Source: Syntrophobacterales bacterium
Lineage (GTDB): Bacteria; Desulfobacterota; Desulfobaccia; Desulfobaccales; 0-14-0-80-60-11
Direction: 5' to 3'
Assembly (NCBI GenBank): GCA_023512475.1
Contig: JAILZL010000012.1
Coordinates: 1 to 64,000 of the forward strand
Length of the DNA stretch: 64,000 nt
In this document: positions 1-64,000 of the stretch, one piece after another
Position numbering within the stretch: position 1 is the stretch's first letter
How the letters are laid out: each line of letters begins with the position of its first letter
Made by a program: the position numbers and the translations under genes
Notes under the pieces: model-generated
Database searches by the model: none
The model's input: only the letters and a program-made list of their open reading frames with translations
What the model was told of the DNA's origin: nothing

Positions 1-1
1 C

Positions 2-472
2 TTTTATTCAGGCCCTTCATTTTATTTTTATCAAAACAAATCCGTTCCTCTGGGGCGAGGGCCGGATGTCATCATGACTTTCCGTCCGGAACTCGACCCA
101 CGCACCGAGCCGATCGCCCAGCTGCTGAAACGACTGGAAACCCTCCCGGACCTGGAGAATTTCCTGGTCGTGCCCGAAGGAGTGATGCTGAATTACCAGC
201 TCCGGAAACCCAGCAGCAGCAAGTATATCAACTTCATGCCCCCGGAGATTATAATATACGGGGAAGAGACCATCCTTCAGGACCTGGCTGACCATCCCCC
301 CCAATATGTGGTGGTGATCCCGAAGGACACCCGGGAATATGGGGTGGGGGAGTTCGGACAGGATCCCCGTTATGGGGCCCGGATCATGTCCTGGATCGCC
401 TCCCGATATGAACCGGTCTGGCAGGTACCCATGGGGGAAGATTCCCATATCCGCCTCCTGAAACGCAAATGA
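2..472 (+). CDS. C-terminal end of a membrane glycosyltransferase-like protein (5' truncated)
   Basis: The reading frame is open from base 2 to the TGA at 470-472, so this is the last ~156 residues of a gene that begins left of the window; the ATG at 74 is internal. The fragment has no membrane segment. Its tail (FLVVPEGVMLNYQLRKPSSS and YVVVIPKD) looks like the soluble C-terminal domain that follows the membrane helices of GT39/ArnT-type lipid-sugar transferases. That family assignment is by resemblance only. The first 25 codons are noticeably more AT-rich than the rest of the window. Confidence 0.55.
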   Translation, partial: FYSGPSFYFYQNKSVPLGRGPDVIMTFRPELDPRTEPIAQLLKRLETLPDLENFLVVPEGVMLNYQLRKPSSSKYINFMPPEIIIYGEETILQDLADHPPQYVVVIPKDTREYGVGEFGQDPRYGARIMSWIASRYEPVWQVPMGEDSHIRLLKRK

Positions 473-535
473 GGGGGAGAGCCCTTTGGCTCCGGAGCAG
501 ACACGAAAAGGCAGTCACAAAACGGAACCCAGAAG

Positions 536-1966
536 ATGCATCCCAAGATCATCCAGGCAATCCAGGCCCGGCTCGGCCCGGGGCAGGTGCTGACCGACCG
601 GGAGGACCGCTGGACCTATGCCTTTGATGCCACGGAGCTGGAGTGTCTGCCGGATCTGGTGGTCTTCCCGGGCTCGGCGGAGGAGGTGGCCGCCATCGTG
701 CGCCTGGCTAACGAACACCGCTTCCCGGTCATCCCCCGGGGCGCGGGGAGCGGTCGGGCCGGGGGGGCAGTGCCGGTGGCGGGCGGGGTGGTGCTGGTGC
801 TCACCCGCCTGAACCGCATCCTGGAGATCAACCCGGCCGACTTTGTGGCGGTGGTGGAGCCGGGGGTGATCACCGGGGAGCTCAAGCGGGCGGTGGCGGC
901 CCAGGGGCTCTATTACCCGCCGGATCCGGGGAGCTCCGAGTTCTGCACCATCGGCGGCAACGTGGCCACCGGCGCCGGGGGGGCGGTGGCGGTGCAGTAC
1001 GGGGTCACCCGGGATTACGTCCTGGGGCTGGAGGTGGTGCTCCCCACCGGGGAGATCATCCAGACCGGGACCCGCACCATGAAATCGGTGGTGGGCTATG
1101 ACCTGACCCACCTGTTGGTGGGCTCCGAAGGCACCCTGGGGGTGATCACCAAGATCATCCTGCGGCTGGTGCCGCCGCCCGCCGCCCGGCAGACCCTGGC
1201 GGCGGGCTTCCGGGATGTGGCGGCGGCCACCGCCGGGGTGGGGCGGCTACTGCGGGCCGGGGTGGCCCCCGCCTCCCTGGAATTTCTGGACGCCCCCACC
1301 CTGAAGTGCGTGGCGGATCTCCTGCCCTTTCCCCTGCCCCCGGAGGTGAGCGCCTTCCTGTTCGTGGCCCTGGAGGGGCACCCCCAGGATGTGGCACAGC
1401 GCACCGCTGCCAGCCGGGAGATCCTCACGGCCGCAGGGGCGGCGCCTCTGGTCCTGCCGGCCGACGACGCCCAGGCCGAGGAGCTCTGGCGGGCCCGCAA
1501 GGCCGTCTCCCCCGCCACCCGGAAGCTGAAACCCCACAAGATCGCCGAGGATGTGGCGGTGCCCCTGGGGGCCATCCCGGAGCTGGTGGCGGCGGTGCAG
1601 GAGATCTCCCGGGCCCGGGGCCTGCCCATCCTCTGCTTCGGACACGCCGGGGACGGCAACATCCATGTGAACATCATGTTTGACGCCCGCCGGGAGGAGG
1701 AGCGCCGGGCCGCCCGGCAGGCGGTGGAGGATCTGCTGGCTGCGGTGCGCCGGCTGGCGGGCACCCTCTCCGGCGAGCACGGTATCGGCCTGCTCAAGGC
1801 CCCCTTTCTCAGGCAGGAGCTCTCCGAGGCGGTCATCGCCCTGCAGCGCCGCCTCAAGCAGGCCTTCGACCCCCGCAATATCATGAACCCGGGGAAAATC
1901 TTCCCCGGGGAGGCCGCAGGCCCGGAAAAGCCTGCCGCCGGGCCGGGGGATTTTTTTAATACTTGA
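536..1966 (+). CDS. glcD: FAD-linked oxidase, glycolate/D-lactate dehydrogenase GlcD family
   Basis: A cytoplasmic flavoprotein expected to oxidise a 2-hydroxy acid (glycolate or D-lactate class) and pass electrons to an Fe-S partner. The 476 residues match the family length. The PCMH-type FAD-binding domain covers about residues 37-215, with PRGAGSGRAGG near 63 and the glycine-rich PPDPGSSEFCTIGGNVATGA stretch. The FAD-oxidase C-terminal domain follows, with GHAGDGNIHVN near 369 and SGEHGIGLLK near 412. No GlcF-like CCG-domain partner is adjacent. Its stop codon overlaps the TTGACA box assigned to dsrC. The substrate cannot be read from the sequence. Confidence 0.85.
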   Translation: MHPKIIQAIQARLGPGQVLTDREDRWTYAFDATELECLPDLVVFPGSAEEVAAIVRLANEHRFPVIPRGAGSGRAGGAVPVAGGVVLVLTRLNRILEINPADFVAVVEPGVITGELKRAVAAQGLYYPPDPGSSEFCTIGGNVATGAGGAVAVQYGVTRDYVLGLEVVLPTGEIIQTGTRTMKSVVGYDLTHLLVGSEGTLGVITKIILRLVPPPAARQTLAAGFRDVAAATAGVGRLLRAGVAPASLEFLDAPTLKCVADLLPFPLPPEVSAFLFVALEGHPQDVAQRTAASREILTAAGAAPLVLPADDAQAEELWRARKAVSPATRKLKPHKIAEDVAVPLGAIPELVAAVQEISRARGLPILCFGHAGDGNIHVNIMFDARREEERRAARQAVEDLLAAVRRLAGTLSGEHGIGLLKAPFLRQELSEAVIALQRRLKQAFDPRNIMNPGKIFPGEAAGPEKPAAGPGDFFNT

Positions 1967-1991
1967 CAAAATTTTCACAATGGCATAGCCT
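1963..1991 (+). promoter_or_regulatory. candidate dsrC promoter
   Basis: A perfect TTGACA at 1963-1968 is followed after 17 bp by TAGCCT (1986-1991), a weak -10 match. The TTGACA spans the stop codon (TGA, 1964-1966) of the upstream oxidase gene. It would give dsrC its own transcript with a leader of about 40 nt. Confidence 0.45.
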
Positions 1992-2037
1992 GAGTGAAGG
2001 AACGCCGGCACAAATATCCCAAGGAGGATTGCAGAAT

Positions 2038-2355
2038 ATGGCCATTGTGGAACATATGGGGAAAAAATTCGAGGTGGACGAAGACGGCTTCCTGGCCAAC
2101 CTGGATGACTGGGGGCCGGAGTGGGTGGATTATGTCAAGACGCAGGAAGGGATCACGGAGCTGACGGAGGACCACTGGAAAGTCATCAACATGCTCCAGG
2201 ATTACTTCAAGAAGAACGGCATCGCCCCCATGGTGCGGATCCTGTCCAAGGTGACGGGCTTCAAGCTGAAGTACATCTACGAGCTTTTCCCCTCCGGGCC
2301 CGGGAAAGGCGCCTGCAAAATGGCGGGGCTGCCCAAGCCCACCGGCTGCGTTTAA
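2038..2355 (+). CDS. dsrC: sulfur carrier protein DsrC
   Basis: DsrC is the small cytoplasmic sulfur carrier that works with dissimilatory sulfite reductase: DsrAB reduces sulfite onto its C-terminal arm as a trisulfide, which the membrane DsrMKJOP or related complexes then reduce. The protein has 105 residues, the usual length, and ends in the flexible arm with both redox cysteines, Cys93 and the penultimate Cys104 (GACKMAGLPKPTGCV). That separates functional DsrC from TusE-like relatives. The ATG at 2038 follows AAGGAGG at 2021-2027, so the open frame reaching back to a TTG at 1963 is not the start. dsrAB is not in the window, as is common for dsrC. Confidence 0.95.
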   Translation: MAIVEHMGKKFEVDEDGFLANLDDWGPEWVDYVKTQEGITELTEDHWKVINMLQDYFKKNGIAPMVRILSKVTGFKLKYIYELFPSGPGKGACKMAGLPKPTGCV

Positions 2356-2396
2356 GGCCGCAGTTTCCCCCCCAGACCTCAGCTCACGGACGGCGG

Positions 2397-2426
2397 CAGA
2401 TTCCCATACACCGGTATGGGAATCTG
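2397..2426. other. perfect 13-bp hairpin downstream of dsrC
   Basis: CAGATTCCCATAC (2397-2409) and its exact complement (2414-2426) flank a 4-nt ACCG loop, 42 bp after the dsrC stop. No U-tract follows, so it is not a canonical intrinsic terminator. It could stabilise the 3' end of the dsrC message or be a protein-binding palindrome. Confidence 0.75.
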
Positions 2427-2516
2427 TCTGCCAGTCCATGCCTCTTTATCGCCCCGCGGCGGCCGGCGCCGGATGGCGTAAGCGTGCCGAAAAATCGGCC
2501 GGCGGCGGCAAAGTGT

Positions 2517-2545
2517 TTGACAAATCCCGCCGCGCTTCTTAGATT
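2517..2545 (+). promoter_or_regulatory. candidate promoter of the radical SAM gene
   Basis: TTGACA (2517-2522), a 17-bp spacer and TAGATT (2540-2545, four of six) lie about 135 bp before the ATG at 2680. The rest of the 324-bp gap after dsrC holds only the hairpin at 2397-2426. Confidence 0.5.
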
Positions 2546-2679
2546 GACTGTAATAATCAGGGAGAAGCGGCGGCCGGCTGCTCTCCTGTCGTCCTGCCGT
2601 TTCTCTTCCCCGGAAACTCTCCGACATCCACGCCCCGTCGCGGTCCGGCAGTGCGGCGGGCCAGCCAGAGGGGGAGGTC

Positions 2680-4521
2680 ATGTCCCGCCCCATTCAACGT
2701 GTTCTGTTCATTGAGCCCCGGGCTCCCCGGCCGCATATCTTCAGCCGGGTGGTGATCCCCCGCCTGGGAGCTGTGCTCCTGGGCACCATCCTGAAGCGTC
2801 AGGGCCTGGACGTCAAGGTCATTGTGGAGGAGATCGAGCAGCCGGATTACCGCCGCCTGGATTTCCGCCCGGACCTGGTGGCCATCTCCACCATCACCTC
2901 CACCGCGCCCCGGGCCTATGAACTGGCCCGCTTCTATCGCCGGCAGGGGATACCGGTGGTGCTGGGGGGGGCCCACCCCAGCTTTCTCCCCGAAGAGGGC
3001 CTGGAACACGCGGACTATGTCATCTGCGGGGAGGGGGATGAGGCCCTGCCGGAGCTGGTGGCGGCCCTGCAAGACGGCGGGGACCTGGCGGCCATCGGCA
3101 ATCTGGCCTGGCGGGAGGGGGAGACGGTGCGTCTCAATCCCTGGCGCCCCTTCGTGGCCGACCTGGACGCCCTGCCCATCCCCGATTACCGCCTCATCCA
3201 CAGCTGGGAGAAGACCGGCAACCGCTATATTTCCATCGCCACCTCCCGGGGCTGTCCCTATAACTGCAGCTTCTGCTCGGTGATCCTGCTTTTCGGCCGC
3301 ACCTACCGCTACAACTCCGTGGACCGGGTCATGGAGGAGCTCCGCCTCCACGGCACCCGGGCGGCCCACGTGTTTTTCTGCGACGACAATTTCACCGCCC
3401 GGCGGGAGCGCATCAAGGAGCTCTGCGAGCGCATCCTGCGGGAGGGCCTCCGGGTGGAGTGGAGCGCGCAGGTGCGGGTGGAGGCCGCCCAGGATGAGGA
3501 ACTCCTCCGGCTCATGGCCCGCAGCGGCTGCTTCATCGTCTTTGTGGGTCTGGAGTCCATCAACCCCGCCACCCTGCAGGCCTATAACAAGAAGCAGACC
3601 GTGGAAGGCATCCGGGAGGCGGTGCACACCTTCCATCGCCACGGCATCCGGGTGCACGGCATGTTTGTCTTCGGCGCGGAGGAGGATGACTTTCAGGTGA
3701 TCCGGGATACGGTGACCTTTTCCCGGGAGGTGCACCTCGATTCCCTGCAATACCTCATCCTCACCCCGGTGCCCGGCACCCGGGTCTTTGCCGAGTTGGA
3801 GCAGGCCGGCCGCATCCTCTGCCGCGACTGGAGCCTGTATGACGGTCACCATGCCGTATTCCAGCCCCGGCATTTCACCGCCTATGAGCTGCAGTACGAG
3901 ACCGTCCGGGCCATGCGGCGCTACTACAGCTGGCCCGCCATCGCCGGCCGCCTGCTTAAGGGGGACTTTCTGGGGGTGCAGCTGTGGACCTACGCCCGGC
4001 TGCTCACCCGGCATGCCTGGAAGAGGGCCAGTTATCCCAATCAGCTCAAGGAGCAGCTCCTGGCCCGGGTGCGGCAGCTGCGCCAATGGCTCCCCTCCCG
4101 CCGCCGGGTGACCCGGGTGGGCATCCCGGCGGATATCTGGTCGCTGTCCACCTGGGACCACAAAGCCCGGGAGTTCCTGGTGCGTTTCCTGGAGCGCCTG
4201 GGAGTGGAGGTGGTGCAGGAGACGGTGAGCGAGGCCGCCCCCGGCCCCCTGCAGGCCCTGCAGGGGGAGATCGCCCGCCTGCAGGACAAGGCCGATCTGG
4301 TGCTCCTGCCCCTCTGGGCCGGGCTGGAGGAGGCCCGGCAGCGCCTCAAGGAGCTCCAGGACCTCACCCAGGAGACCACCGCCCGGCTCCTCACCCTGGA
4401 ATTTCATCCCGCCACCTTCTATAATGCCTGCATGGAGCTGGGGCTCTGTTTTCAGACGCGTCTGGACCGCATCCGGCGCATCTATTTCCAGACCCTGGCG
4501 GAGGTGGGAGCCGCCCTGTGA
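2680..4521 (+). CDS. radical SAM protein with N-terminal B12-binding-type domain
   Basis: A 613-residue enzyme of the class B / MiaB-like radical SAM type. A Rossmann-like cobalamin-binding-type domain occupies about residues 5-140 but lacks the DxHxxG base-off histidine motif. The [4Fe-4S] motif RGCPYNCSFC gives Cys192, Cys196 and Cys199, followed by the radical SAM barrel to about residue 390. The last ~150 residues (from about 465) are an extra alpha/beta region with a coiled stretch and no domain I recognise. It is preceded by GGGGGAGG. Nothing next to it names a substrate, so methyltransferase or C-C bond chemistry on a lipid or cofactor is only a class-level guess. Confidence 0.8.
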   Translation: MSRPIQRVLFIEPRAPRPHIFSRVVIPRLGAVLLGTILKRQGLDVKVIVEEIEQPDYRRLDFRPDLVAISTITSTAPRAYELARFYRRQGIPVVLGGAHPSFLPEEGLEHADYVICGEGDEALPELVAALQDGGDLAAIGNLAWREGETVRLNPWRPFVADLDALPIPDYRLIHSWEKTGNRYISIATSRGCPYNCSFCSVILLFGRTYRYNSVDRVMEELRLHGTRAAHVFFCDDNFTARRERIKELCERILREGLRVEWSAQVRVEAAQDEELLRLMARSGCFIVFVGLESINPATLQAYNKKQTVEGIREAVHTFHRHGIRVHGMFVFGAEEDDFQVIRDTVTFSREVHLDSLQYLILTPVPGTRVFAELEQAGRILCRDWSLYDGHHAVFQPRHFTAYELQYETVRAMRRYYSWPAIAGRLLKGDFLGVQLWTYARLLTRHAWKRASYPNQLKEQLLARVRQLRQWLPSRRRVTRVGIPADIWSLSTWDHKAREFLVRFLERLGVEVVQETVSEAAPGPLQALQGEIARLQDKADLVLLPLWAGLEEARQRLKELQDLTQETTARLLTLEFHPATFYNACMELGLCFQTRLDRIRRIYFQTLAEVGAAL

Positions 4522-4545
4522 GGGGGCGGGGACCACATCCGGGGG

Positions 4546-4571
4546 GCCGCTTCGGTTCCGGGGCGGCTTTT
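4546..4571 (+). terminator. weak candidate terminator after the radical SAM gene
   Basis: GCCGC (4546-4550) can pair with GCGGC (4563-4567) and is followed directly by TTTT (4568-4571). The short stem and long loop make this a low-confidence call. Confidence 0.3.
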
Positions 4572-4665
4572 CCTGTGCCGGGAGGCGGGACGGAAATAAT
4601 GGCTCCCCGGGGCGGGGCGCCGGGAGGGGCCCCGGCCTCCTGAGGAGCTTCCCGGCCGCAGCCTG

Positions 4666-4929
4666 ATGGAGACCTTCCGGCACAACCTCACCCCGGTGGA
4701 GGTGAAAAAGTTCCTGCAGGCCACCGCCCGCTTGACGGAGAACCTGCTCCTCCGCTACTGTTGGAGAACCGAGGCCGCCTGTCCGGTCTGCGGGGCGGTG
4801 GGGCTGCTGCGGGCCGCCGGCCTGAGCCTGTACAGCAGCTCCATCGACAAACTGACCCATGAGCTCAGGTATTGCCTGAGCTGCGGCTTCCAGGAACTGA
4901 ACACCCTGGAAAGCTGCGAACGCTTGTGA
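4666..4929 (+). CDS. small zinc-ribbon protein of unknown function
   Basis: An 87-residue cytoplasmic protein with two CxxC knuckles, Cys39/Cys42 (CPVCG) and Cys70/Cys73 (CLSCG), 27 residues apart: the layout of a zinc ribbon. A helical N-terminal part (residues 8-31) precedes it. I recognise no family. It lies between the radical SAM gene and the acyl-CoA synthetase with no clear Shine-Dalgarno before ATG 4666, so the start is uncertain. Sensible codon use and the paired cysteines argue that it is real. Confidence 0.6.
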   Translation: METFRHNLTPVEVKKFLQATARLTENLLLRYCWRTEAACPVCGAVGLLRAAGLSLYSSSIDKLTHELRYCLSCGFQELNTLESCERL

Positions 4930-5050
4930 GGGAAGGGCGGGCCAGCCTCCTGCCCTCCCCCTGCGGACTAACCATCGGGGGAGCGGGTGAGGATGGGAGG
5001 CTGCCGCCTGGTGGCCTTCCCCAGCAGACATCACCGGAAGCTGAGCGGCG

Positions 5051-7123
5051 ATGCGCGCCTTTTTTGACCCCCGTTCCGTGCTGCTGGTCGGCGTGCCCCG
5101 GGCCACCGGGGTGGGGGCCTACAACGGCCTGGAGATGCTTCTGCGCTATGGCTACCGGGGGAAGATCTTCGTGGTCCACCCCGAGGCCACCGAGATTCTG
5201 GGCCACCCGGTCCACCGCCGGGTGGCGGACCTGCCGGAGGTCCCGGAGCTGGCGGTCATCTCCCTCGGCCGGGACCGGGTGCTGCCGGCGGTCAAGGAGT
5301 GTCTGGACCGGGGCCTGAAGCGCTTCGTGGTCATCTCCCAGGGCTTTGGCGACGCCGATGAGCGGGGCCGGGAGCTGCAGGCGGAGCTGGTGGCCCAGGT
5401 CAGGGCCGCGGGCGCCCGGCTGGTGGGTCCGAACACCATGGGCAGCCTCAACAGTTTTGTGGGCTTCACCACCGCTTTTGTGGACCTCTCCCGGCCGGCC
5501 CACCCGCCGCCGCTCACCCTGGTGGCCCAAAGCGGCGCCCCCCAGGTGGGCTCGGAATCCTTCACCGGACCGCTGGGCCAGGCCCTGGATCTGGGGAACG
5601 CCGCCGACGTCAGTTTCGCCGAGGTCCTGGAATATCTGGAGGGGGACCCCTTAACCCGGGTCATCGCCCTGCACATGGAGGGCCTCCCCGAGGGGCGCCG
5701 GTTTCTCCAGGTGGCCTCCCGGGTGGGCCGGAAAAAGCCCATTGTGGTGCTCAAGACCGGCCGCAGCGCCGCCGGGGCCCGGGCGGCCCTGTCCCACACC
5801 GGCTCCCTGGTGGGCGAGGATCAGGTCTTCAGCGCCGCCTTTGCCCGGGCCGGGGTGCTGCGGGCCCGGGACACCACCGATTTCAAGGACACCCTCCGGG
5901 CTCTGGTGAAGCTGCCGCCCCTTCAGGGTCCCCGGCTGGGGATTGCCACCCCCAGCGGGGCTCTGGGGATCATCGCCCTGGATGCCCTGGAGGCCGCCGG
6001 TTTGGAGGCCGGACCCCTCCCCGAGGCGGTGCGCCGGGCGGTGGAGCCCCTGGGCCCTTACTGGCACCGCCTGGGCAACCCCGTGGACCTGTGGCCCATC
6101 GGCATGAAGACCGGGGATTACCTGCTGGCGGCGAAAGAGACGGTCCAGGGCTTTCTGGCGGCGGACGAGATCGACGGGGTATTGTGCATGCTGCCGGCCC
6201 TGGCCTCGCCGCTCCACGCCAATATCGTGCGGCCTCGGGAGTTCATCGCCGAGCTGGATCTCCCCCGCTTCGGCAAGCCCCTGGTCCTCTGTCTCTACGG
6301 GGACGGCCGGGACCACGTCATGCAGGAACTGGCGGAGGTGCCGGGAGTGGCCTGCTATGTGGCGGTGGAGCGGGCGGTGCGGGCCCTGGCCCGCCTTGCG
6401 GCCTGGGAGCGGCTGCGGCGCCAGCCGCCGGAGGAGTTCCCGCTGCCGGCGGCGGCCGGGGCGGCCGATCCCCGGATCCTGCTGGGGCAGGGGGCGTTGG
6501 AGTATCTCTCCCGCCAGGGGCTGCCGGTGGCCCCCGGCCGGCTGGCCGCCACCCCCCGGGAAGCGGTGGCTGCGGCCCGGGAGCTGGGCTTCCCGGTGGT
6601 GCTGAAGGCCGTCTCCCCGGCCCTGGTGCACAAATGGGAGGCCGGGGCGGTGCTCCTGGGGCTGACGGACCCGGAAGCGGTGGAGGCGGGCTGGGCGACG
6701 CTGTGGCCACGGGCCCGGGAAGCGGCCGGCGGTCAGGATCCCCAGGGCATCCTGGTGCAGAAGCAGCTCTCCGGCCGGGAGGTGCTTCTGGGGATCAAAC
6801 GGGATGCCACCTTCGGGCCGGTGGTGGTCTGCGGCCTCGGCGGGATTTACACCGAGGTCCTGGCCGACACCGCCCAGACCCTGGCCCCGGTGACCGAGAC
6901 CCAGGCCCGGGAGCTTCTGACCTCCCTGCGCGCCTCGGCGCTGCTGACCGGGGTGCGGGGCGAGCCGGGGGTGGATCTGGAGGCGTTGGCCCGGATGCTG
7001 GCGGCCCTCTCCCGTCTGGCCGTGGCCGAGCCCGGGCTGGCGGAGGCCGACCTCAATCCGGTCCTGGCCACCCCTCACGGCTGCTGGGCGGTGGACGCCC
7101 GGCTGGTGTGGCGGCCCCGGTGA
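5051..7123 (+). CDS. ADP-forming acetate/acyl-CoA synthetase, fused alpha-beta type
   Basis: Interconverts acyl-CoA + ADP + Pi with acid + CoA + ATP, giving substrate-level ATP or activating acids. At 690 residues it is the single-chain form: CoA-binding domain (about 1-130), succinyl-CoA-synthetase-like domains carrying RLVGPNTMGS (near 127) and the phosphohistidine-region motif ALSHTGSLVG (His249), then the ATP-grasp domain (about 470-690, GFPVVLKAVSP through GLGGIYTEVLADTAQTLAPV). Family knowledge supports the reaction; the acid used (acetate, propionate, aryl) is not determinable. Pat-like acetyltransferases share these domains but add a GNAT domain, which is absent here. Confidence 0.85.
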   Translation: MRAFFDPRSVLLVGVPRATGVGAYNGLEMLLRYGYRGKIFVVHPEATEILGHPVHRRVADLPEVPELAVISLGRDRVLPAVKECLDRGLKRFVVISQGFGDADERGRELQAELVAQVRAAGARLVGPNTMGSLNSFVGFTTAFVDLSRPAHPPPLTLVAQSGAPQVGSESFTGPLGQALDLGNAADVSFAEVLEYLEGDPLTRVIALHMEGLPEGRRFLQVASRVGRKKPIVVLKTGRSAAGARAALSHTGSLVGEDQVFSAAFARAGVLRARDTTDFKDTLRALVKLPPLQGPRLGIATPSGALGIIALDALEAAGLEAGPLPEAVRRAVEPLGPYWHRLGNPVDLWPIGMKTGDYLLAAKETVQGFLAADEIDGVLCMLPALASPLHANIVRPREFIAELDLPRFGKPLVLCLYGDGRDHVMQELAEVPGVACYVAVERAVRALARLAAWERLRRQPPEEFPLPAAAGAADPRILLGQGALEYLSRQGLPVAPGRLAATPREAVAAARELGFPVVLKAVSPALVHKWEAGAVLLGLTDPEAVEAGWATLWPRAREAAGGQDPQGILVQKQLSGREVLLGIKRDATFGPVVVCGLGGIYTEVLADTAQTLAPVTETQARELLTSLRASALLTGVRGEPGVDLEALARMLAALSRLAVAEPGLAEADLNPVLATPHGCWAVDARLVWRPR

Positions 7124-7126
7124 ATG

Positions 7127-7135
7127 TGGTATGAT
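7127..7135 (+). promoter_or_regulatory. candidate extended -10 promoter for the lipoprotein SOD gene
   Basis: TGG-TATGAT (TATGAT at 7130-7135) is an extended -10 element just after the acyl-CoA synthetase stop. No good -35 is visible, as is normal for this class. It would leave a leader of about 195 nt that contains the hairpin at 7246-7271. Confidence 0.4.
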
Positions 7136-7245
7136 AAGGCGGGGCGCAACTCCGGGGGAGCGGGGCCCCCGGTCTGCCGATAACCTCCCCTCCCGGGGAG
7201 GGGGTGGGGATGAGGGGTGAGGGAAGGCTCCAGGGGTTGGCGACC

Positions 7246-7271
7246 CCGGGCCCCCACCCGGAGGGTTTTTT
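7246..7271 (+). terminator. candidate intrinsic terminator or attenuator upstream of the SOD gene
   Basis: CCGGG (7246-7250) pairs with CCCGG (7257-7261), followed by AGGG and six T residues (7266-7271). It may end the acyl-CoA synthetase transcript. If the promoter at 7127 is used, it would lie in the SOD leader. Confidence 0.45.
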
Positions 7272-7331
7272 GCCGCCGAGGCTCTCGCGTTCCGAGTCGC
7301 CGGTGGATTCGGCCAAGGGAAGGAGGCAGTT

Positions 7332-7994
7332 ATGCATAAGGTTCAGCGGGTGATGCTGCTGGCGGCCCTGGTGGCCGGGCTGCTCATGGCCTGCGGCGCC
7401 AGTCAGGGGGCCAAGGGCTATGTGGCCAAGGATTTTTCTCACCTCAAGGGCATGAAGGGCTTCAGCGACAAGCTGCTGGAGATGCACTTCGCCCTCTATC
7501 AGGGCTATGTCAAGAATGCCAATCTCCTGGCCGAGGAGCTGGCCAGACTGGCGGCCCAGGGCCAGGGGGGGACGCCGGCCTATGCGGAGCTCAAGCGCCG
7601 CTTCGGCTGGGAGCTGAACGGCATGCGCCTGCATGAGCTCTACTTCGGCAACCTGGGGGGGAAAGAGCCCCTCAAGGCGGACAGCCGCCTGATGAAAAAG
7701 ATTCAGGAGGACTTCGGCAGCTATGACAAGTGGGCCGAGGACTTCAAGGCCACCGGCATGATGCGGGGCATCGGCTGGGCGGTGCTGGTCCAGGACCCGG
7801 AAAGCGGCCGCCTCTTCAATCTGTGGATCAATGAACACGATGTGGGGCATCTGGCCGGCGGGCTGCCCATCCTCATCATGGACGTCTTCGAACACGCCTT
7901 CATCACCGACTATGGCCTGAAGCGGGCCGACTACATCCAGGCCTTCTTTGACAACATCAACTGGGCCGCGGCCGAAGCCCGGCTGATGAAGTGA
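7332..7994 (+). CDS. lipoprotein superoxide dismutase (Fe/Mn family)
   Basis: Dismutates superoxide. A signal peptide ends in a lipobox (LLMAC, Cys21), so the mature enzyme should be lipid-anchored outside the cytoplasm. Fe/Mn-SOD metal ligands are in place: His52 (MHFALYQGYVKNAN), His101 (RLHELYFGNLGG), Asp184 and His188 (MDVFEHAF). It is a paralogue of the cytoplasmic SOD at 19351-19938 (shared NGMRLHELYF, MRGIGW, INEHDVG and DYGLKRADYI). The metal, Fe or Mn, is not decidable by eye. AGGGAAGGAGG lies before the ATG. Confidence 0.85.
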   Translation: MHKVQRVMLLAALVAGLLMACGASQGAKGYVAKDFSHLKGMKGFSDKLLEMHFALYQGYVKNANLLAEELARLAAQGQGGTPAYAELKRRFGWELNGMRLHELYFGNLGGKEPLKADSRLMKKIQEDFGSYDKWAEDFKATGMMRGIGWAVLVQDPESGRLFNLWINEHDVGHLAGGLPILIMDVFEHAFITDYGLKRADYIQAFFDNINWAAAEARLMK

Positions 7995-8012
7995 GACGGA
8001 TACGGCAGTGAT

Positions 8013-8052
8013 CCGGGGCGGGCGGGGAGCCACCGCGGTCCCGCCTGCCCGG
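8013..8052. other. GC-rich hairpin after the lipoprotein SOD gene
   Basis: CCGGGGCGGGCGGG (8013-8026) pairs with CCCGCCTGCCCGG (8040-8052), allowing one bulge and one G-U pair. There is no U-tract. It may be a factor-assisted stop or an mRNA-stabilising stem. Confidence 0.5.
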
Positions 8053-8117
8053 GACTCTTATGCAGCCTCCCGGGAGGGGCCGCCGCTCTTCGGCCCCCGC
8101 TCCCGGGGTCGTGGGGC

Positions 8118-9320
8118 ATGATGGACCGGCAGGAATCCCAACTAGCGCCGCCACCGCCGGAGACCGCCCCGGCCCCGCCGGGCGGTCCGCCCCTGGAGGA
8201 CTGGCAGGACTTCCCCAGCCGCTTTGCCCGCCTCTTTTTCGGGGCCCTCACCCTCCTGGTCCTCTATTATTCCTACGAAATCATCAAGCCCTACCTGACG
8301 GACATCTTCCTGTCCCTGGTGCTGTTTTTCACCGCCCGGCCCCTGCATCGGGGCCTGACCCGGGCGCTCTTCGGCTTGCGGGCCCTGGCCAGCTTCCTCA
8401 CCTGCCTGCTCCTGGCCCTGGTCATTCTTCTGCCGCTTTTCACCCTGGTGAGCATCATCGCCAACCAGGCCCTGGAGTTCAGCGCCTGGGTGAGCAAAGG
8501 CCTGGAGAGCGGCGCCCTGTGGCAATACCTGACGAGCAAGGTGACCGCGGTCAAGGAGCTCCTGAAGCGCCTCAACCTGCCCCTGCCGCCGGAGCAGTTC
8601 AAGCTGGAAGATGTGGTCAAGACGGTGCTCACCAACGCCAGTGCCTTCATTTACACCAACGCCGTCAGCCTCCTCAAGGGCTTCACCGGCTTTCTGATGG
8701 ACCTGGCCCTCATCCTCTTTGTGACCTTCTTTCTCTTCCTTCAGGGGGAGGACTTCATCGAGGAGATCAAGAACCTCTCGCCGCTGGATCCCCGCCACAA
8801 CGAGGAGATCCTGGCGGAGATGGAGGCCACCATCAAGGCCACCCTGTGGAGCACGGTGGTGGTGGCCTTCATCCAGGGGGCCCTGGGGGGCGTGGGCTTT
8901 TACCTCACCGGGGTGCCCCAGCCGGCCTTCTGGGGCACGGTGATGATCCCCGCCTCGGTGATCCCGGTGGTGGGGGCTGCCCTCATCTGGGTGCCGGCGG
9001 TGGTGTATCTCATCTTTCAGGGCGCCTGGACCAAAGCCGTGGGCCTGGCCCTCTTTTTCATCCTCGTGGTGGGCAGCATCGACAACCTGCTGAAGCCCTG
9101 GCTGATGAAGGGCACCCGGCCCACCCCCGCCATCTTTATCATGTTCAGCATCCTGGGGGGCATATCCTATTTCGGAGTCATCGGCTTCATCATCGGCCCC
9201 CTGATCCTGTCCTTCCTCCTGTCGCTGCTGAACATTTACCGCCTGACCATCCTGGCGGCGCACGCCCAGCGGGCCCCCGCTGCGGCACCCACCGAGGCCC
9301 CCCGCCAGCGCGAGGGGTAG
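8118..9320 (+). CDS. AI-2E family (UPF0118) inner-membrane transporter
   Basis: A 400-residue polytopic permease of the AI-2E/PerM/TqsA family. A proline-rich cytoplasmic N-terminus (residues 8-30) is followed by a cluster of hydrophobic helices (about 40-130), a soluble insert (about 135-200) and a C-terminal helical block with the family's GxxxxPxxFWG and GSIDNLLKPWLM segments. Known members include autoinducer exporters and Na+/H+ antiporters, so the substrate is unknown. It probably starts at the first of two ATG codons (8118). No clear partner gene. Confidence 0.85.
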   Translation: MMDRQESQLAPPPPETAPAPPGGPPLEDWQDFPSRFARLFFGALTLLVLYYSYEIIKPYLTDIFLSLVLFFTARPLHRGLTRALFGLRALASFLTCLLLALVILLPLFTLVSIIANQALEFSAWVSKGLESGALWQYLTSKVTAVKELLKRLNLPLPPEQFKLEDVVKTVLTNASAFIYTNAVSLLKGFTGFLMDLALILFVTFFLFLQGEDFIEEIKNLSPLDPRHNEEILAEMEATIKATLWSTVVVAFIQGALGGVGFYLTGVPQPAFWGTVMIPASVIPVVGAALIWVPAVVYLIFQGAWTKAVGLALFFILVVGSIDNLLKPWLMKGTRPTPAIFIMFSILGGISYFGVIGFIIGPLILSFLLSLLNIYRLTILAAHAQRAPAAAPTEAPRQREG

Positions 9321-9406
9321 GGAAGAGGGCCAACCCCGGCGGTTTTCCCCCCGGCCCCGGGGCGCCATTTACGCTCGCCACCACCAAGCCGCCTGCGGGG
9401 AGGCAG

Positions 9407-9436
9407 AAAAAAACCCACCACCCGGAGGTGATGGGT
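9407..9436 (-). terminator. intrinsic terminator of the leftward SWIM gene
   Basis: On the minus strand a 10-bp stem with one mismatch (9413-9422 with 9427-9436, loop CGGA) is followed by seven U residues (A7 at 9407-9413 on the plus strand). It lies 40 bp beyond the stop at 9476. Confidence 0.75.
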
Positions 9437-9475
9437 CGGGACAAGGCCGAAAAGCGGCCGGCGGGAAGTCGCGGT

Positions 9476-10276
9476 TCAGGCGGCGCCTAAAAGTTCCTGC
9501 TTGATCTCCCTAAGGTCAAACTCGCCCTGGCTGATGGCGGCCCGGCTCTCCAGCTGCTCCAGCTCCTGCTGTACCAGCTCTTTTTCCAGCTGCCGGTCTT
9601 CGTGGATGAACTGGACATATTCCTCGAAGAGTTCGCCTTTGAGGTCAGGGGAGAAGAGGGCCTGCCCCAGGCGCTCTTCCAGGGCCAGGATGTTGTCCAG
9701 GAGATAGAAGTAAATGGAGCGGGCCTCCGAGAGGCGGCCGCTTTGGGCCAGCCGGTCCGCCTGGGCCTGGGTGCGCCGGAAGCGCTCCTCGGCCTCGGAG
9801 ATTTCCAGGGAATCCTCCAGGACCTCCTCCACCACTGCGTCCACGGATTCCAGGATCTCCTCCAGCTCCAGTTCCTCTTCCTTGAGGACGGCCCGGGTCT
9901 CCGGCACCTTGGCGGCCAGCTCCAGGATGATGTCCACCAGATCCTTCTTGGAGTATTTTTTCAGCCGCTCCCTCAGGTCGGCCTGGTGGAGGAATTTCTG
10001 GGGCTGCTGCACCCAGGCATGGAGGAGGGCCAGGATATGGTGGCAATTCTCGCCGGCGGCAAAGGTGGGGCACTGGCACTCAAAGCTGAGCTGCTCGTCC
10101 CGGAGACGCACCTCCACCGGGAAGGGCTCTTCCTCCATCACCACGGCGTGCAGCCGCTCGGGGCTGTGGTAGGGGTAAAGGACCTGCCGGTCCCGCACCA
10201 GTTCCTGGGCCCGGGCGTTGGCCTCAGGGGTGCCCAAGCGTTCCAGGGTATGGCTGTGCAGTTCGTCGAAGCGCAT
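9476..10276 (-). CDS. SWIM zinc-finger protein
   Basis: A 266-residue protein with a SWIM motif C-x-C-x8-C-x-H (Cys67, Cys69, Cys78, His80), a zinc site used in DNA or protein binding, within the N-terminal third. The remainder is acidic and predicted helical or coiled-coil (about 95-265, rich in Glu, Leu and Gln). No helicase domain is attached, unlike many SWIM proteins. The start MRFDELHSHT (ATG 10274-10276) is preferred over an upstream in-frame ATG at 10333, because the extension is basic, unlike the rest, and spans a poly-T tract. The function is unknown. Confidence 0.75.
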   Translation of the reverse strand: MRFDELHSHTLERLGTPEANARAQELVRDRQVLYPYHSPERLHAVVMEEEPFPVEVRLRDEQLSFECQCPTFAAGENCHHILALLHAWVQQPQKFLHQADLRERLKKYSKKDLVDIILELAAKVPETRAVLKEEELELEEILESVDAVVEEVLEDSLEISEAEERFRRTQAQADRLAQSGRLSEARSIYFYLLDNILALEERLGQALFSPDLKGELFEEYVQFIHEDRQLEKELVQQELEQLESRAAISQGEFDLREIKQELLGAA

Positions 10277-10372
10277 GATATAGTGAATATTCCTTCTTTT
10301 TTTTAAATGTAACACATACACCGGGGAGGGCAACTGCCTGAAGCGGATTTTTCGGCGCGGAGGGCAAAAAAA

Positions 10373-11035
10373 TTACCGGGTTGCGGCCGCCAGGCGCGAC
10401 AGGGACTCTTCCAGAGCCCGGCGGCGCTCCTCCAGTTCGGCGGCCCGGGCGCCCGCCGGCACCCAGAGGGGGGGCCCGGCGGCGTAGGTCAGGCGGCAGC
10501 CCGGCCAGGGGATTTCAAAGCGGTCCCAGGTATTCAAGGTGAATTTCCGGCTGGCCGCCGCCGCCACCGGGATAATGGGCACCTGGGCCTCCCGGGCCAG
10601 ATAGGGGACGCCTTTCTGCACCCGGCGGGCCGGGCCCCGGGAGCCGTCGGCGATGAGCCCGGCGGGGTGCCCCTGCCGCAGGTAGTCCACCAGGGTGTGC
10701 AGGGTCTGGAGCCCTCCCTTGTGCCGGGAGCCGGCGCAGACGATGAACCCCAGGCCCCGGGCCACCTCGCCGATAAACTCCCCGTCCCGGCTGGGGCTGG
10801 CCATGAGCACCGGCGGTTTTGCCGCCGGCACCAGGCGCGGCCAGGCGAAGATGGTGCTCAGCAGATGGCAGTGCCAGGCGGTGAAGATGAAGGGGGCCCC
10901 GGATCTCACCCAGGTGAGGGCCTCGGGGTGGGCCGCCACCCGGTGAACGCAGGTGGCCAACAGGAGCCGGCACAGACCCCGGACCAGGGGCGGGGCGGTG
11001 CGCCGGAACCAGGGATGCTCCAGACGCAGCTTCAT
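10373..11035 (-). CDS. lysophospholipid acyltransferase-like protein (DUF374)
   Basis: A 220-residue DUF374-family protein related to the acyltransferases that acylate lipid A or lysophospholipids. The catalytic-type motif appears as WHCHLL (about residues 54-59), with SRDGEFI and the glycine/arginine motif DGSRGPARRVQKG typical of this family. In bacteria DUF374 genes often sit with envelope-lipid genes; here it follows the DUF1992 gene with a 4-bp ATGA overlap, which implies translational coupling. The acyl donor and acceptor are unknown. Confidence 0.8.
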   Translation of the reverse strand: MKLRLEHPWFRRTAPPLVRGLCRLLLATCVHRVAAHPEALTWVRSGAPFIFTAWHCHLLSTIFAWPRLVPAAKPPVLMASPSRDGEFIGEVARGLGFIVCAGSRHKGGLQTLHTLVDYLRQGHPAGLIADGSRGPARRVQKGVPYLAREAQVPIIPVAAAASRKFTLNTWDRFEIPWPGCRLTYAAGPPLWVPAGARAAELEERRRALEESLSRLAAATR

Positions 11036-11433
11036 TTGGCCGCGGATGCCTGGGCCTGTGGCCGCCCCGCCTCCAGGCGCTCGATGATCTTGGGGGTGTA
11101 CACCTCGTGCTCCTCCAGGAGCGGCGAGGTCTTGCGCATCATCCTCAGCTTCATCACCAGGAAGTTGAGTTTGCGCATGTGGTGCAGCTTGGCCTTCTCA
11201 TCCGGCAACGCCGCCAGCAGGTCCTGCAGCTGCAAAATCTCCTTTTTGAGCTCCAGCTCCGGGGGCAGGCAGTCCGCCATCTTCATGATGCGGTAGGCCA
11301 ACCGCAACTCCGGGGGGACGTGGCTGTCGTCCTCCAGCTTCAGGGGGCGGCCCTTGCCGGGCAGGTTGTTGAAGGCCCCCGCCTCCATGGCCTCCAGGAT
11401 CTTGTTTTCGGCGATGCGCTCAAAGATGTTCAT
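11032..11433 (-). CDS. DUF1992 protein (DnaJC28 homology domain)
   Basis: A 133-residue protein built almost entirely of the DUF1992 domain: MNIFERIAENKILEAMEAG at the N-terminus, FNNLPGKGRPLKLEDD, and the helical PELRLAYRIMKMADCLPPE segment. In eukaryotes this domain accompanies a J-domain; bacterial forms are stand-alone and uncharacterised. The start at ATG 11431-11433 has GGAGAAGG just upstream, and a longer open frame to 11514 is proline-rich and unlikely. Coupled to the DUF374 gene. Confidence 0.8.
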   Translation of the reverse strand: MNIFERIAENKILEAMEAGAFNNLPGKGRPLKLEDDSHVPPELRLAYRIMKMADCLPPELELKKEILQLQDLLAALPDEKAKLHHMRKLNFLVMKLRMMRKTSPLLEEHEVYTPKIIERLEAGRPQAQASAAK

Positions 11434-11530
11434 GCCTTCTCCGGCCGCGGGGGCGGGGTCGGGGGGAGCCGAAGGGAGAGGCCCGGGGCCGCCACCCCTG
11501 GCCGTCGCTCCCAAAGCTCCGGGTCACTCC

Positions 11531-11998
11531 TCAATAGCGTCTTTTCCGGGCCCGCTCCAGCTCCCGCTGCTCCTCCCGGCGGCGGATGGTCTCCCGCTTG
11601 TCCGCCTTCTTCTTGCCTTTGGCCAAAGCCAGCTCCACTTTGGCGTATTGGTTTTTGAAATAGAGCTTCAAGGGGATGAGGGTGTAGCCCCGCTCCTGCA
11701 GCTTCCCCAGCAGGCGCTTCAGTTCCCGGCGATGCAGCAGGAGTTTCCGAGGGCGGTCCGGCTCGTGGTTGTCGGTGCTGGCGAAGGGGTAGGGGCTGAT
11801 GTGGGAGTTGAAGAGGTAGAGCTCGCCGTTGCGGAAGCGGGCGTAGGCATCCTCGATGTTGGCCTTCCCCAGGCGCAGGGACTGCACTTCCGTGCCCGTC
11901 AGCACCAGGCCGGCTTCATAGAGCCCGTCCACCGTGTACTCAAAGTAGGCCTTGCGGTTGCGGCAGACGAGCTTGATGTGTTCGGGCTTGACGGGCAT
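11531..11998 (-). CDS. smpB: SsrA-binding protein SmpB
   Basis: SmpB binds tmRNA and is required for trans-translation, which rescues stalled ribosomes. The 155 residues match the family: N-terminal NRKAYFEYTVDGLYEAGLVL, the GTEVQSLRLGKANIEDAYA core, LYFKNQYAKVELALAKGKK, and the basic tail DKRETIRRREEQRELERARK that enters the ribosomal A site. Probably first in a leftward group with the DUF1992 and DUF374 genes. The ssrA RNA gene itself is not in the window. Confidence 0.97.
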   Translation of the reverse strand: MPVKPEHIKLVCRNRKAYFEYTVDGLYEAGLVLTGTEVQSLRLGKANIEDAYARFRNGELYLFNSHISPYPFASTDNHEPDRPRKLLLHRRELKRLLGKLQERGYTLIPLKLYFKNQYAKVELALAKGKKKADKRETIRRREEQRELERARKRRY

Positions 11999-12116
11999 GG
12001 GCGTGACTCTGGGCCCTCCCCTGGATTTTGGAAGCCGAGGCGGGGAGCGATGCCCCTCTCCCTCCCCCAGGCCCTCTCCCCCTCACCCGGGAGGAGATGC
12101 GGGCCTTTGAGCCATT

Positions 12117-12125
12117 AATATATCA
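12117..12125 (-). promoter_or_regulatory. candidate extended -10 promoter for smpB
   Basis: Read on the minus strand, TGA-TATATT (12125 down to 12117) matches the extended -10 pattern also seen before uvrB. It lies about 118 bp before the smpB start, between ptsI and smpB. Confidence 0.45.
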
Positions 12126-12245
12126 TGGCTCCGGTTTCCCCCCCCACAAGAAAGGGAAGGCTGAGGCCCCCGGACCCGGAGGACCCCTTCCCCTTCTCCG
12201 CCCCGGGGCGGAGGCGCTGACCGCCTGGCTCCAGGGGCGCGTCTC

Positions 12246-14027
12246 TCAGATCCCCGCCAGGGCGGAGCCGAAGCGGTAGATCTCGGGGAAGCGCTCCTTC
12301 AGGAACCGGCTGGCGTAGGCGTTGATCTCCTCCACCGAGACCATCTCCAGGACCCGGGAGGCCATGGTCTGGGCCTCGGCCAGGGTGATGGAGCGGATGA
12401 CCCGCTTGATCACCGGGATGGCCAGGGGATTCATGGAGAGCTCGGAGACTCCCAGGCCCAGGAGGATGGGGAGATGCAAAGGGTCGCCGGCCATCTCCCC
12501 GCACATGGCCACCGGCACCCCCGAGACCCCGGCCGCGGTCACCACCTGGAGCACCATGCGCAGCACCGCCGGGTGCAAGGGTTGGTACATGGCGGCCACC
12601 TGCTTGTTGCCCCGGTCGATGGCCAAGGCGTACTGGATAAGGTCGTTGGTGCCGATGCTGAAGAAGTCCACCTCCGGGGCCAGCATCTGGCACAGGGTCA
12701 CCGCCGCGGGCACCTCGATCATGGCCCCCACCGGCATCTCCTCATCGAAGGGGAGGCCCTCCCGCCGGAGCTCCGCCTTCACTTCCTCGATGAGAGCCCG
12801 GGCCTCCCGGACCTCCCGAACGCTGCTGATGAGGGGGAACATGACCCGCACCCGGCCGAAGGCCGAGGCCCTCAGGATGGCCCGGAGCTGCCGGCGGAAG
12901 ATGTCTTTTTCCTTCAGGCAGAAGCGGATGGCCCTCAGCCCCAGGGCCGGGTTCATCTCCGGCACATAGTCGGTGCGGTGCAGGAACTTGTCGCCGCCGA
13001 TGTCCAGGGTGCGGATGGTGACCAGCCGGGGGGCCAGGGCGGCCACCACCTTGCGGTAGTCCTCGAAGAGCTCCTCCTCTGTGGGGAGGTGCCGGAGGCG
13101 CAGGAAGAGAAATTCGGTGCGGTAGAGCCCCACGCCGTCGGCACCGTAGCGGCCCACCAGGTGCACCTCCTCCGGGAGCTCGATATTGGCCATGACCCGG
13201 GTGGCGAAGCCGTCGGGGGTGGTGGCGGGCTCCGCGGCGGTGGTGGTGACCTCCTCCCGGAAGGCGGCGAACTCCTCCTGGCGCCGGCGATAGCGCTCCA
13301 GAACCTCGACATCGGGATGGAGGATGACCCGGCCGGAGAGGCCGTCCAGGATGATCTCTTCGCCGGGGGCGATCTCCCGGATGGCGTTGTCCACCCCCAC
13401 CACCGCGGGGATCTCAAAGGACTGGGCCAGAATGGCGGTATGGGAGGTGCGCCCGCCCCGCTCGGTGATGAAGCCCACCACCCCGGAGCCCGCCATCTGG
13501 GTGGTCTCCGCCGGGGACAGGTCCCGGGCTACCAGGATGACTTCCTCGCCGGGGGGGATGAGACGCCGGGGGCTTTGGCCGATGAGGATGCCCATGAGCC
13601 GCCGGTAGACCGACTCCACATCCTGGATGCGCCCCCGGATGTAGGGGTCCTCGATGCGGCTGAAGAGCTCCCGCACCCGCTCATAGGCCCGGTGCAGGGC
13701 CCATTCGGCGTTCAGGTTCTCCTCCCGGATGAGCCGCAGGGGCTCATCGTAGAGCATCTGGTCTTTGAGGATGAGGAGGTGCAGTTCCAGGAGGTGGGTG
13801 TGTTCGGGGAATTCGGCCGCCACCCGGTCCCTCAGGCGGGTGAGGTCCGCCTGGGCCTGCTCCACCGCCTCCTGGAAGCGCCGGACCTCCGCCTGGCGCT
13901 CCTGGTCGGTGTACAGGAGGCGGAAGGCGGCCTGCAGGTCGCCGAAATCGCTCACCACCCGGGCCCGGCCCACCACAATGCCGGGGGAAGCGGGGATGCC
14001 GGTCAGGATGCGGGCGGTGTCGCTCAT
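12246..14027 (-). CDS. ptsI: phosphoenolpyruvate-protein phosphotransferase (PTS enzyme I)
   Basis: Transfers phosphate from PEP to HPr. The 593 residues contain the HPr-binding helical N-terminus, the phosphohistidine domain with the active-site GGRTSHTAI (His196), and the PEP-binding barrel with RTLDIGGDKFL, MFPLISSVREV, GAMIEVPAAV, FFSIGTNDLIQY and the catalytic CGEMAGDP near the C-terminus. All catalytic elements are present. Its start overlaps the HPr-like gene by 4 bp. No sugar-specific EII component is visible in 64 kb, so it may serve a distant mannose-type or regulatory PTS. Confidence 0.97.
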   Translation of the reverse strand: MSDTARILTGIPASPGIVVGRARVVSDFGDLQAAFRLLYTDQERQAEVRRFQEAVEQAQADLTRLRDRVAAEFPEHTHLLELHLLILKDQMLYDEPLRLIREENLNAEWALHRAYERVRELFSRIEDPYIRGRIQDVESVYRRLMGILIGQSPRRLIPPGEEVILVARDLSPAETTQMAGSGVVGFITERGGRTSHTAILAQSFEIPAVVGVDNAIREIAPGEEIILDGLSGRVILHPDVEVLERYRRRQEEFAAFREEVTTTAAEPATTPDGFATRVMANIELPEEVHLVGRYGADGVGLYRTEFLFLRLRHLPTEEELFEDYRKVVAALAPRLVTIRTLDIGGDKFLHRTDYVPEMNPALGLRAIRFCLKEKDIFRRQLRAILRASAFGRVRVMFPLISSVREVREARALIEEVKAELRREGLPFDEEMPVGAMIEVPAAVTLCQMLAPEVDFFSIGTNDLIQYALAIDRGNKQVAAMYQPLHPAVLRMVLQVVTAAGVSGVPVAMCGEMAGDPLHLPILLGLGVSELSMNPLAIPVIKRVIRSITLAEAQTMASRVLEMVSVEEINAYASRFLKERFPEIYRFGSALAGI

Positions 14028-14308
14028 GTCTCCCCGAATTTGCGGGCGAAGAGTTGCACCATGGCATGGGCCGCATCCCGGGCATCGGCGCCCTGGGCCC
14101 GCACCACCAGCCGGGTGCCCTGGGGGCAGTCCAGCGCCAGGACCGCCAGGAGCTCCCGGGCGTTGGCCACCAGGCCCTCCTTTTCCAGGAGGATCTCCGC
14201 CTCAAACTGCCGGGCCAGGTTCAGAATCTGGGTGGCCGGCCGGGCATGGATGCCCAGGCGGTTCTCCACCCACACCTCCCTCTCCACCAGATGGGACTTC
14301 TCCTGCAT
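14024..14308 (-). CDS. ptsH: HPr-family phosphocarrier with Glu at the regulatory Ser46 position
   Basis: A 94-residue HPr accepting phosphate from enzyme I on His21 (NRLGIHARPAT). The regulatory site, exactly 31 residues later where Ser46 sits in classical HPr, is Glu52 (NARELLAVLAL), so HPr kinase control at that residue is not possible. AAGGGAG lies 4 nt before ATG 14306-14308; the longer frame from 14326 is disfavoured. The ATGA overlap couples it to ptsI. Confidence 0.9.
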   Translation of the reverse strand: MQEKSHLVEREVWVENRLGIHARPATQILNLARQFEAEILLEKEGLVANARELLAVLALDCPQGTRLVVRAQGADARDAAHAMVQLFARKFGET

Positions 14309-14490
14309 GGTCTCCCTTGCAGCCACGGGCGAGGCTCCCCCGCCATCGGACGGGGGGCTTCCCTGTCCCCGTCCGCGCCGGCGGCACCCCTCCGGAGGGC
14401 AGGTCCGCCCTGCCGGATCAGGCTCACACGCTGCTCATAATTATGACCGAACCGGGCCGAAAGGGAAAGGCCCCTCCGCCCGCGGCGGCC

Positions 14491-14519
14491 TTGCGGCCAC
14501 CCCCGGGAGGGCATATAAT
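14491..14519 (+). promoter_or_regulatory. promoter of the ClpX-like gene
   Basis: TTGCGG (14491-14496), a 17-bp spacer and a perfect TATAAT (14514-14519), about 95 bp before the GTG at 14615. The 306-bp gap from ptsH to this gene is a divergent promoter region; the AT-rich palindrome CATAATTATG near 14436-14445 may belong to the leftward pts promoter. Confidence 0.65.
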
Positions 14520-14614
14520 GTAGGAGAGCGCATGGATAGACATCAGCGCCGCCGTTTCCGGCCCCCCCGGGCGGGAAGCGGACATCCTGCACCGAAAACG
14601 GGGGCTTTGACATC

Positions 14615-16279
14615 GTGACTGCCCAGACCACGCTCCACGGGGAGAGGGATTCCCGGGAGCGCGCCCGCGCCGGCAAGCTCAGCCGCATCAACTTCTCCCT
14701 CAAACCGGAGGAGCTGGAGGCTTATCTCAACGAATACGTCATCAAACAGGACGAGGCCAAAAGCATCCTGGCCACCAAGGTCTGCACCCACTTCAACCGC
14801 ATCCGCCACTTCCTGGAGCGGGGCCGGGAACCGGAACCCGGGGTGGGCGCCATCAAGAACAACATCATCCTCATCGGCCCCACCGGGGTGGGCAAGACCT
14901 ATCTCGTCAAGCTCATCGCCAAAAAACTGGGGGTGCCCTTCGTCAAGGGGGATGCCACCAAGTTCAGCGAGACCGGCTATGTGGGCGGCGATGTGGAAGA
15001 CCTGGTGCGGGATCTGGTGCACGCCGCGGACGACGACATCGAGCTGGCCCAATACGGCATCATCTATCTGGATGAGATCGACAAAATCGCCTCCTCCCAC
15101 TCCTACTGGGGGCCGGATGTCTCCCGTACCGGGGTGCAGCGGGCCCTCCTCAAGCCCATGGAGGAGACCGAGGTGGACCTCAAGGTGGCCCACGATCCGG
15201 TGAGCCAGATCCAGGCCATCGAGCATTACCGCCGCACCGGCAAGAAAGAGAAGCGCACCATCAACACCCGGCACATCCTCTTCATCGTCAGCGGCGCCTT
15301 CAACGGGCTGGACAAGATCATCAAGGAGCGGCTGGCCAAGCAGGAGATCGGCTTCGGGGTCAAGGCCACCACCAAGGAATACACCCAGAACCTCCTCAAG
15401 CAGGTCACGGCCCAGGACCTCATCAAGTACGGCTTCGAATCCGAATTTGTGGGCCGCCTGCCGGTGATCGCGGTGCTGGAGGAGCTCACCGCCGAGGATC
15501 TCTATGAGATCCTGGCCAACCCCAACAATCCCATCATCAACAGCAAGAAGCGGGACTTCAAGGCCTACGGCATCGACATCAAGTTCGAGGACGAGGCCCT
15601 GCGCCTCCTGGCGGAGCGGGCCGCCCGCCACAAGACCGGCGCCCGGGGGCTGGTGAGCGTCATCGAGCGGGTGCTCATCAACTTCGAAAAGCGCCTGCCC
15701 TCCACCCCCATCCGCCGCCTGGTGGTCACCCCCGAAGTGGTCACCAACCCCGAGGAGGAACTGGAGCGCCTCCTGGCCCATCCCGACGACCCGGCCTACG
15801 CTGAGCGCTTTGAGGCTGCGGCCTTGCGGGAACGGGAGCTCCTCCGGCAGTCCATCCGCCGCCGGGAGCAGGAGATCCTCACCCTCTACCGGCTGCCCCT
15901 CACCGCGGCCCGGGTGGAGCTCATCATCGACCAGTACCTGGGTCTGGACGGCGATCTCAAAGCCGCCCTGGAGGAAGTCTCCCGGCTCCTCCACGAAGTG
16001 CGCCGCTTCGAGGAGAAATTCTTCGAGGAGCACCTCCTGGAGATCCACTTCGATGACGAGGCCCTGGATGAAATCCTGCGCCAGGCGGTGGCGGAGAACA
16101 CCTCCGCCCGCCAGATCTGCCAGGGGCTGGCCAAGGACCTGGAATACGCCCTGAGGCTGGTCCGGGATCGCACCTCCCAGGACGTCTTCCTCCTCACCCG
16201 GGAGGCCATCCAGGACCTGGACGGCTACCTCAATGAGCTGATCCGGCAGCACTACCAGAAGACCCTGTTCCGGGAGTAA
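14615..16279 (+). CDS. ClpX/HslU-like AAA+ ATPase without a zinc domain, with a C-terminal extension
   Basis: A 554-residue AAA+ unfoldase-type ATPase. Walker A is GPTGVGKT (residues 88-95), Walker B IIYLDEIDKI (about 149-158). A ClpX-type pore-like segment (FSETGYVGGDVED) and sensor-2 arginine (HKTGARGLVSVIERVL) follow. It lacks the N-terminal zinc-binding domain of ClpX and has ~170 extra C-terminal residues (from about 385), charged and helical with no recognised domain. ClpX is usually ~420 residues. No peptidase subunit is adjacent. The start is a GTG with a weak Shine-Dalgarno; no better start exists nearby. Confidence 0.8.
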   Translation: MTAQTTLHGERDSRERARAGKLSRINFSLKPEELEAYLNEYVIKQDEAKSILATKVCTHFNRIRHFLERGREPEPGVGAIKNNIILIGPTGVGKTYLVKLIAKKLGVPFVKGDATKFSETGYVGGDVEDLVRDLVHAADDDIELAQYGIIYLDEIDKIASSHSYWGPDVSRTGVQRALLKPMEETEVDLKVAHDPVSQIQAIEHYRRTGKKEKRTINTRHILFIVSGAFNGLDKIIKERLAKQEIGFGVKATTKEYTQNLLKQVTAQDLIKYGFESEFVGRLPVIAVLEELTAEDLYEILANPNNPIINSKKRDFKAYGIDIKFEDEALRLLAERAARHKTGARGLVSVIERVLINFEKRLPSTPIRRLVVTPEVVTNPEEELERLLAHPDDPAYAERFEAAALRERELLRQSIRRREQEILTLYRLPLTAARVELIIDQYLGLDGDLKAALEEVSRLLHEVRRFEEKFFEEHLLEIHFDDEALDEILRQAVAENTSARQICQGLAKDLEYALRLVRDRTSQDVFLLTREAIQDLDGYLNELIRQHYQKTLFRE

Positions 16280-16287
16280 GCCGGGTG

Positions 16288-16410
16288 GGTGAAAAGGGTG
16301 ATTCGGGGCAGGAGCCAGGGCCCTGAACCCTCCCATAACCCCACACATGGGTTTTGGCTTCGCCGGACCGGCAATCGGCCGGCCTCATCCACCGATCTCC
16401 GGGGGAAGGG
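16288..16410 (+). repeat. intergenic repeat, copy A
   Basis: This stretch aligns by eye with the reverse complement of 20193-20342. Shared blocks are a start with GTGAAAA, then ATTCGGGG and CCAGGG; a central TGGCTTCGCC (16355-16364) followed two bases later by ACCGGCAA (16367-16374); and CATCC with a GGGGGAAGGG-type end. It fills most of the gap before ahbC. The copies are diverged with small indels. Confidence 0.6.
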
Positions 16411-16478
16411 CCTGCAACGGGGGAGCGGGGCGTGGGGAGGGCTCCCTGGCCCCTTCCCGCTCCATAAGAGGAGACCGC

Positions 16479-17672
16479 ATGGTCGGGGTGTCCAAGTTAT
16501 ACTGCGGCGCGGTGGAGGCGGGGGATGTGCTGCGCTACGGCCACGGTGCCCGCCGGGCCCGGGAGCTGCCCTCACACCTGCTCCAGTTTTCCGCCGACAA
16601 AAAGCCGGTGGTGGTGTGGAATGTCACCCGGCGCTGCAATCTCAAGTGTCTGCACTGCTACGCCCAGGCCACCGCGGGCGCGGCCCCGGAGGAGCTCAGC
16701 CACGTAGAAGGGCTGGCCCTGCTGGAGGACCTGGCCGGGTTCGGGGTGCCGGTGGTGCTCTTCTCCGGGGGCGAGCCTCTGATGCGGGAGGACCTCTTTG
16801 AGCTCATCGAGCGGGCCGTGAGCCTGGGGATGCGGGCGGTAATCTCCACCAACGGCACCCTCATCACCCGGGAGGTGGCCGGCCGCCTGCGCACCCTGGG
16901 GCTTTCCTATGTGGGCATCAGCCTGGACGGCACCCAGCCCACCCACGACCGCTTCCGGGGCCAGCCCGGGTCCTTCGCCGCGGCTATGGCGGGGGTGCGG
17001 CACTGCCAGGAGGCGGGCCTCAAGGTGGGGCTGCGCTTCACCGTGAGCCGTCTCAACTACCGGGAGGTGCCCGCCATCTTTGACCTGGTGGAGGAGTTCG
17101 ACATCCCCCGCATCTGCTTCTACCACCTGGTGTACACCGGCCGGGGGAGCAAACTCCTGGACCAGGCCCTGAGCCACGCCGAGACCCGGGAGCTGGTGGA
17201 CCTCATCTGCGCCCGCACCCGCCGCCTCTTCGACGTCGGCCGCCCGGTGGAGGTCCTCACCGTGGACAACCACGCCGACGGCCCCTACATCTACCTGAAG
17301 CTGCTGAAGGAGGATCCGGAGCGGGCCGCCCAGGTGCTGGAGCTTTTGAAGATGAACGAAGGGAACAACTCCGGGCGGGGCATCGGCTGTGTCAGCTGGG
17401 AGGGCTCGGTGCACGCCGACCAGTTCTGGCGGCACTACTCCTTCGGGAACGTGCGGGAGCGCCCCTTCAGTGAGATCTGGACCGACCTCTCGGAGCCCCT
17501 GATGGCCAGACTCAAGGACAAGAAACGTTATGTCACCGGCCGCTGCGCCCGCTGCCGCTGGCTGGACCTCTGCGCCGGCAACTTCCGGGTGCGGGCCGAG
17601 GCGGTCACCGGGGATCTCTGGGCCCCGGACCCCGCCTGTTACCTCACCGACGAGGAAATCGGCCTCGCCTGA
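16479..17672 (+). CDS. ahbC: AhbC-like radical SAM 12,18-didecarboxysiroheme deacetylase
   Basis: AhbC removes the two acetate side chains of didecarboxysiroheme in the siroheme-dependent heme pathway of sulfate reducers and archaea. The 397-residue protein begins MVGVSKLYCGAVE, has the radical SAM motif RRCNLKCLHC (Cys53, Cys57, Cys60), the glycine motif FSGGEPLMRED, and a cysteine-rich C-terminal auxiliary-cluster region (GIGCVSW, GRCARCRWLDLCAGNF, DPACYL). The GRCARCRWLDLCAGNFRVRA tail and VLTVDNHADGPY recall AhbC/NirJ-type proteins. The ATG has AGAGGAGA upstream. Other ahb genes are not in the window; NirJ-like function is the main alternative. Confidence 0.78.
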   Translation: MVGVSKLYCGAVEAGDVLRYGHGARRARELPSHLLQFSADKKPVVVWNVTRRCNLKCLHCYAQATAGAAPEELSHVEGLALLEDLAGFGVPVVLFSGGEPLMREDLFELIERAVSLGMRAVISTNGTLITREVAGRLRTLGLSYVGISLDGTQPTHDRFRGQPGSFAAAMAGVRHCQEAGLKVGLRFTVSRLNYREVPAIFDLVEEFDIPRICFYHLVYTGRGSKLLDQALSHAETRELVDLICARTRRLFDVGRPVEVLTVDNHADGPYIYLKLLKEDPERAAQVLELLKMNEGNNSGRGIGCVSWEGSVHADQFWRHYSFGNVRERPFSEIWTDLSEPLMARLKDKKRYVTGRCARCRWLDLCAGNFRVRAEAVTGDLWAPDPACYLTDEEIGLA

Positions 17673-17732
17673 CGACCACCCGGGGACGCCGGGCGGGAAG
17701 GCCCGGCCTCCAGGAAGTGCTGTCCGGCAAGC

Positions 17733-17768
17733 AAAAAAGGGGCCGGGGGAACTCCCTCCGGCCCCTTT
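17733..17768 (-). terminator. strong intrinsic terminator of the cold-shock gene
   Basis: A perfect 11-bp stem, AAAGGGGCCGG (17736-17746) with CCGGCCCCTTT (17758-17768), lies between convergent ahbC and the cold-shock gene. On the minus strand it is followed by a run of U (A6 at 17733-17738), so it mainly serves the leftward gene, nine bases past its stop. Confidence 0.85.
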
Positions 17769-17776
17769 CCGGTGGA

Positions 17777-17980
17777 TCAGACCTTGGTGACGTTCACGGC
17801 CTGGAGGCCCTTGGGCCCTTCGTTCACTTCGAATTCCACCTCATCGTTCTCCTTTAAGGTGCGGAAACCCTTGCCCACGATGTTGGTGTAGTGCACGAAG
17901 AGGTCCGGCCCTTCCTCCCGCTGGATGAAGCCGTAGCCCTTGGCCTCATTGAACCACTTGACCTTGCCGGTGTACCGCAT
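17777..17980 (-). CDS. cold-shock domain protein (CspA family)
   Basis: A 67-residue single cold-shock domain that binds single-stranded RNA/DNA as an RNA chaperone. RNP1 is KGYGFIQ and RNP2 is LFVHYTNI, where the usual FVHFS is FVHYT. A strong AGGAGGAAGT precedes the ATG (17978-17980). It has its own terminator on the 3' side and sits 58 bp beyond the terminator of the deacetylase-family gene, leaving little room for a promoter between them. Confidence 0.95.
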
Positions 17981-18038
17981 ACTTCCTCCTGACTGAAACG
18001 CCACGTCCGTCTGCCGGCAACAAGAGCGGGGGGGCCAG

Positions 18039-18068
18039 AAAAAAAACGGTGGGCACACGCCCCACCGT
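18039..18068 (-). terminator. intrinsic terminator of the deacetylase-family gene
   Basis: ACGGTGGG (18046-18053) pairs with CCCACCGT (18061-18068); the minus-strand transcript then carries eight U residues (A8 at 18039-18046). A T5 run follows on the plus side, so it may be bidirectional. Confidence 0.8.
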
Positions 18069-18182
18069 CGTTTTTCACGTCCTCAACGAGATTCCCCGGA
18101 CACTGCCAGCATCGCCCGAACCAGAAAGATGCCCCTCCTTACCACGGAAATCCGGGGGATGTCAAGGAAATTCCGCCGGATT

Positions 18183-19172
18183 TCAGGCTTCCGCGGCTTC
18201 CGCCGGTTTTTTCAGCTCCCGGCCCATGAGCAGGCGCAGGTGATCCTCCACGCAGTCGGCCAGCACCTCCAGGTTGTAGCCGCCCTCCAGGACGCTCATG
18301 ATCCGCCCCTGGGCCGTGTCCTGGGCCAGCTTCAGGAGCAGGCGCCCCATGGCGGCATAGCCGGCCCGGGTGAGGTTCTGGTGGGCCAGGGGGTCCAGCC
18401 GGTGGGCGTCGAAACCGGCGGAGAGGATGAGAAACTGGGGGGCGAAATCATACAGGCGGGGCAGGCCCTCCTTTTCCAGGGCCTCCAGATATTCCTCGTC
18501 ACCGCTCCGGGGCGGTAAGGGGAGGTTCAGGGTGTAGCCTTCCCCGGGCCCCCGGCCCTTCTCCTTGCGGCGGCCGGTGCCGGGGTAGCAGAAGTCCGGG
18601 TCCTCATGCAGGGAAAGATAAAAGACCCGGGGGTCGGTCTCAAAGAGATGCTGGGTGCCGTTGCCGTGGTGCACGTCCCAGTCCACGATGGCCACCCGCT
18701 CCAGGCCGTGCTGCTTCAGGAGGTAGACCGCGGCGACGGCCACGTTGTTGAAAAAGCAGAAGCCCATGGCCCGGTTGTATTCGGCGTGGTGGCCGGGGGG
18801 CCTGATGGCGCAGAAGGCGTTGGCCACCTCCCCCCGCATGATGGCCTCGGCCCCGGCCAGGACCCCGCCCACGGCCAGCAGGGCGATCTCATAGGACTTC
18901 TCGCAGATGCCGCAGTCCGGCACCATGAAGATGCTCTGCTTTTTCCGGCAGGCCTGCTCGAAGCGCTTGATATAGGCCGGGTCATGCACCGCCTCCACCC
19001 AGGGGAGGACCCCCTCCTCCCAGGGGGGGAGGAGCCGGAGTTCCTGCCACAGCCCCCCTAATTTGAGGCGCTTGAGGATGGCCTTGAGGCGGTCCGGCCG
19101 TTCCGGATGCCAGGTCCCCGGGTCGTGCAGGAGATATCGTTCGTCCGTCACCAATCCGGTGTTCCCTGTCAT
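18183..19172 (-). CDS. histone deacetylase-family (AcuC/HdaH-like) hydrolase
   Basis: A 329-residue zinc hydrolase of the class II HDAC / acetoin-utilisation superfamily. Active-site motifs are present: RPPGHHAEYNRAMGFCFFNN (catalytic His pair), DWDVHHGNGTQ (zinc Asp and His), SLHEDPDFCYPGTG, SAGFDAHRLDPL (second zinc Asp) and EGGYNLEVL. Substrates in bacteria include acetylated proteins and polyamines; none can be chosen here. The start MTGNTGLVTDERYLL (ATG 19170-19172) has GGGAGGGAG upstream. The longer frame to 19271 would run through the hairpin at 19189-19214. Confidence 0.85.
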   Translation of the reverse strand: MTGNTGLVTDERYLLHDPGTWHPERPDRLKAILKRLKLGGLWQELRLLPPWEEGVLPWVEAVHDPAYIKRFEQACRKKQSIFMVPDCGICEKSYEIALLAVGGVLAGAEAIMRGEVANAFCAIRPPGHHAEYNRAMGFCFFNNVAVAAVYLLKQHGLERVAIVDWDVHHGNGTQHLFETDPRVFYLSLHEDPDFCYPGTGRRKEKGRGPGEGYTLNLPLPPRSGDEEYLEALEKEGLPRLYDFAPQFLILSAGFDAHRLDPLAHQNLTRAGYAAMGRLLLKLAQDTAQGRIMSVLEGGYNLEVLADCVEDHLRLLMGRELKKPAEAAEA

Positions 19173-19188
19173 TGACTCCCTCCCAGGC

Positions 19189-19214
19189 AAAAAAAGACCG
19201 TCCGTGATGGACGG
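19189..19214 (-). terminator. terminator or attenuator 16 nt before the deacetylase start codon
   Basis: CCGTCC (19198-19203) and GGACGG (19209-19214) form a 6-bp stem with a 5-nt loop. On the minus strand it is followed by seven U residues (A7 at 19189-19195) and then directly by the Shine-Dalgarno of the deacetylase gene. It may end the upstream SOD transcript, or act as an attenuator for the deacetylase. Confidence 0.65.
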
Positions 19215-19350
19215 CATTGAATTAACATCGCGTTTTTGCCGCCGGGAGTAAAGGAAATTTGCAGCCCTCACCGGAGAGGCGCCGGTCTGGCCCGAGTTCA
19301 GGCTGGAGGGAGAGCCCGAGGCCCCGGGCCTCCCCCGGACACGACCGCTG

Positions 19351-19938
19351 TTACTTTTTCACGTAGCGTTTCTCCACTTCCTCCCACTTGATGTTCTTCA
19401 TGAAGGCGGCGATGTAGTCCGCCCGTTTGAGGCCGTAATCAATCATGAAGGCGTGCTCGAAGCAGTCCAGCACCAGGATGGGGTTGAGGCCGGCCAGATT
19501 CCCCACATCATGTTCGTTGATCCACTGATTGATGAGCAGACCGTGGGCGATGTCCTGATAGACCACCACCCAGCCGATGCCCCGCATGGTGGCGGTGGCC
19601 ATGAAGTCCTTGGCGCAGGCGTCAAAAGAGCCGAACTGGGCCTCGATGGCCTTCATCACCGTGGGGGCCTTGGTGGGGTCGCCGTCGCCGCCCAGGTTTT
19701 CGAAGTAGAGCTCATGCAGGCGCATGCCGTTCCACTCCCAGCCCAGGCGCCGCCTGAGTTCCGCCGCCTCGTACTCCGCCTGTTTGCCTTCCCGGAGCAT
19801 GGCCTCCAGGGTCTCCAGGACCTTGTTGGTGTTGTTCACATAGCCCTGATAGAGGGTGAAGTGGTTCTTGAGGAGGGTCTCGCTGAAGCCCGGCATGCCG
19901 ATGAGATGGGAATAGTCCAGAACGGCGTATTTCTTCAT
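19351..19938 (-). CDS. superoxide dismutase (Fe/Mn family), cytoplasmic
   Basis: A 195-residue SOD without signal peptide. Metal ligands by alignment are His26 (NHFTLYQGYVNN), His75 (RLHELYFENLGG), Asp158 and His162 (LDCFEHAFMIDYG). It is the cytoplasmic counterpart of the lipoprotein SOD at 7332-7994. The ATG at 19936-19938 has AAAGGAG upstream; the long open frame above it is non-coding. It has its own promoter and probably its own terminator. Confidence 0.9.
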   Translation of the reverse strand: MKKYAVLDYSHLIGMPGFSETLLKNHFTLYQGYVNNTNKVLETLEAMLREGKQAEYEAAELRRRLGWEWNGMRLHELYFENLGGDGDPTKAPTVMKAIEAQFGSFDACAKDFMATATMRGIGWVVVYQDIAHGLLINQWINEHDVGNLAGLNPILVLDCFEHAFMIDYGLKRADYIAAFMKNIKWEEVEKRYVKK

Positions 19939-19972
19939 GCTGCACTCCTTTCGGCCCGGAAAAGTTTCCCTA

Positions 19973-20000
19973 AAGATAGTCCCTAAGCGGGAGAAATCAA
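19973..20000 (-). promoter_or_regulatory. promoter of the cytoplasmic SOD gene
   Basis: On the minus strand TTGATT (20000-19995), a 16-bp spacer and TATCTT (19978-19973) lie about 35 bp before the start codon. A direct repeat CCCTAA (19968-19973 and 19981-19986) overlaps the -10 and could be an operator. Confidence 0.5.
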
Positions 20001-20192
20001 GGCGCCGCCGGAAAAATATCGGGAGATGTTCCTGGATAGGAATAAAATCAAGGATGGCCGGGGCTTTGCCTTTTCCCGGATTTTGGCGTAGAATGACCCT
20101 GCAGAAGGCTGGCGGAAGAAGGGACTCACGGGGGCCCAGGCTCCCTGGCCCACCCCCTGGCTCACCGCCTGCAAAGGGTGGGGAGCCTGGCG

Positions 20193-20342
20193 GGCTGCTG
20201 AAAAACATCCCTCCCCGACATCTGGTGGGATGCGGCGGGCCGATTTTGCCGGTTTGGCGAAGCCACATCTCGGGGAGGGGCTCGGGAGAGGGGCAGAGGT
20301 CTGTGAGCCCTGGTCCCCTCCCCGAATAATTTTTCAACAACC
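20193..20342 (-). repeat. intergenic repeat, copy B, with imperfect terminal inverted repeats
   Basis: The ends are GGCTGCTGAAAAA (20193-20205) and TTTTTCAACAACC (20330-20342), complementary at 11 of 13 positions. CCCTCCCCGA occurs near both ends with its complement inside. Reverse-complemented, the unit resembles 16288-16410. The TTTTTCAACA-type end resembles ends of miniature transposon-derived elements, but no transposase is present. It fills the gap between the cytoplasmic SOD and PC4-like genes, together with unremarkable sequence at 20001-20192. Confidence 0.55.
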
Positions 20343-20394
20343 TGCTCAGGGAGGGAGCCGGGGTTACTGACCCTGGCCCCCTAACGGGCAGCCT

Positions 20395-20655
20395 TTACCC
20401 GAGGCCTTCCAGGTCTTCCGGGTCCAGGAGTCCCTGGGAGATGAGGGCCTGCTCCAGCTGGGTCAGGGCCTGTTTGAAGGCGGGGTAGAGGCCTACTGCC
20501 AGGGAGACCCCCTTGCGGGTGGGGACCCACTCCTCCTCCCCCTCCCCCGGGACGTGCACCCGGATATCGATGAGGCGATGGCCTTTATATTCGGAGAGGG
20601 AGAGGAAGATCGTCTCCCGGGCGTTTTTGGGAACCTTGCTGATGGGCTCGGACAT
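20395..20655 (-). CDS. PC4/p15-type transcriptional coactivator-like protein
   Basis: An 86-residue protein of the PC4/YdbC single-stranded DNA-binding family: ETIFLSLSEYKGHRLIDIRV, then EEEWVPTRKGVSLAVGLYP and a C-terminal helix. In eukaryotes PC4 is a coactivator; bacterial members bind ssDNA and their role is poorly defined. The start is ATG 20653-20655, with GGGGGAG upstream; the frame stays open far into the antisense of cysS but that part is not coding. Divergent from cysS. Confidence 0.8.
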   Translation of the reverse strand: MSEPISKVPKNARETIFLSLSEYKGHRLIDIRVHVPGEGEEEWVPTRKGVSLAVGLYPAFKQALTQLEQALISQGLLDPEDLEGLG

Positions 20656-20778
20656 GGCGCTCCCCCGGAAAGCTGGCCGGCGCATGACCGGCTTGGCAAA
20701 GACTTCGCCCATCCCGGCGGTTTTGTCAACCCCCGGGCTGGGCGGCAGGGCCTCACATGATCCTGACGGACTGACAGC

Positions 20779-22260
20779 ATGCAGCTTTACAATACCCTGA
20801 GCCGCTCCAAAGAGGAATTTGTGCCCCTCGTCCCCGGCCGGGTGGGCCTGTATGCCTGCGGGGTGACGGTCTACGACGACGTGCACCTGGGCCACGCCCG
20901 CTCCGCGGTGGTCTTCGAGGTGCTGGTGCGTCACCTGCGGCGCCGGGGCTATCAGGTCACCTGGGTGCGCAACTTCACCGACATCGACGACAAGATCATC
21001 CGCCGGGCCCAGGAAACCGGCCTCACCTGGCAGGAAGTGGCGGAGAAATACATCGCCTCCTTCTCTGAGGACATGGCGGCCCTGGGGCTCCCCCCCGCCG
21101 ATATCGAACCCAAGGCCACGGAGCACATCCCGGAGATGCTGGAGATCATCCGGCGGCTGTGGGACAAGGGCTTTGCCTACCAGGGCCGTCCCGGGGGCGA
21201 TGTCTATTTCCGGGTGCGCCGCTTCCCGGGGTATGGCAGGCTCTCCGGCCAGAGCCTGGAGGACCTGGAGGCCGGGGCCCGCATCGAGGTGGACGAGGCC
21301 AAGGAGGACCCCCTGGACTTTGTCCTCTGGAAGGCCTCCAAGCCCGGGGAGCCCACCTGGGAAAGCCCCTTCGGCCCGGGCCGCCCGGGCTGGCACATCG
21401 AATGCTCCGCCATGAGCATGAAATATCTGGGAGAGACCCTGGATATCCACGGCGGCGGCCGGGATCTGGTCTTTCCGCACCATGAAAACGAGCTGGCCCA
21501 GTCCGAGGCGGCCACCGGCAAGCCCTTCGCCCGCTATTGGGTGCACCACGGCCTCCTCACCCTCGACCAGGAGAAGATGAGCAAATCCCTGGGGAATTTC
21601 TTCACCCTCAAGGAGGTCCTGGCCCGCTTCCCGGCGGAGGTGGTGCGCCTCTTCCTCATCCACGGCCACTACCGCAGCCCCCTGGATTTCTCCGATGCGG
21701 CCCTGAAGGAGGCCACCGCCGGGCTGCTCCGCCTCTACACCACCCTGGCCAGGCTGGAGGAGCTCTTCCGGGAGCAGCCCGAGCCCGCCGGCCCGCATCC
21801 CCGGGACTTCGCCGCCGCGGTCCTGAGCGCCGAGGAGACGGAGCGCCTCCTCTCCCTTTCGGCCCGCTTCGACGCCGCCATGGACGACGACCTCAACACC
21901 GCCCAGGCCCTGGGCTATCTCTTCGATGCGGTCCGCCTCACCAACCGCCTGCTGGAGCACCCCGAGCCGAGCCCGGCTTATCTGTCGGTGCTGGCCCAAG
22001 TCCGGCGGGAGCTGAAGGATCTGGGCGGGGTCCTGAACCTCCTGCAGGCTCCCCCGGACCGGATGGTGCGCACCCTGCGTCAGGCCGGGGGGGAGCTGCC
22101 CCTGGCCCCGGAGGAGATCGAGGCCCTCATCGCGGCCCGGGCCGAGGCCCGCCGGGCCAAGGATTACGCCCGGGCCGACGCCATCCGCCGGGAGCTGGCG
22201 GAGAAGGGCATCGTCCTGGAAGACACCCCCCAGGGCACCATCTGGCGGGTCCGGATCTGA
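20779..22260 (+). CDS. cysS: cysteinyl-tRNA synthetase
   Basis: Charges tRNA-Cys. The 493 residues contain the class I signature HLGHAR (residues 36-41), zinc ligands Cys27 (YACGVTVYDD), the GWHIECSAM cysteine and the HHENE His/Glu, and KMSKS at 266-270. The C-terminal anticodon-binding domain ends near residue 490. Complete and without oddities. ATG 20779 overlaps nothing; the Shine-Dalgarno is weak. Confidence 0.98.
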   Translation: MQLYNTLSRSKEEFVPLVPGRVGLYACGVTVYDDVHLGHARSAVVFEVLVRHLRRRGYQVTWVRNFTDIDDKIIRRAQETGLTWQEVAEKYIASFSEDMAALGLPPADIEPKATEHIPEMLEIIRRLWDKGFAYQGRPGGDVYFRVRRFPGYGRLSGQSLEDLEAGARIEVDEAKEDPLDFVLWKASKPGEPTWESPFGPGRPGWHIECSAMSMKYLGETLDIHGGGRDLVFPHHENELAQSEAATGKPFARYWVHHGLLTLDQEKMSKSLGNFFTLKEVLARFPAEVVRLFLIHGHYRSPLDFSDAALKEATAGLLRLYTTLARLEELFREQPEPAGPHPRDFAAAVLSAEETERLLSLSARFDAAMDDDLNTAQALGYLFDAVRLTNRLLEHPEPSPAYLSVLAQVRRELKDLGGVLNLLQAPPDRMVRTLRQAGGELPLAPEEIEALIAARAEARRAKDYARADAIRRELAEKGIVLEDTPQGTIWRVRI

Positions 22261-22263
22261 GGA

Positions 22264-22284
22264 GGGGCCGGAGCCACCGGCCCC
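22264..22284. other. perfect 8-bp hairpin just after cysS
   Basis: GGGGCCGG (22264-22271) pairs with CCGGCCCC (22277-22284) around AGCCA, four bases after the stop. No U-tract follows. The rest of the 304-bp gap up to rimI (22285-22564) shows no gene or clear promoter, only a short A/T patch at 22385-22435. Confidence 0.55.
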
Positions 22285-22564
22285 GCCTGAGCCTCACCTT
22301 CCCGCCCTGGCCCCACGGCCTTTGGGTCCCTGCGGCTGGGGCGCGGGCAGGGCGCCGCAGGGCCTTCGGCCTCCCTCGCCCGAAGGAAAATTTTTACTCC
22401 CCCCTTGTTTTTTTCTCCTCCCATCTTTAACCTTTGTGCAAATCATCTCCACCACGAGGCGGTTGTCTCCGGCGCACCCGGGTCCCTGACCCTCCCCGCG
22501 TCTTTCCCGCCTGCCCCGCCGCGTCCCCGGGTGAGCCTCCACCGGCGCCTGCCAGGAGGATGCC

Positions 22565-23029
22565 ATGGCCCTGCCCCTTCCTCACACCCAGGTGGCCATC
22601 CGGGCCGCCACCCCCGAGGATCTGCCCCAGGTTCTGGAGATCGAGTCCCTGGCCTTCGAAAAACACTGGGGACCCTTTGAATTCAAGGCTTCTTTGGAAG
22701 ACATCTTCTTGGTGGCCGAAGAACCGGCCGGCGGACACCTCCTGGGCTTCATTGTGGCCTGCTGCTGCCGCCTTTCCCGCCGGGGGGTGATCCTGCGCCT
22801 GGCGGTGCACCCCGACTCCCGCCGCCAGGGGGTGGCCCGGTCCCTCCTGGAAGCCGCCTTCGAAGAGCTGCGCCGCCAGGGCCTCAGTGAGGTGGTCCTG
22901 GATGTGGACGTGGTGAAGGGCGGAGCCCGGAAGCTCTATGAGGAGATGGGCTTCCAGGTGGCGGAGGTCATCTCCCTCTGCCAGGAGGACGAAGAGGAGA
23001 GCTTCTACGTCATGCGCCGCCCGTTATAA
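22565..23029 (+). CDS. rimI: GNAT acetyltransferase, RimI-like (ribosomal S18 alanine N-acetyltransferase)
   Basis: A 154-residue GNAT enzyme. The acetyl-CoA loop is HPDSRRQGVARSLLEAA (Q/RxxGxA motif), followed by LDVDVVKGGARKLYEEMGF, where RimI has the typical ARxLYexxGF element. RimI acetylates the N-terminus of ribosomal protein S18, but other GNATs acting on proteins or small molecules share the fold, so substrate confidence is lower than family confidence. AGGAGG lies 5 nt before ATG 22565. Confidence 0.7.
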   Translation: MALPLPHTQVAIRAATPEDLPQVLEIESLAFEKHWGPFEFKASLEDIFLVAEEPAGGHLLGFIVACCCRLSRRGVILRLAVHPDSRRQGVARSLLEAAFEELRRQGLSEVVLDVDVVKGGARKLYEEMGFQVAEVISLCQEDEEESFYVMRRPL

Positions 23030-23121
23030 GCCGGAGCCGGCATACCGGCGGCGCCGCTTCCCACGGGGTGGCCCTTTCCCTGTCCCCCTCCCCGGCCCGG
23101 CCTCTCTTCCCCCGCGGGATG

Positions 23122-23130
23122 TGATATATT
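23122..23130 (+). promoter_or_regulatory. candidate extended -10 promoter for uvrB
   Basis: TGA-TATATT (23122-23130) lies 119 bp before the uvrB start; the region is otherwise GC-rich. No good -35. No LexA-type dyad was recognised between it and uvrB. Confidence 0.4.
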
Positions 23131-23248
23131 GAAATTGTCCAGATCTCTGCGCTTCCTGCATTCCGTCCGGTCAGCTCAGGGGAGGGGAGGGGCGGCGCCC
23201 CCGGACCCTGGCCCGCAAGTTTGCCGGGCGGCTGCCGATGAATCCGGT

Positions 23249-25243
23249 ATGGCGGACAGGTTTCAGCTGCGCACCCCCTTCACCCCCACCGGCGATCAGC
23301 CCCGGGCCATCCGGGAGCTGGTGGCGGGGCTCCGGGCCGGCTACCCCCACCAGGTGCTCCTGGGGGTGACGGGCTCCGGCAAGACCTTCACCATCGCCAA
23401 TGTCATCGCCGAGATCAACCTCCCCACCCTGGTGCTGGCCCCCAACAAGACCCTGGCGGCCCAGCTCTACGGCGAGTTCCGGGACTTCTTCCCCGACAAC
23501 GCGGTGGAGTATTTCGTCAGCTACTACGACTACTATCAGCCCGAGGCCTACCTCCCCGCCGCCGACCTCTACATCGAGAAGGATGCCAGCATCAACGAGG
23601 CCATCGACCGGCTGCGCCACTCCGCCACCCGCTCCCTCCTGGAGCGCCAGGACGTCATCATCGTCGCCTCGGTCTCCTGCATCTACGGCCTGGGCTCCCC
23701 GGAGGCCTACCACGGCATGCTCCTCTACCTGGAGGAGGGCATGGAAAAGCCCCGGAAGGAGGTGCTGCGCAAGCTGGTGGACATCCTCTATGAGCGCAAC
23801 GACGTGGATTTCCACCGGGGCACCTTCCGGGTCCGGGGGGACCGGGTGGAGATCTTCCCTGCCTATGAGGAGGATACGGCCATCCGCATCGAGTTTTTCG
23901 GGGACCAGGTGGAGGCCATCCGGGAGATCGACCCCTTGCGGGGCAAGGTCCGGCGCACCCTCCCCCGGGTGACCATCTATCCGGCCAGCCACTATGTCAC
24001 CCCCGATGATGTGCGCCGCCGGGCCCTGGAGGCCATTGAGGCGGAGCTCAAGGAGCGGGTGGCCTGGTTCGAATCCCAGGGGAAGCTCCTGGAGGCCCAG
24101 CGCATTGCCGAGCGCACCCGCTTCGACCTGGAGATGATGCGGGAGCTGGGCTACTGCCACGGTATTGAGAACTACTCCCGGCACCTCACCGGCCGGGCCC
24201 CGGGGGAGCCGCCCCCCACGCTGCTGGACTATCTGCCCCGCAAATCCCTGGTGGTCATCGACGAAAGCCACATCAGCATCCCCCAGCTCATGGGCATGTA
24301 CCGGGGGGACCGCTCCCGCAAGGAGACCCTGGTGGAGTACGGCTTCCGCCTGCCCTCGGCTTTGGACAACCGGCCCCTGACCTTCGAGGAGTTCGAGGCC
24401 CGGGTCACCCAGGTGATCTATGTCTCCGCCACCCCGGGTCCCTATGAGCTGGAGAAGGCCCAGGGCCGGGTGGTGGAGCAGATCGTCCGGCCCACCGGCC
24501 TCATGGATCCGAAGATCACCGTCAAGCCCGCCGCCGGCCAGGTGGACGACCTGTATTTTGAAGTCAAAAAGCGGGTGGCCCACAACGAGCGGGTGCTCGT
24601 CACCACCCTCACCAAGCGCATGGCCGAGGACCTCACCGAGCACTTCGCCGAGCTGGGGCTCAAGGTGCGCTACCTGCACTCCGACATCACCACCCTGGAG
24701 CGCATGGAGATCATCCGGGACCTGCGGCTGGGGGTCTTTGATGTGCTGGTGGGCATCAACCTCCTGCGGGAGGGGCTGGACCTCCCGGAGGTCTCCCTGG
24801 TGGCCATCCTGGATGCGGACAAAGAGGGCTTCCTCCGGAGCGAGCGCAGCCTCATCCAGACCATCGGCCGGGCGGCCAGAAACGTCCACGGGGAGGTGAT
24901 CTTCTACGCCGACACCGTCACCCCGGCCATGCAGGCGGCCATCGATGAGACCAACCGCCGCCGCCGCCTCCAGGAGGCCTACAACCGGGAGCACGGCATC
25001 ACCCCGGAAACCATCAAAAGCTCCATCAAGGACGTGCTGGCCAGCGTCTATGAGGCGGACTATGTCACCGTGCCCCTGGCGGCGGAGGAGCAGGCCCCCT
25101 ACCTGGTGGAGGACGCCCCGGCCCAGATCGCCCGCCTGAAGAAGGAGATGCAGAAGGCGGCCAGGCGCCTGGAGTTTGAGCGCGCCGCGGCCCTGCGGGA
25201 CCGCATCCGGGCCCTGGAGCAGCTGGAGCTGAAATTCGGCTGA
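23249..25243 (+). CDS. uvrB: excinuclease ABC subunit UvrB
   Basis: The damage-verifying helicase-like subunit of nucleotide excision repair. The 664 residues start [20 protein letters not shown]. Features are Walker [11 protein letters not shown], the beta-hairpin region [20 protein letters not shown], the helicase motif DESHISIPQ, the [20 protein letters not shown] block with [10 protein letters not shown], and the C-terminal UVR motif ([17 protein letters not shown]) that contacts UvrC. UvrC is encoded at 37022-38956, unusually within the same 15 kb. The upstream frame from 23129 is low-complexity and rejected as N-terminus. Confidence 0.98.
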
Positions 25244-25663
25244 AGGGGCGGGAGGGGGCTGTGTCAGGACCCGGGGAGTCGGGTGCTCCTGGCCTCCCTG
25301 GACAGGAAGCCGTCCTTACGATGGCGCCGGATTTTCCCGGCCTCACCCCCGGCAGGGGCAGGTCCCACCGGTGCAGGTGCCGGTGGGGGGCCCGCCCATC
25401 TCAGCCCGGGGGACAGGGGCGGGGGAGACCGGGTCCGGCTGCGGGGAGAATTTTCCGGATTGACAATTCCGGTTGCGATTGTTAATGAATTAATCAGATA
25501 GAACCCGGTCTTACAGTCACCTGAGAACCGGATCTCTTTCCCCCGGGTGACACAATTCCCCTCTGCATGCCCTTTTGATCCTCTCCGGCGCCCGGGCTCC
25601 CACCTCTGTTTGATTCCCACCCTCACCGTTTATGTGCCCCGGTTTCCCGGGAAGGAGACGGCC
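25244..25663. other. 420-bp gap with a candidate subtilase promoter
   Basis: TTGACA at 25460-25465 is followed by an AT-rich stretch with GTTAAT (25481-25486) and the small palindrome TTAATGAATTAA (25482-25493); spacing is short (15 bp) for a standard promoter. A GC-rich part at 25260-25440 has repeated GGTGC/CCGGTG tracts and no gene. Confidence 0.35.
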
Positions 25664-27151
25664 ATGCAGAGAAAGTGGTTTCTGTGGGCGGGCGCCCTGG
25701 TCTTTCTGGCGGTTCTCTTGTGGGGAGCGGGCGTGGGTAAGGCCGAGGTGACCCAGGAAGGGGACGAATTTCCCGTCGGCGCCTATGTGCCGGGGGAAGT
25801 GCTGGTCAAATTCGCGGACACCCCGGTGCAGCGGGGCCGGGGGGTGCTGCGGGGCGCCGCGGCGGCAGAGTTCCTGGAAAGACTGCCGGCCCCGGCCCGT
25901 CTGGCCCTGGCAGAGATCCAGAGAAAGGTATTGCGGGTCAACGCCGATCTGGGCATCCTGCGGGTCAGGCTCCGGGGACGCCTCACCGTGGAGAAGGCGG
26001 TGCAGAAACTGCGGCAGAACCTGGCGGTGGAGTATGCCCAGCCCAACCATCTCTTCCGCACCCTGGCGGCCCCCAACGACCCTAACTTCAAAAGACAGTG
26101 AGCCCTGGACAACACCGGCCAGAAGATCATGGTCAATTTCTCCATGTATATTTACGGCACCCCGGATGCGGACATTGACTGGCTGGAGGCGTGGGAATCC
26201 TTCGGCTCCTCCACAACGGCCGAAACCGTGGTGGTGGTCCTGGACACCGGCGTCCAGTACACCCACCCGGATCTTACGAAACGCATGTGGAAAAACCCCG
26301 ACGAGGTGGCGGACGGGAAGGATAATGACGGCAACGGCATCGTTGATGACGTGTACGGCATGAATGCCATTCCGACGGTCCCCACCGGCAATCCGGCGGA
26401 CGACAACGGCCACGGCACGCATGTGGCGGGGATCGCCGCAGCCCAGACCCACAATTCGGTCGGGGTTGCCGGGGTGGCCTGGAACGCCAAAATCATGGCC
26501 CTCAAGTTTCTGGACCGCTATGGCAACGGCAGCGAGTTCGACGCGGTGGAGTGCATCACCTACGCCCTGACCATGAAGCAGCGGCACAGCATCCCCCGCA
26601 TGGTGATGAACGCCAGTTGGGGGGCATATGTCAATTTAAACCTGCCGCCTTTCTATATCCCGCCTACTCCTGAGGCGGTGGCCGCTTTGTATGAGGCCAT
26701 CCAAAGGGCCGGCAATAACGGGGTTCTCTTTGTGGCCGCCGCCGGCAATGACGGGGTCAATATTGACACGGAGCAGTATAAAATGATCCCGGCCGGTTTC
26801 GACCTGGACAACATCATCAGCGTGGGCGGCTCCTCCGAGGACGACGACCTCAGGACCATATTCTGGGCCAGCAATTATGGCCCCCAGAGTGTGGATCTCT
26901 TCGCTCCGGGCAATGAAATCTACAGCACCGTGCCCACCAACAAATACGCCTTCAAGAGCGGCACCTCCATGGCGGCACCCCACGTGAGCGGGGCCGCCGC
27001 CCTGGTGTGGGGCAAATTCCAGAACGATAATCATCTGGCGATCAAGGACCGGATCCTGAACACCGTGGATCCGGGCGGGATGCGGAATAAGATCACCACC
27101 GAGCGGTGTGTCACGGGCGGCAGGCTGAATCTGAACCGGGCCCTGCAATAG
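25664..27151 (+). pseudogene. secreted subtilisin-like (S8) protease interrupted by one in-frame TGA
   Basis: One continuous reading frame of 496 codons except for TGA at 26099-26101. The N-terminal part has a signal peptide (residues 1-26) and a propeptide with GEVLVKF, and reaches PNDPNFKRQ. After the stop come ALDNTGQ and a complete S8 catalytic domain: Asp in VVVLDTGVQYTHPDL, His in DDNGHGTHVAGIAAA, Ser in SGTSMAAPHVSGAAAL. Related proteases read QWaLxNTGQ here, so TGA replaces the conserved Trp codon TGG. An ATG at 26129 could restart the catalytic domain without signal or propeptide. A recent nonsense mutation, sequencing error or readthrough are all possible. AAGGAG precedes ATG 25664. 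Confidence 0.85.
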
Positions 27152-27504
27152 GGCCGCGTCAATTCCCTGGGGGGCGGGCAGGTGTCCGGCGGGTCCCGGA
27201 CCGCCGGGATGCCAGTCCGCCCCTCATGACTTTATGACCCGGCAGACAGCCGCCGGGCAGGTCGGAAGGCCGGGGAAATGCAAGTGCAATTCCCGGGAGC
27301 CACCCCGGTTTTCCTGCCCGGTCGGCCAATCCCTCCCTCCAGGGGCCGCACCGCGAGCGCGGACGCCGCCCCGCTTCGGGCCGATGTGCCCGTCCAGTCC
27401 CGGGTTCGGTAGGGGTGGCGGGGCCGGCCTGCCGAAGAGGGTTTGGCGGGCCCGGCGGCGCCGAGTCGCTGCGTTTTTAGGGCCGACAGCCGGGCCGCCA
27501 GGAG
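27152..27504. other. 353-bp gap between subtilase and dnaJ with inverted repeats
   Basis: CCGGCGG (27187-27193) faces CCGCCGG (27201-27207), and an imperfect palindrome centred near 27285 contains TGCAAGTGCA. No promoter-like pair or coding signal was convincing. Both neighbours point into this gap (convergent), so terminator or recognition roles are possible, but no U-tract is present. Confidence 0.35.
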
Positions 27505-28596
27505 TCACTGGTTGCGGCGGCGGCGATCCTGGCTGGTCTGCGGGGGGCTTTCCTGTTCCAGGCGGAGGAACTCCCGGAGCAGTTCCTGCTGGCGGGGGCT
27601 CAAGTGGGTGGGGGTCTCCAGGGCCACCTCCACCAGGAGGTCCGCCCGGTGGTGGTTGCGGACCTCCGGCAGGCCCTGTCCCGGGATGGTGAAGACCGCG
27701 CCGTTCTGGGTCCCCGGGGGAATGGTGAGGCGGGTCTCGCCCTCCAGGGTGGGGACGGTGATCTCGGTCCCCAAGGCCGCCATCACAAAGGACAGGGTGA
27801 CCCGGTAGACCAGGTTCTTGCCTTTCAGGGTGAAGAGGGGGTGGGGGGCGAGGCGGATTTCAATGTACAGGTCACCGGGGGGGCCGCCGAAGCGTCCGGC
27901 CTCCCCTTCGCCCCGCAGGCGCAGGCGGGTGCCCTCATCCACCCCGGGGGGGATGCGGACCTGCATTTTTTTCTCTTCCCGGACGGTGCCGGAGCCCCGG
28001 CAAGCCCCGCAGGGCTGGGAGACCACCGTGCCCTCACCCCGGCAGACCGGACAGGTGGTGAACACCCGGAGCATGCCCCGCTGGCTGGCCACCTGGCCCC
28101 GGCCCTGGCAGCGGCTGCAGGTGGTGCGTTGGGACCCCGCCTGGATGCCGCTCCCCTGACAGGCCTGGCAGGCGGCCCGGCGGGTGATGACCAGCTCCTT
28201 GTCCACCCCCCGGAGGACCTCCTCCAGGGTCAGGGTGACCCGGTAGCGCAGGTCCGCCCCGGGCTGGGGGGTGGGACCCCGCCGGCGGCTGCGCCCGAAG
28301 CTGAAGAAATCCTCAAAGATGTCGCCGAAGCCCCGGAAGAGGTCGTCAAACGCGCCAAAGCCGCCCAGATCCATGCCATGGAGGGCAGCCTCGCCGTAAA
28401 GATCATAGAGCTGACGCCGTTCCGGGTCGGAAAGGACCTGGTAGGCCTCCGAAATCTGTTTGAACTTCTCTTCGGCCTCCTTGTTGCCGGGGTTACGGTC
28501 GGGGTGGTACTTCAGGGCCAGCTGGCGGTAGGCGCTTTTGATCTCTTCCGGCCCGGCGTGGCGCGGCACCCCCAGAAGTTCGTAGTAGTCCGGCAT
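27505..28596 (-). CDS. dnaJ: chaperone protein DnaJ
   Basis: Hsp40 co-chaperone that delivers substrates to DnaK and stimulates its ATPase. The 363 residues contain the J-domain with HPD ([12 protein letters not shown]), a Gly/Phe region ([22 protein letters not shown]), four CxxCxGxG zinc repeats ([32 protein letters not shown]) and the substrate-binding C-terminal domains. This is the type I arrangement, not CbpA. dnaK and grpE are not adjacent. Confidence 0.96.
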
Positions 28597-28655
28597 CCCC
28601 CTGCCACAACTCCTCGTTTACCCGTAAACTCGGCAAGATCTCCAGTAACTTAACC

Positions 28656-28681
28656 ATTATCATCCCGCCGGAGGTTGTCAA
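28656..28681 (-). promoter_or_regulatory. candidate dnaJ promoter
   Basis: On the minus strand a perfect TTGACA (28681-28676) and GATAAT (28661-28656, five of six) lie upstream of dnaJ. The spacer is only 14 bp, short for sigma-70, so the pairing is uncertain. Confidence 0.35.
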
Positions 28682-29010
28682 CCCGACCGGTCGGGACCCT
28701 CCGGCAGGAGCTGCCGCAGGCGCTGCCAGAGCTCGGGCTCCAGGCCGTCCACCGCCACCAGCTTGGCCCGGCTGCCGGCGCCGTGCAGGAGGCGCACCGC
28801 CTGGCGGGGCAGCCCCAGCCGCGCCGCCAGGAAGGCCAGCAGCTCCCGGTTGGCGGCCCCCTTCTCCGGCGGGGCGGCCAGCCGGATCTTCAGGCGGTCC
28901 CCCACCAGTCCCGCCACCTCGGTGCGCCCGGCGCCTGGCACCGCCTGCACCCGCACCAGATACCCCTGGCAGGTGACGGCAAAGAAGGCCTCCCGGGGAT
29001 CCGCCCTCAT
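28678..29010 (-). CDS. UPF0235/DUF167 protein (YggU family)
   Basis: A 110-residue YggU-like protein: VRVQAVPGAGRTEVAGLVGDRLKIRLAAPPEKGAANREL is the family core (KIRLxAPPxxGkAN), followed by LARLGLPRQAVRLLHGAGSRAKLV. The structure is known for relatives but not the function. It overlaps the yggT-like gene by 4 bp; the yggT-yggU pairing is conserved widely in Proteobacteria. Confidence 0.88.
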   Translation of the reverse strand: MRADPREAFFAVTCQGYLVRVQAVPGAGRTEVAGLVGDRLKIRLAAPPEKGAANRELLAFLAARLGLPRQAVRLLHGAGSRAKLVAVDGLEPELWQRLRQLLPEGPDRSG

Positions 29011-29306
29011 CCCACCAGCCGGGCGTAATCCCGGATGGTCTGCACCAGAAACACCTTGAGAAACAGGATGATCGCCAGCACCACCAGGGGCGAGAAGTCC
29101 ATGCCGCCGTAAAACAGCCGGAAGCGCCGCCTGAGGGCCCCCAACACCGGCTCGGTGACATTATACAGAAAGCGCACGATGGGGTTGTAGGGGTCGGGAT
29201 TGACCCAGGAGATGAGAGCCCGGGCGATGATGAGCCACATATAGATCTCCAGGCCCCAGGAGAGCACGGTGGCCACGGCGTCCAGGAAGTGTCTGAGTGC
29301 GATCAT
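29007..29306 (-). CDS. YggT family membrane protein
   Basis: A 99-residue inner-membrane protein with two hydrophobic segments (about 8-30 and 70-92) separated by the family motif ALISWVNPDPYNPIVRFLYN plus EPVLGALRRR. YggT proteins are linked to osmotic-shock tolerance and, in other lineages, to division or chloroplast organisation. Start ATG 29304-29306 with GAAAGGAG upstream. First gene of a two-gene operon with the DUF167 gene. Confidence 0.88.
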   Translation of the reverse strand: MIALRHFLDAVATVLSWGLEIYMWLIIARALISWVNPDPYNPIVRFLYNVTEPVLGALRRRFRLFYGGMDFSPLVVLAIILFLKVFLVQTIRDYARLVG

Positions 29307-29333
29307 CCGGGTCTCCTTTCCGCAGCATCATAT

Positions 29334-29362
29334 CATATAAAAAGGCGCGCCGGGCCTTGTCA
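29334..29362 (-). promoter_or_regulatory. promoter of the yggT-yggU operon
   Basis: On the minus strand a perfect TTGACA (29362-29357), 17-bp spacer and TATATG (29339-29334) precede the yggT start by about 28 bp. The TTGACA sits in an inverted repeat, GGCCTT/AAGGCC (29352-29366). Confidence 0.65.
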
Positions 29363-29501
29363 AGGCCGCAAGTCGCCCCGGCGGGAATTCTCTCCCCTCG
29401 TTGCAGGACGGGGCGGCATTTCTTACAATGACACATCAGACGCGCCGGACCGCATGGGACCCAGTAGCGGCCCCGGTCCGGACATTACAGAGAGGGGACA
29501 G

Positions 29502-30659
29502 ATGCCGATGCGGACATGGGGGGCCTCCCTGGCGCTCCTTTGGGGGCTGACTCTGCTGGCGGGCGGCTGCGGTGCCGGGGCGCCCCGGGAGAAATACCAC
29601 ACCCAGCCGGTGAGCCGCCTCAGCCTGGAGGAGACGGTGGTGGCCAACGGCACCGTCAATCCGGTGAGCACCGTGCTGGTGGGCTCCCAGGTCTCCGGCA
29701 AGATCGTGGAAATCTTTGTGGATTACAATTCGGTGGTGAAGCGGGGCCAGGTGGTGGCCCGCATTGACCCCCGGCTCTTTGAAGCCAAGGTGGCGGAGAC
29801 CCGGGCCCGCTATCAGCAGACCCGGGCCGATCTGGCCCGGGCCCAGGCCAATCTGGCGGACGCCGAAAATGACTACCATCGCTTCCGGAAACTCTGGGAG
29901 GAGCAACTGGTGGCCCGGGATGAGCTGGACAACGCCTACACCCGCTTTCAGTCGGAGCAGGCCGCGGTCCGGGCGGTTCAGGCGCAGGTGAGGGCCGCGG
30001 CCGCGGCCTACAAAGAGGCCCTCACCAATCTGGAATACACCGCCATCACCTCCCCGGTGGATGGGGTGGTGGTCTCCCGGAATGTGGACGTGGGCCAGAC
30101 GGTGGCCGCTTCCTTCCAGACCCCGACGCTCTTCACCATCGCCCAGGACCTCACCCGGATGCAGGTGGAGACCGCGGTGGATGAAGGGGAGGTGGGCAAG
30201 GTGAGGGAAGGGCAGGAGGCCACCTTCACGGTGGACGCCCATCCGGGCACCACCTTCCGGGGGCGGGTGACCAGCGTGCGCCTGGCCCCCCAGATTGTGC
30301 AGAACGTGGTCACCTACACCGTGGTGGTGTCGGCGGACAACCCCGATTTTCTTTTGAAGCCCGGGATGACGGCCACCGTCAGCCTGAAGGTGGCCAAAGC
30401 CGAGCGGGTGCTGGCGGTGCCCAACGCGGCGCTGCGCTTCCGGCCGCCGGAGGAGGCCCCCCCGGCGCCGGAGGGGCCGCTGGTCTGGGTCCTGGAGCAG
30501 GGGGCCCTGAAGCCGGTGCCGGTGCAGACCGGCCTCACCGACGGGGCCTGGACCGAAATCCGCCGGGGGGAGCTTAAGGAGGGCCAACCGGTGGTGGTGG
30601 GCACGCCGGAGACCCGGCCCCGGCCGGTGCCCCGACCGGGCCCCCGGGGGCCCTTCTGA
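29502..30659 (+). CDS. efflux periplasmic adaptor lipoprotein (MacA/HlyD family)
   Basis: A 385-residue membrane-fusion protein linking an inner-membrane pump to an outer-membrane channel. It has a lipobox (LLAGGC), a lipoyl-type half-motif (VSGKIVEIFVDYNSVVKRGQ), a long coiled-coil hairpin (about 85-160: FEAKVAETRARYQQTRADLA on one arm), the second lipoyl half (ITSPVDGVVVSRNVDVGQTV) and beta-barrel/proximal domains with a proline-rich end. The ATG at 29502 follows GAGAGGGG. The adjacent ABC ATPase suggests a MacA-like role, but no MacB-type permease follows. Confidence 0.85.
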   Translation: MPMRTWGASLALLWGLTLLAGGCGAGAPREKYHTQPVSRLSLEETVVANGTVNPVSTVLVGSQVSGKIVEIFVDYNSVVKRGQVVARIDPRLFEAKVAETRARYQQTRADLARAQANLADAENDYHRFRKLWEEQLVARDELDNAYTRFQSEQAAVRAVQAQVRAAAAAYKEALTNLEYTAITSPVDGVVVSRNVDVGQTVAASFQTPTLFTIAQDLTRMQVETAVDEGEVGKVREGQEATFTVDAHPGTTFRGRVTSVRLAPQIVQNVVTYTVVVSADNPDFLLKPGMTATVSLKVAKAERVLAVPNAALRFRPPEEAPPAPEGPLVWVLEQGALKPVPVQTGLTDGAWTEIRRGELKEGQPVVVGTPETRPRPVPRPGPRGPF

Positions 30660-30765
30660 TGGCGGGGCGGCCTCAGCCAGCGTTTACGGTGGGGTCCCGG
30701 CGCGGCGCCGGCTCCTGCAGCCCCGCCCTCCGGCGCCCGCAAGCTCCCGCCGCCGGGGGCCGGTC

Positions 30766-31548
30766 ATGACCCCCCTCATCCGTCTGGTGAAGCTGGTCAA
30801 GGTCTACCGGCCGGGACTGCACCCGGTGACGGTGCTCAAAGGCATCGACCTGGAGGTGGCCGCCGGGGAGTTTGTGGCCATCATGGGCCCCTCCGGCTCC
30901 GGCAAATCCACCCTGCTCTACATCCTGGGCTGCCTGGATCGGCCCACCAGCGGGGAGTACTACCTGGAGGGCCGGGAGGTGACGCACCTCTCGGCCGACG
31001 AGCTGGCCGCGGTCAGGAACACCAAGCTGGGCATCGTCTTCCAGAGCTTCTTTCTCCTGCCCCGGCTCACTGCGGTGGAGAATGTGGAGCTGCCGTTGCT
31101 CTATGCCGATCTGCCGGCCCCGGTGCGGCGCCGGCGGGCCCTGGAGGTCCTGGAGCTGGTGGGGCTGGCAGACCGGGCCGGACACCTGCCGGCGGAGCTC
31201 TCCGGCGGGGAGATGCAGCGGGTGGCCATCGCCCGGGCGCTGGTGAACCGCCCGCCCTTATTGCTGGCCGACGAACCCACCGGCAACCTGGACCGGGCCA
31301 ACAGCCACCTCATCATGGGGATTTTCCGGGAGCTCCACGCGCACCAGGGCCTCACCCTCATCATGGTGACCCACGACCCGGAGATGGCGGCCTACGCCCG
31401 GCGCCGTCTGACCCTGAGGGACGGGGAGGTGGTGGCGGACGAAAGGGAGGGGGGAAATGAGTCCCTGCCCGGGGAAGAGGCCCGCGCCGAGCCTCCCCCG
31501 GGGCCTCCCCGGGGCGGAAACCCCGCGGCTTGCGGGACAGATGGCTGA
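30766..31548 (+). CDS. ABC transporter ATP-binding protein (MacB/LolD class)
   Basis: A 260-residue ATPase. Walker A is GPSGSGKST, the Q-loop is FQSFFLLPRL, the signature LSGGEMQRVAIARAL, Walker B LLLADEPTGNLD and the H-switch MVTHDP. The VTVLKGIDLEVAAGEFVAIMG entry is typical of the LolD/MacB/FtsE class, which pairs with FtsX-like permeases. No such permease is adjacent; the next gene is an MFS carrier. The last ~35 residues are a Pro/Gly-rich tail unlike the family. Confidence 0.88.
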   Translation: MTPLIRLVKLVKVYRPGLHPVTVLKGIDLEVAAGEFVAIMGPSGSGKSTLLYILGCLDRPTSGEYYLEGREVTHLSADELAAVRNTKLGIVFQSFFLLPRLTAVENVELPLLYADLPAPVRRRRALEVLELVGLADRAGHLPAELSGGEMQRVAIARALVNRPPLLLADEPTGNLDRANSHLIMGIFRELHAHQGLTLIMVTHDPEMAAYARRRLTLRDGEVVADEREGGNESLPGEEARAEPPPGPPRGGNPAACGTDG

Positions 31549-31589
31549 CCAGGGGACGGCGGTGTGGGTCCCCGGACCACCCAGACTCT

Positions 31590-32843
31590 ATGAATGTTCT
31601 CCTGTATGACACCTTCGCGGCGTTGCGGCACCGCAACTTCCGCCTCTTTTACGCCGGCCAGGGCATCAGCCTCACGGGGTCCTGGATGCAGGCCGTGGCC
31701 TTGAACTGGCTGGCCCTGGTGCTCACCGATTCCGCCTTTTTCCTGGGCCTCATCGGCGCTCTGCAGACCCTGCCCATCTTTCTCTTCTCCTTTCTGGGCG
31801 GGGTGGCCGCGGACCGCTACCCCAAGCGCACCCTCCTCTTCGCCACCCAGGGGGCCATGCTGCTGCTGGCGGTGGCCTTGGGGGTGCTGGTGGATGCCCG
31901 CCTCATCACCGTGTGGCTCCTGGGCCTCCTCGTCTTTCTGGCGGGCTCGGCCATGGCCTTTGACATTCCCATCCGTCAGGCCTTCATTGTGGAGCTGGTG
32001 GGCAAGGCCGACCTGGCCAACGCCATTGCCTTGAACTCCACCCTGTTCAACGGCACCCGGGTGGTGGGGCCGGCTCTGGCGGGGATATGCATCGCCGCCC
32101 TGGGGATGGCCAACTGCTTCTATCTCAACGCCGTCAGTTTTCTGGCCGTGCTCGTGGCCCTGGCGGTCATCCGGCTGCCCCCCGCGGCCTCACCCGCCAG
32201 AACCTCGGTGGCCCAGGCCTTCCGGGAGCTGAAGGACTTCCTGGGGGCCCGGCCGGCCCTGCGGCTGGTGCTGGTGCTCATGACCCTGGTCTCCATCCTG
32301 GGGCATCCGTATTATGTCCTCATTCCGGTGCTGGCCCGGGACGTGCTGGGCGCCGGACCCCAGGGTTACGGGCTCCTCATGGCGGCCAGCGGCTTGGGGG
32401 CCTTTGTGGGCGGCCTGTCTTTGGCCCGGCGCCTGCGGCACCGGCCGCCCATGCCCTCCTTTCTGGGGGGGACCGCCCTCTTTCTGGGGGGAGTGCTGGC
32501 CCTGTCCCTCTGCCGCCACCTGTGGCTGGCAATACCGGCCATGGCCATGACCGGCTTCGGCATGACCACTCAGCTCTCCACCGGCAACAGCCTGCTGCAG
32601 CTCAATGTGCCGGATCACCTGCGGGGCCGCATCATGAGCCTGTTCGGCCTCATCATCATCGGCTCCACGCCCGTGGGCAGCCTCGTCTATGGCGGAGTGG
32701 CCCAGCATCTGGGGGTGCAGCCCACCTTCGCCCTGGGGAGCCTGACGGCCGGGCTGGCGGTGGCCCTCATGCTCCTCCGGCATCCGGACCTGTGGAAGCT
32801 GGGCTTCAGTGAGCTGGCCGCCGCCGACCCCGAGGTCCGGTAG
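31590..32843 (+). CDS. MFS transporter (EntS-like, DHA3/MFS_3 type)
   Basis: A 417-residue carrier with about 12 hydrophobic helices. It opens with FRLFYAGQGISLTGSWMQAVALNWL and has GGVAADRYPKRTLL between helices 2 and 3, the motif shared by the enterobactin exporter EntS and macrolide or drug exporters of this subfamily. Substrate unknown. The start MNVLLYD (31590) lacks a clear Shine-Dalgarno; the frame to 31530 overlaps the ABC gene and would add 20 basic residues. Confidence 0.8.
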   Translation: MNVLLYDTFAALRHRNFRLFYAGQGISLTGSWMQAVALNWLALVLTDSAFFLGLIGALQTLPIFLFSFLGGVAADRYPKRTLLFATQGAMLLLAVALGVLVDARLITVWLLGLLVFLAGSAMAFDIPIRQAFIVELVGKADLANAIALNSTLFNGTRVVGPALAGICIAALGMANCFYLNAVSFLAVLVALAVIRLPPAASPARTSVAQAFRELKDFLGARPALRLVLVLMTLVSILGHPYYVLIPVLARDVLGAGPQGYGLLMAASGLGAFVGGLSLARRLRHRPPMPSFLGGTALFLGGVLALSLCRHLWLAIPAMAMTGFGMTTQLSTGNSLLQLNVPDHLRGRIMSLFGLIIIGSTPVGSLVYGGVAQHLGVQPTFALGSLTAGLAVALMLLRHPDLWKLGFSELAAADPEVR

Positions 32844-32846
32844 CGC

Positions 32847-32862
32847 CGGGAATTTTTTCCCG
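32847..32862. other. small hairpin upstream of the rpsB promoter
   Basis: CGGGAA and TTCCCG flank TTTT directly before the -35 box at 32867. It may help end the MFS transcript, although no U-tract follows. Confidence 0.4.
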
Positions 32863-32866
32863 CTTC

Positions 32867-32895
32867 TTGGCAAAGGCAGGATTTCTTGTTATATA
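32867..32895 (+). promoter_or_regulatory. rpsB: promoter of the rpsB-tsf-pyrH-frr-uppS cluster
   Basis: TTGGCA (32867-32872, five of six), 17-bp spacer and TATATA (32890-32895; TATAAA overlaps at 32892). The local AT richness stands out from the neighbourhood. The leader of about 105 nt could hold S2 autoregulation, not demonstrated here. Confidence 0.7.
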
Positions 32896-33010
32896 AAAGA
32901 GATTTAAAAATTCACCGACACACGCTTCGCCCGAAAGACTGGTGCCGGACGGGGGCACCCCCGGCCGGTGGGCCTGGCCCGGCGGAGCGGCGGCACAACC
33001 AGGAGGAGAT

Positions 33011-33817
33011 ATGTCGTATGTGACCATGAAGGAGTTGCTGGAGGCCGGGGTGCATTTCGGCCACCAGACCCGCCGCTGGAACCCCAAGATGCAGCCCTTC
33101 ATCTTCGGGGCCCGCAACGGCATCCACATCATCGATCTGCAAAAGACGGTGCAGTATTTCAAAACCGCCTACAACATGGTGGTGGAGAAGGTGGCCGACG
33201 GCGGCATCGTGCTCTTCGTGGGCACCAAGAAGCAGGCCATGGACGCCATTGCCGAAGAGGCCAGCCGGTGCGGCATGTTCTATGTCAATCACCGCTGGCT
33301 GGGGGGCATGCTCACCAATTACGCCACCATTGCCCGCTCCATCGACCGGCTCAAGGCCTTCGAGGCCATGAAGGAGGACGGCAGCCTGCGGCGCTTCCCC
33401 AAAAAGGAGATCCTGATGATGGAGAAGCGGGCCGCCAAGCTGGAGCGGGCCCTGGGGGGCATCAAGAATATGGGCCGTCTGCCCGACGTCCTCTATGTGG
33501 TGGACCCCCGCAAGGAGAATATCGCGGTGAGCGAAGCCCGGAAGATGGGGATTCCCATCGTGGCTATCGTGGATTCCAACTGCGACCCCACCATCATTGA
33601 CTATCCCATCCCCGGCAACGACGACGCCATCCGGGCCATCCGTCTCCTCACCTCCCGCATCGCCGACGCCTGCATTGAGGGGGCGCGCCTGAGGGAGGAG
33701 CGCCTCCAGGGCATGGTGGACAAGGAGGCGGCCCTGGCGGAGGCGGAGGTGCCGGCGGCCCCGCCGGCCGAGGAGACCGTGGCGGCTCCGGCCGACGAGC
33801 TGGAAGCGGAAGCCTAA
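33011..33817 (+). CDS. rpsB: 30S ribosomal protein S2
   Basis: S2 of the small subunit: [22 protein letters not shown] at the start, [15 protein letters not shown] and the [24 protein letters not shown] segment. The 268 residues include an Ala/Glu/Pro-rich tail (about 240-268) beyond the conserved core. AGGAGGAG lies 2 nt before ATG 33011. First gene of the conserved translation/envelope cluster. Confidence 0.98.
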
Positions 33818-33906
33818 TCCCCCGGTCCGGGCCGGGGCGGTGGCACCGGCGGCCGGATACTGCCCGCGCCGCGTCTGCGGACTGTGGCGCAAGGAGGACG
33901 ATACCC

Positions 33907-34761
33907 GTGGAGATCTCTGCGGAACTGGTCAAAACCCTGAGAGAAAAGACCAACTGCGGTTTTATGGACTGTAAAAAAGCCCTGCAGGAGACCGGCGGCG
34001 ATCTGGAGGCCGCCATCACCTACCTGAGACAGAAAGGCATCGCGGTGGCCACCAAGCGGGCCGAGCGGGCCACCAGTGAGGGCACCGTGTGGGCGGCGCT
34101 GGACCCCGCCGCTACCGCCGGAGTGCTGCTGGAGGTGAACTGCGAATCCGACTTCGTGGCCAAGACCGACAGCTTCCAGAACTTCGGCCGCAGCCTGGCG
34201 GAGCAGCTCCTGAGCCAGGAGGTCCCCCATGTGGAGGCCCTGCTGGCCAGCCCCTGGGCCGCCGATCCCCAGCTCACCGTAGCCGACTACCTCAACGAGA
34301 TCATCGGCCAGCTGGGGGAGAATATCCGCATCCGGCGTTTTGTGCGCTTCAGCGGCGGGCTGGTGGCCTCCTACATCCACTTCGGCGGCAAGATCGGGGT
34401 GCTGCTGCAGATGGAGGCCCCCCTCACCCCCGAGGCCCGGGCGGTGGCCCACGATCTGGCCATGCAGGTGGCGGCCACCAACCCCCTGGCGGTGCGCCGG
34501 GAGGAGGTGGACCCGGAGGCGGTGGCCAGGGAGAAGGCCATCTTCGAGGCCCAGGCCCGGGAGTCCGGCAAGCCGGAGAAGATCATCGAGAAGATGGTGA
34601 GCGGCCGCCTGGACAAGTTCTTCAAGGAGGTCTGCCTGCTGGAGCAGGCCTTCGTCAAAAACCCCGACCTTACCGTGGCCCGGATGTTGGAAGAGGCCGG
34701 GGCCAAGCTGGGGGCGACCCTGACGGTGACGCGTTTCGTGCGCTTCCAGGTGGGCGCCTGA
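33907..34761 (+). CDS. tsf: translation elongation factor Ts
   Basis: Nucleotide exchange factor for EF-Tu. The 284 residues start [28 protein letters not shown] and contain [16 protein letters not shown] and the repeated core domain [13 protein letters not shown]. The start is GTG 33907 behind AAGGAGG; no ATG fits the conserved N-terminus. Confidence 0.98.
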
Positions 34762-34771
34762 AGGAGAGACC

Positions 34772-35497
34772 ATGTCCGCCACCCCCCGTTTCCGCCGGGT
34801 GCTTCTCAAAGTCAGCGGCGAAACCCTGGCCGGCGCCAAACCCTTCGGACTGTGCCCGGAGACCCTGAAGGCCATCGCCCGGGAGATCAAGGCGGCCCGG
34901 GCCCTGGAGGTGGAGATCGGGGTGGTGGTGGGGGGCGGCAACATCTTCCGGGGGCTGGCGGCCCAGGCCATGGGACTGGACCGGGCGGTGGCCGACTACA
35001 TGGGCATGCTGGCCACGGTGATCAACGCCCTGGCCCTGCAGAACGCCCTGGAGCGGGAGGGCATCCCCACCCGGGTGATGAGCGCCATCGCCATGCACGA
35101 GGTGGCGGAGCCCTACATCCGGCGGCGGGCGCTCCGGCACCTGGAAAAGGGGCGGGTGGTGATCTTCGCCGCCGGCACCGGCAGCCCCTATTTCACCACC
35201 GACACCGCCGGGGCGCTCCGGGCGGCGGAGATCGGGGCCGAGGCCATCTTCAAGGGCACCAAGGTGGACGGCATCTACGACCGGGATCCCCTGACCGACC
35301 CCGGGGCCGTGTTTCTGCCCCGCCTCACCTACTTTGAGGTCCTGGAGAAGTCCCTCCGGGTGATGGATTCCACCGCGGTGACCATGGCCATGGAGCACAA
35401 TCTCCCCATTGTGGTCTTCAAGCTCCTCACCCCGGGAAATATGGTGAACGTTTTGCTCGGTCAGGGCATCTGTACCATAGTGGAGAACGTCCCATGA
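34772..35497 (+). CDS. pyrH: UMP kinase
   Basis: Phosphorylates UMP to UDP in pyrimidine synthesis; an amino-acid-kinase-family hexamer. The 241 residues show [58 protein letters not shown] and [13 protein letters not shown] 34772 has AAGGAGAG upstream. Ends in a 4-bp ATGA overlap with frr. Confidence 0.98.
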
Positions 35498-36051
35498 AAG
35501 AGAAGGTGATGGAAGAGACCCGGCGCCGCATGACCAAGGTGCTGGAGGTGCTGGGACACGACCTGGCCCGGGTGCGCACCGGCCGGGCCTCGGTGGCCCT
35601 GTTGGAGGGCATCAAGGTGGAGGCCTACGGCTCCCTCATGCCCTTGCCCCAGGTGGCCTCCCTGGCGGCGCCGGAGCCCCGCCTGCTCACCGTCCAGCCC
35701 TGGGACACCGGTCTCATCGGCGAGATTGAAAAGGCCATCCTCAAATCCGATCTGGGCCTCACCCCGGCCAACGACGGCAAGGTCATCCGCCTGCCCATCC
35801 CGGCCCTCACCACCGAGCGGCGCAAAGAGCTGGCGAAGATGGTGAAAAAGATGGCCGAGGAGGCCAAGGTGGCCTTGCGGAACATCCGGCGGGACGCCAA
35901 CGAGCAGATCAGGAAGCTCAAGAACGACAAGCAGGTCTCTGAAGACGACGCCCATCGGGCCACCGACGAAGTCCAAAAGATCACCGACGAATTCATCAAG
36001 AAGGTGGACGGGCTGGCGGCGGACAAGGAAAAGGAGATCATGTCCTTCTGA
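35494..36051 (+). CDS. frr: ribosome recycling factor
   Basis: Splits post-termination ribosomes with EF-G. The 185 residues have the standard L-shaped helical pattern: [65 protein letters not shown]. Translationally coupled to pyrH through ATGA. Confidence 0.98.
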
Positions 36052-36058
36052 TGCGGCG

Positions 36059-36850
36059 ATGAAACCCCTGCCCCCCTCCCCCCTGACCCTGGACCCCGCC
36101 CGCCTGCCCCGGCACGTGGCCATCATTATGGACGGCAACGGCCGCTGGGCCAAGCAGCGGGGGTACCCCCGGATGCGGGGCCATGCCGCGGGCGCCGAAT
36201 CGGCCCGGGCCGTCATCCGGGAGGCCCGGCGCCTGGGGATCGGCTATCTGACGCTCTTCGCCTTCTCGGAGGAGAACTGGCAGCGCCCCGCCCGGGAGAT
36301 CCGCACCCTCATGGCCCTCTTGAAGCGCTATCTCCGGCAGGAGCTCCGGGAGATGCAGGAGCACGGCATCGTCTTCAACGCCATCGGCAACCTGGCCCGC
36401 CTGCCCGCGGATGTCCAGGAGGAGCTGCGCCGCACCCGGGAGGCCACCCAGAACGGCAGCGGCATGGTCCTCACCCTGGCCCTGAGTTACGGCGGCCGCA
36501 GCGACATCCTTCAGGCCGTCCAGACCCTGGCCCGGGAAGTCCAGGCCGGGCGCCTCTCCCCTGACGAGATCGACGCCGCCCGCTTCGCCGGGGCCCTGTA
36601 CACCGCCGGGCTGCCGGATCCGGACCTCGTCATCCGCACCAGCGGCGAATACCGCCTCAGCAATTTCCTCCTCTGGCAGTCCGCCTATGCCGAGCTGTAT
36701 TTCACCCCCACCTACTGGCCGGACTTCCGGGAGGAGGAATTCCACCGGGCCCTGTGGGATTATCAGCGGCGGGACCGTCGCTTCGGCCTCACCCAGGAGC
36801 AGGTGGAATCCGGCCTGCTGGCCCGCCTCCTGGGCGCCCCGCCCCGGTGA
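36059..36850 (+). CDS. uppS: isoprenyl transferase (undecaprenyl diphosphate synthase)
   Basis: Makes the C55 carrier lipid precursor. The 263 residues contain HVAIIMDGNGRWAKQRG (catalytic Asp25), LTLFAFSEENWQRP, the GLPDPDLVIRTSGEYRLSNFLLWQ motif and AELYFTPTYWPDF. It follows frr by 7 bp. The cdsA, dxr and rseP genes that often follow are missing here; the strand switches to uvrC. Confidence 0.97.
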   Translation: MKPLPPSPLTLDPARLPRHVAIIMDGNGRWAKQRGYPRMRGHAAGAESARAVIREARRLGIGYLTLFAFSEENWQRPAREIRTLMALLKRYLRQELREMQEHGIVFNAIGNLARLPADVQEELRRTREATQNGSGMVLTLALSYGGRSDILQAVQTLAREVQAGRLSPDEIDAARFAGALYTAGLPDPDLVIRTSGEYRLSNFLLWQSAYAELYFTPTYWPDFREEEFHRALWDYQRRDRRFGLTQEQVESGLLARLLGAPPR

Positions 36851-37021
36851 GGCCCACCCCGCCGCTCCCGGGAATCACTGCATAACGCGATAAGGGGAAA
36901 AAGGGGTCGGGCCGCGATCCTTGCCCCGTCGTCCCCGCCTCTGACTTCTGAAAGAGCCCCTCCCCCGCCGCGCCTCCCGGTCCACTCCTGCCAACGATTG
37001 CAATGAACCCGAGGGGATCGC

Positions 37022-38956
37022 TTAGGAGGAGGTTCGGGGGCCGGAGTCCGGGGGGGCGGCAGGAAGGCGTGGGTCGGCGCCCGCCTCTTCTCCTTGGGGC
37101 GGTTGGGCCTTGAGCCAGGCGTGCAGGCGCTCCGCCACCGGCCGGGTGAAGCCCGGCAGGGCCGCCAGCTCCGAGACGTCGGCGGCCTGAAGCTCCGCCA
37201 GACTGGCAAAGCGGGTGAGCAGGACCCGGCGGCGGGCCGGCCCCACCCCGGGCACCTGGCTCAGGTGCGAGGCCACAAGCTCCCGGCGGGCCCGGCGCCG
37301 ATGGTGTGAGAGGGCGAAACGGTGGGCCTCGTCCCGCAGGCGCAAAAGCAGGAGCCAGCCCGGGGAGTCCGCCGGCAGGAACTTGGGGTTTTTGCGGCCC
37401 GGGAGAAAGAGGCGGTCCCGCACCGGCCTGCCGTCGGCGCTGAGGGCCTCCTTGGCCAGGGCCACCACCGGGAGGTCCCGGCGGCCCACCTCCGCCAGGG
37501 CGGCCTGCACCGCCGCCAGCTGGCCCTTGCCGCCGTCCACCACCAGCAGGTCGGGGAGGAGGGCCGTGGCCGGGCCGAAGTGCCGCCGCACCACCTCCGC
37601 CAACATGGCGTAATCGTCCTGTCCGGCCACGCCGCGGATGCGGAAGCGCCGATAGCCGCTTTTGTCCGGCGCGCCGTCCCGGAAGGTGACCAGGGCCCCC
37701 ACCGGCTGGGAACCCTGGAGGGTGGAGATGTCCAGGCAGGCGAGCTTCCGGGGCGGGGCCGACAGTCCCAGGCGTGCCGCCAGGTCCGCCAGGGCGTCGG
37801 GGGGCAGGGGCCCCCGCAGGCGGCGGGCCAAGGCGGCCGCGGCGTTTTCCTGGGCCAGGGCCATGAGCCGCCGGTTCTCGCCCCCGGCCGGGGAGGGGGC
37901 CTCCGGCTCCCCCCCTGCCACCACCACCAGCCGCACCGGCCGCCCCCGCTGCTCACTGAAAAGCCCGGCCAGCAGCCGCCGGTCCGGCACCTCCCGGGGG
38001 AGGAGAATCTCATCGGGAAGCGGTCGGCCCTCCCGGTAATACTCCTTGACGAAATCCCCCACCAGATCCAGGCCCGGCAACAGGTCGGGGAAATAGTATT
38101 CCTGGCTCCCCACCACCAGGCCCTGGCGCACCACCAGCACCAGGATGAGGCCGCGGCCCCCCTCCTGGGCCACCCCCAGGACGTCCTGGTCCTTGAAGTG
38201 GGGGCGGGCCATACCCTGACGCTCCAGGGTGGTGCGCACCGCCGCGATGCGGTCCCGGAGCCGTGCCGCCTGTTCAAAATCCAGGGCCGAGGCGGCCGCG
38301 GCCATCTCCCGCTTCAGGGCGGCCACCAGACTGCGCCCCCGGCCTTTGAGGAACTGCACCGCCTGGAGGACCGCCCGGCGGTAGTCCTCCCGGCTCACCA
38401 GCCCGGCACAGGGGCCGAGACAGCGCCCCACCTGGGCATTGAGGCAGGGCCGGGAGCGGGGGACCAGGCGGCTTCCTGTGCAGGTCCTCAGACCGAAGAC
38501 CTGTTTCATCAGCCGCACCGTCTCCCGGGCGTGGGCGGCGTTGGCGTAGGGACCGAAATAGAGGGCGCCGTCCGGGGCGAAACGGCGCACAAAGCGCAGG
38601 GCCGGGAACTCCTCCCCCAGATCCAGCCTGAGGCAGAGGAAGTTTTTGTCATCCTTGAGCTCTATGTTGTAGCGGGGGCGGTGTTCCTTGATGAGGTTGC
38701 GCTCCAGGATGAGGGCCTCCCGCTCGGTAGCGGTGAGGAGATACCGCACCTCCCCGACCTTTTGGAGCATCAGGGCGGTCTTGGGGTCGTGGTGCTCCGG
38801 GGCTTTGAGATAGGAGGCCAGGCGATGGCGCAGGTTGGCCGCCTTGCCCACGTACAGCACCCGTCCGCCCGCGTCCGTGAACAGGTAGACGCCGGGCTGG
38901 CGGGGCACATGGGGCAACAGGGCCGCCAACACCGGATAGGGAGAGGGTTTGTGCAT
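37022..38956 (-). CDS. uvrC: excinuclease ABC subunit UvrC
   Basis: Makes both incisions in nucleotide excision repair. The 644 residues contain the GIY-YIG nuclease domain (PGVYLFTDAGGRVLYVGKAA), a CLNAQVGRCLGPC cysteine cluster, the UVR motif (ASALDFEQAARLRDRIAAVR), the RNase H-like nuclease half with CLDISTLQGSQPVG and LLVVDGGKGQL, and C-terminal helix-hairpin-helix repeats (SQVPGVGPARRRVLL). ATG 38954-38956 has GGAGGT ten bases upstream; a GTG four codons earlier overlaps that site. Confidence 0.97.
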   Translation of the reverse strand: MHKPSPYPVLAALLPHVPRQPGVYLFTDAGGRVLYVGKAANLRHRLASYLKAPEHHDPKTALMLQKVGEVRYLLTATEREALILERNLIKEHRPRYNIELKDDKNFLCLRLDLGEEFPALRFVRRFAPDGALYFGPYANAAHARETVRLMKQVFGLRTCTGSRLVPRSRPCLNAQVGRCLGPCAGLVSREDYRRAVLQAVQFLKGRGRSLVAALKREMAAAASALDFEQAARLRDRIAAVRTTLERQGMARPHFKDQDVLGVAQEGGRGLILVLVVRQGLVVGSQEYYFPDLLPGLDLVGDFVKEYYREGRPLPDEILLPREVPDRRLLAGLFSEQRGRPVRLVVVAGGEPEAPSPAGGENRRLMALAQENAAAALARRLRGPLPPDALADLAARLGLSAPPRKLACLDISTLQGSQPVGALVTFRDGAPDKSGYRRFRIRGVAGQDDYAMLAEVVRRHFGPATALLPDLLVVDGGKGQLAAVQAALAEVGRRDLPVVALAKEALSADGRPVRDRLFLPGRKNPKFLPADSPGWLLLLRLRDEAHRFALSHHRRRARRELVASHLSQVPGVGPARRRVLLTRFASLAELQAADVSELAALPGFTRPVAERLHAWLKAQPPQGEEAGADPRLPAAPPDSGPRTSS

Positions 38957-39127
38957 CAGCCGGGCCACCTCCGGGCGCCCCGCCCGGCCGACGGGAAGCC
39001 CGCCTTTACATCGCCGTTTTTCTCCTTACTATTATGACACAGGAAGGCTTTCCGGGGCAGAGCGGGAGCCCGTGTCCCCCAGGTGCCCCAGCCCCTCGGC
39101 CTGCCGGAAACCAAGAAGGAGACAGAC

Positions 39128-39955
39128 ATGACCCTGCCACGGCGGACTTTGGGTTCCACGGGAGTGAGCGTCACCTGTCTGGGGCTGGGAGGCGAAGGGG
39201 TGCTGCGCACCTTCGGCTATGAGGCGGAGGCCCAGGCGGTCATCGACGCGGCCTTTGCCGGGGGCATCCGCTATTTTGAATCGGCCCGGGCCTACTCCGG
39301 CAGCGAGGCCTACCTGGGCCGGGGGCTGGCGGGGCGGCGCCCGGAGGTCTTCCTCACCAGCAAATCCCACGGCCGCAGCCGCCGGGAGGCGGAAAACCAT
39401 CTGGCCGTCACCCTGCGCCATCTGGACACCGATTATCTGGATCTCTGGCAGGTGCACGATGTCCGTACCGCCGCCGATCTGGCCGCCCTCACTGCCCCGG
39501 GCGGTGCCCTGGAGGCCTTCCGGTGGGCCAAGGAGAGGGGCTATGCCCGCTTCCTCGGGGTGACGGGGCACCATGACCCGGGGATTCTGCGCCGGGCCCT
39601 GGACCTGTATGAGTTCGACACGGTGCTTTTGCCCGTCAACCCGGCGGAGCCCGCCGACCGGAGTTTTCTTCCCCTGGCCCAGGAAGCTCGGGCCCGGGGT
39701 CTGGGGGTCATCGGCATGAAGGTGCTGGCCCGGGGTCTGGTGGAGCAGCTGGGCGTGGCCCGCATCGGCGACTTCGTGCGCTACGCCCTGAGCCAGCCCG
39801 TGGATGTGGTGGTCATCGGGGCCGATGACGTCTCCCAGGTGGAGGAGCTCCTCGCCGCGGTCCGGGACTTCACCCCCATGCCCCCCGAAGAGCAGCGCCG
39901 CCTGGAGGAGGCGGTGCGCCCCTTTGCCCGGGGTCTGATGTATTACAAGCCGTAA
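39128..39955 (+). CDS. aldo/keto reductase
   Basis: A 275-residue NAD(P)H-dependent oxidoreductase of the AKR superfamily. It starts [19 protein letters not shown] and keeps the catalytic Tyr ([12 protein letters not shown]), Lys (FLTSKSHG) and His (DLWQVHD), but the usual catalytic Asp is replaced by Glu in YFESARAYS (family pattern DTAxxYG), a conservative change that may alter activity. Closest in style to the ferredoxin-linked AKRs of anaerobes, but no Fe-S domain is attached. Substrate unknown. AAGGAGA before ATG 39128. Confidence 0.85.
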
Positions 39956-40068
39956 GCCGCCCGGTGGCTCCGGCCCAGCGGGAGGCCGGAAAGGAAGCCG
40001 GAGCCGCCCTCCGGCCCTTATGCCCGGGGATTCCCCATGTCCCCAGGTCTCCGGAGCCTCGCACTTTT

Positions 40069-40097
40069 TTAACTTTCCCCGGGGGTTTTGCTATTCT
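40069..40097 (+). promoter_or_regulatory. mscL: mscL promoter
   Basis: TTAACT (40069-40074), 17-bp spacer and TATTCT (40092-40097) with an upstream TG making it an extended -10. The start codon is about 150 bp away. Confidence 0.5.
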
Positions 40098-40245
40098 GGC
40101 CCTGAAAAGGGGGGCCGCAGGTCGCGGCGGAGGGCGGGGGTCCGGACCCCCGCCCGGCCCCGGCGGGTCCACACCCCCGCTGAAGGTGCGTCAGGCCGGG
40201 AACCCCGCCTGCCCCAACCCTGATCCCACCTGTCGGGAGGTTGCC

Positions 40246-40692
40246 ATGCTGAAGGAATTCAAGGAGTTCGCCCTCAAGGGCAACGTGGTGGACATGGCCG
40301 TGGGCATCATCATCGGCGCCGCTTTCGGCACCCTGGTCAAGTCCCTGGTGGATGACCTCCTCATGCCCCCCATCGGTTTGCTTCTGGGGAATGTGGACTT
40401 CTCCAATCTCTTGGTGGTGCTCAGGGAAGGGAAGGTCGCCGGGCCGTATGTCTCGGTGGCGGCGGCCAGACAGGCCGGCGCGGTCACCCTGAATGTCGGC
40501 CTCTTCCTCAACACCGTCATCAGCTTCCTCATCGTGGCTTTCTCCGTGTTTCTGGTGGTAAAGGCCATGAACCGCCTGAAGCGGGAGGCGCCGCCGCCGG
40601 AACCCGGCACCAAGGAATGCCCGTTCTGCGTCAGCCTCATTCCGCTGCAGGCCCGGCGTTGCCCCCACTGCACCGCGGAGCTGCCGGCCTGA
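40246..40692 (+). CDS. mscL: large-conductance mechanosensitive channel MscL with C-terminal zinc ribbon
   Basis: Opens under membrane tension to release solutes on hypo-osmotic shock. [35 protein letters not shown] is the conserved N-terminal amphipathic helix plus pore-lining TM1; TM2 lies at about 83-107. After a Pro/Glu linker comes a CxxC-x10-CxxC ribbon (Cys125, Cys128, Cys139, Cys142) that E. coli MscL lacks, giving 148 residues. Start supported by GGGAGG upstream of ATG 40246. Confidence 0.95.
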
Positions 40693-40798
40693 TCCCGGAG
40701 GGGGCGGGGTGGGCCTGTCCCTTTGCGTCGGCGCCGGATCAGCCCGCCCCTCCCCCTGTCCGGGCCCCATGATTTTTCCAGGGGAGAAAAAAAATTTA

Positions 40799-40827
40799 TT
40801 TACATATTTTCATAATCCTTCTAACAT
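40799..40827 (+). promoter_or_regulatory. promoter of the secretin cluster
   Basis: TTTACA (40799-40804), 17-bp spacer and TAACAT (40822-40827) lie in a strikingly AT-rich patch (about 40772-40830) within a 438-bp gap. Transcripts would have a leader of about 300 nt with several short stems. Confidence 0.55.
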
Positions 40828-41091
40828 TCGCAGGTGGGAATCTGTGGTCGGGCCGGGTCCCGGGAAAGGCTGCCGGGGAGGGTACAGGGAGGAGGACCGC
40901 CCTGCAGGAAGGGGCCCGGCGCAGGGCGCACATCTTTTCCCGAATTGGGCCACAGCGGAGAAAACTTTTGCTGCCCGGGAAAAAAGTTCAGGCCGTGCTT
41001 AAAGAAATTACAGTGTATGTCCGTCAAGACGGTAAGGGGGTGACTCCCGCCGGTCCTTCGGGGAGAAGAAGGGGAGAGTCTGGGTGACACA

Positions 41092-41115
41092 GGTTTGGCC
41101 GTGACGGTGCAAACC
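41092..41115 (+). promoter_or_regulatory. hairpin just before the secretin ribosome-binding site
   Basis: GGTTTG (41092-41097) pairs with CAAACC (41110-41115), and an inner CCG/CGG pair continues the stem. It sits about 8 nt before the G-rich Shine-Dalgarno, close enough to affect translation. No known riboswitch class was recognised. Confidence 0.4.
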
Positions 41116-41130
41116 GGGATTGAGGGGGGA

Positions 41131-42585
41131 ATGATGGCAAGAGTGAGACGGACGCGAGGGGCAAGGGTGACGGGGCGCCTCCTGATGGCCCTCCTGGTCG
41201 CCGCCCTGGCGGCGGGCCTGGGGGGAAGCCCCGCCGACGGCGCGCAGTTGCGCATCAAGGATCAGGAGCTGACACAGACCCTGAAACTGAAGGTGGGGCA
41301 GTCCAAGGTCCTCAGGACGCCCTTTGCCATCACCCGGGTGAGCGTGGCCGACCCGGAGGTGGCGGACATCATCCTCACCAGCCCCCGGGAGATCTACATC
41401 AACGGCCTGTCCCCCGGGGTCACCAACCTGAGCCTCTGGGGCGGCACCCGCTTCACCAGTGCCCGGGTGACGGTGGAGGCGGATGTCACCCTCCTCAAGG
41501 AGAAGCTGGCCCAGGTCCTGCCCCAGGAGAAGATCGCGGTCCAGGCCGCGGATGAGTCCATTGTGCTCTCCGGCGAGGTCTCGGGGCCGCTGGCGCAACA
41601 GACCGCAGTGAGCCTGGCCCTGCCCTTCGTGGGCAACAAAAAGGACCGGGTGGTCAATCTCCTGCACGTGGGCGGCGTCCAGCAGGTCCTGGTGGAGGTC
41701 CGGGTGGCGGAGCTCAGCCGCCAGGTGGGGCGCCGCCTGGGGATCAACTTCAACATCATCGACCGGAGCGGCAACGCCTTCGGCATCAGCACCATCGGCA
41801 ACCTCACCACGGTCAGTGATCTGACCCGCACCTTCGGGGGCACCACCTTCACCCAGAATATCGGCCAGACCATCAACGCCATCGCCGGCTGGAAGACGGG
41901 GAGCTACCTGTGGACGGTGTTCTTCGACATGCTCAAGGAGCACCGCCTGGGGCGGCTTTTGGCGGAGCCCAACCTGGTGACCACCAGCGGGCAGGAGGCC
42001 AGCTTCCTGGCGGGCGGCGAATTTCCGGTGCCGGTGCCCCAGCAGTTCCAGACCATCACCATTGAATGGAAAAAGTTCGGCGTGAGGCTGGTGTTCACTC
42101 CCACGGTGCTGGAGCAGAACCGCATCGCCCTGAAGGTGGCCCCGGAGGTGAGCGAGCTGGATTTCAGCGCCGGGGTGGCCCTCACGGCCGGCGGCTTTGC
42201 CGTACCAGGGATCCGGGTGCGGCGGCTGTCTTCCCACGTGGAGGTGCAGGACGGCCAGACCTTCGCCATCGCCGGGCTGATCTCCGACAGCCACCGGACC
42301 GCGGCCAGCCGCTATCCCTTCCTGGGGGAGATCCCCATCCTGGGACTGCTGTTCCGCTCCCAGGAATATCAGAAGAACGAGACCGAGCTGGTCTTTCTGG
42401 TGACTCCGCACCTGGTGAAACCCATCACCACCCAAGCCAAGCTGCCCACGGATAAATTCGTGGAGCCCGGTGACCTGGAATTCTACCTCCTGGGGTGGCA
42501 GCAAGGGGAACGCAAGGCCGGCGCGCCGGCCCCGGCCGGCAGCCAGACCACGCCGCCGGGCTTCGGACGGCAAACGGTGGAATAG
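41131..42585 (+). CDS. pilus secretin, CpaC/RcpA-like
   Basis: Outer-membrane secretin of the Tad/Flp pilus type. The 484 residues carry a signal peptide (residues 1-38), the pilus-formation N-terminal domain (VGQSKVLRTPFAITRVSVAD through SPGVTNLSLWG), a BON-like domain (about 125-185) and the secretin core (PNLVTTSGQEASFLAGGEFPVP, VRRLSSHVEVQDGQTFAIAG, PFLGEIPILGLLFRSQEYQKNETELVFLVTPHLV). ATG 41131 follows GAGGGGGGA. No CpaB, CpaE, CpaF, TadB or TadC in the window, so the rest of the machine is elsewhere or lost. Confidence 0.88.
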   Translation: MMARVRRTRGARVTGRLLMALLVAALAAGLGGSPADGAQLRIKDQELTQTLKLKVGQSKVLRTPFAITRVSVADPEVADIILTSPREIYINGLSPGVTNLSLWGGTRFTSARVTVEADVTLLKEKLAQVLPQEKIAVQAADESIVLSGEVSGPLAQQTAVSLALPFVGNKKDRVVNLLHVGGVQQVLVEVRVAELSRQVGRRLGINFNIIDRSGNAFGISTIGNLTTVSDLTRTFGGTTFTQNIGQTINAIAGWKTGSYLWTVFFDMLKEHRLGRLLAEPNLVTTSGQEASFLAGGEFPVPVPQQFQTITIEWKKFGVRLVFTPTVLEQNRIALKVAPEVSELDFSAGVALTAGGFAVPGIRVRRLSSHVEVQDGQTFAIAGLISDSHRTAASRYPFLGEIPILGLLFRSQEYQKNETELVFLVTPHLVKPITTQAKLPTDKFVEPGDLEFYLLGWQQGERKAGAPAPAGSQTTPPGFGRQTVE

Positions 42586-42594
42586 GGGGAGAAC

Positions 42595-42876
42595 ATGGTA
42601 TTTCGGCGCCTGTGCGTATATGGATGCCTCCTGGCTCTGGCAGCGGGACTGCTGCCGGCCTGCTCGGTGAATACCGAGTATCTGGAGGCGGATTACGGCC
42701 GCTCGGTGAGCAACAATCTGGTGGGCCAGTTCGTCAATCCCCGGGCCGGGCAGGTGAACACGCCCGCCGCCGGTCTGGACCCGGTCTCCAGCGCCAACTT
42801 GCTGGGCAAATACGAAAAGAGCTTCCAGGTCGAGGAAGGCCGGCCCATGCTGCAGCTCACCACCGGGACCAGGTAA
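42595..42876 (+). CDS. small Tad-locus-type lipoprotein
   Basis: A 93-residue lipoprotein: signal peptide with lipobox LLPAC (Cys23), then a polar mature part of ~70 residues (YLEADYGRSVSNNLVGQFVN, PAAGLDPVSSANLLGKYEKSF). Small lipoproteins with this sort of sequence accompany Tad-type secretins in Proteobacteria and may pilot or stabilise the secretin; that role is inferred from position. It follows the secretin by 9 bp with GGGGGAG upstream. Confidence 0.75.
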   Translation: MVFRRLCVYGCLLALAAGLLPACSVNTEYLEADYGRSVSNNLVGQFVNPRAGQVNTPAAGLDPVSSANLLGKYEKSFQVEEGRPMLQLTTGTR

Positions 42877-43001
42877 TCCGGGGCTCGGGATGAGGTGGAA
42901 GCGACCGGAATCTCCGGGCGCAGACCGGGTGGGCAGCGCTTCCTGAGGGAAATTCGGGGGTATGCCTTAGCCACAGGCCGGCTCTCCACCGGGAGGGGCA
43001 C

Positions 43002-45197
43002 ATGGAAGGGAAAGAACGAGTCACTGGTCCCCGGGGGCTAAGGAAGGAGCGGCCCCTGCGGGCGGTCCTGCTCGTCAGTGCGGGATGCCTGGTCTTGGCC
43101 GCCGTGGTGGTGGCCTGTAGCAACTCGCCGCTGAGTCGCAGGTTTGCCGGCCCCAAGATGGTGCGGCAGTTTGCCCAGACGGTGCGGCCGCCCTCTTCGG
43201 AAACCACCCGCCTGCTCAACAATGCCAGCATCCTGAGGAGCCTGGGCCGCAGCCACCTGGCGGTGAAGGAACTGGAAGAGGCCTTGCAGCGGGACCCGGG
43301 CAATCTGAAAGTGGTGGACGCCCTGGCCCAATGCTACGAAGATCTGGGGGATTTCGCCCGGGCCCAGGCCCTGTATGAGGCGGCCGTGGCCCAAAACCCC
43401 CGGCATGCCGCCCTGCGGAACAACCTGGGCTTTTCCTATTACCAGTCCGGAGAGTGGCGGAAGGCCGAAGCCTGCTTCCGGGAGGCGGTGACGCTCGACC
43501 CGGGAAACCGCCAGGCCCGGAATAATCTCGGCCTGTTGCTGGTGCGGCAGGGGCGCCAGGCCGAGGCCCTGACCCTGTGGCAGGAGCGGGAGGGAGAGCA
43601 GGCGGCCCGGGAGCTTCTGGCCCAGGCTTTGGCCGCGGTGGGGGAGAAGGCCCCGGCGCAGACCGCACGGCGGCCCGAACCGGCCCCGGCAGCCAGCCCT
43701 GCTGCCCCGCCGGCCCCTCCCACCCCTCCTGGGGCCGCGGCCCCCACGCCCTCTCCTCCCCGGCCCGCTGCCGCCGCGCCCCGCCCGCCTGACGTCACCG
43801 CTGCGCCCGCCCCTTCACCCGGGAAGGGAGCCCAGACTGCCGGAGAGACTCCGGCAGAAGCTCCGTCGGCGGCCGCTCCCAGACCCCAGCCGCCGGTGAC
43901 CACCGCTTCCGCGGCGCTGGCCACCCCGGCCAGCAAGTCGGCGCCCGCGGCTCTGCCGGCGGCGCCGGCCAGGAAAGCCCCGCCAGCGGCCCCTGTGGTC
44001 GCGCCCGGGAGCCCGGCGTCGGCCCCGGCCAAGGCCCCGGCCACCCCACCGGCGGCCTCCGGGCCGTCGAAGCCGGCCCCGGCGGCGCCTGCCAAACCCC
44101 AGGGCACCCCGGCACCCAAAGCGACGGCGGCACCGAAAGTGGCGCCAGCACCCATAGTGGCGGCAGCCTCAGGCGCTCCCACACCGGTGCCGACCCGGGT
44201 GGCCAAAGCGCCGGCCGTTGCAGGCAAGGCCGCAGCACCTCCGGCCAAGGCCGCGTCAGCGGGTAAAAAAGACCCTGAGGCCCCGGTCGCGGTGTCGGCG
44301 ACGCAGTCTCAGGCCCAAGCCCCGCCGGCCGTTTCCCAGCCCGGCCCCTCGCAGCAGCCCCCCGAGGCCAGCCCGTCGGAGCGCACCGATCCGCCCTCGA
44401 GCCAGGAACTCCTGGAGTATCGCCTGGTCTTGCTCAACGGCAACGGCCGCCAGGGGATCGCCCGGAAGCACCGGGAATGGCTGGAAATGGAAGGTTTTAC
44501 GGTGGCGGAGGTGGGGAATTACCGGGACTTCGGACAGGAACGCACCCGCATCAGTTATCTGTCCGGCGCCCGGCGGGTGGCCCAGCTCCTGGCCCGGACC
44601 TGCTATCCCCAGGCGGACCTCACAGAAGCCGCCACCTTGCCCCGGGGTGCCGCCGTGCTGGTGGTTCTGGGGCGCAATCAGTTGGCGCAGGAAGCCAAGG
44701 TGGATAAGCGCCTGGTGAAACTGCGGGCCCTGGCCGCGGAGGTGGCCAGCCGGTCGCTGGCAGTCGCCCCGGCATCCCCCGGGCCTCAGGCACAGACGGG
44801 CTCTCCCAGCCCCGTGGCCGCGGCCGCCCCCGCCCCGGCGGAGGCGACGTCTCCGCCGGCCCCGGCCCTCCTGACGGCGGCGGAGCTCCTCTCCACCCGC
44901 ATCTCCCTCAAAAACGGCAACGGCACGCCCAAGATCGCCCGGGCGTATCGGACGCTCCTGTCCCGGCAGGGCTTCACCGTCACCGAGATCGGCAACCACA
45001 TCGATTTCGGCATGGAGCAGACCACCATCCTGTATCGGCCCCAGGCCGCCCGGGTGGCCCAGACCCAGGCCGCCCGGTTCTTCCCCCGGGCCCGTCTCCG
45101 GGAAGCCTCCCTAGCCGAGGGCCTGGAGGTGAAGGTGGTATTGGGGAAGGAGCTGTCCGGTCCCGGTCCGGACCTCCTGGCCCAGCTGGGCCCGTGA
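43002..45197 (+). CDS. TadD-like TPR protein with two LytR_C-type domains
   Basis: A 731-residue envelope protein. An N-terminal hydrophobic anchor (residues 18-39, with a cysteine at its end) is followed by TPR repeats (about 65-200: LAVKELEEALQRDPGNLKVV, ARAQALYEAAVAQNPRHAAL, RKAEACFREAVTLDPGNRQA), then a Pro/Ala-rich linker of about 250 residues and two homologous C-terminal domains (about 470-560 and 628-715). Each begins with an NGNG turn and matches the LytR_C pattern (LVLLNGNGRQGIARKHREWL; ISLKNGNGTPKIARAYRTLL). Probably works with the secretin just upstream. Confidence 0.8.
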   Translation: MEGKERVTGPRGLRKERPLRAVLLVSAGCLVLAAVVVACSNSPLSRRFAGPKMVRQFAQTVRPPSSETTRLLNNASILRSLGRSHLAVKELEEALQRDPGNLKVVDALAQCYEDLGDFARAQALYEAAVAQNPRHAALRNNLGFSYYQSGEWRKAEACFREAVTLDPGNRQARNNLGLLLVRQGRQAEALTLWQEREGEQAARELLAQALAAVGEKAPAQTARRPEPAPAASPAAPPAPPTPPGAAAPTPSPPRPAAAAPRPPDVTAAPAPSPGKGAQTAGETPAEAPSAAAPRPQPPVTTASAALATPASKSAPAALPAAPARKAPPAAPVVAPGSPASAPAKAPATPPAASGPSKPAPAAPAKPQGTPAPKATAAPKVAPAPIVAAASGAPTPVPTRVAKAPAVAGKAAAPPAKAASAGKKDPEAPVAVSATQSQAQAPPAVSQPGPSQQPPEASPSERTDPPSSQELLEYRLVLLNGNGRQGIARKHREWLEMEGFTVAEVGNYRDFGQERTRISYLSGARRVAQLLARTCYPQADLTEAATLPRGAAVLVVLGRNQLAQEAKVDKRLVKLRALAAEVASRSLAVAPASPGPQAQTGSPSPVAAAAPAPAEATSPPAPALLTAAELLSTRISLKNGNGTPKIARAYRTLLSRQGFTVTEIGNHIDFGMEQTTILYRPQAARVAQTQAARFFPRARLREASLAEGLEVKVVLGKELSGPGPDLLAQLGP

Positions 45198-45221
45198 CCC
45201 TGAGATCGGGGAAGCACCTCG

Positions 45222-45251
45222 AAAGCCGCGACCCGGGTCGCGGCTTTTTTT
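45222..45251 (+). terminator. strong intrinsic terminator of the secretin cluster
   Basis: AAAGCCGCGA (45222-45231) and TCGCGGCTTT (45238-45247) form a perfect 10-bp stem around CCCGGG, followed by a seven-T run (45245-45251), 25 bp after the TPR gene stop. Confidence 0.92.
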
Positions 45252-45261
45252 GTCCGCAGGC

Positions 45262-47898
45262 TTAGGGGAGTTCAGGGGAGCCGCCGGCCTCCGGTGGGGG
45301 GGTGCCGGCGCGGGTGAGTCTTTCCAGATCCCCCAGGATCTTGGCCCGGTAGCGGGCCACCTCCTCGGGGTTGAGCATGATCATGTCCAGTTGCCGGGTG
45401 TGGATGGTCACATAGCCCAGGACCCTGAGCCGGGTGAGCATGTAGGGCAGGGCCTCCCCCTCCAGCCGGGCAAAGAGGGCGTCCTCCCGCACCTCCACCT
45501 TGAAGTCATACATCTCCAGGATCTCGGCCACAAACTGCGCTCTCAGGACCCGCCGGGGATGGTCCGCGGCGCCGCCTTTGAAGGAAAACCGCAGGTAATT
45601 TTCAAAGGGCTCATCCCCGGTGAGGGCTTCCACGGTGGAGAAGTGGAACCCCAGGCGGGAGGTGAGGTTGCAGAAGGAGCGGGAAATCATGAAGTAATTC
45701 ACATTCCCGTATAGGGTGCGCTCCCCGGCGGTGGCCAGATGGGGGTCGGTGGCCGCCCCCAGGACGATGGAGAGGAAACCGCCGGTATCCACCGGCGGCG
45801 GGCCCTCCCAGGGCACGGCGCTGATCCCGTCCCACAGGGCCAGCATGGGCACGGAGGCGATCTGGTCCAGCGTGACCTCCCGCCCGGGGACCTCCTCTTT
45901 AAAGCCGTCCTCCAGATTGAGGACCAGCCACTCCATGGGCAGGTCGGTCTTCAGGCGCTTGATGAAATACCGGGTCAGGGCCCGGTCTTCCTCGATGGTG
46001 AACATCTCCCGCACCGCCACTTCGTGGGCGAAGCGGGTGATATCATGGAGGGAACGGCAGTTCTCCGGCCGGAAGGCAGGACTGTCGGGGTCGGTGAGGT
46101 AGAGCGGGGTGATGTAGGTCATCACTTCTTTTAAGGTTTCATAAACCGGGGTGCCCAGCATCACGCCCTTTTTCGGGGCCGCATGGGCCAGCAGCTCTTC
46201 CACCCGGCCTTCGTAGATGGAGTGGCCGTCGGCGTCCACCGTCACTTCGAGGCCCGGGGTGAGGAGACGGGTGGCTTCAAAGGTATTGAACAGGGCGGGG
46301 ATGCCGAATTCCCGGGCCACATTGGCCAGGTGCCCGGTGATGCCGCCCCGGTCGGTCACCACCGCCGCCGCCCGGGGCAGAAGAGTGGCCCAGGCCGGGT
46401 GGGCAAAGGCCGTCACCAATACCGCCCCTTCCGGGAACTGCAGCACATCCAGGTTGTTTTTGACGAGGCAGACGGGTCCCGCGGCCACGCCGGGACTGGC
46501 CCGCTCACCCCCCCGCAAGAGCACCCGGTGCGTGAGGCCCTCCGGAGCCGGCCGGTCGGCGGCCGAGGGCGCCACCAGCTGCTGCAGCGGCCGGCTCTGC
46601 AGGATGAAGATCTGGCCTGCCCCGTCAATGGACCATTCGATGTCCTGGGGCGAGCGGAAATGTTCCTCCAGCCTAACCGCCAGGCGGGCCAGCCTCAGGG
46701 CCTGCTCCTCGGTGAGGGAGGGCTCGTCGGCGGCGGGGTTGTCCTCCAGGACCACGCCTTCCCCTGGCAGAGTCACAGCCCGCCTGGGCTTATGGGCGAT
46801 CTCCCGGCGCCTGACCGTCCAGGTTTCCAGGTCGATCTCCCAGACGTCGGGAGTGACGGTGCCATCCACCACCGCCTTAGCCAGCCCGTGCACACTGTTG
46901 ATGAGCACCACCCGCCGGCGGATGTCGGTGGGGTCCCGGCTGTACATCACCCCGCCGGAGGCGGCCTCCACCATGGCCATGCAGCCCACGCACATGGGCA
47001 CATCTTCGTCCCTCAGGCCCTTGTGCAGGCGGTAGGTGAGGGCCGTGAGGGCATATTTGCTGGCCAGAATCTCCTTGTAGGCCGACAGCAGGTTGTCCGG
47101 GCTGACGTTAAGCTCCGACCGGTACTGGCCGGCGAAGGAGGTCTCCACCGCGTCTTCGCCGATGGCGCTGGAGCGCATGGCCACCTTGGGGGCCTGCCCC
47201 AACCGGGCGGCCAGCTGTGCGTAGGCGTCCGTAATGGCGGCGGCCAGCTCCGGGGGTACCTCGCCCCGGATGATCTCCAGCTGGATCTCCGAGCTCAGCC
47301 GATAGAGATCATCCAGACCTCCCTGCTCCATGGCCTGGAGGCGCCGGTTGATCTCCTCCTTGAGGCCGTTGTGGCGCAGGAAGAGGTCGTAGGCGGCGGC
47401 GGTGATGACAAACCCCGGGGGCACCGCCACCTCCGGCAGGGCCCGGCTGATCTCCCCCAGATTGGCCATCTTGCTGCCCACCCCATCAGCCATGTCTCTG
47501 GTCACCTGCTCCAGGGGCAGCACCAGCTCCTGGACGGCGGGGGGATTCTCCCGATTGAGGACCGCCTCGATCTTTTCCCGGAGGTCCTCAAAGACCGGCA
47601 GCAGGGCGGTGTATCGGTGGCCGGACAGATCGTTCAGGGCGCGGATGATGTTATAGACGTTGACGCACACCGCGGTGGCATGACCCCGCACAAAGGTCAG
47701 GCCGAAGCTGCGTTGGCCATGAAGGGTGGTCTCCATCTCCGCCATCAGGGCCAAAGCGGTGTTGTTGGCGTTCAGGAGGACCTTGAAGGCGTGGAACTTG
47801 GCCCGGAAGGTGCGCCGCAGGTCTTCCATGGCGGCGGCCGGGGGCTTGGCCGGAGGCCGGGAGAGCAGATTTTTCAGACGGGTGAGGAATCCGCTCAT
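45262..47898 (-). CDS. PEP-synthase-like phosphotransferase with unknown C-terminal domain (paralogue 1)
   Basis: An 878-residue cytoplasmic protein. The N-terminus (about 25-115) is helical and of no known family. An ATP-grasp pyruvate/PPDK N-domain follows (about 128-445: GSKMANLGEISRALPEVAVP, RSSAIGEDAVETSFAGQY, IEWSIDGAGQIFILQSRPLQ), then the swivelling phosphohistidine domain (about 470-570) with TDRGGITGHLANVAREFGIP, whose His matches the catalytic His of PpsA. The PEP-binding barrel is absent; the last ~290 residues form a domain I cannot assign (CRSLHDITRFAHE, FSFKGGAADHPRR). Phosphotransfer to an unknown acceptor, as in rifampin phosphotransferases, is inferred. Last gene of the leftward operon; paralogue at 51581-54208. 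Confidence 0.82.
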   Translation of the reverse strand: MSGFLTRLKNLLSRPPAKPPAAAMEDLRRTFRAKFHAFKVLLNANNTALALMAEMETTLHGQRSFGLTFVRGHATAVCVNVYNIIRALNDLSGHRYTALLPVFEDLREKIEAVLNRENPPAVQELVLPLEQVTRDMADGVGSKMANLGEISRALPEVAVPPGFVITAAAYDLFLRHNGLKEEINRRLQAMEQGGLDDLYRLSSEIQLEIIRGEVPPELAAAITDAYAQLAARLGQAPKVAMRSSAIGEDAVETSFAGQYRSELNVSPDNLLSAYKEILASKYALTALTYRLHKGLRDEDVPMCVGCMAMVEAASGGVMYSRDPTDIRRRVVLINSVHGLAKAVVDGTVTPDVWEIDLETWTVRRREIAHKPRRAVTLPGEGVVLEDNPAADEPSLTEEQALRLARLAVRLEEHFRSPQDIEWSIDGAGQIFILQSRPLQQLVAPSAADRPAPEGLTHRVLLRGGERASPGVAAGPVCLVKNNLDVLQFPEGAVLVTAFAHPAWATLLPRAAAVVTDRGGITGHLANVAREFGIPALFNTFEATRLLTPGLEVTVDADGHSIYEGRVEELLAHAAPKKGVMLGTPVYETLKEVMTYITPLYLTDPDSPAFRPENCRSLHDITRFAHEVAVREMFTIEEDRALTRYFIKRLKTDLPMEWLVLNLEDGFKEEVPGREVTLDQIASVPMLALWDGISAVPWEGPPPVDTGGFLSIVLGAATDPHLATAGERTLYGNVNYFMISRSFCNLTSRLGFHFSTVEALTGDEPFENYLRFSFKGGAADHPRRVLRAQFVAEILEMYDFKVEVREDALFARLEGEALPYMLTRLRVLGYVTIHTRQLDMIMLNPEEVARYRAKILGDLERLTRAGTPPPEAGGSPELP

Positions 47899-47958
47899 GG
47901 CTGCCTTTCTGAAGGAACCGCCGCCTCCGGGCTCCGACCCCGGGTTTTGCGTCAGGGG

Positions 47959-48780
47959 TCACGAGGCGGGGTGGGACCCGGGAAGGGTGCGCCCGGCGCG
48001 GACCACAAAGCCGGGCTGCACCAGCTCCCCGGCGCCCACCCTGCCCACGGCATCGGTGGCGCCCGCCTCCTGGACCTCCACCGTGGCGGTTTGCCGCCCC
48101 TCCGGGTCGAACACGGGCAGGAAATCCCCCGGGTGGACCCCGTGGGCCGTGCCCAGGCCGAAACCCACTTCCAGGTAGCCCTCCTTGCGGGTCACCCGGT
48201 AGATTTCGCTCACGCCCTCCGCGGCCATCAGGGCCTCAATCCGCCAGGAAAGAAGGAAGATGAGGCCGAAGGTCAGCAGGATGCCCGGCAGCGGCATCAG
48301 GGCCGCCCACCAGGGCGAGAGCCCCAGACGCCGCTCCACCAGGGAGAGGGAGGCGGCCTTCCGGGCCGCGTCCGTGGCATACACATTGATCCGGTAGAGC
48401 ACCGCCTCCGTGGGCGCAGCCGGGTCCACCGGCCGGGGCCGCACCGCCAGGACGTGTTTTCCCGGGGCAATCCCCTGGCCCACCTTAAGGGTGCCCTGCC
48501 ACATCCGGCCACCCAGAAAATAGCCGGAGTGGACCTTCTCCACCGTCAGGGTGAGCTCGGGGGTGTCCGCCAGCCACTCCAGGTCCGCCGGGCTCTTCAC
48601 CTGCTCCGCGGTGGGGCCGTTGATGGCCGGGGACTCGCCCGGGAGCACCGCCAGGACGTTAAAGGGCTCCCGGAACTTGGTGATGATGCCGTCCAGCACC
48701 GCGCCCAGGGCCAGCAGGCAGCAGAGGGCGCCGAACCGCCCCAGCCAGGTGCGCAGGAAGTGGGCCTGGGTCAGGGTCAT
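47959..48780 (-). CDS. membrane protein of unknown function with two membrane segments
   Basis: A 273-residue protein with hydrophobic segments at about 12-32 and 161-181. The region between them should be extracytoplasmic, with the ~90-residue C-terminal part in the cytoplasm. That part (EGYLEVGFGLGTAHGVHPGD, PVFDPEGRQTATVEVQEAG) has the look of a small beta domain. I recognise no family. It lies 60 bp upstream of the PEP-synthase-like gene and 116 bp after the DUF4881-like gene. ATG 48778-48780 has AAGGAAA upstream. Confidence 0.7.
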   Translation of the reverse strand: MTLTQAHFLRTWLGRFGALCCLLALGAVLDGIITKFREPFNVLAVLPGESPAINGPTAEQVKSPADLEWLADTPELTLTVEKVHSGYFLGGRMWQGTLKVGQGIAPGKHVLAVRPRPVDPAAPTEAVLYRINVYATDAARKAASLSLVERRLGLSPWWAALMPLPGILLTFGLIFLLSWRIEALMAAEGVSEIYRVTRKEGYLEVGFGLGTAHGVHPGDFLPVFDPEGRQTATVEVQEAGATDAVGRVGAGELVQPGFVVRAGRTLPGSHPAS

Positions 48781-48896
48781 GAGTGACTTTCCTTGGGACA
48801 CGCTCCCTGGCTTCAGCCACAGAAGCTGCCCGAACTGCATTGTAGCACAACCTGGAGGAGGAGAGGCGCCGAAAGCGGCGCCCCTCCCGGTCCGGG

Positions 48897-49484
48897 TTAT
48901 TTCTTGTAAATGTCGGTGCGGGTGATGTTCATCAGCCGCAGGGCTTTGCCCGGCTCCTTGTAGTAGATCCGCACCTCATCGCCGGCTTCCCAGGCCTCAG
49001 GCGGGAGGTTGAAGTATTCCTCGGCCACGGTGAAGGTGACCAGGAGCCGCTGCCGGCTGGAATATTCGGTGATGGTCTTCTTCTCCCGGTCAATGATGGG
49101 GAAGGTCTTCCCCTTCACCAGGGGGTGATCCCGGCCGATCCCTTCCCGGAGGTCAATGATGGTGAAGGGGATGGTCTTGAAGTTCTGGGTGGCGTCGTCA
49201 AAGATCACGATCTCCTTGGCCTTGACGTCCAGCTTCATGCGCTTCCCGGCTTTGGGCGCCGGCCCCATTTCCGCCGGATCCTCGGGGATGCGGTAGGTAT
49301 GGGGCGGCAAGGTGTTGTAATCCGGGTTGCCCGGCTCCGCCCTTTTATCCTGGATGAGAGTGACCAAGCCTTTTTGGGCATCGTAGGCGATGACCCGCCC
49401 CTGATCCACCTGCCCCAGCTCGCAACCGCACAGAAGGGGGAGGACCAGGACCGGCACCAGCCACCACAAAGAGCGTTTCACCAT
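48897..49484 (-). CDS. DUF4881-like lipoprotein
   Basis: A 195-residue lipoprotein with signal peptide and lipobox LLCGC. The mature part reads like DUF4881 proteins of Desulfovibrio and relatives: GRVIAYDAQKGLVTLIQDKR, YNTLPPHTYRIPEDPAEMGP, KEIVIFDDATQNFKTIPFTI and a C-terminal DEVRIYYKEPGKALRLMNIT. The function is unknown; the family assignment is from memory of the pattern. It lies 33 bp after the permease gene in the same operon. Confidence 0.7.
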   Translation of the reverse strand: MVKRSLWWLVPVLVLPLLCGCELGQVDQGRVIAYDAQKGLVTLIQDKRAEPGNPDYNTLPPHTYRIPEDPAEMGPAPKAGKRMKLDVKAKEIVIFDDATQNFKTIPFTIIDLREGIGRDHPLVKGKTFPIIDREKKTITEYSSRQRLLVTFTVAEEYFNLPPEAWEAGDEVRIYYKEPGKALRLMNITRTDIYKK

Positions 49485-49517
49485 GGGGATGGTCTCCTTA
49501 TACGAAGGTGTGAGGGG

Positions 49518-50573
49518 TTATTTCCCCGCCTTTTTCATGGCGATTTCCTGCCGGGCCCCCTGGACCATGCGGATGAAGATATACAGGGACATGGCCGCCA
49601 CCAGACCCAGGATGAGAACCGTGGCCGCCCCGTCATAATACGCTCCCTGGGCCGGGAACCACTTGGCCATCAGTTTGAGGATAATGGAGAGGGCGCAGCC
49701 CACCACCGCCAGGCCGAAGGCGATGCGGATGCCGTAGCCTTTGATGTATTTGGTGGCCACGGTGCCGATCTGGGCCCCCACCGAGGCGCCGATGAGCATG
49801 ATGATGGCGGCCACCAGCTCAGTGCGGCCCTTGTAGGTGTAGGTGGCGGTGCCATACAGGCCGGAGATCATCACCTCAAAGAGGTCGGTGCCCACCGCCA
49901 CATGGGTGGGGCAGCCGATGAAGTAGATCAGGGCCGGCATGCGGATGAGGCCGCCGCCGATGCCCAGGATCCCCGCCAGCCAGCCGGTGGCGAAGCTCAC
50001 CAGGACCGGCATCCAGAAGGAGATGTAAATCTGGGCCTCCTTGAAGTGCACCATGGGCGGGATCTTGATGCGGTGAATGGCCTTGTGCCACTCGATGCCG
50101 GTGGCCAGCTTGTCCACCGTCACCCCCTTGGCGGCCGCCTCCCGCTCCTTGCGTTTGCGCTTGGCCACATCGGCGAAGACCATCCAGGCGATGAGGGTCA
50201 GGAGAATGAGATAGAGGTAGCGCACGTATTTTTCCACCTGGCCGATGCGCTCCAGCCACATGACCATCTGGGCGCCCACCTCAAAACCCACCACCGTGCC
50301 CACCAGCATGACGATGCCCAGTTTGTAATCCACGTTGCCGAACTTGCCGTGGCGCATGGTGGAGATGAGGGATTTGCCCGCCATGTGGGCGATGTCGGTG
50401 CCGATGGCGAAGGCCATGGGAAAGCCCAGGATATTCAGGCCCGGGGTCACCATCCAGGCGCCCCCCATGCCGAAGAAGCCGCCGATAATACCCACGCCGA
50501 TGCCCAGGATGATGAGGCCCGGCCAGAAGATCTTCACCCCTGCAATGGGCATGAGGACATAAAAGAAATCCAT
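49518..50573 (-). CDS. TauE/SafE family anion (sulfite-type) permease
   Basis: A 351-residue permease with about eight membrane helices in two homologous halves, each carrying the family glycine motif (GVGIIGGFFGMGGAWMVTP near 27; GWLAGILGIGGGLIRMPAL near 198). The family exports or imports sulfite, sulfoacetate or other small anions, and in a sulfate reducer sulfite or a related oxyanion is plausible but not shown. A hydrophilic loop of about 50 residues (about 137-187) joins the halves. The operon context is a stress protein, a lipoprotein and the PEP-synthase-like protein. Confidence 0.9.
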   Translation of the reverse strand: MDFFYVLMPIAGVKIFWPGLIILGIGVGIIGGFFGMGGAWMVTPGLNILGFPMAFAIGTDIAHMAGKSLISTMRHGKFGNVDYKLGIVMLVGTVVGFEVGAQMVMWLERIGQVEKYVRYLYLILLTLIAWMVFADVAKRKRKEREAAAKGVTVDKLATGIEWHKAIHRIKIPPMVHFKEAQIYISFWMPVLVSFATGWLAGILGIGGGLIRMPALIYFIGCPTHVAVGTDLFEVMISGLYGTATYTYKGRTELVAAIIMLIGASVGAQIGTVATKYIKGYGIRIAFGLAVVGCALSIILKLMAKWFPAQGAYYDGAATVLILGLVAAMSLYIFIRMVQGARQEIAMKKAGK

Positions 50574-50604
50574 GTGTCTGCCTCCTCAGGACCAGAGCCG
50601 CGGC

Positions 50605-50898
50605 TTAATGCTCCGCCAGCTCCCGGGATTTCAGGTCAATGCCGATATGTCCCATGATCAGGTCGGCCAGGACCCCGAAAACCAGTCCCACCACGGGAAT
50701 GATGATGACGGTGACGAGGGTGAAATAGACATGGCTCTCATTGTAGAGATTGGCCCAGTACGCGGCCCAGCCCGACAGCTTGCGGGTATCGGCCACAATC
50801 ACCAGGGGCTCGGCCTTCCCCGCCGCCGCCCATGCCAGACCCGGCAGCAGTCCCACCAGCAGGGCGGCTCCGGACAGAATCCTCTTCAGGCGCTGCAT
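50605..50898 (-). CDS. small membrane protein of unknown function
   Basis: A 97-residue protein with a signal-like N-terminus (residues 5-22, ending LAWAAAG) and one strong membrane helix (about 53-75: VYFTLVTVIIIPVVGLVFGV), giving a short periplasmic and short cytoplasmic part. No family recognised. ATG 50896-50898 has GAGGAGGAG directly upstream, and it is 31 bp from the permease gene, so it may be an accessory subunit of that permease. Confidence 0.7.
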   Translation of the reverse strand: MQRLKRILSGAALLVGLLPGLAWAAAGKAEPLVIVADTRKLSGWAAYWANLYNESHVYFTLVTVIIIPVVGLVFGVLADLIMGHIGIDLKSRELAEH

Positions 50899-50926
50899 TG
50901 GCTCCTCCTCCTTTGATTCAGATGGA

Positions 50927-51340
50927 TTACCGCACCACCACCACTTCACAGGAAGCCTGGGCCACCACCTTGGCGGCGGTGCTGCCCAACAGGACCTGAT
51001 CCAGGCCGGTCTTGCCGGTGGCCCCCATGATGATGCGGTCGAACTGGCCCTCCTGGGCTTTGCGGATGATGTTGTTGGCCGGCACGGTGCCCACTTCCAG
51101 CACCGTCTCCACCGGGAGGTTCTTCCCGGTGAAGATCTCTTTGGCCTGGTCCAGAATCCTTTGGCCCTCCCGCTCCAGTTTCTCCTGGATATTGGGGGGC
51201 ATCTCCGCCAGGATGTCCTGGACGAAATAGGCCACGGTCATCAAGGTCACCTGGGCGCCTTCCTTCTCCGCCATCTCCGCCGCTCGGCGGGCGGCGTCCA
51301 GGGAGGTCTGCGAGCCGTCCACGGGAACCAGGACCTTCAT
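50927..51340 (-). CDS. universal stress protein (UspA family)
   Basis: A 137-residue single Usp domain: MKVLVPVDGSQTSLDAARRA at the N-terminus and the ATP-binding loop IMGATGKTGLDQVLLGSTAAKVV (G-x2-G-x9-G-S/T pattern), suggesting an ATP-binding subtype. ATG 51338-51340 has AAGGAGG five bases upstream; a GTG two codons earlier overlaps that site and is rejected. First gene of the leftward six-gene operon. Confidence 0.92.
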   Translation of the reverse strand: MKVLVPVDGSQTSLDAARRAAEMAEKEGAQVTLMTVAYFVQDILAEMPPNIQEKLEREGQRILDQAKEIFTGKNLPVETVLEVGTVPANNIIRKAQEGQFDRIIMGATGKTGLDQVLLGSTAAKVVAQASCEVVVVR

Positions 51341-51467
51341 ATGCACCTCCTTTAAGCAGGATCGTCCTGTCCTTCTCTAACGCAATGGCCGTGCCAGTCC
51401 TGGGGGGCGGCAGGAGCCTTGAACCGCCCGGGGAACGGGAGGGGGGAGGCGGGAGGGGTGCTGATCC

Positions 51468-51503
51468 GGTGTCAGAATTTTTTACAGGATGTAAAGGGAC
51501 ACC
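51468..51503. promoter_or_regulatory. nested palindrome in the divergent usp / PEP-synthase-like regulatory region
   Basis: TTTACA (51481-51486) and TGTAAA (51490-51495) flank GGA; outside them GGTGTC (51468-51473) faces GACACC (51498-51503). It lies about 45 bp before the -10 of the rightward paralogue and about 130 bp before the usp start, a good place for a regulator controlling both directions. Confidence 0.5.
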
Positions 51504-51547
51504 GAAGGGTGCAGCTATCAGGAAACAGGAGAGCCGGGCAGGGAAAA

Positions 51548-51556
51548 TGGTATACT
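51548..51556 (+). promoter_or_regulatory. extended -10 promoter of PEP-synthase-like paralogue 2
   Basis: TGG-TATACT (TATACT at 51551-51556), 25 bp before the ATG at 51581 and just ahead of AGGGAGGG. No convincing -35 box. Confidence 0.5.
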
Positions 51557-51580
51557 TTCTGTAGGGAGGGACGCCCGATT

Positions 51581-54208
51581 ATGGTGGAAACCCTCAACCT
51601 CTTCCGGAACCTGTACCGCTGGTGGAAAGCCCGGCGCCAGCCCGTCAGGGACGTCTCCGAGGTCTTCCGCTTCAAGTACACCTGCTTTCGGGATCTTCTG
51701 GACTCCAACTCCCAGATCCTGGCCATCATCTCCAATCTGGAGGAAAAGCTCCAAGGCCACCAGGTCTTTGGCATGTCCTACATCCGCTCCCAAGCCAGCC
51801 GGGCGGCCTTTCACGCCTTTAGGATGATCAAAAGTCTGGATGTCCTCTCCGGCCACAAATATCCCCTGCTCTACCCCATTCTGGACCGCATCCATGAGGC
51901 CATCAAAAAGGAATTGGGCCCCCGGGAGGAGAGCGAGGCCCCGGCCTATACCCTGCCCCTGGCCGCCGTCACCCGGGAGCAGGTGGACTGGGTGGGGGGC
52001 AAAAGCGCCAATCTGGGGGAGGTGAAAAACCGGGTGGGGCTGCCGGTGCCCCCGGGGTTTGCCATCACCACCCGGGCCTTTCACCATTTCCTGGGGCATC
52101 AGGACCTGTGGGACGAGATCAACAAACGCAAGATGGAGATTGACCCCCGGGACCCCGGCAGCATTGAGGAGGTCTGTCAGGCCATCCGGGAGCTCCTCCT
52201 GGCGGCGCCCCTGCCGGCCGACCTCATCCTGGCTCTGGAGGAGGCCTACCGGGACCTGGCCCGGGAAGTGGGGGGGGAGCCCAAGGTCTCCCTGCGCTCC
52301 AGCGCCCTGGGGGAGGACAGCGAGCTCTCCTTTGCCGGCCAGTACCTCACCTGCCTCAATGAGCCCCGGGAGCGTCTGGCGGCGGCCTGGCGGGAGGTGG
52401 TGGCCAGCCTCTTCACCCCCCGGGCCGTGACCTACCGGCTCTATCAGGGCATCCGGGACGAGGACGCGGCCATGGGTGTGACCTGCCTGGCCATGGTGGC
52501 GGCGGTGGCCAGCGGGGTAATGTATTCCCGGCACCCCTTCGACCCTCTTCAGGACCGGGTGGTCATCGCCGGGGTCTGGGGTCTGGGGCCGTATGCGGTG
52601 GACGGCACCCTGAGCCCCGACACCTTTGTGGTGGGGAAAGGGGCGGATCTGCCCCTGCTCCGGCAGGAGATCGCGCTGAAGCCGGTGGCCCTGGCGGCCG
52701 CGCCCGAGGGAGGTCTGAGGGAGGAGCAGGTACCGCCGGAACGTCAGGCCGCGGCCTGCCTCACGGAGGAGCAGGTCCGCACCCTGGCCTCCTGGGCCAT
52801 CCGCCTGGAGGAGCACTACCGGGGGCCCCAGGACATTGAGTGGGCCTTAGATGATCAAGGGCGACTCTTTATCCTGCAGACCCGGCCCCTGAAGGTGCAG
52901 CCCCGGGTGGGAGCCGCGGCGGAGAGCCCGCCCCTCCCCGGAGCCACGGTGCTCCTGGAAGGCGGCCAGATCGCTTGCCCCGGGGTGGGCGCGGGGCCGG
53001 TGGTGCGGGTGGAGACGGACGACGATCTCCTGCACTTCCCGGAAGGGGGGGTGCTGGTGGCCCGGCAATCCTCCCCCAAATTCGTGGTGGTCATGGCCAA
53101 GGCCCAGGCGGTGATTACCGACCATGGCAGCGTGGCCGGCCATATGGCGGCGGTGGCCCGGGAATTCGGGGTTCCCAGCCTCCTGGACACCAAGACGGCC
53201 ACCCGGGATCTGCCGCCGGGTCAGGAAGTCACGGTGGACGCCCTCACCGGCCGGGTCTATCTGGGCCGGGTGCCGGAGTTGCTGGCCCTGAGGGAGGAGC
53301 GCCGGCCTCACATGCAGGACACCCCCATCTACCAGGTCCTGCGCCGGGTGGCGGACCATATCGTGCCCTTGCACCTGCTGGATCCCCGCTCCGAGACCTT
53401 TGCCCCCGCCTCCTGCCGCACCCTCCATGACCTGGCCCGACTGGTGCACGAGTACTCTTACCGGGAGATGTTCCAGATCAGCGACCTGGCGGCGGAGCGG
53501 GGCACCGGCGCCCTGAAACTGGAGGCTCCCCTGCCGCTGGATCTGTACCTCATTGATCTGGGAGGGGGGCTCTCCCGGCGGGAGGAAAAAAGCCCCCGGG
53601 TCAGCCCCGGGGAGGTGGTCTCCGTGCCCTTCGCCGCCCTGCTTCGGGGCATGCTGGATCCCCGCCTCAAAGCCCTGGAGCCCCGCCCGGTGGAATTCTC
53701 CGGGCTCCTGTCGGTGATGCGGGAGCAGTGGCTCTCCGCTCCTCCGCTGGATGACCGCTTCGGCGAGAAGTCCTACGCCATCATCTCCGACAAATATATG
53801 AACTTCAGCTCCCGGGTGGGATACCATTTCAGCGTCCTGGATGCCTACTGCGGGGCCACCCTCAACAAGAACTACATCACCTTCGCCTTCAAGGGAGGGG
53901 CGGCGGACGAGGAGCGCCGCCGTCGCCGCGTCCGGGCCATCGCCCGCATTCTCACCGCCTTGCATTTCACCGTGGAGGTCACGGGGGACCGGCTGGACGC
54001 CCGCCTGGCCAAGTATGACTGTGGGGTGATTCAGGAGAAGCTGGAAGAGCTGGGCCGCCTGCTCATCTACACCCGCCAGATGGACATGCTCATGACCAGC
54101 GAGGCCAGCGTGGACATCGTGGCGCGCAACTTCCTGGCGGGCAACTACTCCCTGGAGCCGGAGGCCTTCCAGCCGCCGGCGGAGGCCCCGGCCGGCCCGG
54201 AGAACTGA
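51581..54208 (+). CDS. PEP-synthase-like phosphotransferase with unknown C-terminal domain (paralogue 2)
   Basis: An 875-residue paralogue of 45262-47898 with the same four-part layout. The helical N-terminus (about 25-115) shares the FRxK(F/Y)xxF(K/R) start and LSGHxYxxLxP. The ATP-grasp domain has GGKSANLGEVKNRVGLPVP, RSSALGEDSELSFAGQY and IEWALDDQGRLFILQTRPL. The phosphohistidine domain reads TDHGSVAGHMAAVAREFGVP, with the His kept but the usual GGxTxH reduced to GSVAGH. The C-terminal domain carries CRTLHDLARLVHE and FAFKGGAADEERR. ATG 51581 has AGGGAGGG upstream; the longer frame is rejected. Acceptor unknown; both genes likely serve one system. Confidence 0.82.
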   Translation: MVETLNLFRNLYRWWKARRQPVRDVSEVFRFKYTCFRDLLDSNSQILAIISNLEEKLQGHQVFGMSYIRSQASRAAFHAFRMIKSLDVLSGHKYPLLYPILDRIHEAIKKELGPREESEAPAYTLPLAAVTREQVDWVGGKSANLGEVKNRVGLPVPPGFAITTRAFHHFLGHQDLWDEINKRKMEIDPRDPGSIEEVCQAIRELLLAAPLPADLILALEEAYRDLAREVGGEPKVSLRSSALGEDSELSFAGQYLTCLNEPRERLAAAWREVVASLFTPRAVTYRLYQGIRDEDAAMGVTCLAMVAAVASGVMYSRHPFDPLQDRVVIAGVWGLGPYAVDGTLSPDTFVVGKGADLPLLRQEIALKPVALAAAPEGGLREEQVPPERQAAACLTEEQVRTLASWAIRLEEHYRGPQDIEWALDDQGRLFILQTRPLKVQPRVGAAAESPPLPGATVLLEGGQIACPGVGAGPVVRVETDDDLLHFPEGGVLVARQSSPKFVVVMAKAQAVITDHGSVAGHMAAVAREFGVPSLLDTKTATRDLPPGQEVTVDALTGRVYLGRVPELLALREERRPHMQDTPIYQVLRRVADHIVPLHLLDPRSETFAPASCRTLHDLARLVHEYSYREMFQISDLAAERGTGALKLEAPLPLDLYLIDLGGGLSRREEKSPRVSPGEVVSVPFAALLRGMLDPRLKALEPRPVEFSGLLSVMREQWLSAPPLDDRFGEKSYAIISDKYMNFSSRVGYHFSVLDAYCGATLNKNYITFAFKGGAADEERRRRRVRAIARILTALHFTVEVTGDRLDARLAKYDCGVIQEKLEELGRLLIYTRQMDMLMTSEASVDIVARNFLAGNYSLEPEAFQPPAEAPAGPEN

Positions 54209-54214
54209 GGCCGG

Positions 54215-54628
54215 TCATTGCCCGGTGTCACCCCGGCGGGCGGCCAGGGCCTTGATCCGCGCTAGCTCCTGCTTCTTTTCGAAGGCGTTCTCGATCTTCA
54301 GGAGCACTTCGTCCAGGGGGCAGGGTTTCAGCAGGTAGTCGTAGGCCCCCAGCTTCAGGAGCTCAATGGCCGTATCCAGATTGGCATGGCCGCTGAGCAT
54401 CACCACCTCCACCTCGGGGTGACGCTCCTTGATGAGGCGCAGGGTCTCCATGCCGCCCAGGCCCGGCATGCGGATGTCCAGGAGCACCACGTCATAGGGG
54501 CGGGCCGCCAGCTCCTCCAGACACTCCTCGCCGCTGCCCACGGCCTGGGCCGCCACTCCCCGGGCGCGCAGCATTTTGCTCAAGGTGGTGCGGAAACGGG
54601 CCTCATCATCCACCACCAGGACCCTCAT
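54215..54628 (-). CDS. receiver-only response regulator (RR1)
   Basis: A 137-residue single REC domain with no output domain: acidic pair in MRVLVVDDEARF, phospho-acceptor Asp in VVLLDIRMPG, switch residue in VMLSGHA and the conserved Lys in LLKPCPLDE. A coiled C-terminal tail (about 115-137) may mediate binding. The start at ATG 54626-54628 gives proper spacing to AAAGGA; an ATG four codons earlier (54640) overlaps the kinase stop codon as ATGA but touches that site. Signal must pass to another protein. Confidence 0.9.
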   Translation of the reverse strand: MRVLVVDDEARFRTTLSKMLRARGVAAQAVGSGEECLEELAARPYDVVLLDIRMPGLGGMETLRLIKERHPEVEVVMLSGHANLDTAIELLKLGAYDYLLKPCPLDEVLLKIENAFEKKQELARIKALAARRGDTGQ

Positions 54629-54636
54629 GGGCGTAT

Positions 54637-55578
54637 TCATCCTTTCTGTTCCTGCGGCTCCCAGCTCAAGGGGAGCACGATGGTGAAGGTGGTGCCGTGT
54701 TTGGGCTGGCTGGCCACGCTGATGGTGCCCCCCAGCCGGTGAATGATGGTCTGGGTGATGGCCAGCCCCAGACCGGTGCCGGTACCCGGCGGCTTGGTGG
54801 TGAAGAAGGGCAGAAAGATCTTGTCCAGCATCTCCGGCGGGATGCCCACCCCGGTGTCCCGGATGGCGATCTTCACGTGATCCGGGCCGGCCCAGCTGCT
54901 GGTGAGGGTGATGGTGCCGCCATCCTCCATGGCCTGGTAGGCGTTGGTGAGGAGATTGAGCACCGCCTGGCGCAGCAGGGGGCCGTCCGATTCCACCGGC
55001 GGCAGGTCCGGGGCGAACCGCCGTTCCATGCGGATGTTTTTCCTCCGGGCTTCGTGCTCCACCAGCCGGGCCATGTCCTCCAGGAGGCGGTTGAGGTCCA
55101 GCTTCTGGATCACCGGCTGGCGTTCCCGGGCCAGCTCCAGGACCTTGCCGGTGACCTCCCGGGCCCGCTCCACCGCCAGGATGATCTCCTGCAGGGATTC
55201 CCGGAACTCCAAAAGCTGGGCCGGATCCTGAAACCGGGCCCCGGAGAGAAGCTCCCGGAGCCACTCCGCCTCCTGGCGGATGATGGCCAGAGGGTTATTG
55301 ATTTCGTGGGAGATACCCGCGGCCAGCTCCCCCAGGGCCGCCAGCTTCTGGGTGGTGAGCAGCCGCTCGTCCAGGAGCTGGCGGGCGTTTTCCGCCTGGG
55401 CGAGGCGGACGCAAAGGGCCCGGACGCCGGCACATCCCAGGGCGCTGAGCGCCACGGCCGCCACGGAGAAGAAGCGGTACCCGCCCTCCCAGAGACACAG
55501 CCCGGCCAGGAGAGTCAGGGTGGGTGCCAGCCACGGCAGCCACCCGCGCCCGGCCCCGAGGGGAAGGGAGGGCCACAT
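54637..55578 (-). CDS. sensor histidine kinase with two membrane helices (HK1)
   Basis: A 313-residue kinase. Two hydrophobic segments (about 14-31 and 37-54) leave almost no periplasmic part, so the stimulus is probably membrane or cytoplasmic. The H-box is [18 protein letters not shown]; the ATPase domain has an N-box (LLTNAYQAM), [16 protein letters not shown] and GTGLGLAIT. NtrB/Atos-like class. Coupled to RR1 downstream, 49 bp after RR2. Confidence 0.92.
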
Positions 55579-55627
55579 GGGTGCGCTCCGGCCTCAGGAG
55601 CCTCTCAGCCCCCGGGGCTTTCCAGGG

Positions 55628-56017
55628 TTAAAATTTCCCCTCCTGGATCCTTTTGCGCTCATAGGCCTGCCGCATCTTGTCCAGCAGCTCATCCAGGGGC
55701 ACCGGTTTCATGACATAATCGAAGGCCCCCAGCTGCATGCCCTGGATGCCGGACTCCACCGAGGCGTGGCCGGTGAGCATAATGACCTCGGTGAGGGGCC
55801 AGCGCTTTTTCATCTCCTTTAAGGCCTCGATGCCGTCCATGCCGGGCATGCGCACGTCCAGGACCACGACATCGAAGCTCTCCTGCTCCATGGCCTTCAA
55901 TGCCTCTTCGCCGCTGGCCACGCCGGTGGTGTCCAGGTGGCGACCCCGCAGCCGCTTGACGATGGTCTCCCGGAAATCGTCCTCATCATCCACCACCAGA
56001 ACCTTGAATTTTTCCAT
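55628..56017 (-). CDS. receiver-only response regulator (RR2)
   Basis: A 129-residue single REC domain: VLVVDDEDDF, phospho-acceptor in VVVLDVRMPGMDGIEALK, VIMLTGHA and MKPVPLDELLDK. No DNA-binding or enzymatic output. Similar to RR1 (both continue LGAFDY or LGAYDY before the Lys loop). It follows HK2 by 74 bp. Confidence 0.93.
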   Translation of the reverse strand: MEKFKVLVVDDEDDFRETIVKRLRGRHLDTTGVASGEEALKAMEQESFDVVVLDVRMPGMDGIEALKEMKKRWPLTEVIMLTGHASVESGIQGMQLGAFDYVMKPVPLDELLDKMRQAYERKRIQEGKF

Positions 56018-56091
56018 GATCTCCTCGACTGCCCTCCGGCGGCCGCCGGGCTCTTCCTGGTGGGGCCTCCGGCTCAGGCTCCGGCTCCGCC

Positions 56092-57750
56092 TTATTTCAC
56101 CGGGAGGTAGATGGTGAAGGTGGTGCCTTCGCCCTCCTGGCTGGCCACCATCATGCGCCCCCCCAGATTCTCCACGATGCTGTAGGAGATGGAGAGCCCC
56201 AACCCCGTGCCCTTGCCCACCTCCTTGGTGGTGAAAAAGGGGTCAAAGATTTTGTCCAGATATTCTTTGGGGATCCCCGGACCGTTGTCGCTGATCTCAA
56301 TGGCGATCTGGCCGTATTTGGGCATATAGCGGGTCTTGATCTGGATGAGCCCGTTTTTGCCGATGGCGTCAATGGCATTGTTGATGATATTCAAAAACAC
56401 CTGCTGCAGTTGAGAGGAATCGCTGGTGATGCGGGGCACATCCGGGGCCAGATCCGTCTGAATGTCAATGGAACGATAGCGGGCTTCATTTTCCAGGAAA
56501 TCAATGGTCTCATCCAGCACCTGATTGACGTCCACCTGTTCCTGCACCGGCTCCATCCGGCGGCCGAAGCTCAAGAGGCGGTGGGTGATCTTTTTGGCCC
56601 GGAGCACATGGTATTCAATTTTGGCCACCGCGTCGGCAAACTCCTGGAAATTGGGGCTCGTGCGGATGTCCTCCTCCCGGAGGAGGTCCTTGATCCAGCC
56701 GGCCTTTTCGGCAATGACCGCCAAGGGGTTGTTGATTTCATGGGCGATGCCCGCGGCCATCTTGCCCAGGGCCGCCATCTTGCTGGACTGGATGGCCATG
56801 TGCTCGCTGGCCGCCTTTTTGCGCTCCATCTCCAAAAGTTCCTTCATCATGGCCTGACTGCTGAACCAGGCGCCGGTGACGATGAGCACGATGCCGAACA
56901 GGCCGATGACCAGACCCAGGAGGCGGGCGCTGAGGAGCGGGCTCAACTGCTCCCCGGGGTCCTCCTTGACCACGATCACCCAGCTTTTGTGGGAGGCAAG
57001 GGAGGCCGCCCCATAGAGGGCTTTCTCGCCGCCGTAGCTCAACTCTTCCACCAAGGTGCCCACGGTCTTGGAAAAATCCGGCACCCTGGGGGGACTCAGG
57101 AGGGTGCCGCTGAAGCGGGGATGGGTCTGCAGCACGTTGTCCCGGTTGATGATGAAAGCATCGCCCTTTTTGCCGATCCAGGCGGCCCGGACGATGTTCT
57201 CAAGGATGTCGGAGTCGATGGTGGCCCGCAGGATCCAGAAGCGCTGCCCTTCCCGCACCAAAACGGCAATGATGAAATGGGGGACTTTGCGAAACCCCAG
57301 AAAAATCTCGCTGATATGGATGCCCTGGCCCATAACGGCGTTGAACCACTCCTCCCCCTTGTAGTTCACCCCCTTGAGGAGACTGTAATACGGACCCACA
57401 TACGCCAGATGGTTGCCGGCCTCGTCAATGACGCCCAGGTCCATGTAGGACCGGGAGCGGGCCTGCATGATGTTGAAGACCTTGTTGAGGTAATTCTCCT
57501 CGCTGATGGCCTCCAGGGTGTGGGTGTGGGCCAGGGTGACCAGTTGCGAGACCCGCTCCTCCAGAAACAGATCCAGGGCCCCCCGGCGGTTGTCCACCAG
57601 GGTGCGCAGGCTCTCCCGCACCTTGGCATGGTAGGAGGAGCTGAATTCATGGTAAAACACGGCCCCCAACAAGAGCAGGGGCACCACGGAGAAACCGATG
57701 ATGGTGGCGACGATCTCCCACCGGAGCTTTTGGAGATGGCCCTTGTCCAT
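56092..57750 (-). CDS. Cache-domain sensor histidine kinase (HK2)
   Basis: A 552-residue kinase. TM1 at about 13-32 and TM2 at about 277-299 bracket a ~240-residue periplasmic region of the dCache type ([53 protein letters not shown]), which usually binds small metabolites. The cytoplasmic part has the H-box [18 protein letters not shown] and ATPase motifs ([36 protein letters not shown]). First gene of the four-gene HK2-RR2-HK1-RR1 operon. Confidence 0.93.
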
Positions 57751-58026
57751 GACATCTGCCGGGCGGTCGGTTCCGGGGAGCCGCGCTCACCTCGTAAGAG
57801 GCATGTGCTCCCGATGGCCGGACCTCCTTGTGAGAACAATCACCATCCTACGGGACGGCCAAAAGGCCTGTCAAGGCGGATTTTCCCCTGGGGCTGCCGG
57901 CCCGCTCCCCGGTCTGTGCCAAATAATGTTGCAAGAACCTTGCCTGCCTGACCGGCCGGCGCGATGATGGAGCGGCTCCGGGGGTCACCCCACAGGGCCC
58001 GCCCCGGGAACCGTGCAGGAGGAAGC

Positions 58027-59427
58027 ATGCAGATCACCTTCCATGGCGCAGCCCAGACCGTGACCGGGTCCCAGCACCTCCTCCAGGTGAACGGCCGCCG
58101 CCTGCTCTTGGACTGCGGCTTGTATCAGGGCAAACGGGACGAAGCCCGGGAGCGCAACCGCACTCTCCCTTTCCCGGCTCAGGGCGTGGATGCGGTGGTG
58201 CTGTCCCACGCCCACATCGATCACTCCGGCAATCTCCCCAACCTGGTGAAGGGCGGCTTTGACGGCCCCATCTACTGCACCCGGGCCACCGGGGATCTCT
58301 TGGGGGCCATGCTGCTGGACAGCGGCCGCCTCCAGGAGCGGGACGTGGAGTATGTCAACAGGAAGCGTCTCCGGAAAGGGGAGACCCCGGTGGAGCCCAT
58401 TTACACCGAGGCCGATGCCGCCCGGGCTCTCAGGCAGCTGGTGGGTCTGCCGTATGACCGGCCGCAGGCCATCCTGCCGGGGGTCACCCTCGCCTTCCGG
58501 GATGCCGGGCACATGCTGGGGTCCGCCCTCGTGGTCTTGGAGGTGGAGGAAGGAGGCCGGCGGCGCCGCGTGGTCTTCTCCGGCGATCTGGGGCGCCCCG
58601 GGTTGCCCCTCCTCCGAAATCCCGCCTCTCCGGGCCGGGCCGATATCCTCCTTCTGGAAGGCACCTATGGCGACCGCCGCCATCCCCCCCTGGAGGAGTC
58701 CGCCGCGGCCTTAGGCGAGGTGATCCGGGCCACCGCCCGCCGGGGCGGCAAGGTCATCATCCCGGCCTTTGCGGTGGAGCGCACCCAGCTTTTGGTCCTG
58801 CTTCTCAACCGCCTCTATCATCAGGGCGACCTGCCGGAGATCCCCGTGTTTGTGGACAGCCCCCTGGCAGTGGACGTCACCCAGGTCTTCCGCAGCCATC
58901 CGGAGTGCTTCGACGAGGCCACCCTGGCGGAACTGCGTCAGGATCCGGACCGGGACGTCTTTGGCTTCCGGCGGCTCACCTACATCCGGGAGGCGGAAAA
59001 GTCCAGAGGGCTCAACCTCCTGGCCGGTCCCTGCGTCATCATCAGCGCCTCCGGGATGTGTGAGGCCGGCCGCATCCAGCATCATCTGAAAAACACCGTG
59101 GAGGACCACCGCCACACCATCCTCATCGTCGGCTGGCAGGCTCCCAACACCCTGGGCCGCCGCCTGGTGGAGAAGCAGCCGGTGGTGCGCATCTTCGGGG
59201 AGGAGTATCGCCTCCGGGCCCAGGTGGTGACCTTGAACGGCTTCAGCGGCCACGCCGACCGGGAGGGGCTGCTCGCCTGGGTCCGGGCTCTGGAGCGGCC
59301 GCCGGAGCAGGTCTTTCTGGTGCATGGCGAGCCGCCGGCGCTGGCGTCCCTGGCCGAGGCCCTGCGAAAGGAGGCGGGGGTGGCCCGAGTGGAGATCCCG
59401 GCCCCGCACCAGACCGTGACCTGCTGA
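58027..59427 (+). CDS. beta-CASP metallo-beta-lactamase-fold RNA hydrolase
   Basis: A 466-residue member of the CPSF73/RNase J-like beta-CASP family. The N-terminal MBL domain has LDCGLYQGKRDE, the metal motif SHAHIDHSG, and the later ligands GHMLGSAL and FSGDLG. The beta-CASP insert contains GKVIIPAFAVERTQLLVLLL and VFVDSPLAVDVT, and motifs C-terminal to it include ISASGMCEAGR and NGFSGHADREGL. Probably an RNA nuclease; DNA or small-molecule roles exist in the family. AGGAGGAAGC before ATG 58027. Confidence 0.88.
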   Translation: MQITFHGAAQTVTGSQHLLQVNGRRLLLDCGLYQGKRDEARERNRTLPFPAQGVDAVVLSHAHIDHSGNLPNLVKGGFDGPIYCTRATGDLLGAMLLDSGRLQERDVEYVNRKRLRKGETPVEPIYTEADAARALRQLVGLPYDRPQAILPGVTLAFRDAGHMLGSALVVLEVEEGGRRRRVVFSGDLGRPGLPLLRNPASPGRADILLLEGTYGDRRHPPLEESAAALGEVIRATARRGGKVIIPAFAVERTQLLVLLLNRLYHQGDLPEIPVFVDSPLAVDVTQVFRSHPECFDEATLAELRQDPDRDVFGFRRLTYIREAEKSRGLNLLAGPCVIISASGMCEAGRIQHHLKNTVEDHRHTILIVGWQAPNTLGRRLVEKQPVVRIFGEEYRLRAQVVTLNGFSGHADREGLLAWVRALERPPEQVFLVHGEPPALASLAEALRKEAGVARVEIPAPHQTVTC

Positions 59428-59444
59428 TTCCCACCCTGGCGCTC

Positions 59445-59861
59445 TCACGGGCGGGGAGGGCCGGGAGAAGGGGAAGCCGGGGAGGGGTTCCCAGGGGGGA
59501 GTTTCTCCGGGGCCTGTCGGGGGGTGGCGATCCCGGCCTCCCCCGGCTGCACAATGACCTCCCCCTGGGGATTGCGGAGGCTGGTCTCCTGACTGTGAAC
59601 GTGGACCCGGGTGCCCTGGTCGTCCACCTGCACCTGGATTTCCCAGCCGCCGCCGGACAGAGGGGATGCGTCCCCGCCCGACGGCTCCGGCCGGGGGTGC
59701 CCGGCGGTGGCCATCAGCAGGGCGCACCCCAGCGCCACCAGCCCGCGGCAAAGAGCCCGGCCCGGCCGGCGGGGGCCGGGAGGGGGTAAAATCTCCGGCG
59801 TGACAAGCGCTCCGGAGGGTGGATGATGGCCCAGAAAGCGGGTCGTGGCTCTCCCCCTCAC
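59445..59861 (-). CDS. small secreted protein of unknown function
   Basis: Probable gene with uncertain start. After a hydrophobic stretch (LVALGCALLMATAG) that looks like a signal peptide, the mature part reads GWEIQVQVDDQGTRVHVHSQ and GEVIVQPGEAGIATP, then a Pro-rich tail. Codon choice in this frame matches neighbouring genes, and a good minus-strand promoter lies upstream (60014-60042). Initiation may be at GTG 59861 or further in. No family recognised. Convergent with the beta-CASP gene, 17 bp apart. Confidence 0.5.
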   Translation of the reverse strand: MRGRATTRFLGHHPPSGALVTPEILPPPGPRRPGRALCRGLVALGCALLMATAGHPRPEPSGGDASPLSGGGWEIQVQVDDQGTRVHVHSQETSLRNPQGEVIVQPGEAGIATPRQAPEKLPPGNPSPASPSPGPPRP

Positions 59862-60013
59862 CCTGGAGAAGTACTGAGGCCGTAGCGTGCGCCGGGTCGG
59901 GAGAGGGGGGCCCGCGCCCTTTCCGAGGCCCCCACCCTTGCCCTGAAGGCAAGAGGGAGACGCGGGAGCCGGGCTTTTCGGCCCCCTTCCCCCAAAACCG
60001 CCTCACCGGTCTC
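59862..60013. other. leader-length gap with a small stem
   Basis: Between the small secreted gene and its promoter lie a CTTGCC/GGCAAG stem (59938-59954) and pyrimidine-rich sequence. No coding signal on either strand. The CTCTCCCCCTCACCC tract at 59851-59865 recalls similar tracts near 12074-12088. Confidence 0.3.
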
Positions 60014-60042
60014 ATCATATAAGGAACCGGACGCCGGAGCAA
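60014..60042 (-). promoter_or_regulatory. promoter reading left toward the small secreted protein gene
   Basis: On the minus strand TTGCTC (60042-60037), 17-bp spacer and TATGAT (60019-60014, five of six). This is the best evidence that the ORF below is expressed. For the rightward pfp gene only a TTGACT at 60126 is visible, without a matching -10. Confidence 0.5.
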
Positions 60043-60200
60043 TGTTAACCCGCACGGACCGGAGAGGCCTTTTCTTCTCTGTCGGCACAAGCGGCCCGGA
60101 ACCATAACCCGGCGGATTTTTTCCATTGACTCTCCGGGGCAAATGGGATTCTCTGAGGGCTGGCAGCCGGCAATTCGCAGACGAGATCAAGGAGCAGGAG

Positions 60201-61895
60201 ATGACTGAGGTCTGGCGTGACCTGTTATCCTCGGAATCGCCCTTTTTACGGGAGCGCCGGGAGTACCGGCCCCCTTTATGCCCCGCCCTGGCCGCCCCGG
60301 CCGCGGCGCTGCGGCCCCTTCCGGGGCTGCGCCTGGAGGTGCTCAAGGCCGCCCGGGAGCAGCTCCCCTATGTCAGCAACACCCCTGTGGTGGAAATCCT
60401 CCCCCGGGAGGCCCCGGTAGAGGCACCCCGTCCCCGGCGACTGGGGGTGGTGCTCTCCGGCGGACCGGCCCCGGGGGGCCACAACGTCATCGCCGGCCTG
60501 TTCGACGCCGCCACCCGGGCCCATCCGGAGAACCGGGTCCTGGGTTTTGTGGGCGGGCCCAAGGGCATCATGGTGGGCCGCTATGTGGAGATCACCCGGG
60601 AGATGGTGGACCGCCACTTCAACACCGGCGGCTTTCACATGCTGGGCACCGGCCGGGACAAGATCGACACCCCGGAGAGGCTGGCCCAGTGCCGGCACAC
60701 CTGCGTGGACCTGCATCTGGACGGCCTGGTGGTGGTGGGCGGCGATGATTCCAACACCAACGCCGCCTTTCTGGCCGAGCACCTGCGGGAGGCGGGCGTG
60801 CAGGTCATCGGCATCCCCAAGACCATTGACGGCGACCTCAAGGTGCCGGGCCTGGTGGAGGTGCCCTTCGGCTTTCATTCCGCCTGCCTGGCCTTCGCCA
60901 CCGAGGTGGGCAACCTCAACGCCGACTGCACCTCCGACCGGAAATACTGGCACTTCAACCGCCTCATGGGCCGCAGCGCCTCCCACATCGTCCTGGAGGT
61001 GGCCTTGCAGACCCACCCCAACGTGGTCCTCATCGGCGAGGAGATCGAGGAGCGGGAGCTCACCATCCACAACGTGGTGCGCCTCATCGCCGATGTGGTG
61101 GTGGAACGCTCCCGCCAGGGCAAGGATTACGGCACCGTCCTCATCCCCGAGGGCATCCTGGAATTCATCCATGAAATCAACGTCCTGATCATCAAGATCA
61201 GCTACATCATCGCCACTTACAACCGCCAGGCCACCGCGGAGGAGTCCTTCCACAAGCTCTCCTTTGAAGACCAGGTGCAGCTCATCGACAACAGCGACAT
61301 CTGGCGGGACTATGACAGCCGGGTGTTTCTGGGCTTTCCCTCCCTGCTGCAGCGGGGGCTGCTGCTCCCCCGGGACAGCCACGGCAACTTCCCCTTCGCC
61401 CAGGTGAACACCGAGCGCATCCTCCAGGAGATGGTGGCCACCTACCTCAGGAAACAGCGGGCCAAAGGCATCTACCGGGGCACCTTCCGCACCCAGAACC
61501 ACTATTACGGTTACGATGGCCGGGGCACCTTCCCCAGCAAGTTTGACTGCGACTACGGCTACAACCTGGGGGCCGCGGCCTTTGCGCTCCTGAGCCAGGG
61601 GGCCACCGGCTGCATGGCCGGCATCCGTCAGCTGCATCGCCCGGTCGCGGAGTGGCAGCCGGTGGGCATCCCTCTGGCCGCCCTCATGCATCTGGAGGAG
61701 CGGGCCGGCCGCCTGGAGCTGGTCATCGCCAAGCAGCGGGTGGATCTGGAGTCCCGGGCCTTCCAGGTGCTGGCGGAGGAGCGCCCCCGCTGGGCCCTTA
61801 AGGACGACTACCGCTTCCCGGGGCCCATCCAGTTCTACGGCGCGGCGGCGGACAGCAAGCCTCTGACCCTGCTGTTAAACAGCCTGGAGGCATAA
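60201..61895 (+). CDS. pfp: diphosphate-fructose-6-phosphate 1-phosphotransferase (PPi-PFK)
   Basis: Reversibly phosphorylates fructose 6-phosphate with pyrophosphate. The 564-residue length is that of the long PPi-PFK clade. GVVLSGGPAPGGHNVIAG binds the diphosphate, GGDDSNTNA (180-188) has Asp in place of the ATP-type Gly, and PKTIDGDL carries the catalytic Asp. ATG 60201 has AAGGAG upstream; the frame back to 60126 would add 25 residues. Fits an energy-limited anaerobe that generates PPi from sulfate activation. Confidence 0.93.
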   Translation: MTEVWRDLLSSESPFLRERREYRPPLCPALAAPAAALRPLPGLRLEVLKAAREQLPYVSNTPVVEILPREAPVEAPRPRRLGVVLSGGPAPGGHNVIAGLFDAATRAHPENRVLGFVGGPKGIMVGRYVEITREMVDRHFNTGGFHMLGTGRDKIDTPERLAQCRHTCVDLHLDGLVVVGGDDSNTNAAFLAEHLREAGVQVIGIPKTIDGDLKVPGLVEVPFGFHSACLAFATEVGNLNADCTSDRKYWHFNRLMGRSASHIVLEVALQTHPNVVLIGEEIEERELTIHNVVRLIADVVVERSRQGKDYGTVLIPEGILEFIHEINVLIIKISYIIATYNRQATAEESFHKLSFEDQVQLIDNSDIWRDYDSRVFLGFPSLLQRGLLLPRDSHGNFPFAQVNTERILQEMVATYLRKQRAKGIYRGTFRTQNHYYGYDGRGTFPSKFDCDYGYNLGAAAFALLSQGATGCMAGIRQLHRPVAEWQPVGIPLAALMHLEERAGRLELVIAKQRVDLESRAFQVLAEERPRWALKDDYRFPGPIQFYGAAADSKPLTLLLNSLEA

Positions 61896-62018
61896 CCCGA
61901 GAGCCCGGAGGATCTCCGGGGGGCGGGGGAGACGGGGGGAAGCCTGGCCCCCGGCCCGCCCCCACCAGGAGAAAGGGTCCAGGAGGGCAGGGGGCGGCTC
62001 TCTGAGCCTTTATCCGGG

Positions 62019-62047
62019 AAAAAAGAGGCGGGCTCACGGCCCGCCTC
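62019..62047 (-). terminator. intrinsic terminator of the Tmc-like operon
   Basis: A 9-bp perfect stem, GAGGCGGGC (62025-62033) with GCCCGCCTC (62039-62047), loop TCACG; the minus strand continues into six U residues (A6 at 62019-62024). It lies 43 bp past the tmcB-like stop and also separates it from convergent pfp. Confidence 0.88.
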
Positions 62048-62089
62048 CGATTTTCCCTTAACCGGCCGGGGCTGGGCCCCGAGCCGGGT

Positions 62090-63496
62090 TTATTCTTCCT
62101 CTTCGGCCTCTTCCTTGGGCTTGAGGTGCTCCGGGACGATGACCATCTTGAGGAGCAGGGGTTTGAGGAAGCTCCAGCGGATGCCCAGCTCGTAGATCTC
62201 CTCCATATCCCGGATGGCGTCCCAGCAGTTGTGGCAGGGGGCGATGACCAGCTTGGCGCCGGTGGCCTTGATCTGATCCCGCTTCACCTTGAAGCCGATG
62301 TTGCGCCACTGGCGGTAGATGCCGATGCCATTGAGGCCACCGCCGCCGCCACAGCAGAAGTTGTACTCCTTGCAGGGCTCCATCTCCACGAAATAGCCGG
62401 GCTCCACGATGTAGCTCATGATCTCCCGGGTGACCTCTTTTAGGCCGTAGTTGCGGATGTAATTGCAGGAGTCCTGCAGGGTGACGGGCTCCTTGATGCG
62501 CTTGGCCGGGTCGATCTTCAGCTTGCCGGTGCGCAGGGCCTCCGCCACCCATTCGGTGTAATGGAGATACGGCACCGGCGGCCGGCCGTCCTCCCGGCCC
62601 AGCCAGTAAGGCCCCTCGATGACCGTGGCCCGGTGGGCGTGGCCGCACTCCGTGCCCAAAACCCGCTTGGGCTTCAGCTTTTCGATGGCCCTGTAGATGC
62701 CCTCCACCTGCAGGCGGCAGCCCTCCCAGTCGCCGGCAAACATGGTGAGCGAGGTCTGGTCCCAGCCCTCACTGGGCACGGTCCAGTCCTCCCCGGCGAT
62801 GTGGAAGAGGATGGCGGCCTCGGCGATGTCCTCGGGATAGTGCTTGGGCTCCCGGGCGTTGCAGGTGTAAAGGATGTCCGCCCCCACCTTGTCCACCGGG
62901 ATTTCCAGGCCGGGCCACTCCTCCTGCTGCTCCTCGCACATCCACTCGCAGGTCTCCACGAAGTCCTCCGGGGTCACATCCATCTGGGCCCGGAAGATGC
63001 GGTGCATGCCGGAGCCGATCTTCAGCTCCCAGGGGACAAACCCCTGGGAGAAGCACAAGCCCCTCAGATAGCTGAACATCACCCCCATGTCGATACCATA
63101 GGGGCAGAAGGTGCCGCAGCGGTTGCAGCAGGTGCATTTGCCCCAGGCCACGTCCATGCAGTAGCGCATGTGGGCGTTGTCCACCTGGCCGTTTTTGCGG
63201 ACGATCTCCCCCAGGGTGGACTGGATCTTATAGGCCGGGACCTGGGTGGGGTCCTTTTGGTTGGCCAGATAAAAGAAGCAGCTGTCGGCGCACAGGCCGC
63301 AGTGGGCGCAGATCTCCAGCCAGGTGCGGATCCGGGACTTGCAGGTGGCCTGGAGGGTCTCCGCCAGCTTCTCCGTGTCCACCTCCAGGTGCTTCATCTC
63401 CTCGTAGTAGATCTTGCCGGTCTTGTCCGCGAGGAGGGCGTCCAGCTGCTCCTTGGTGGTGATAGGGTTTTTGTTGCACAGGGTTCCTTCCGGCAT
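62090..63496 (-). CDS. tmcB: TmcB-like Fe-S protein (HdrD/DsrK family)
   Basis: Subunit of a membrane redox complex that moves electrons between cytochrome c3 or quinone and a cytoplasmic acceptor in sulfate reducers. The 468 residues have two [4Fe-4S] cysteine motifs ([12 protein letters not shown] near 62 and [14 protein letters not shown] near 118) and a C-terminal CCG-type cluster site ([28 protein letters not shown]) like the active-site subunit of heterodisulfide reductase. The acidic tail (EEAEEEE) is unusual. DsrK is similar but longer and sits with DsrMJOP; the TmcC-like neighbour favours TmcB. Leftward, with a terminator after it. Confidence 0.78.
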
Positions 63497-63612
63497 AAAC
63501 GCATGCTCCTTGTTCTCAGGCTTGCCGGTTCAGGCACGGCGACCCGCCCGGGAGGGCGCCGGGCAATACCTGGAAATTATCTCGTTAATACATTTAATAT
63601 AAGAAGTAATTT
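63497..63612. other. AT-rich intergenic segment between tmcC-like and tmcB-like genes
   Basis: About 116 bp; the part at 63576-63612 is strongly AT-rich against the local background. The minus strand shows TATATT and GATAAT elements but no clear -35. Possibly an internal promoter for the tmcB-like gene or an mRNA processing site. Confidence 0.4.
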
Positions 63613-64000
63613 CTACCATGCAAACCCCTTGCGGCTCTTCCAGGCCCGTTTGATGCCGAAATCCATGCCGATCTGCCCCCGGGAGAGGAAGAACCCCACC
63701 ACGTGGAAGAGCTTGGTGAAGGGGATGAGGATGAGGAGCAGCTCCCCGCTCAGGATATGGGCATAGAGCCAGAAGGTGTAGTCCCTGACCTGATGCACCA
63801 CCAGAAAGCCGCTGACAAAGGGCGCCACGCTCACCAGGATGAGGAAGATGTCATAGAAGGTGGTGAGGATGCGCACTTCCGGCAGCACCAGGCGGCGGAC
63901 GAGGATGATGACCGCGGTGACCATGACCCCGATGGTGAGGGTGTCCGCCAGGGCCATGGAGATGGTGGGCCACCAGCTGATGCCCCAGCGCTCTTCCAGA
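63613..64000 (-). CDS. tmcC: TmcC-like (NarI-type) membrane cytochrome b subunit, 5' truncated
   Basis: The frame is open to the right edge of the window, so only the C-terminal ~128 residues are seen; the ATG at 63957 is internal. They hold about three hydrophobic helices (LTIGVMVTAVIILVRRLVLP, FLILVSVAPFVSGFLVV, HILSGELLLILIPFTKLFHV). The His in LYAHILSG and the His in KLFHVVG suit heme b axial ligation, as in the nitrate-reductase gamma/DsrM/TmcC family. The basic tail follows. With the CCG protein downstream it should oxidise or reduce menaquinol. Confidence 0.72.
   Translation of the reverse strand, partial: LEERWGISWWPTISMALADTLTIGVMVTAVIILVRRLVLPEVRILTTFYDIFLILVSVAPFVSGFLVVHQVRDYTFWLYAHILSGELLLILIPFTKLFHVVGFFLSRGQIGMDFGIKRAWKSRKGFAW

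Follow-up and report, generated by a model that had tools for sequence, protein, structure and literature searches.

A subtilase frame interrupted by a single in-frame TGA at a conserved tryptophan codon in a Syntrophobacterales draft genome

When a protease gene that looks otherwise sound carries one in-frame TGA, has the gene been broken recently, is the assembly wrong, or is the codon decoded? This question is raised by a frame on the forward strand of a 64,000-nucleotide stretch of DNA, hereafter called the window. The genome is probably a draft assembled from a metagenome, and its phylum is likely to resemble sulfate reducers. The features of the locus are collected in Table 1.

Layout and identity of the interrupted frame

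Translation of the frame revealed one internal stop only, at codon 146, downstream of which the frame is open until a TAG at 27149-27151. The duplex energy calculated over the 20 nt upstream of the first ATG, −12.9 kcal/mol, is among the strongest in the window. The residues of the catalytic triad were found at Asp194 (26243-26245), His250 (26411-26413) and Ser435 (26966-26968), and the oxyanion residue Asn362 is present as well (26747-26749). Profile match and triad are thus those of an S8 subtilase, with the single departure that the frame is interrupted at codon 146. A preliminary description, made from the DNA letters, had reported a frame undamaged before and after the TGA, three intact catalytic residues and an intact signal peptide. 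The first two statements were confirmed, down to the exact coordinates of the stop, and the third agrees with the charged start and hydrophobic run that we recognised by eye.

Table 1. Coordinates of features at the interrupted subtilase locus (window numbering)
Feature	Positions	Strand	Evidence or remark
uvrB-dnaJ segment	25244-27541	+	~2.3 kb here; in both sister species ~0.4 kb and lacking the subtilase
Shine-Dalgarno-like sequence GGGAAGGAG, upstream of ATG 25664	25649-25657	+	Duplex energy
Interrupted S8 subtilase frame	25664-27151	+	495 codons and a final TAG; interrupted by one TGA
Probable signal peptide region (charged start, hydrophobic run)	25664-25741	+	Inference; boundary set by eye
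Fervidolysin_NPro-like prodomain, residues 39-128	25778-26047	+	Pfam, E 5.9e-11
In-frame TGA, codon for Trp in 47/52 homologues	26099-26101	+	Translation, alignment
First in-frame ATG 3′ of the TGA, without Shine-Dalgarno	26129-26131	+	Duplex energy −4.3 kcal/mol
Peptidase_S8 domain match, Asp/His/Ser intact	26222-27073	+	PF00082, E 4.2e-52

The closest solved relative by sequence is the S8 subtilase deseasin MCP-01 (PDB 3vv3; E 2.5e-63, aligned over residues 135-494). It shares with the window gene the motifs of the triad and the start of the mature enzyme, NDPxFxxxWgLxNxGQ; the window gene differs in carrying a stop in place of the Trp codon and in lacking any domain beyond the catalytic one. 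The prodomain match, to the fervidolysin type (PF22148), lies above the curated cut-off, but here the TGA severs the prodomain from the catalytic domain. The stop falls where the mature enzyme begins, within the motif that reads NDPxFxxxWgLxNTGQ in relatives. The sequence is that of a secreted subtilase of the type represented by deseasin MCP-01 and fervidolysin, broken by one nonsense codon.

The tryptophan position and the state of the gene

An alignment of the query with 53 homologues was used to analyse the column of the TGA, at which 52 of them have a residue. This residue is Trp in 47, and D, D, G, T and Y in the remaining five. The expectation of a Trp at this place, stated in the preliminary description, is therefore borne out, and homologues lacking Trp, which it had named as one observation that would speak against it, are a small minority. 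No other internal stop was present among the subtilase matches in 59 relatives. A survey of 395 genomes of the phylum brought a single further homologue with an internal stop; this is a distant one (L219, genome G211) with one TAG in the prodomain, at a position unlike that of the TGA. In neither set does any other homologue have a TGA at the same place. That the stop falls exactly on a conserved Trp is unsurprising, since Trp codons are a frequent one-base route to a stop: in the rest of the frame, they account for 20 of the 122 such routes, and for 20 of 37 when only transitions are counted. A nonsense codon on a conserved Trp is thus to be expected, and should be read with that caution.

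The rest of the gene was then compared with its homologues. Of the 42 columns with conservation in 85% or more of them, the query deviates at only 2, which is mid-range among 51 sequences and indicates a subtilase without accumulated decay. The codon scores on each side of the TGA are typical of coding sequence, and the third-position GC content is 0.81 on both flanks. The earlier observation that no other damage is seen therefore holds. With constraint and codon bias intact, the stop must be young, or an error, or tolerated. Read from the assembly, the gene is a nonsense-interrupted one (interrupted coding sequence, ICDS), with a lone in-frame stop that homologues lack and coding sequence on either side of it.

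Decoding of UGA in this genome

A genetic code in which UGA means Trp was considered and rejected: TGA is the main stop codon, ending 280 of 405 gene calls (69%) in the 457 kb sampled part of the genome, release factor RF2 is encoded, and the tRNA-Trp is ordinary. A covariance search gave 43 tRNA matches, and ARAGORN, run on loci holding them, read one tRNA-Trp(CCA). Of the tRNA genes read in this way, tRNA-Sec(UCA) alone has an anticodon that reads a stop, and none encodes a suppressor tRNA. UGA readthrough has been linked to a shortened anticodon stem of tRNA-Trp, to A9C and to G24A (PMC13092985). In the tRNA-Trp(CCA) of this genome, inspection by eye showed five pairs in the anticodon stem (CCGGT/ACCGG), as well as A9 and G24, so that none of these three features is present.

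Leaky or programmed readthrough had been one of the alternatives in the preliminary description; tRNA-Trp or another near-cognate tRNA would decode the UGA at low frequency and yield a little full-length protease for secretion. It has been proposed that bacterial genes with in-frame stops are widely read through (PMC7918605), a gene still expressed in this leaky way would likewise show constraint on both sides of the stop, and a stop on a Trp codon is one that tRNA-Trp could restore. Positive support failed to emerge, however, from any of the data at hand. The features of the tRNA-Trp, the presence of RF2 and the dominant use of TGA as a stop all speak against it, no outstanding structure was seen 3′ of the TGA, and the conservation of the stop in relatives that is expected of programmed readthrough is lacking, as the TGA is kept neither in the 59 relatives nor in the 395 phylum genomes. 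We consider readthrough improbable. A stronger version, in which the TGA would act as a low-efficiency expression valve, giving little full-length protease by near-cognate decoding and being kept by selection in the species, appears more improbable still.

The preliminary description had also suggested reinitiation at the first ATG downstream. That ATG opens a 340-aa frame containing the whole S8 domain, so that the locus might encode an upstream prodomain and a separately restarted catalytic polypeptide. Yet it has no Shine-Dalgarno sequence, with a duplex energy of −4.3 kcal/mol against −12.9 kcal/mol at ATG 25664, its product would be cytoplasmic, deprived of both signal peptide and prodomain, and no homologue in the 59 relatives or the 395 phylum genomes is split at this point. 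Such split expression is disfavoured, and we hold it to be very unlikely.

Insertion of selenocysteine at the UGA, an option missing from the preliminary description, would make the subtilase a selenoprotein. It deserved consideration in a genome that encodes tRNA-Sec and SelB, as genomes with bacterial selenoprotein genes do, and that has probable selenoproteins of its own, a peroxiredoxin and a thioredoxin-like protein. A hairpin with a loop starting in G even lies 20 nt downstream of the subtilase UGA and, though weak, fits the loose description of a SECIS. Of 3000 TGA sites taken at random, however, 41% equalled or beat its energy of −5.1 kcal/mol; this measure is a weak one, as a likely true selenoprotein gene of a sister species, MvhD-like, scores no better than the subtilase. 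Folds of the TGA region were no more stable than those of shuffled sequences, and no SECIS family of Rfam was found at the site. Compared with bacterial selenoprotein genes, the window gene has by this measure no SECIS signal above background, nor, which weighs most, any Cys homologue at the site, where homologues have Trp and none of the 52 has Cys; the position is moreover neither redox nor catalytic. Selenocysteine is accordingly the least credible reading, with hardly any weight left to it. Even in a genome that decodes UGA as selenocysteine, a claim of recoding for an in-frame UGA should first be backed by both a Cys homologue and a SECIS.

Origin of the stop codon

Both genomes of the same genus (G001 and G002) lack the subtilase, at this place as well as genome-wide; their uvrB and dnaJ genes are adjacent, with about 0.4 kb between them. 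The gene is thus dispensable in the genus. A protein tree of the subtilase was resolved too poorly to date the gene, to trace its source, or to separate a gain here from two losses.

Isolated stops were also looked for elsewhere in these assemblies, by scanning orthologues obtained from codon-score gene calls (∼160 pairs between the source genome, G000, and G001, and ∼140 for G002). Within the ∼160 pairs with G001, two more genes of the source genome are interrupted by a clean stop, both on contig C63. The first is a CbpA/DnaJ-like gene, whose codon 6 is TAA (MEYKD*YRILG; L109:17270-17272, minus strand); both sisters have Tyr there, and the frame is intact after it. The second, a glycosyltransferase family 9 gene (L110:11393-12328, minus strand), has a single TAG at which both sisters have Glu, again in an otherwise intact frame. 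In G002, one clean stop was found among ∼140 orthologues, early in a RarA-like gene and in a conserved stretch (RPRTLA*FVGQEHL; contig C8, L145:910-2166), with Glu in both G000 and G001; none was found in G001. Isolated nonsense codons therefore belong to the background of these draft assemblies, and the occurrence of three different stop codons among the clean stops counts against UGA recoding as their common cause.

Interrupted coding sequences are described as found in all bacterial genomes (PMC2277376), and the window gene resembles them in that one in-frame stop is its only damage. A significant proportion of those of M. smegmatis turned out to be sequencing errors (PMC1852416).

The locus, in short, combines an otherwise intact frame and intact constraint with the absence of the gene from the sister species. 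Very probably, the TGA is either a recent nonsense mutation or an error in the assembly consensus. Both had been offered as alternatives in the preliminary description, and both fit everything seen. Between the two, we lean towards a real and probably very recent nonsense mutation, which would have struck a gene of patchy distribution that the genus can do without; a wrong base in the consensus of the draft assembly is a tentative second choice. The interrupted subtilase is in this respect ordinary, being one more gene broken by a clean stop.

If the nonsense codon is real, translation would start at ATG 25664 and end at codon 146. The predicted product, an exported signal peptide with the prodomain and some 10 residues of the mature enzyme, would contain none of the catalytic residues, and the locus would presumably give no active protease.

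Three other in-frame TGA codons in the genus were recorded. In the source genome, the peroxiredoxin gene has one at the peroxidatic position (FTFV-UGA-PTEL; C63:28518-28520, plus strand, L110:8518-8520). The TGA is present in G000 and G001 and replaced by a Cys codon in G002, and a strong hairpin lies directly downstream of it; this sequence comparison makes a selenoprotein probable, one in which Sec and Cys would have been exchanged inside a single genus. The thioredoxin-like gene (C49, L100:14851-14853, minus strand) has its TGA in a UxxC motif (NPQ-UGA-IGCQQM) and probably encodes a selenoprotein too. The same is probable for the MvhD-like hydrogenase/heterodisulfide reductase subunit of G001 (C4:89835-89837, L117:9835-9837), whose TGA stands in the context VGG-UGA-HLGDCHY.
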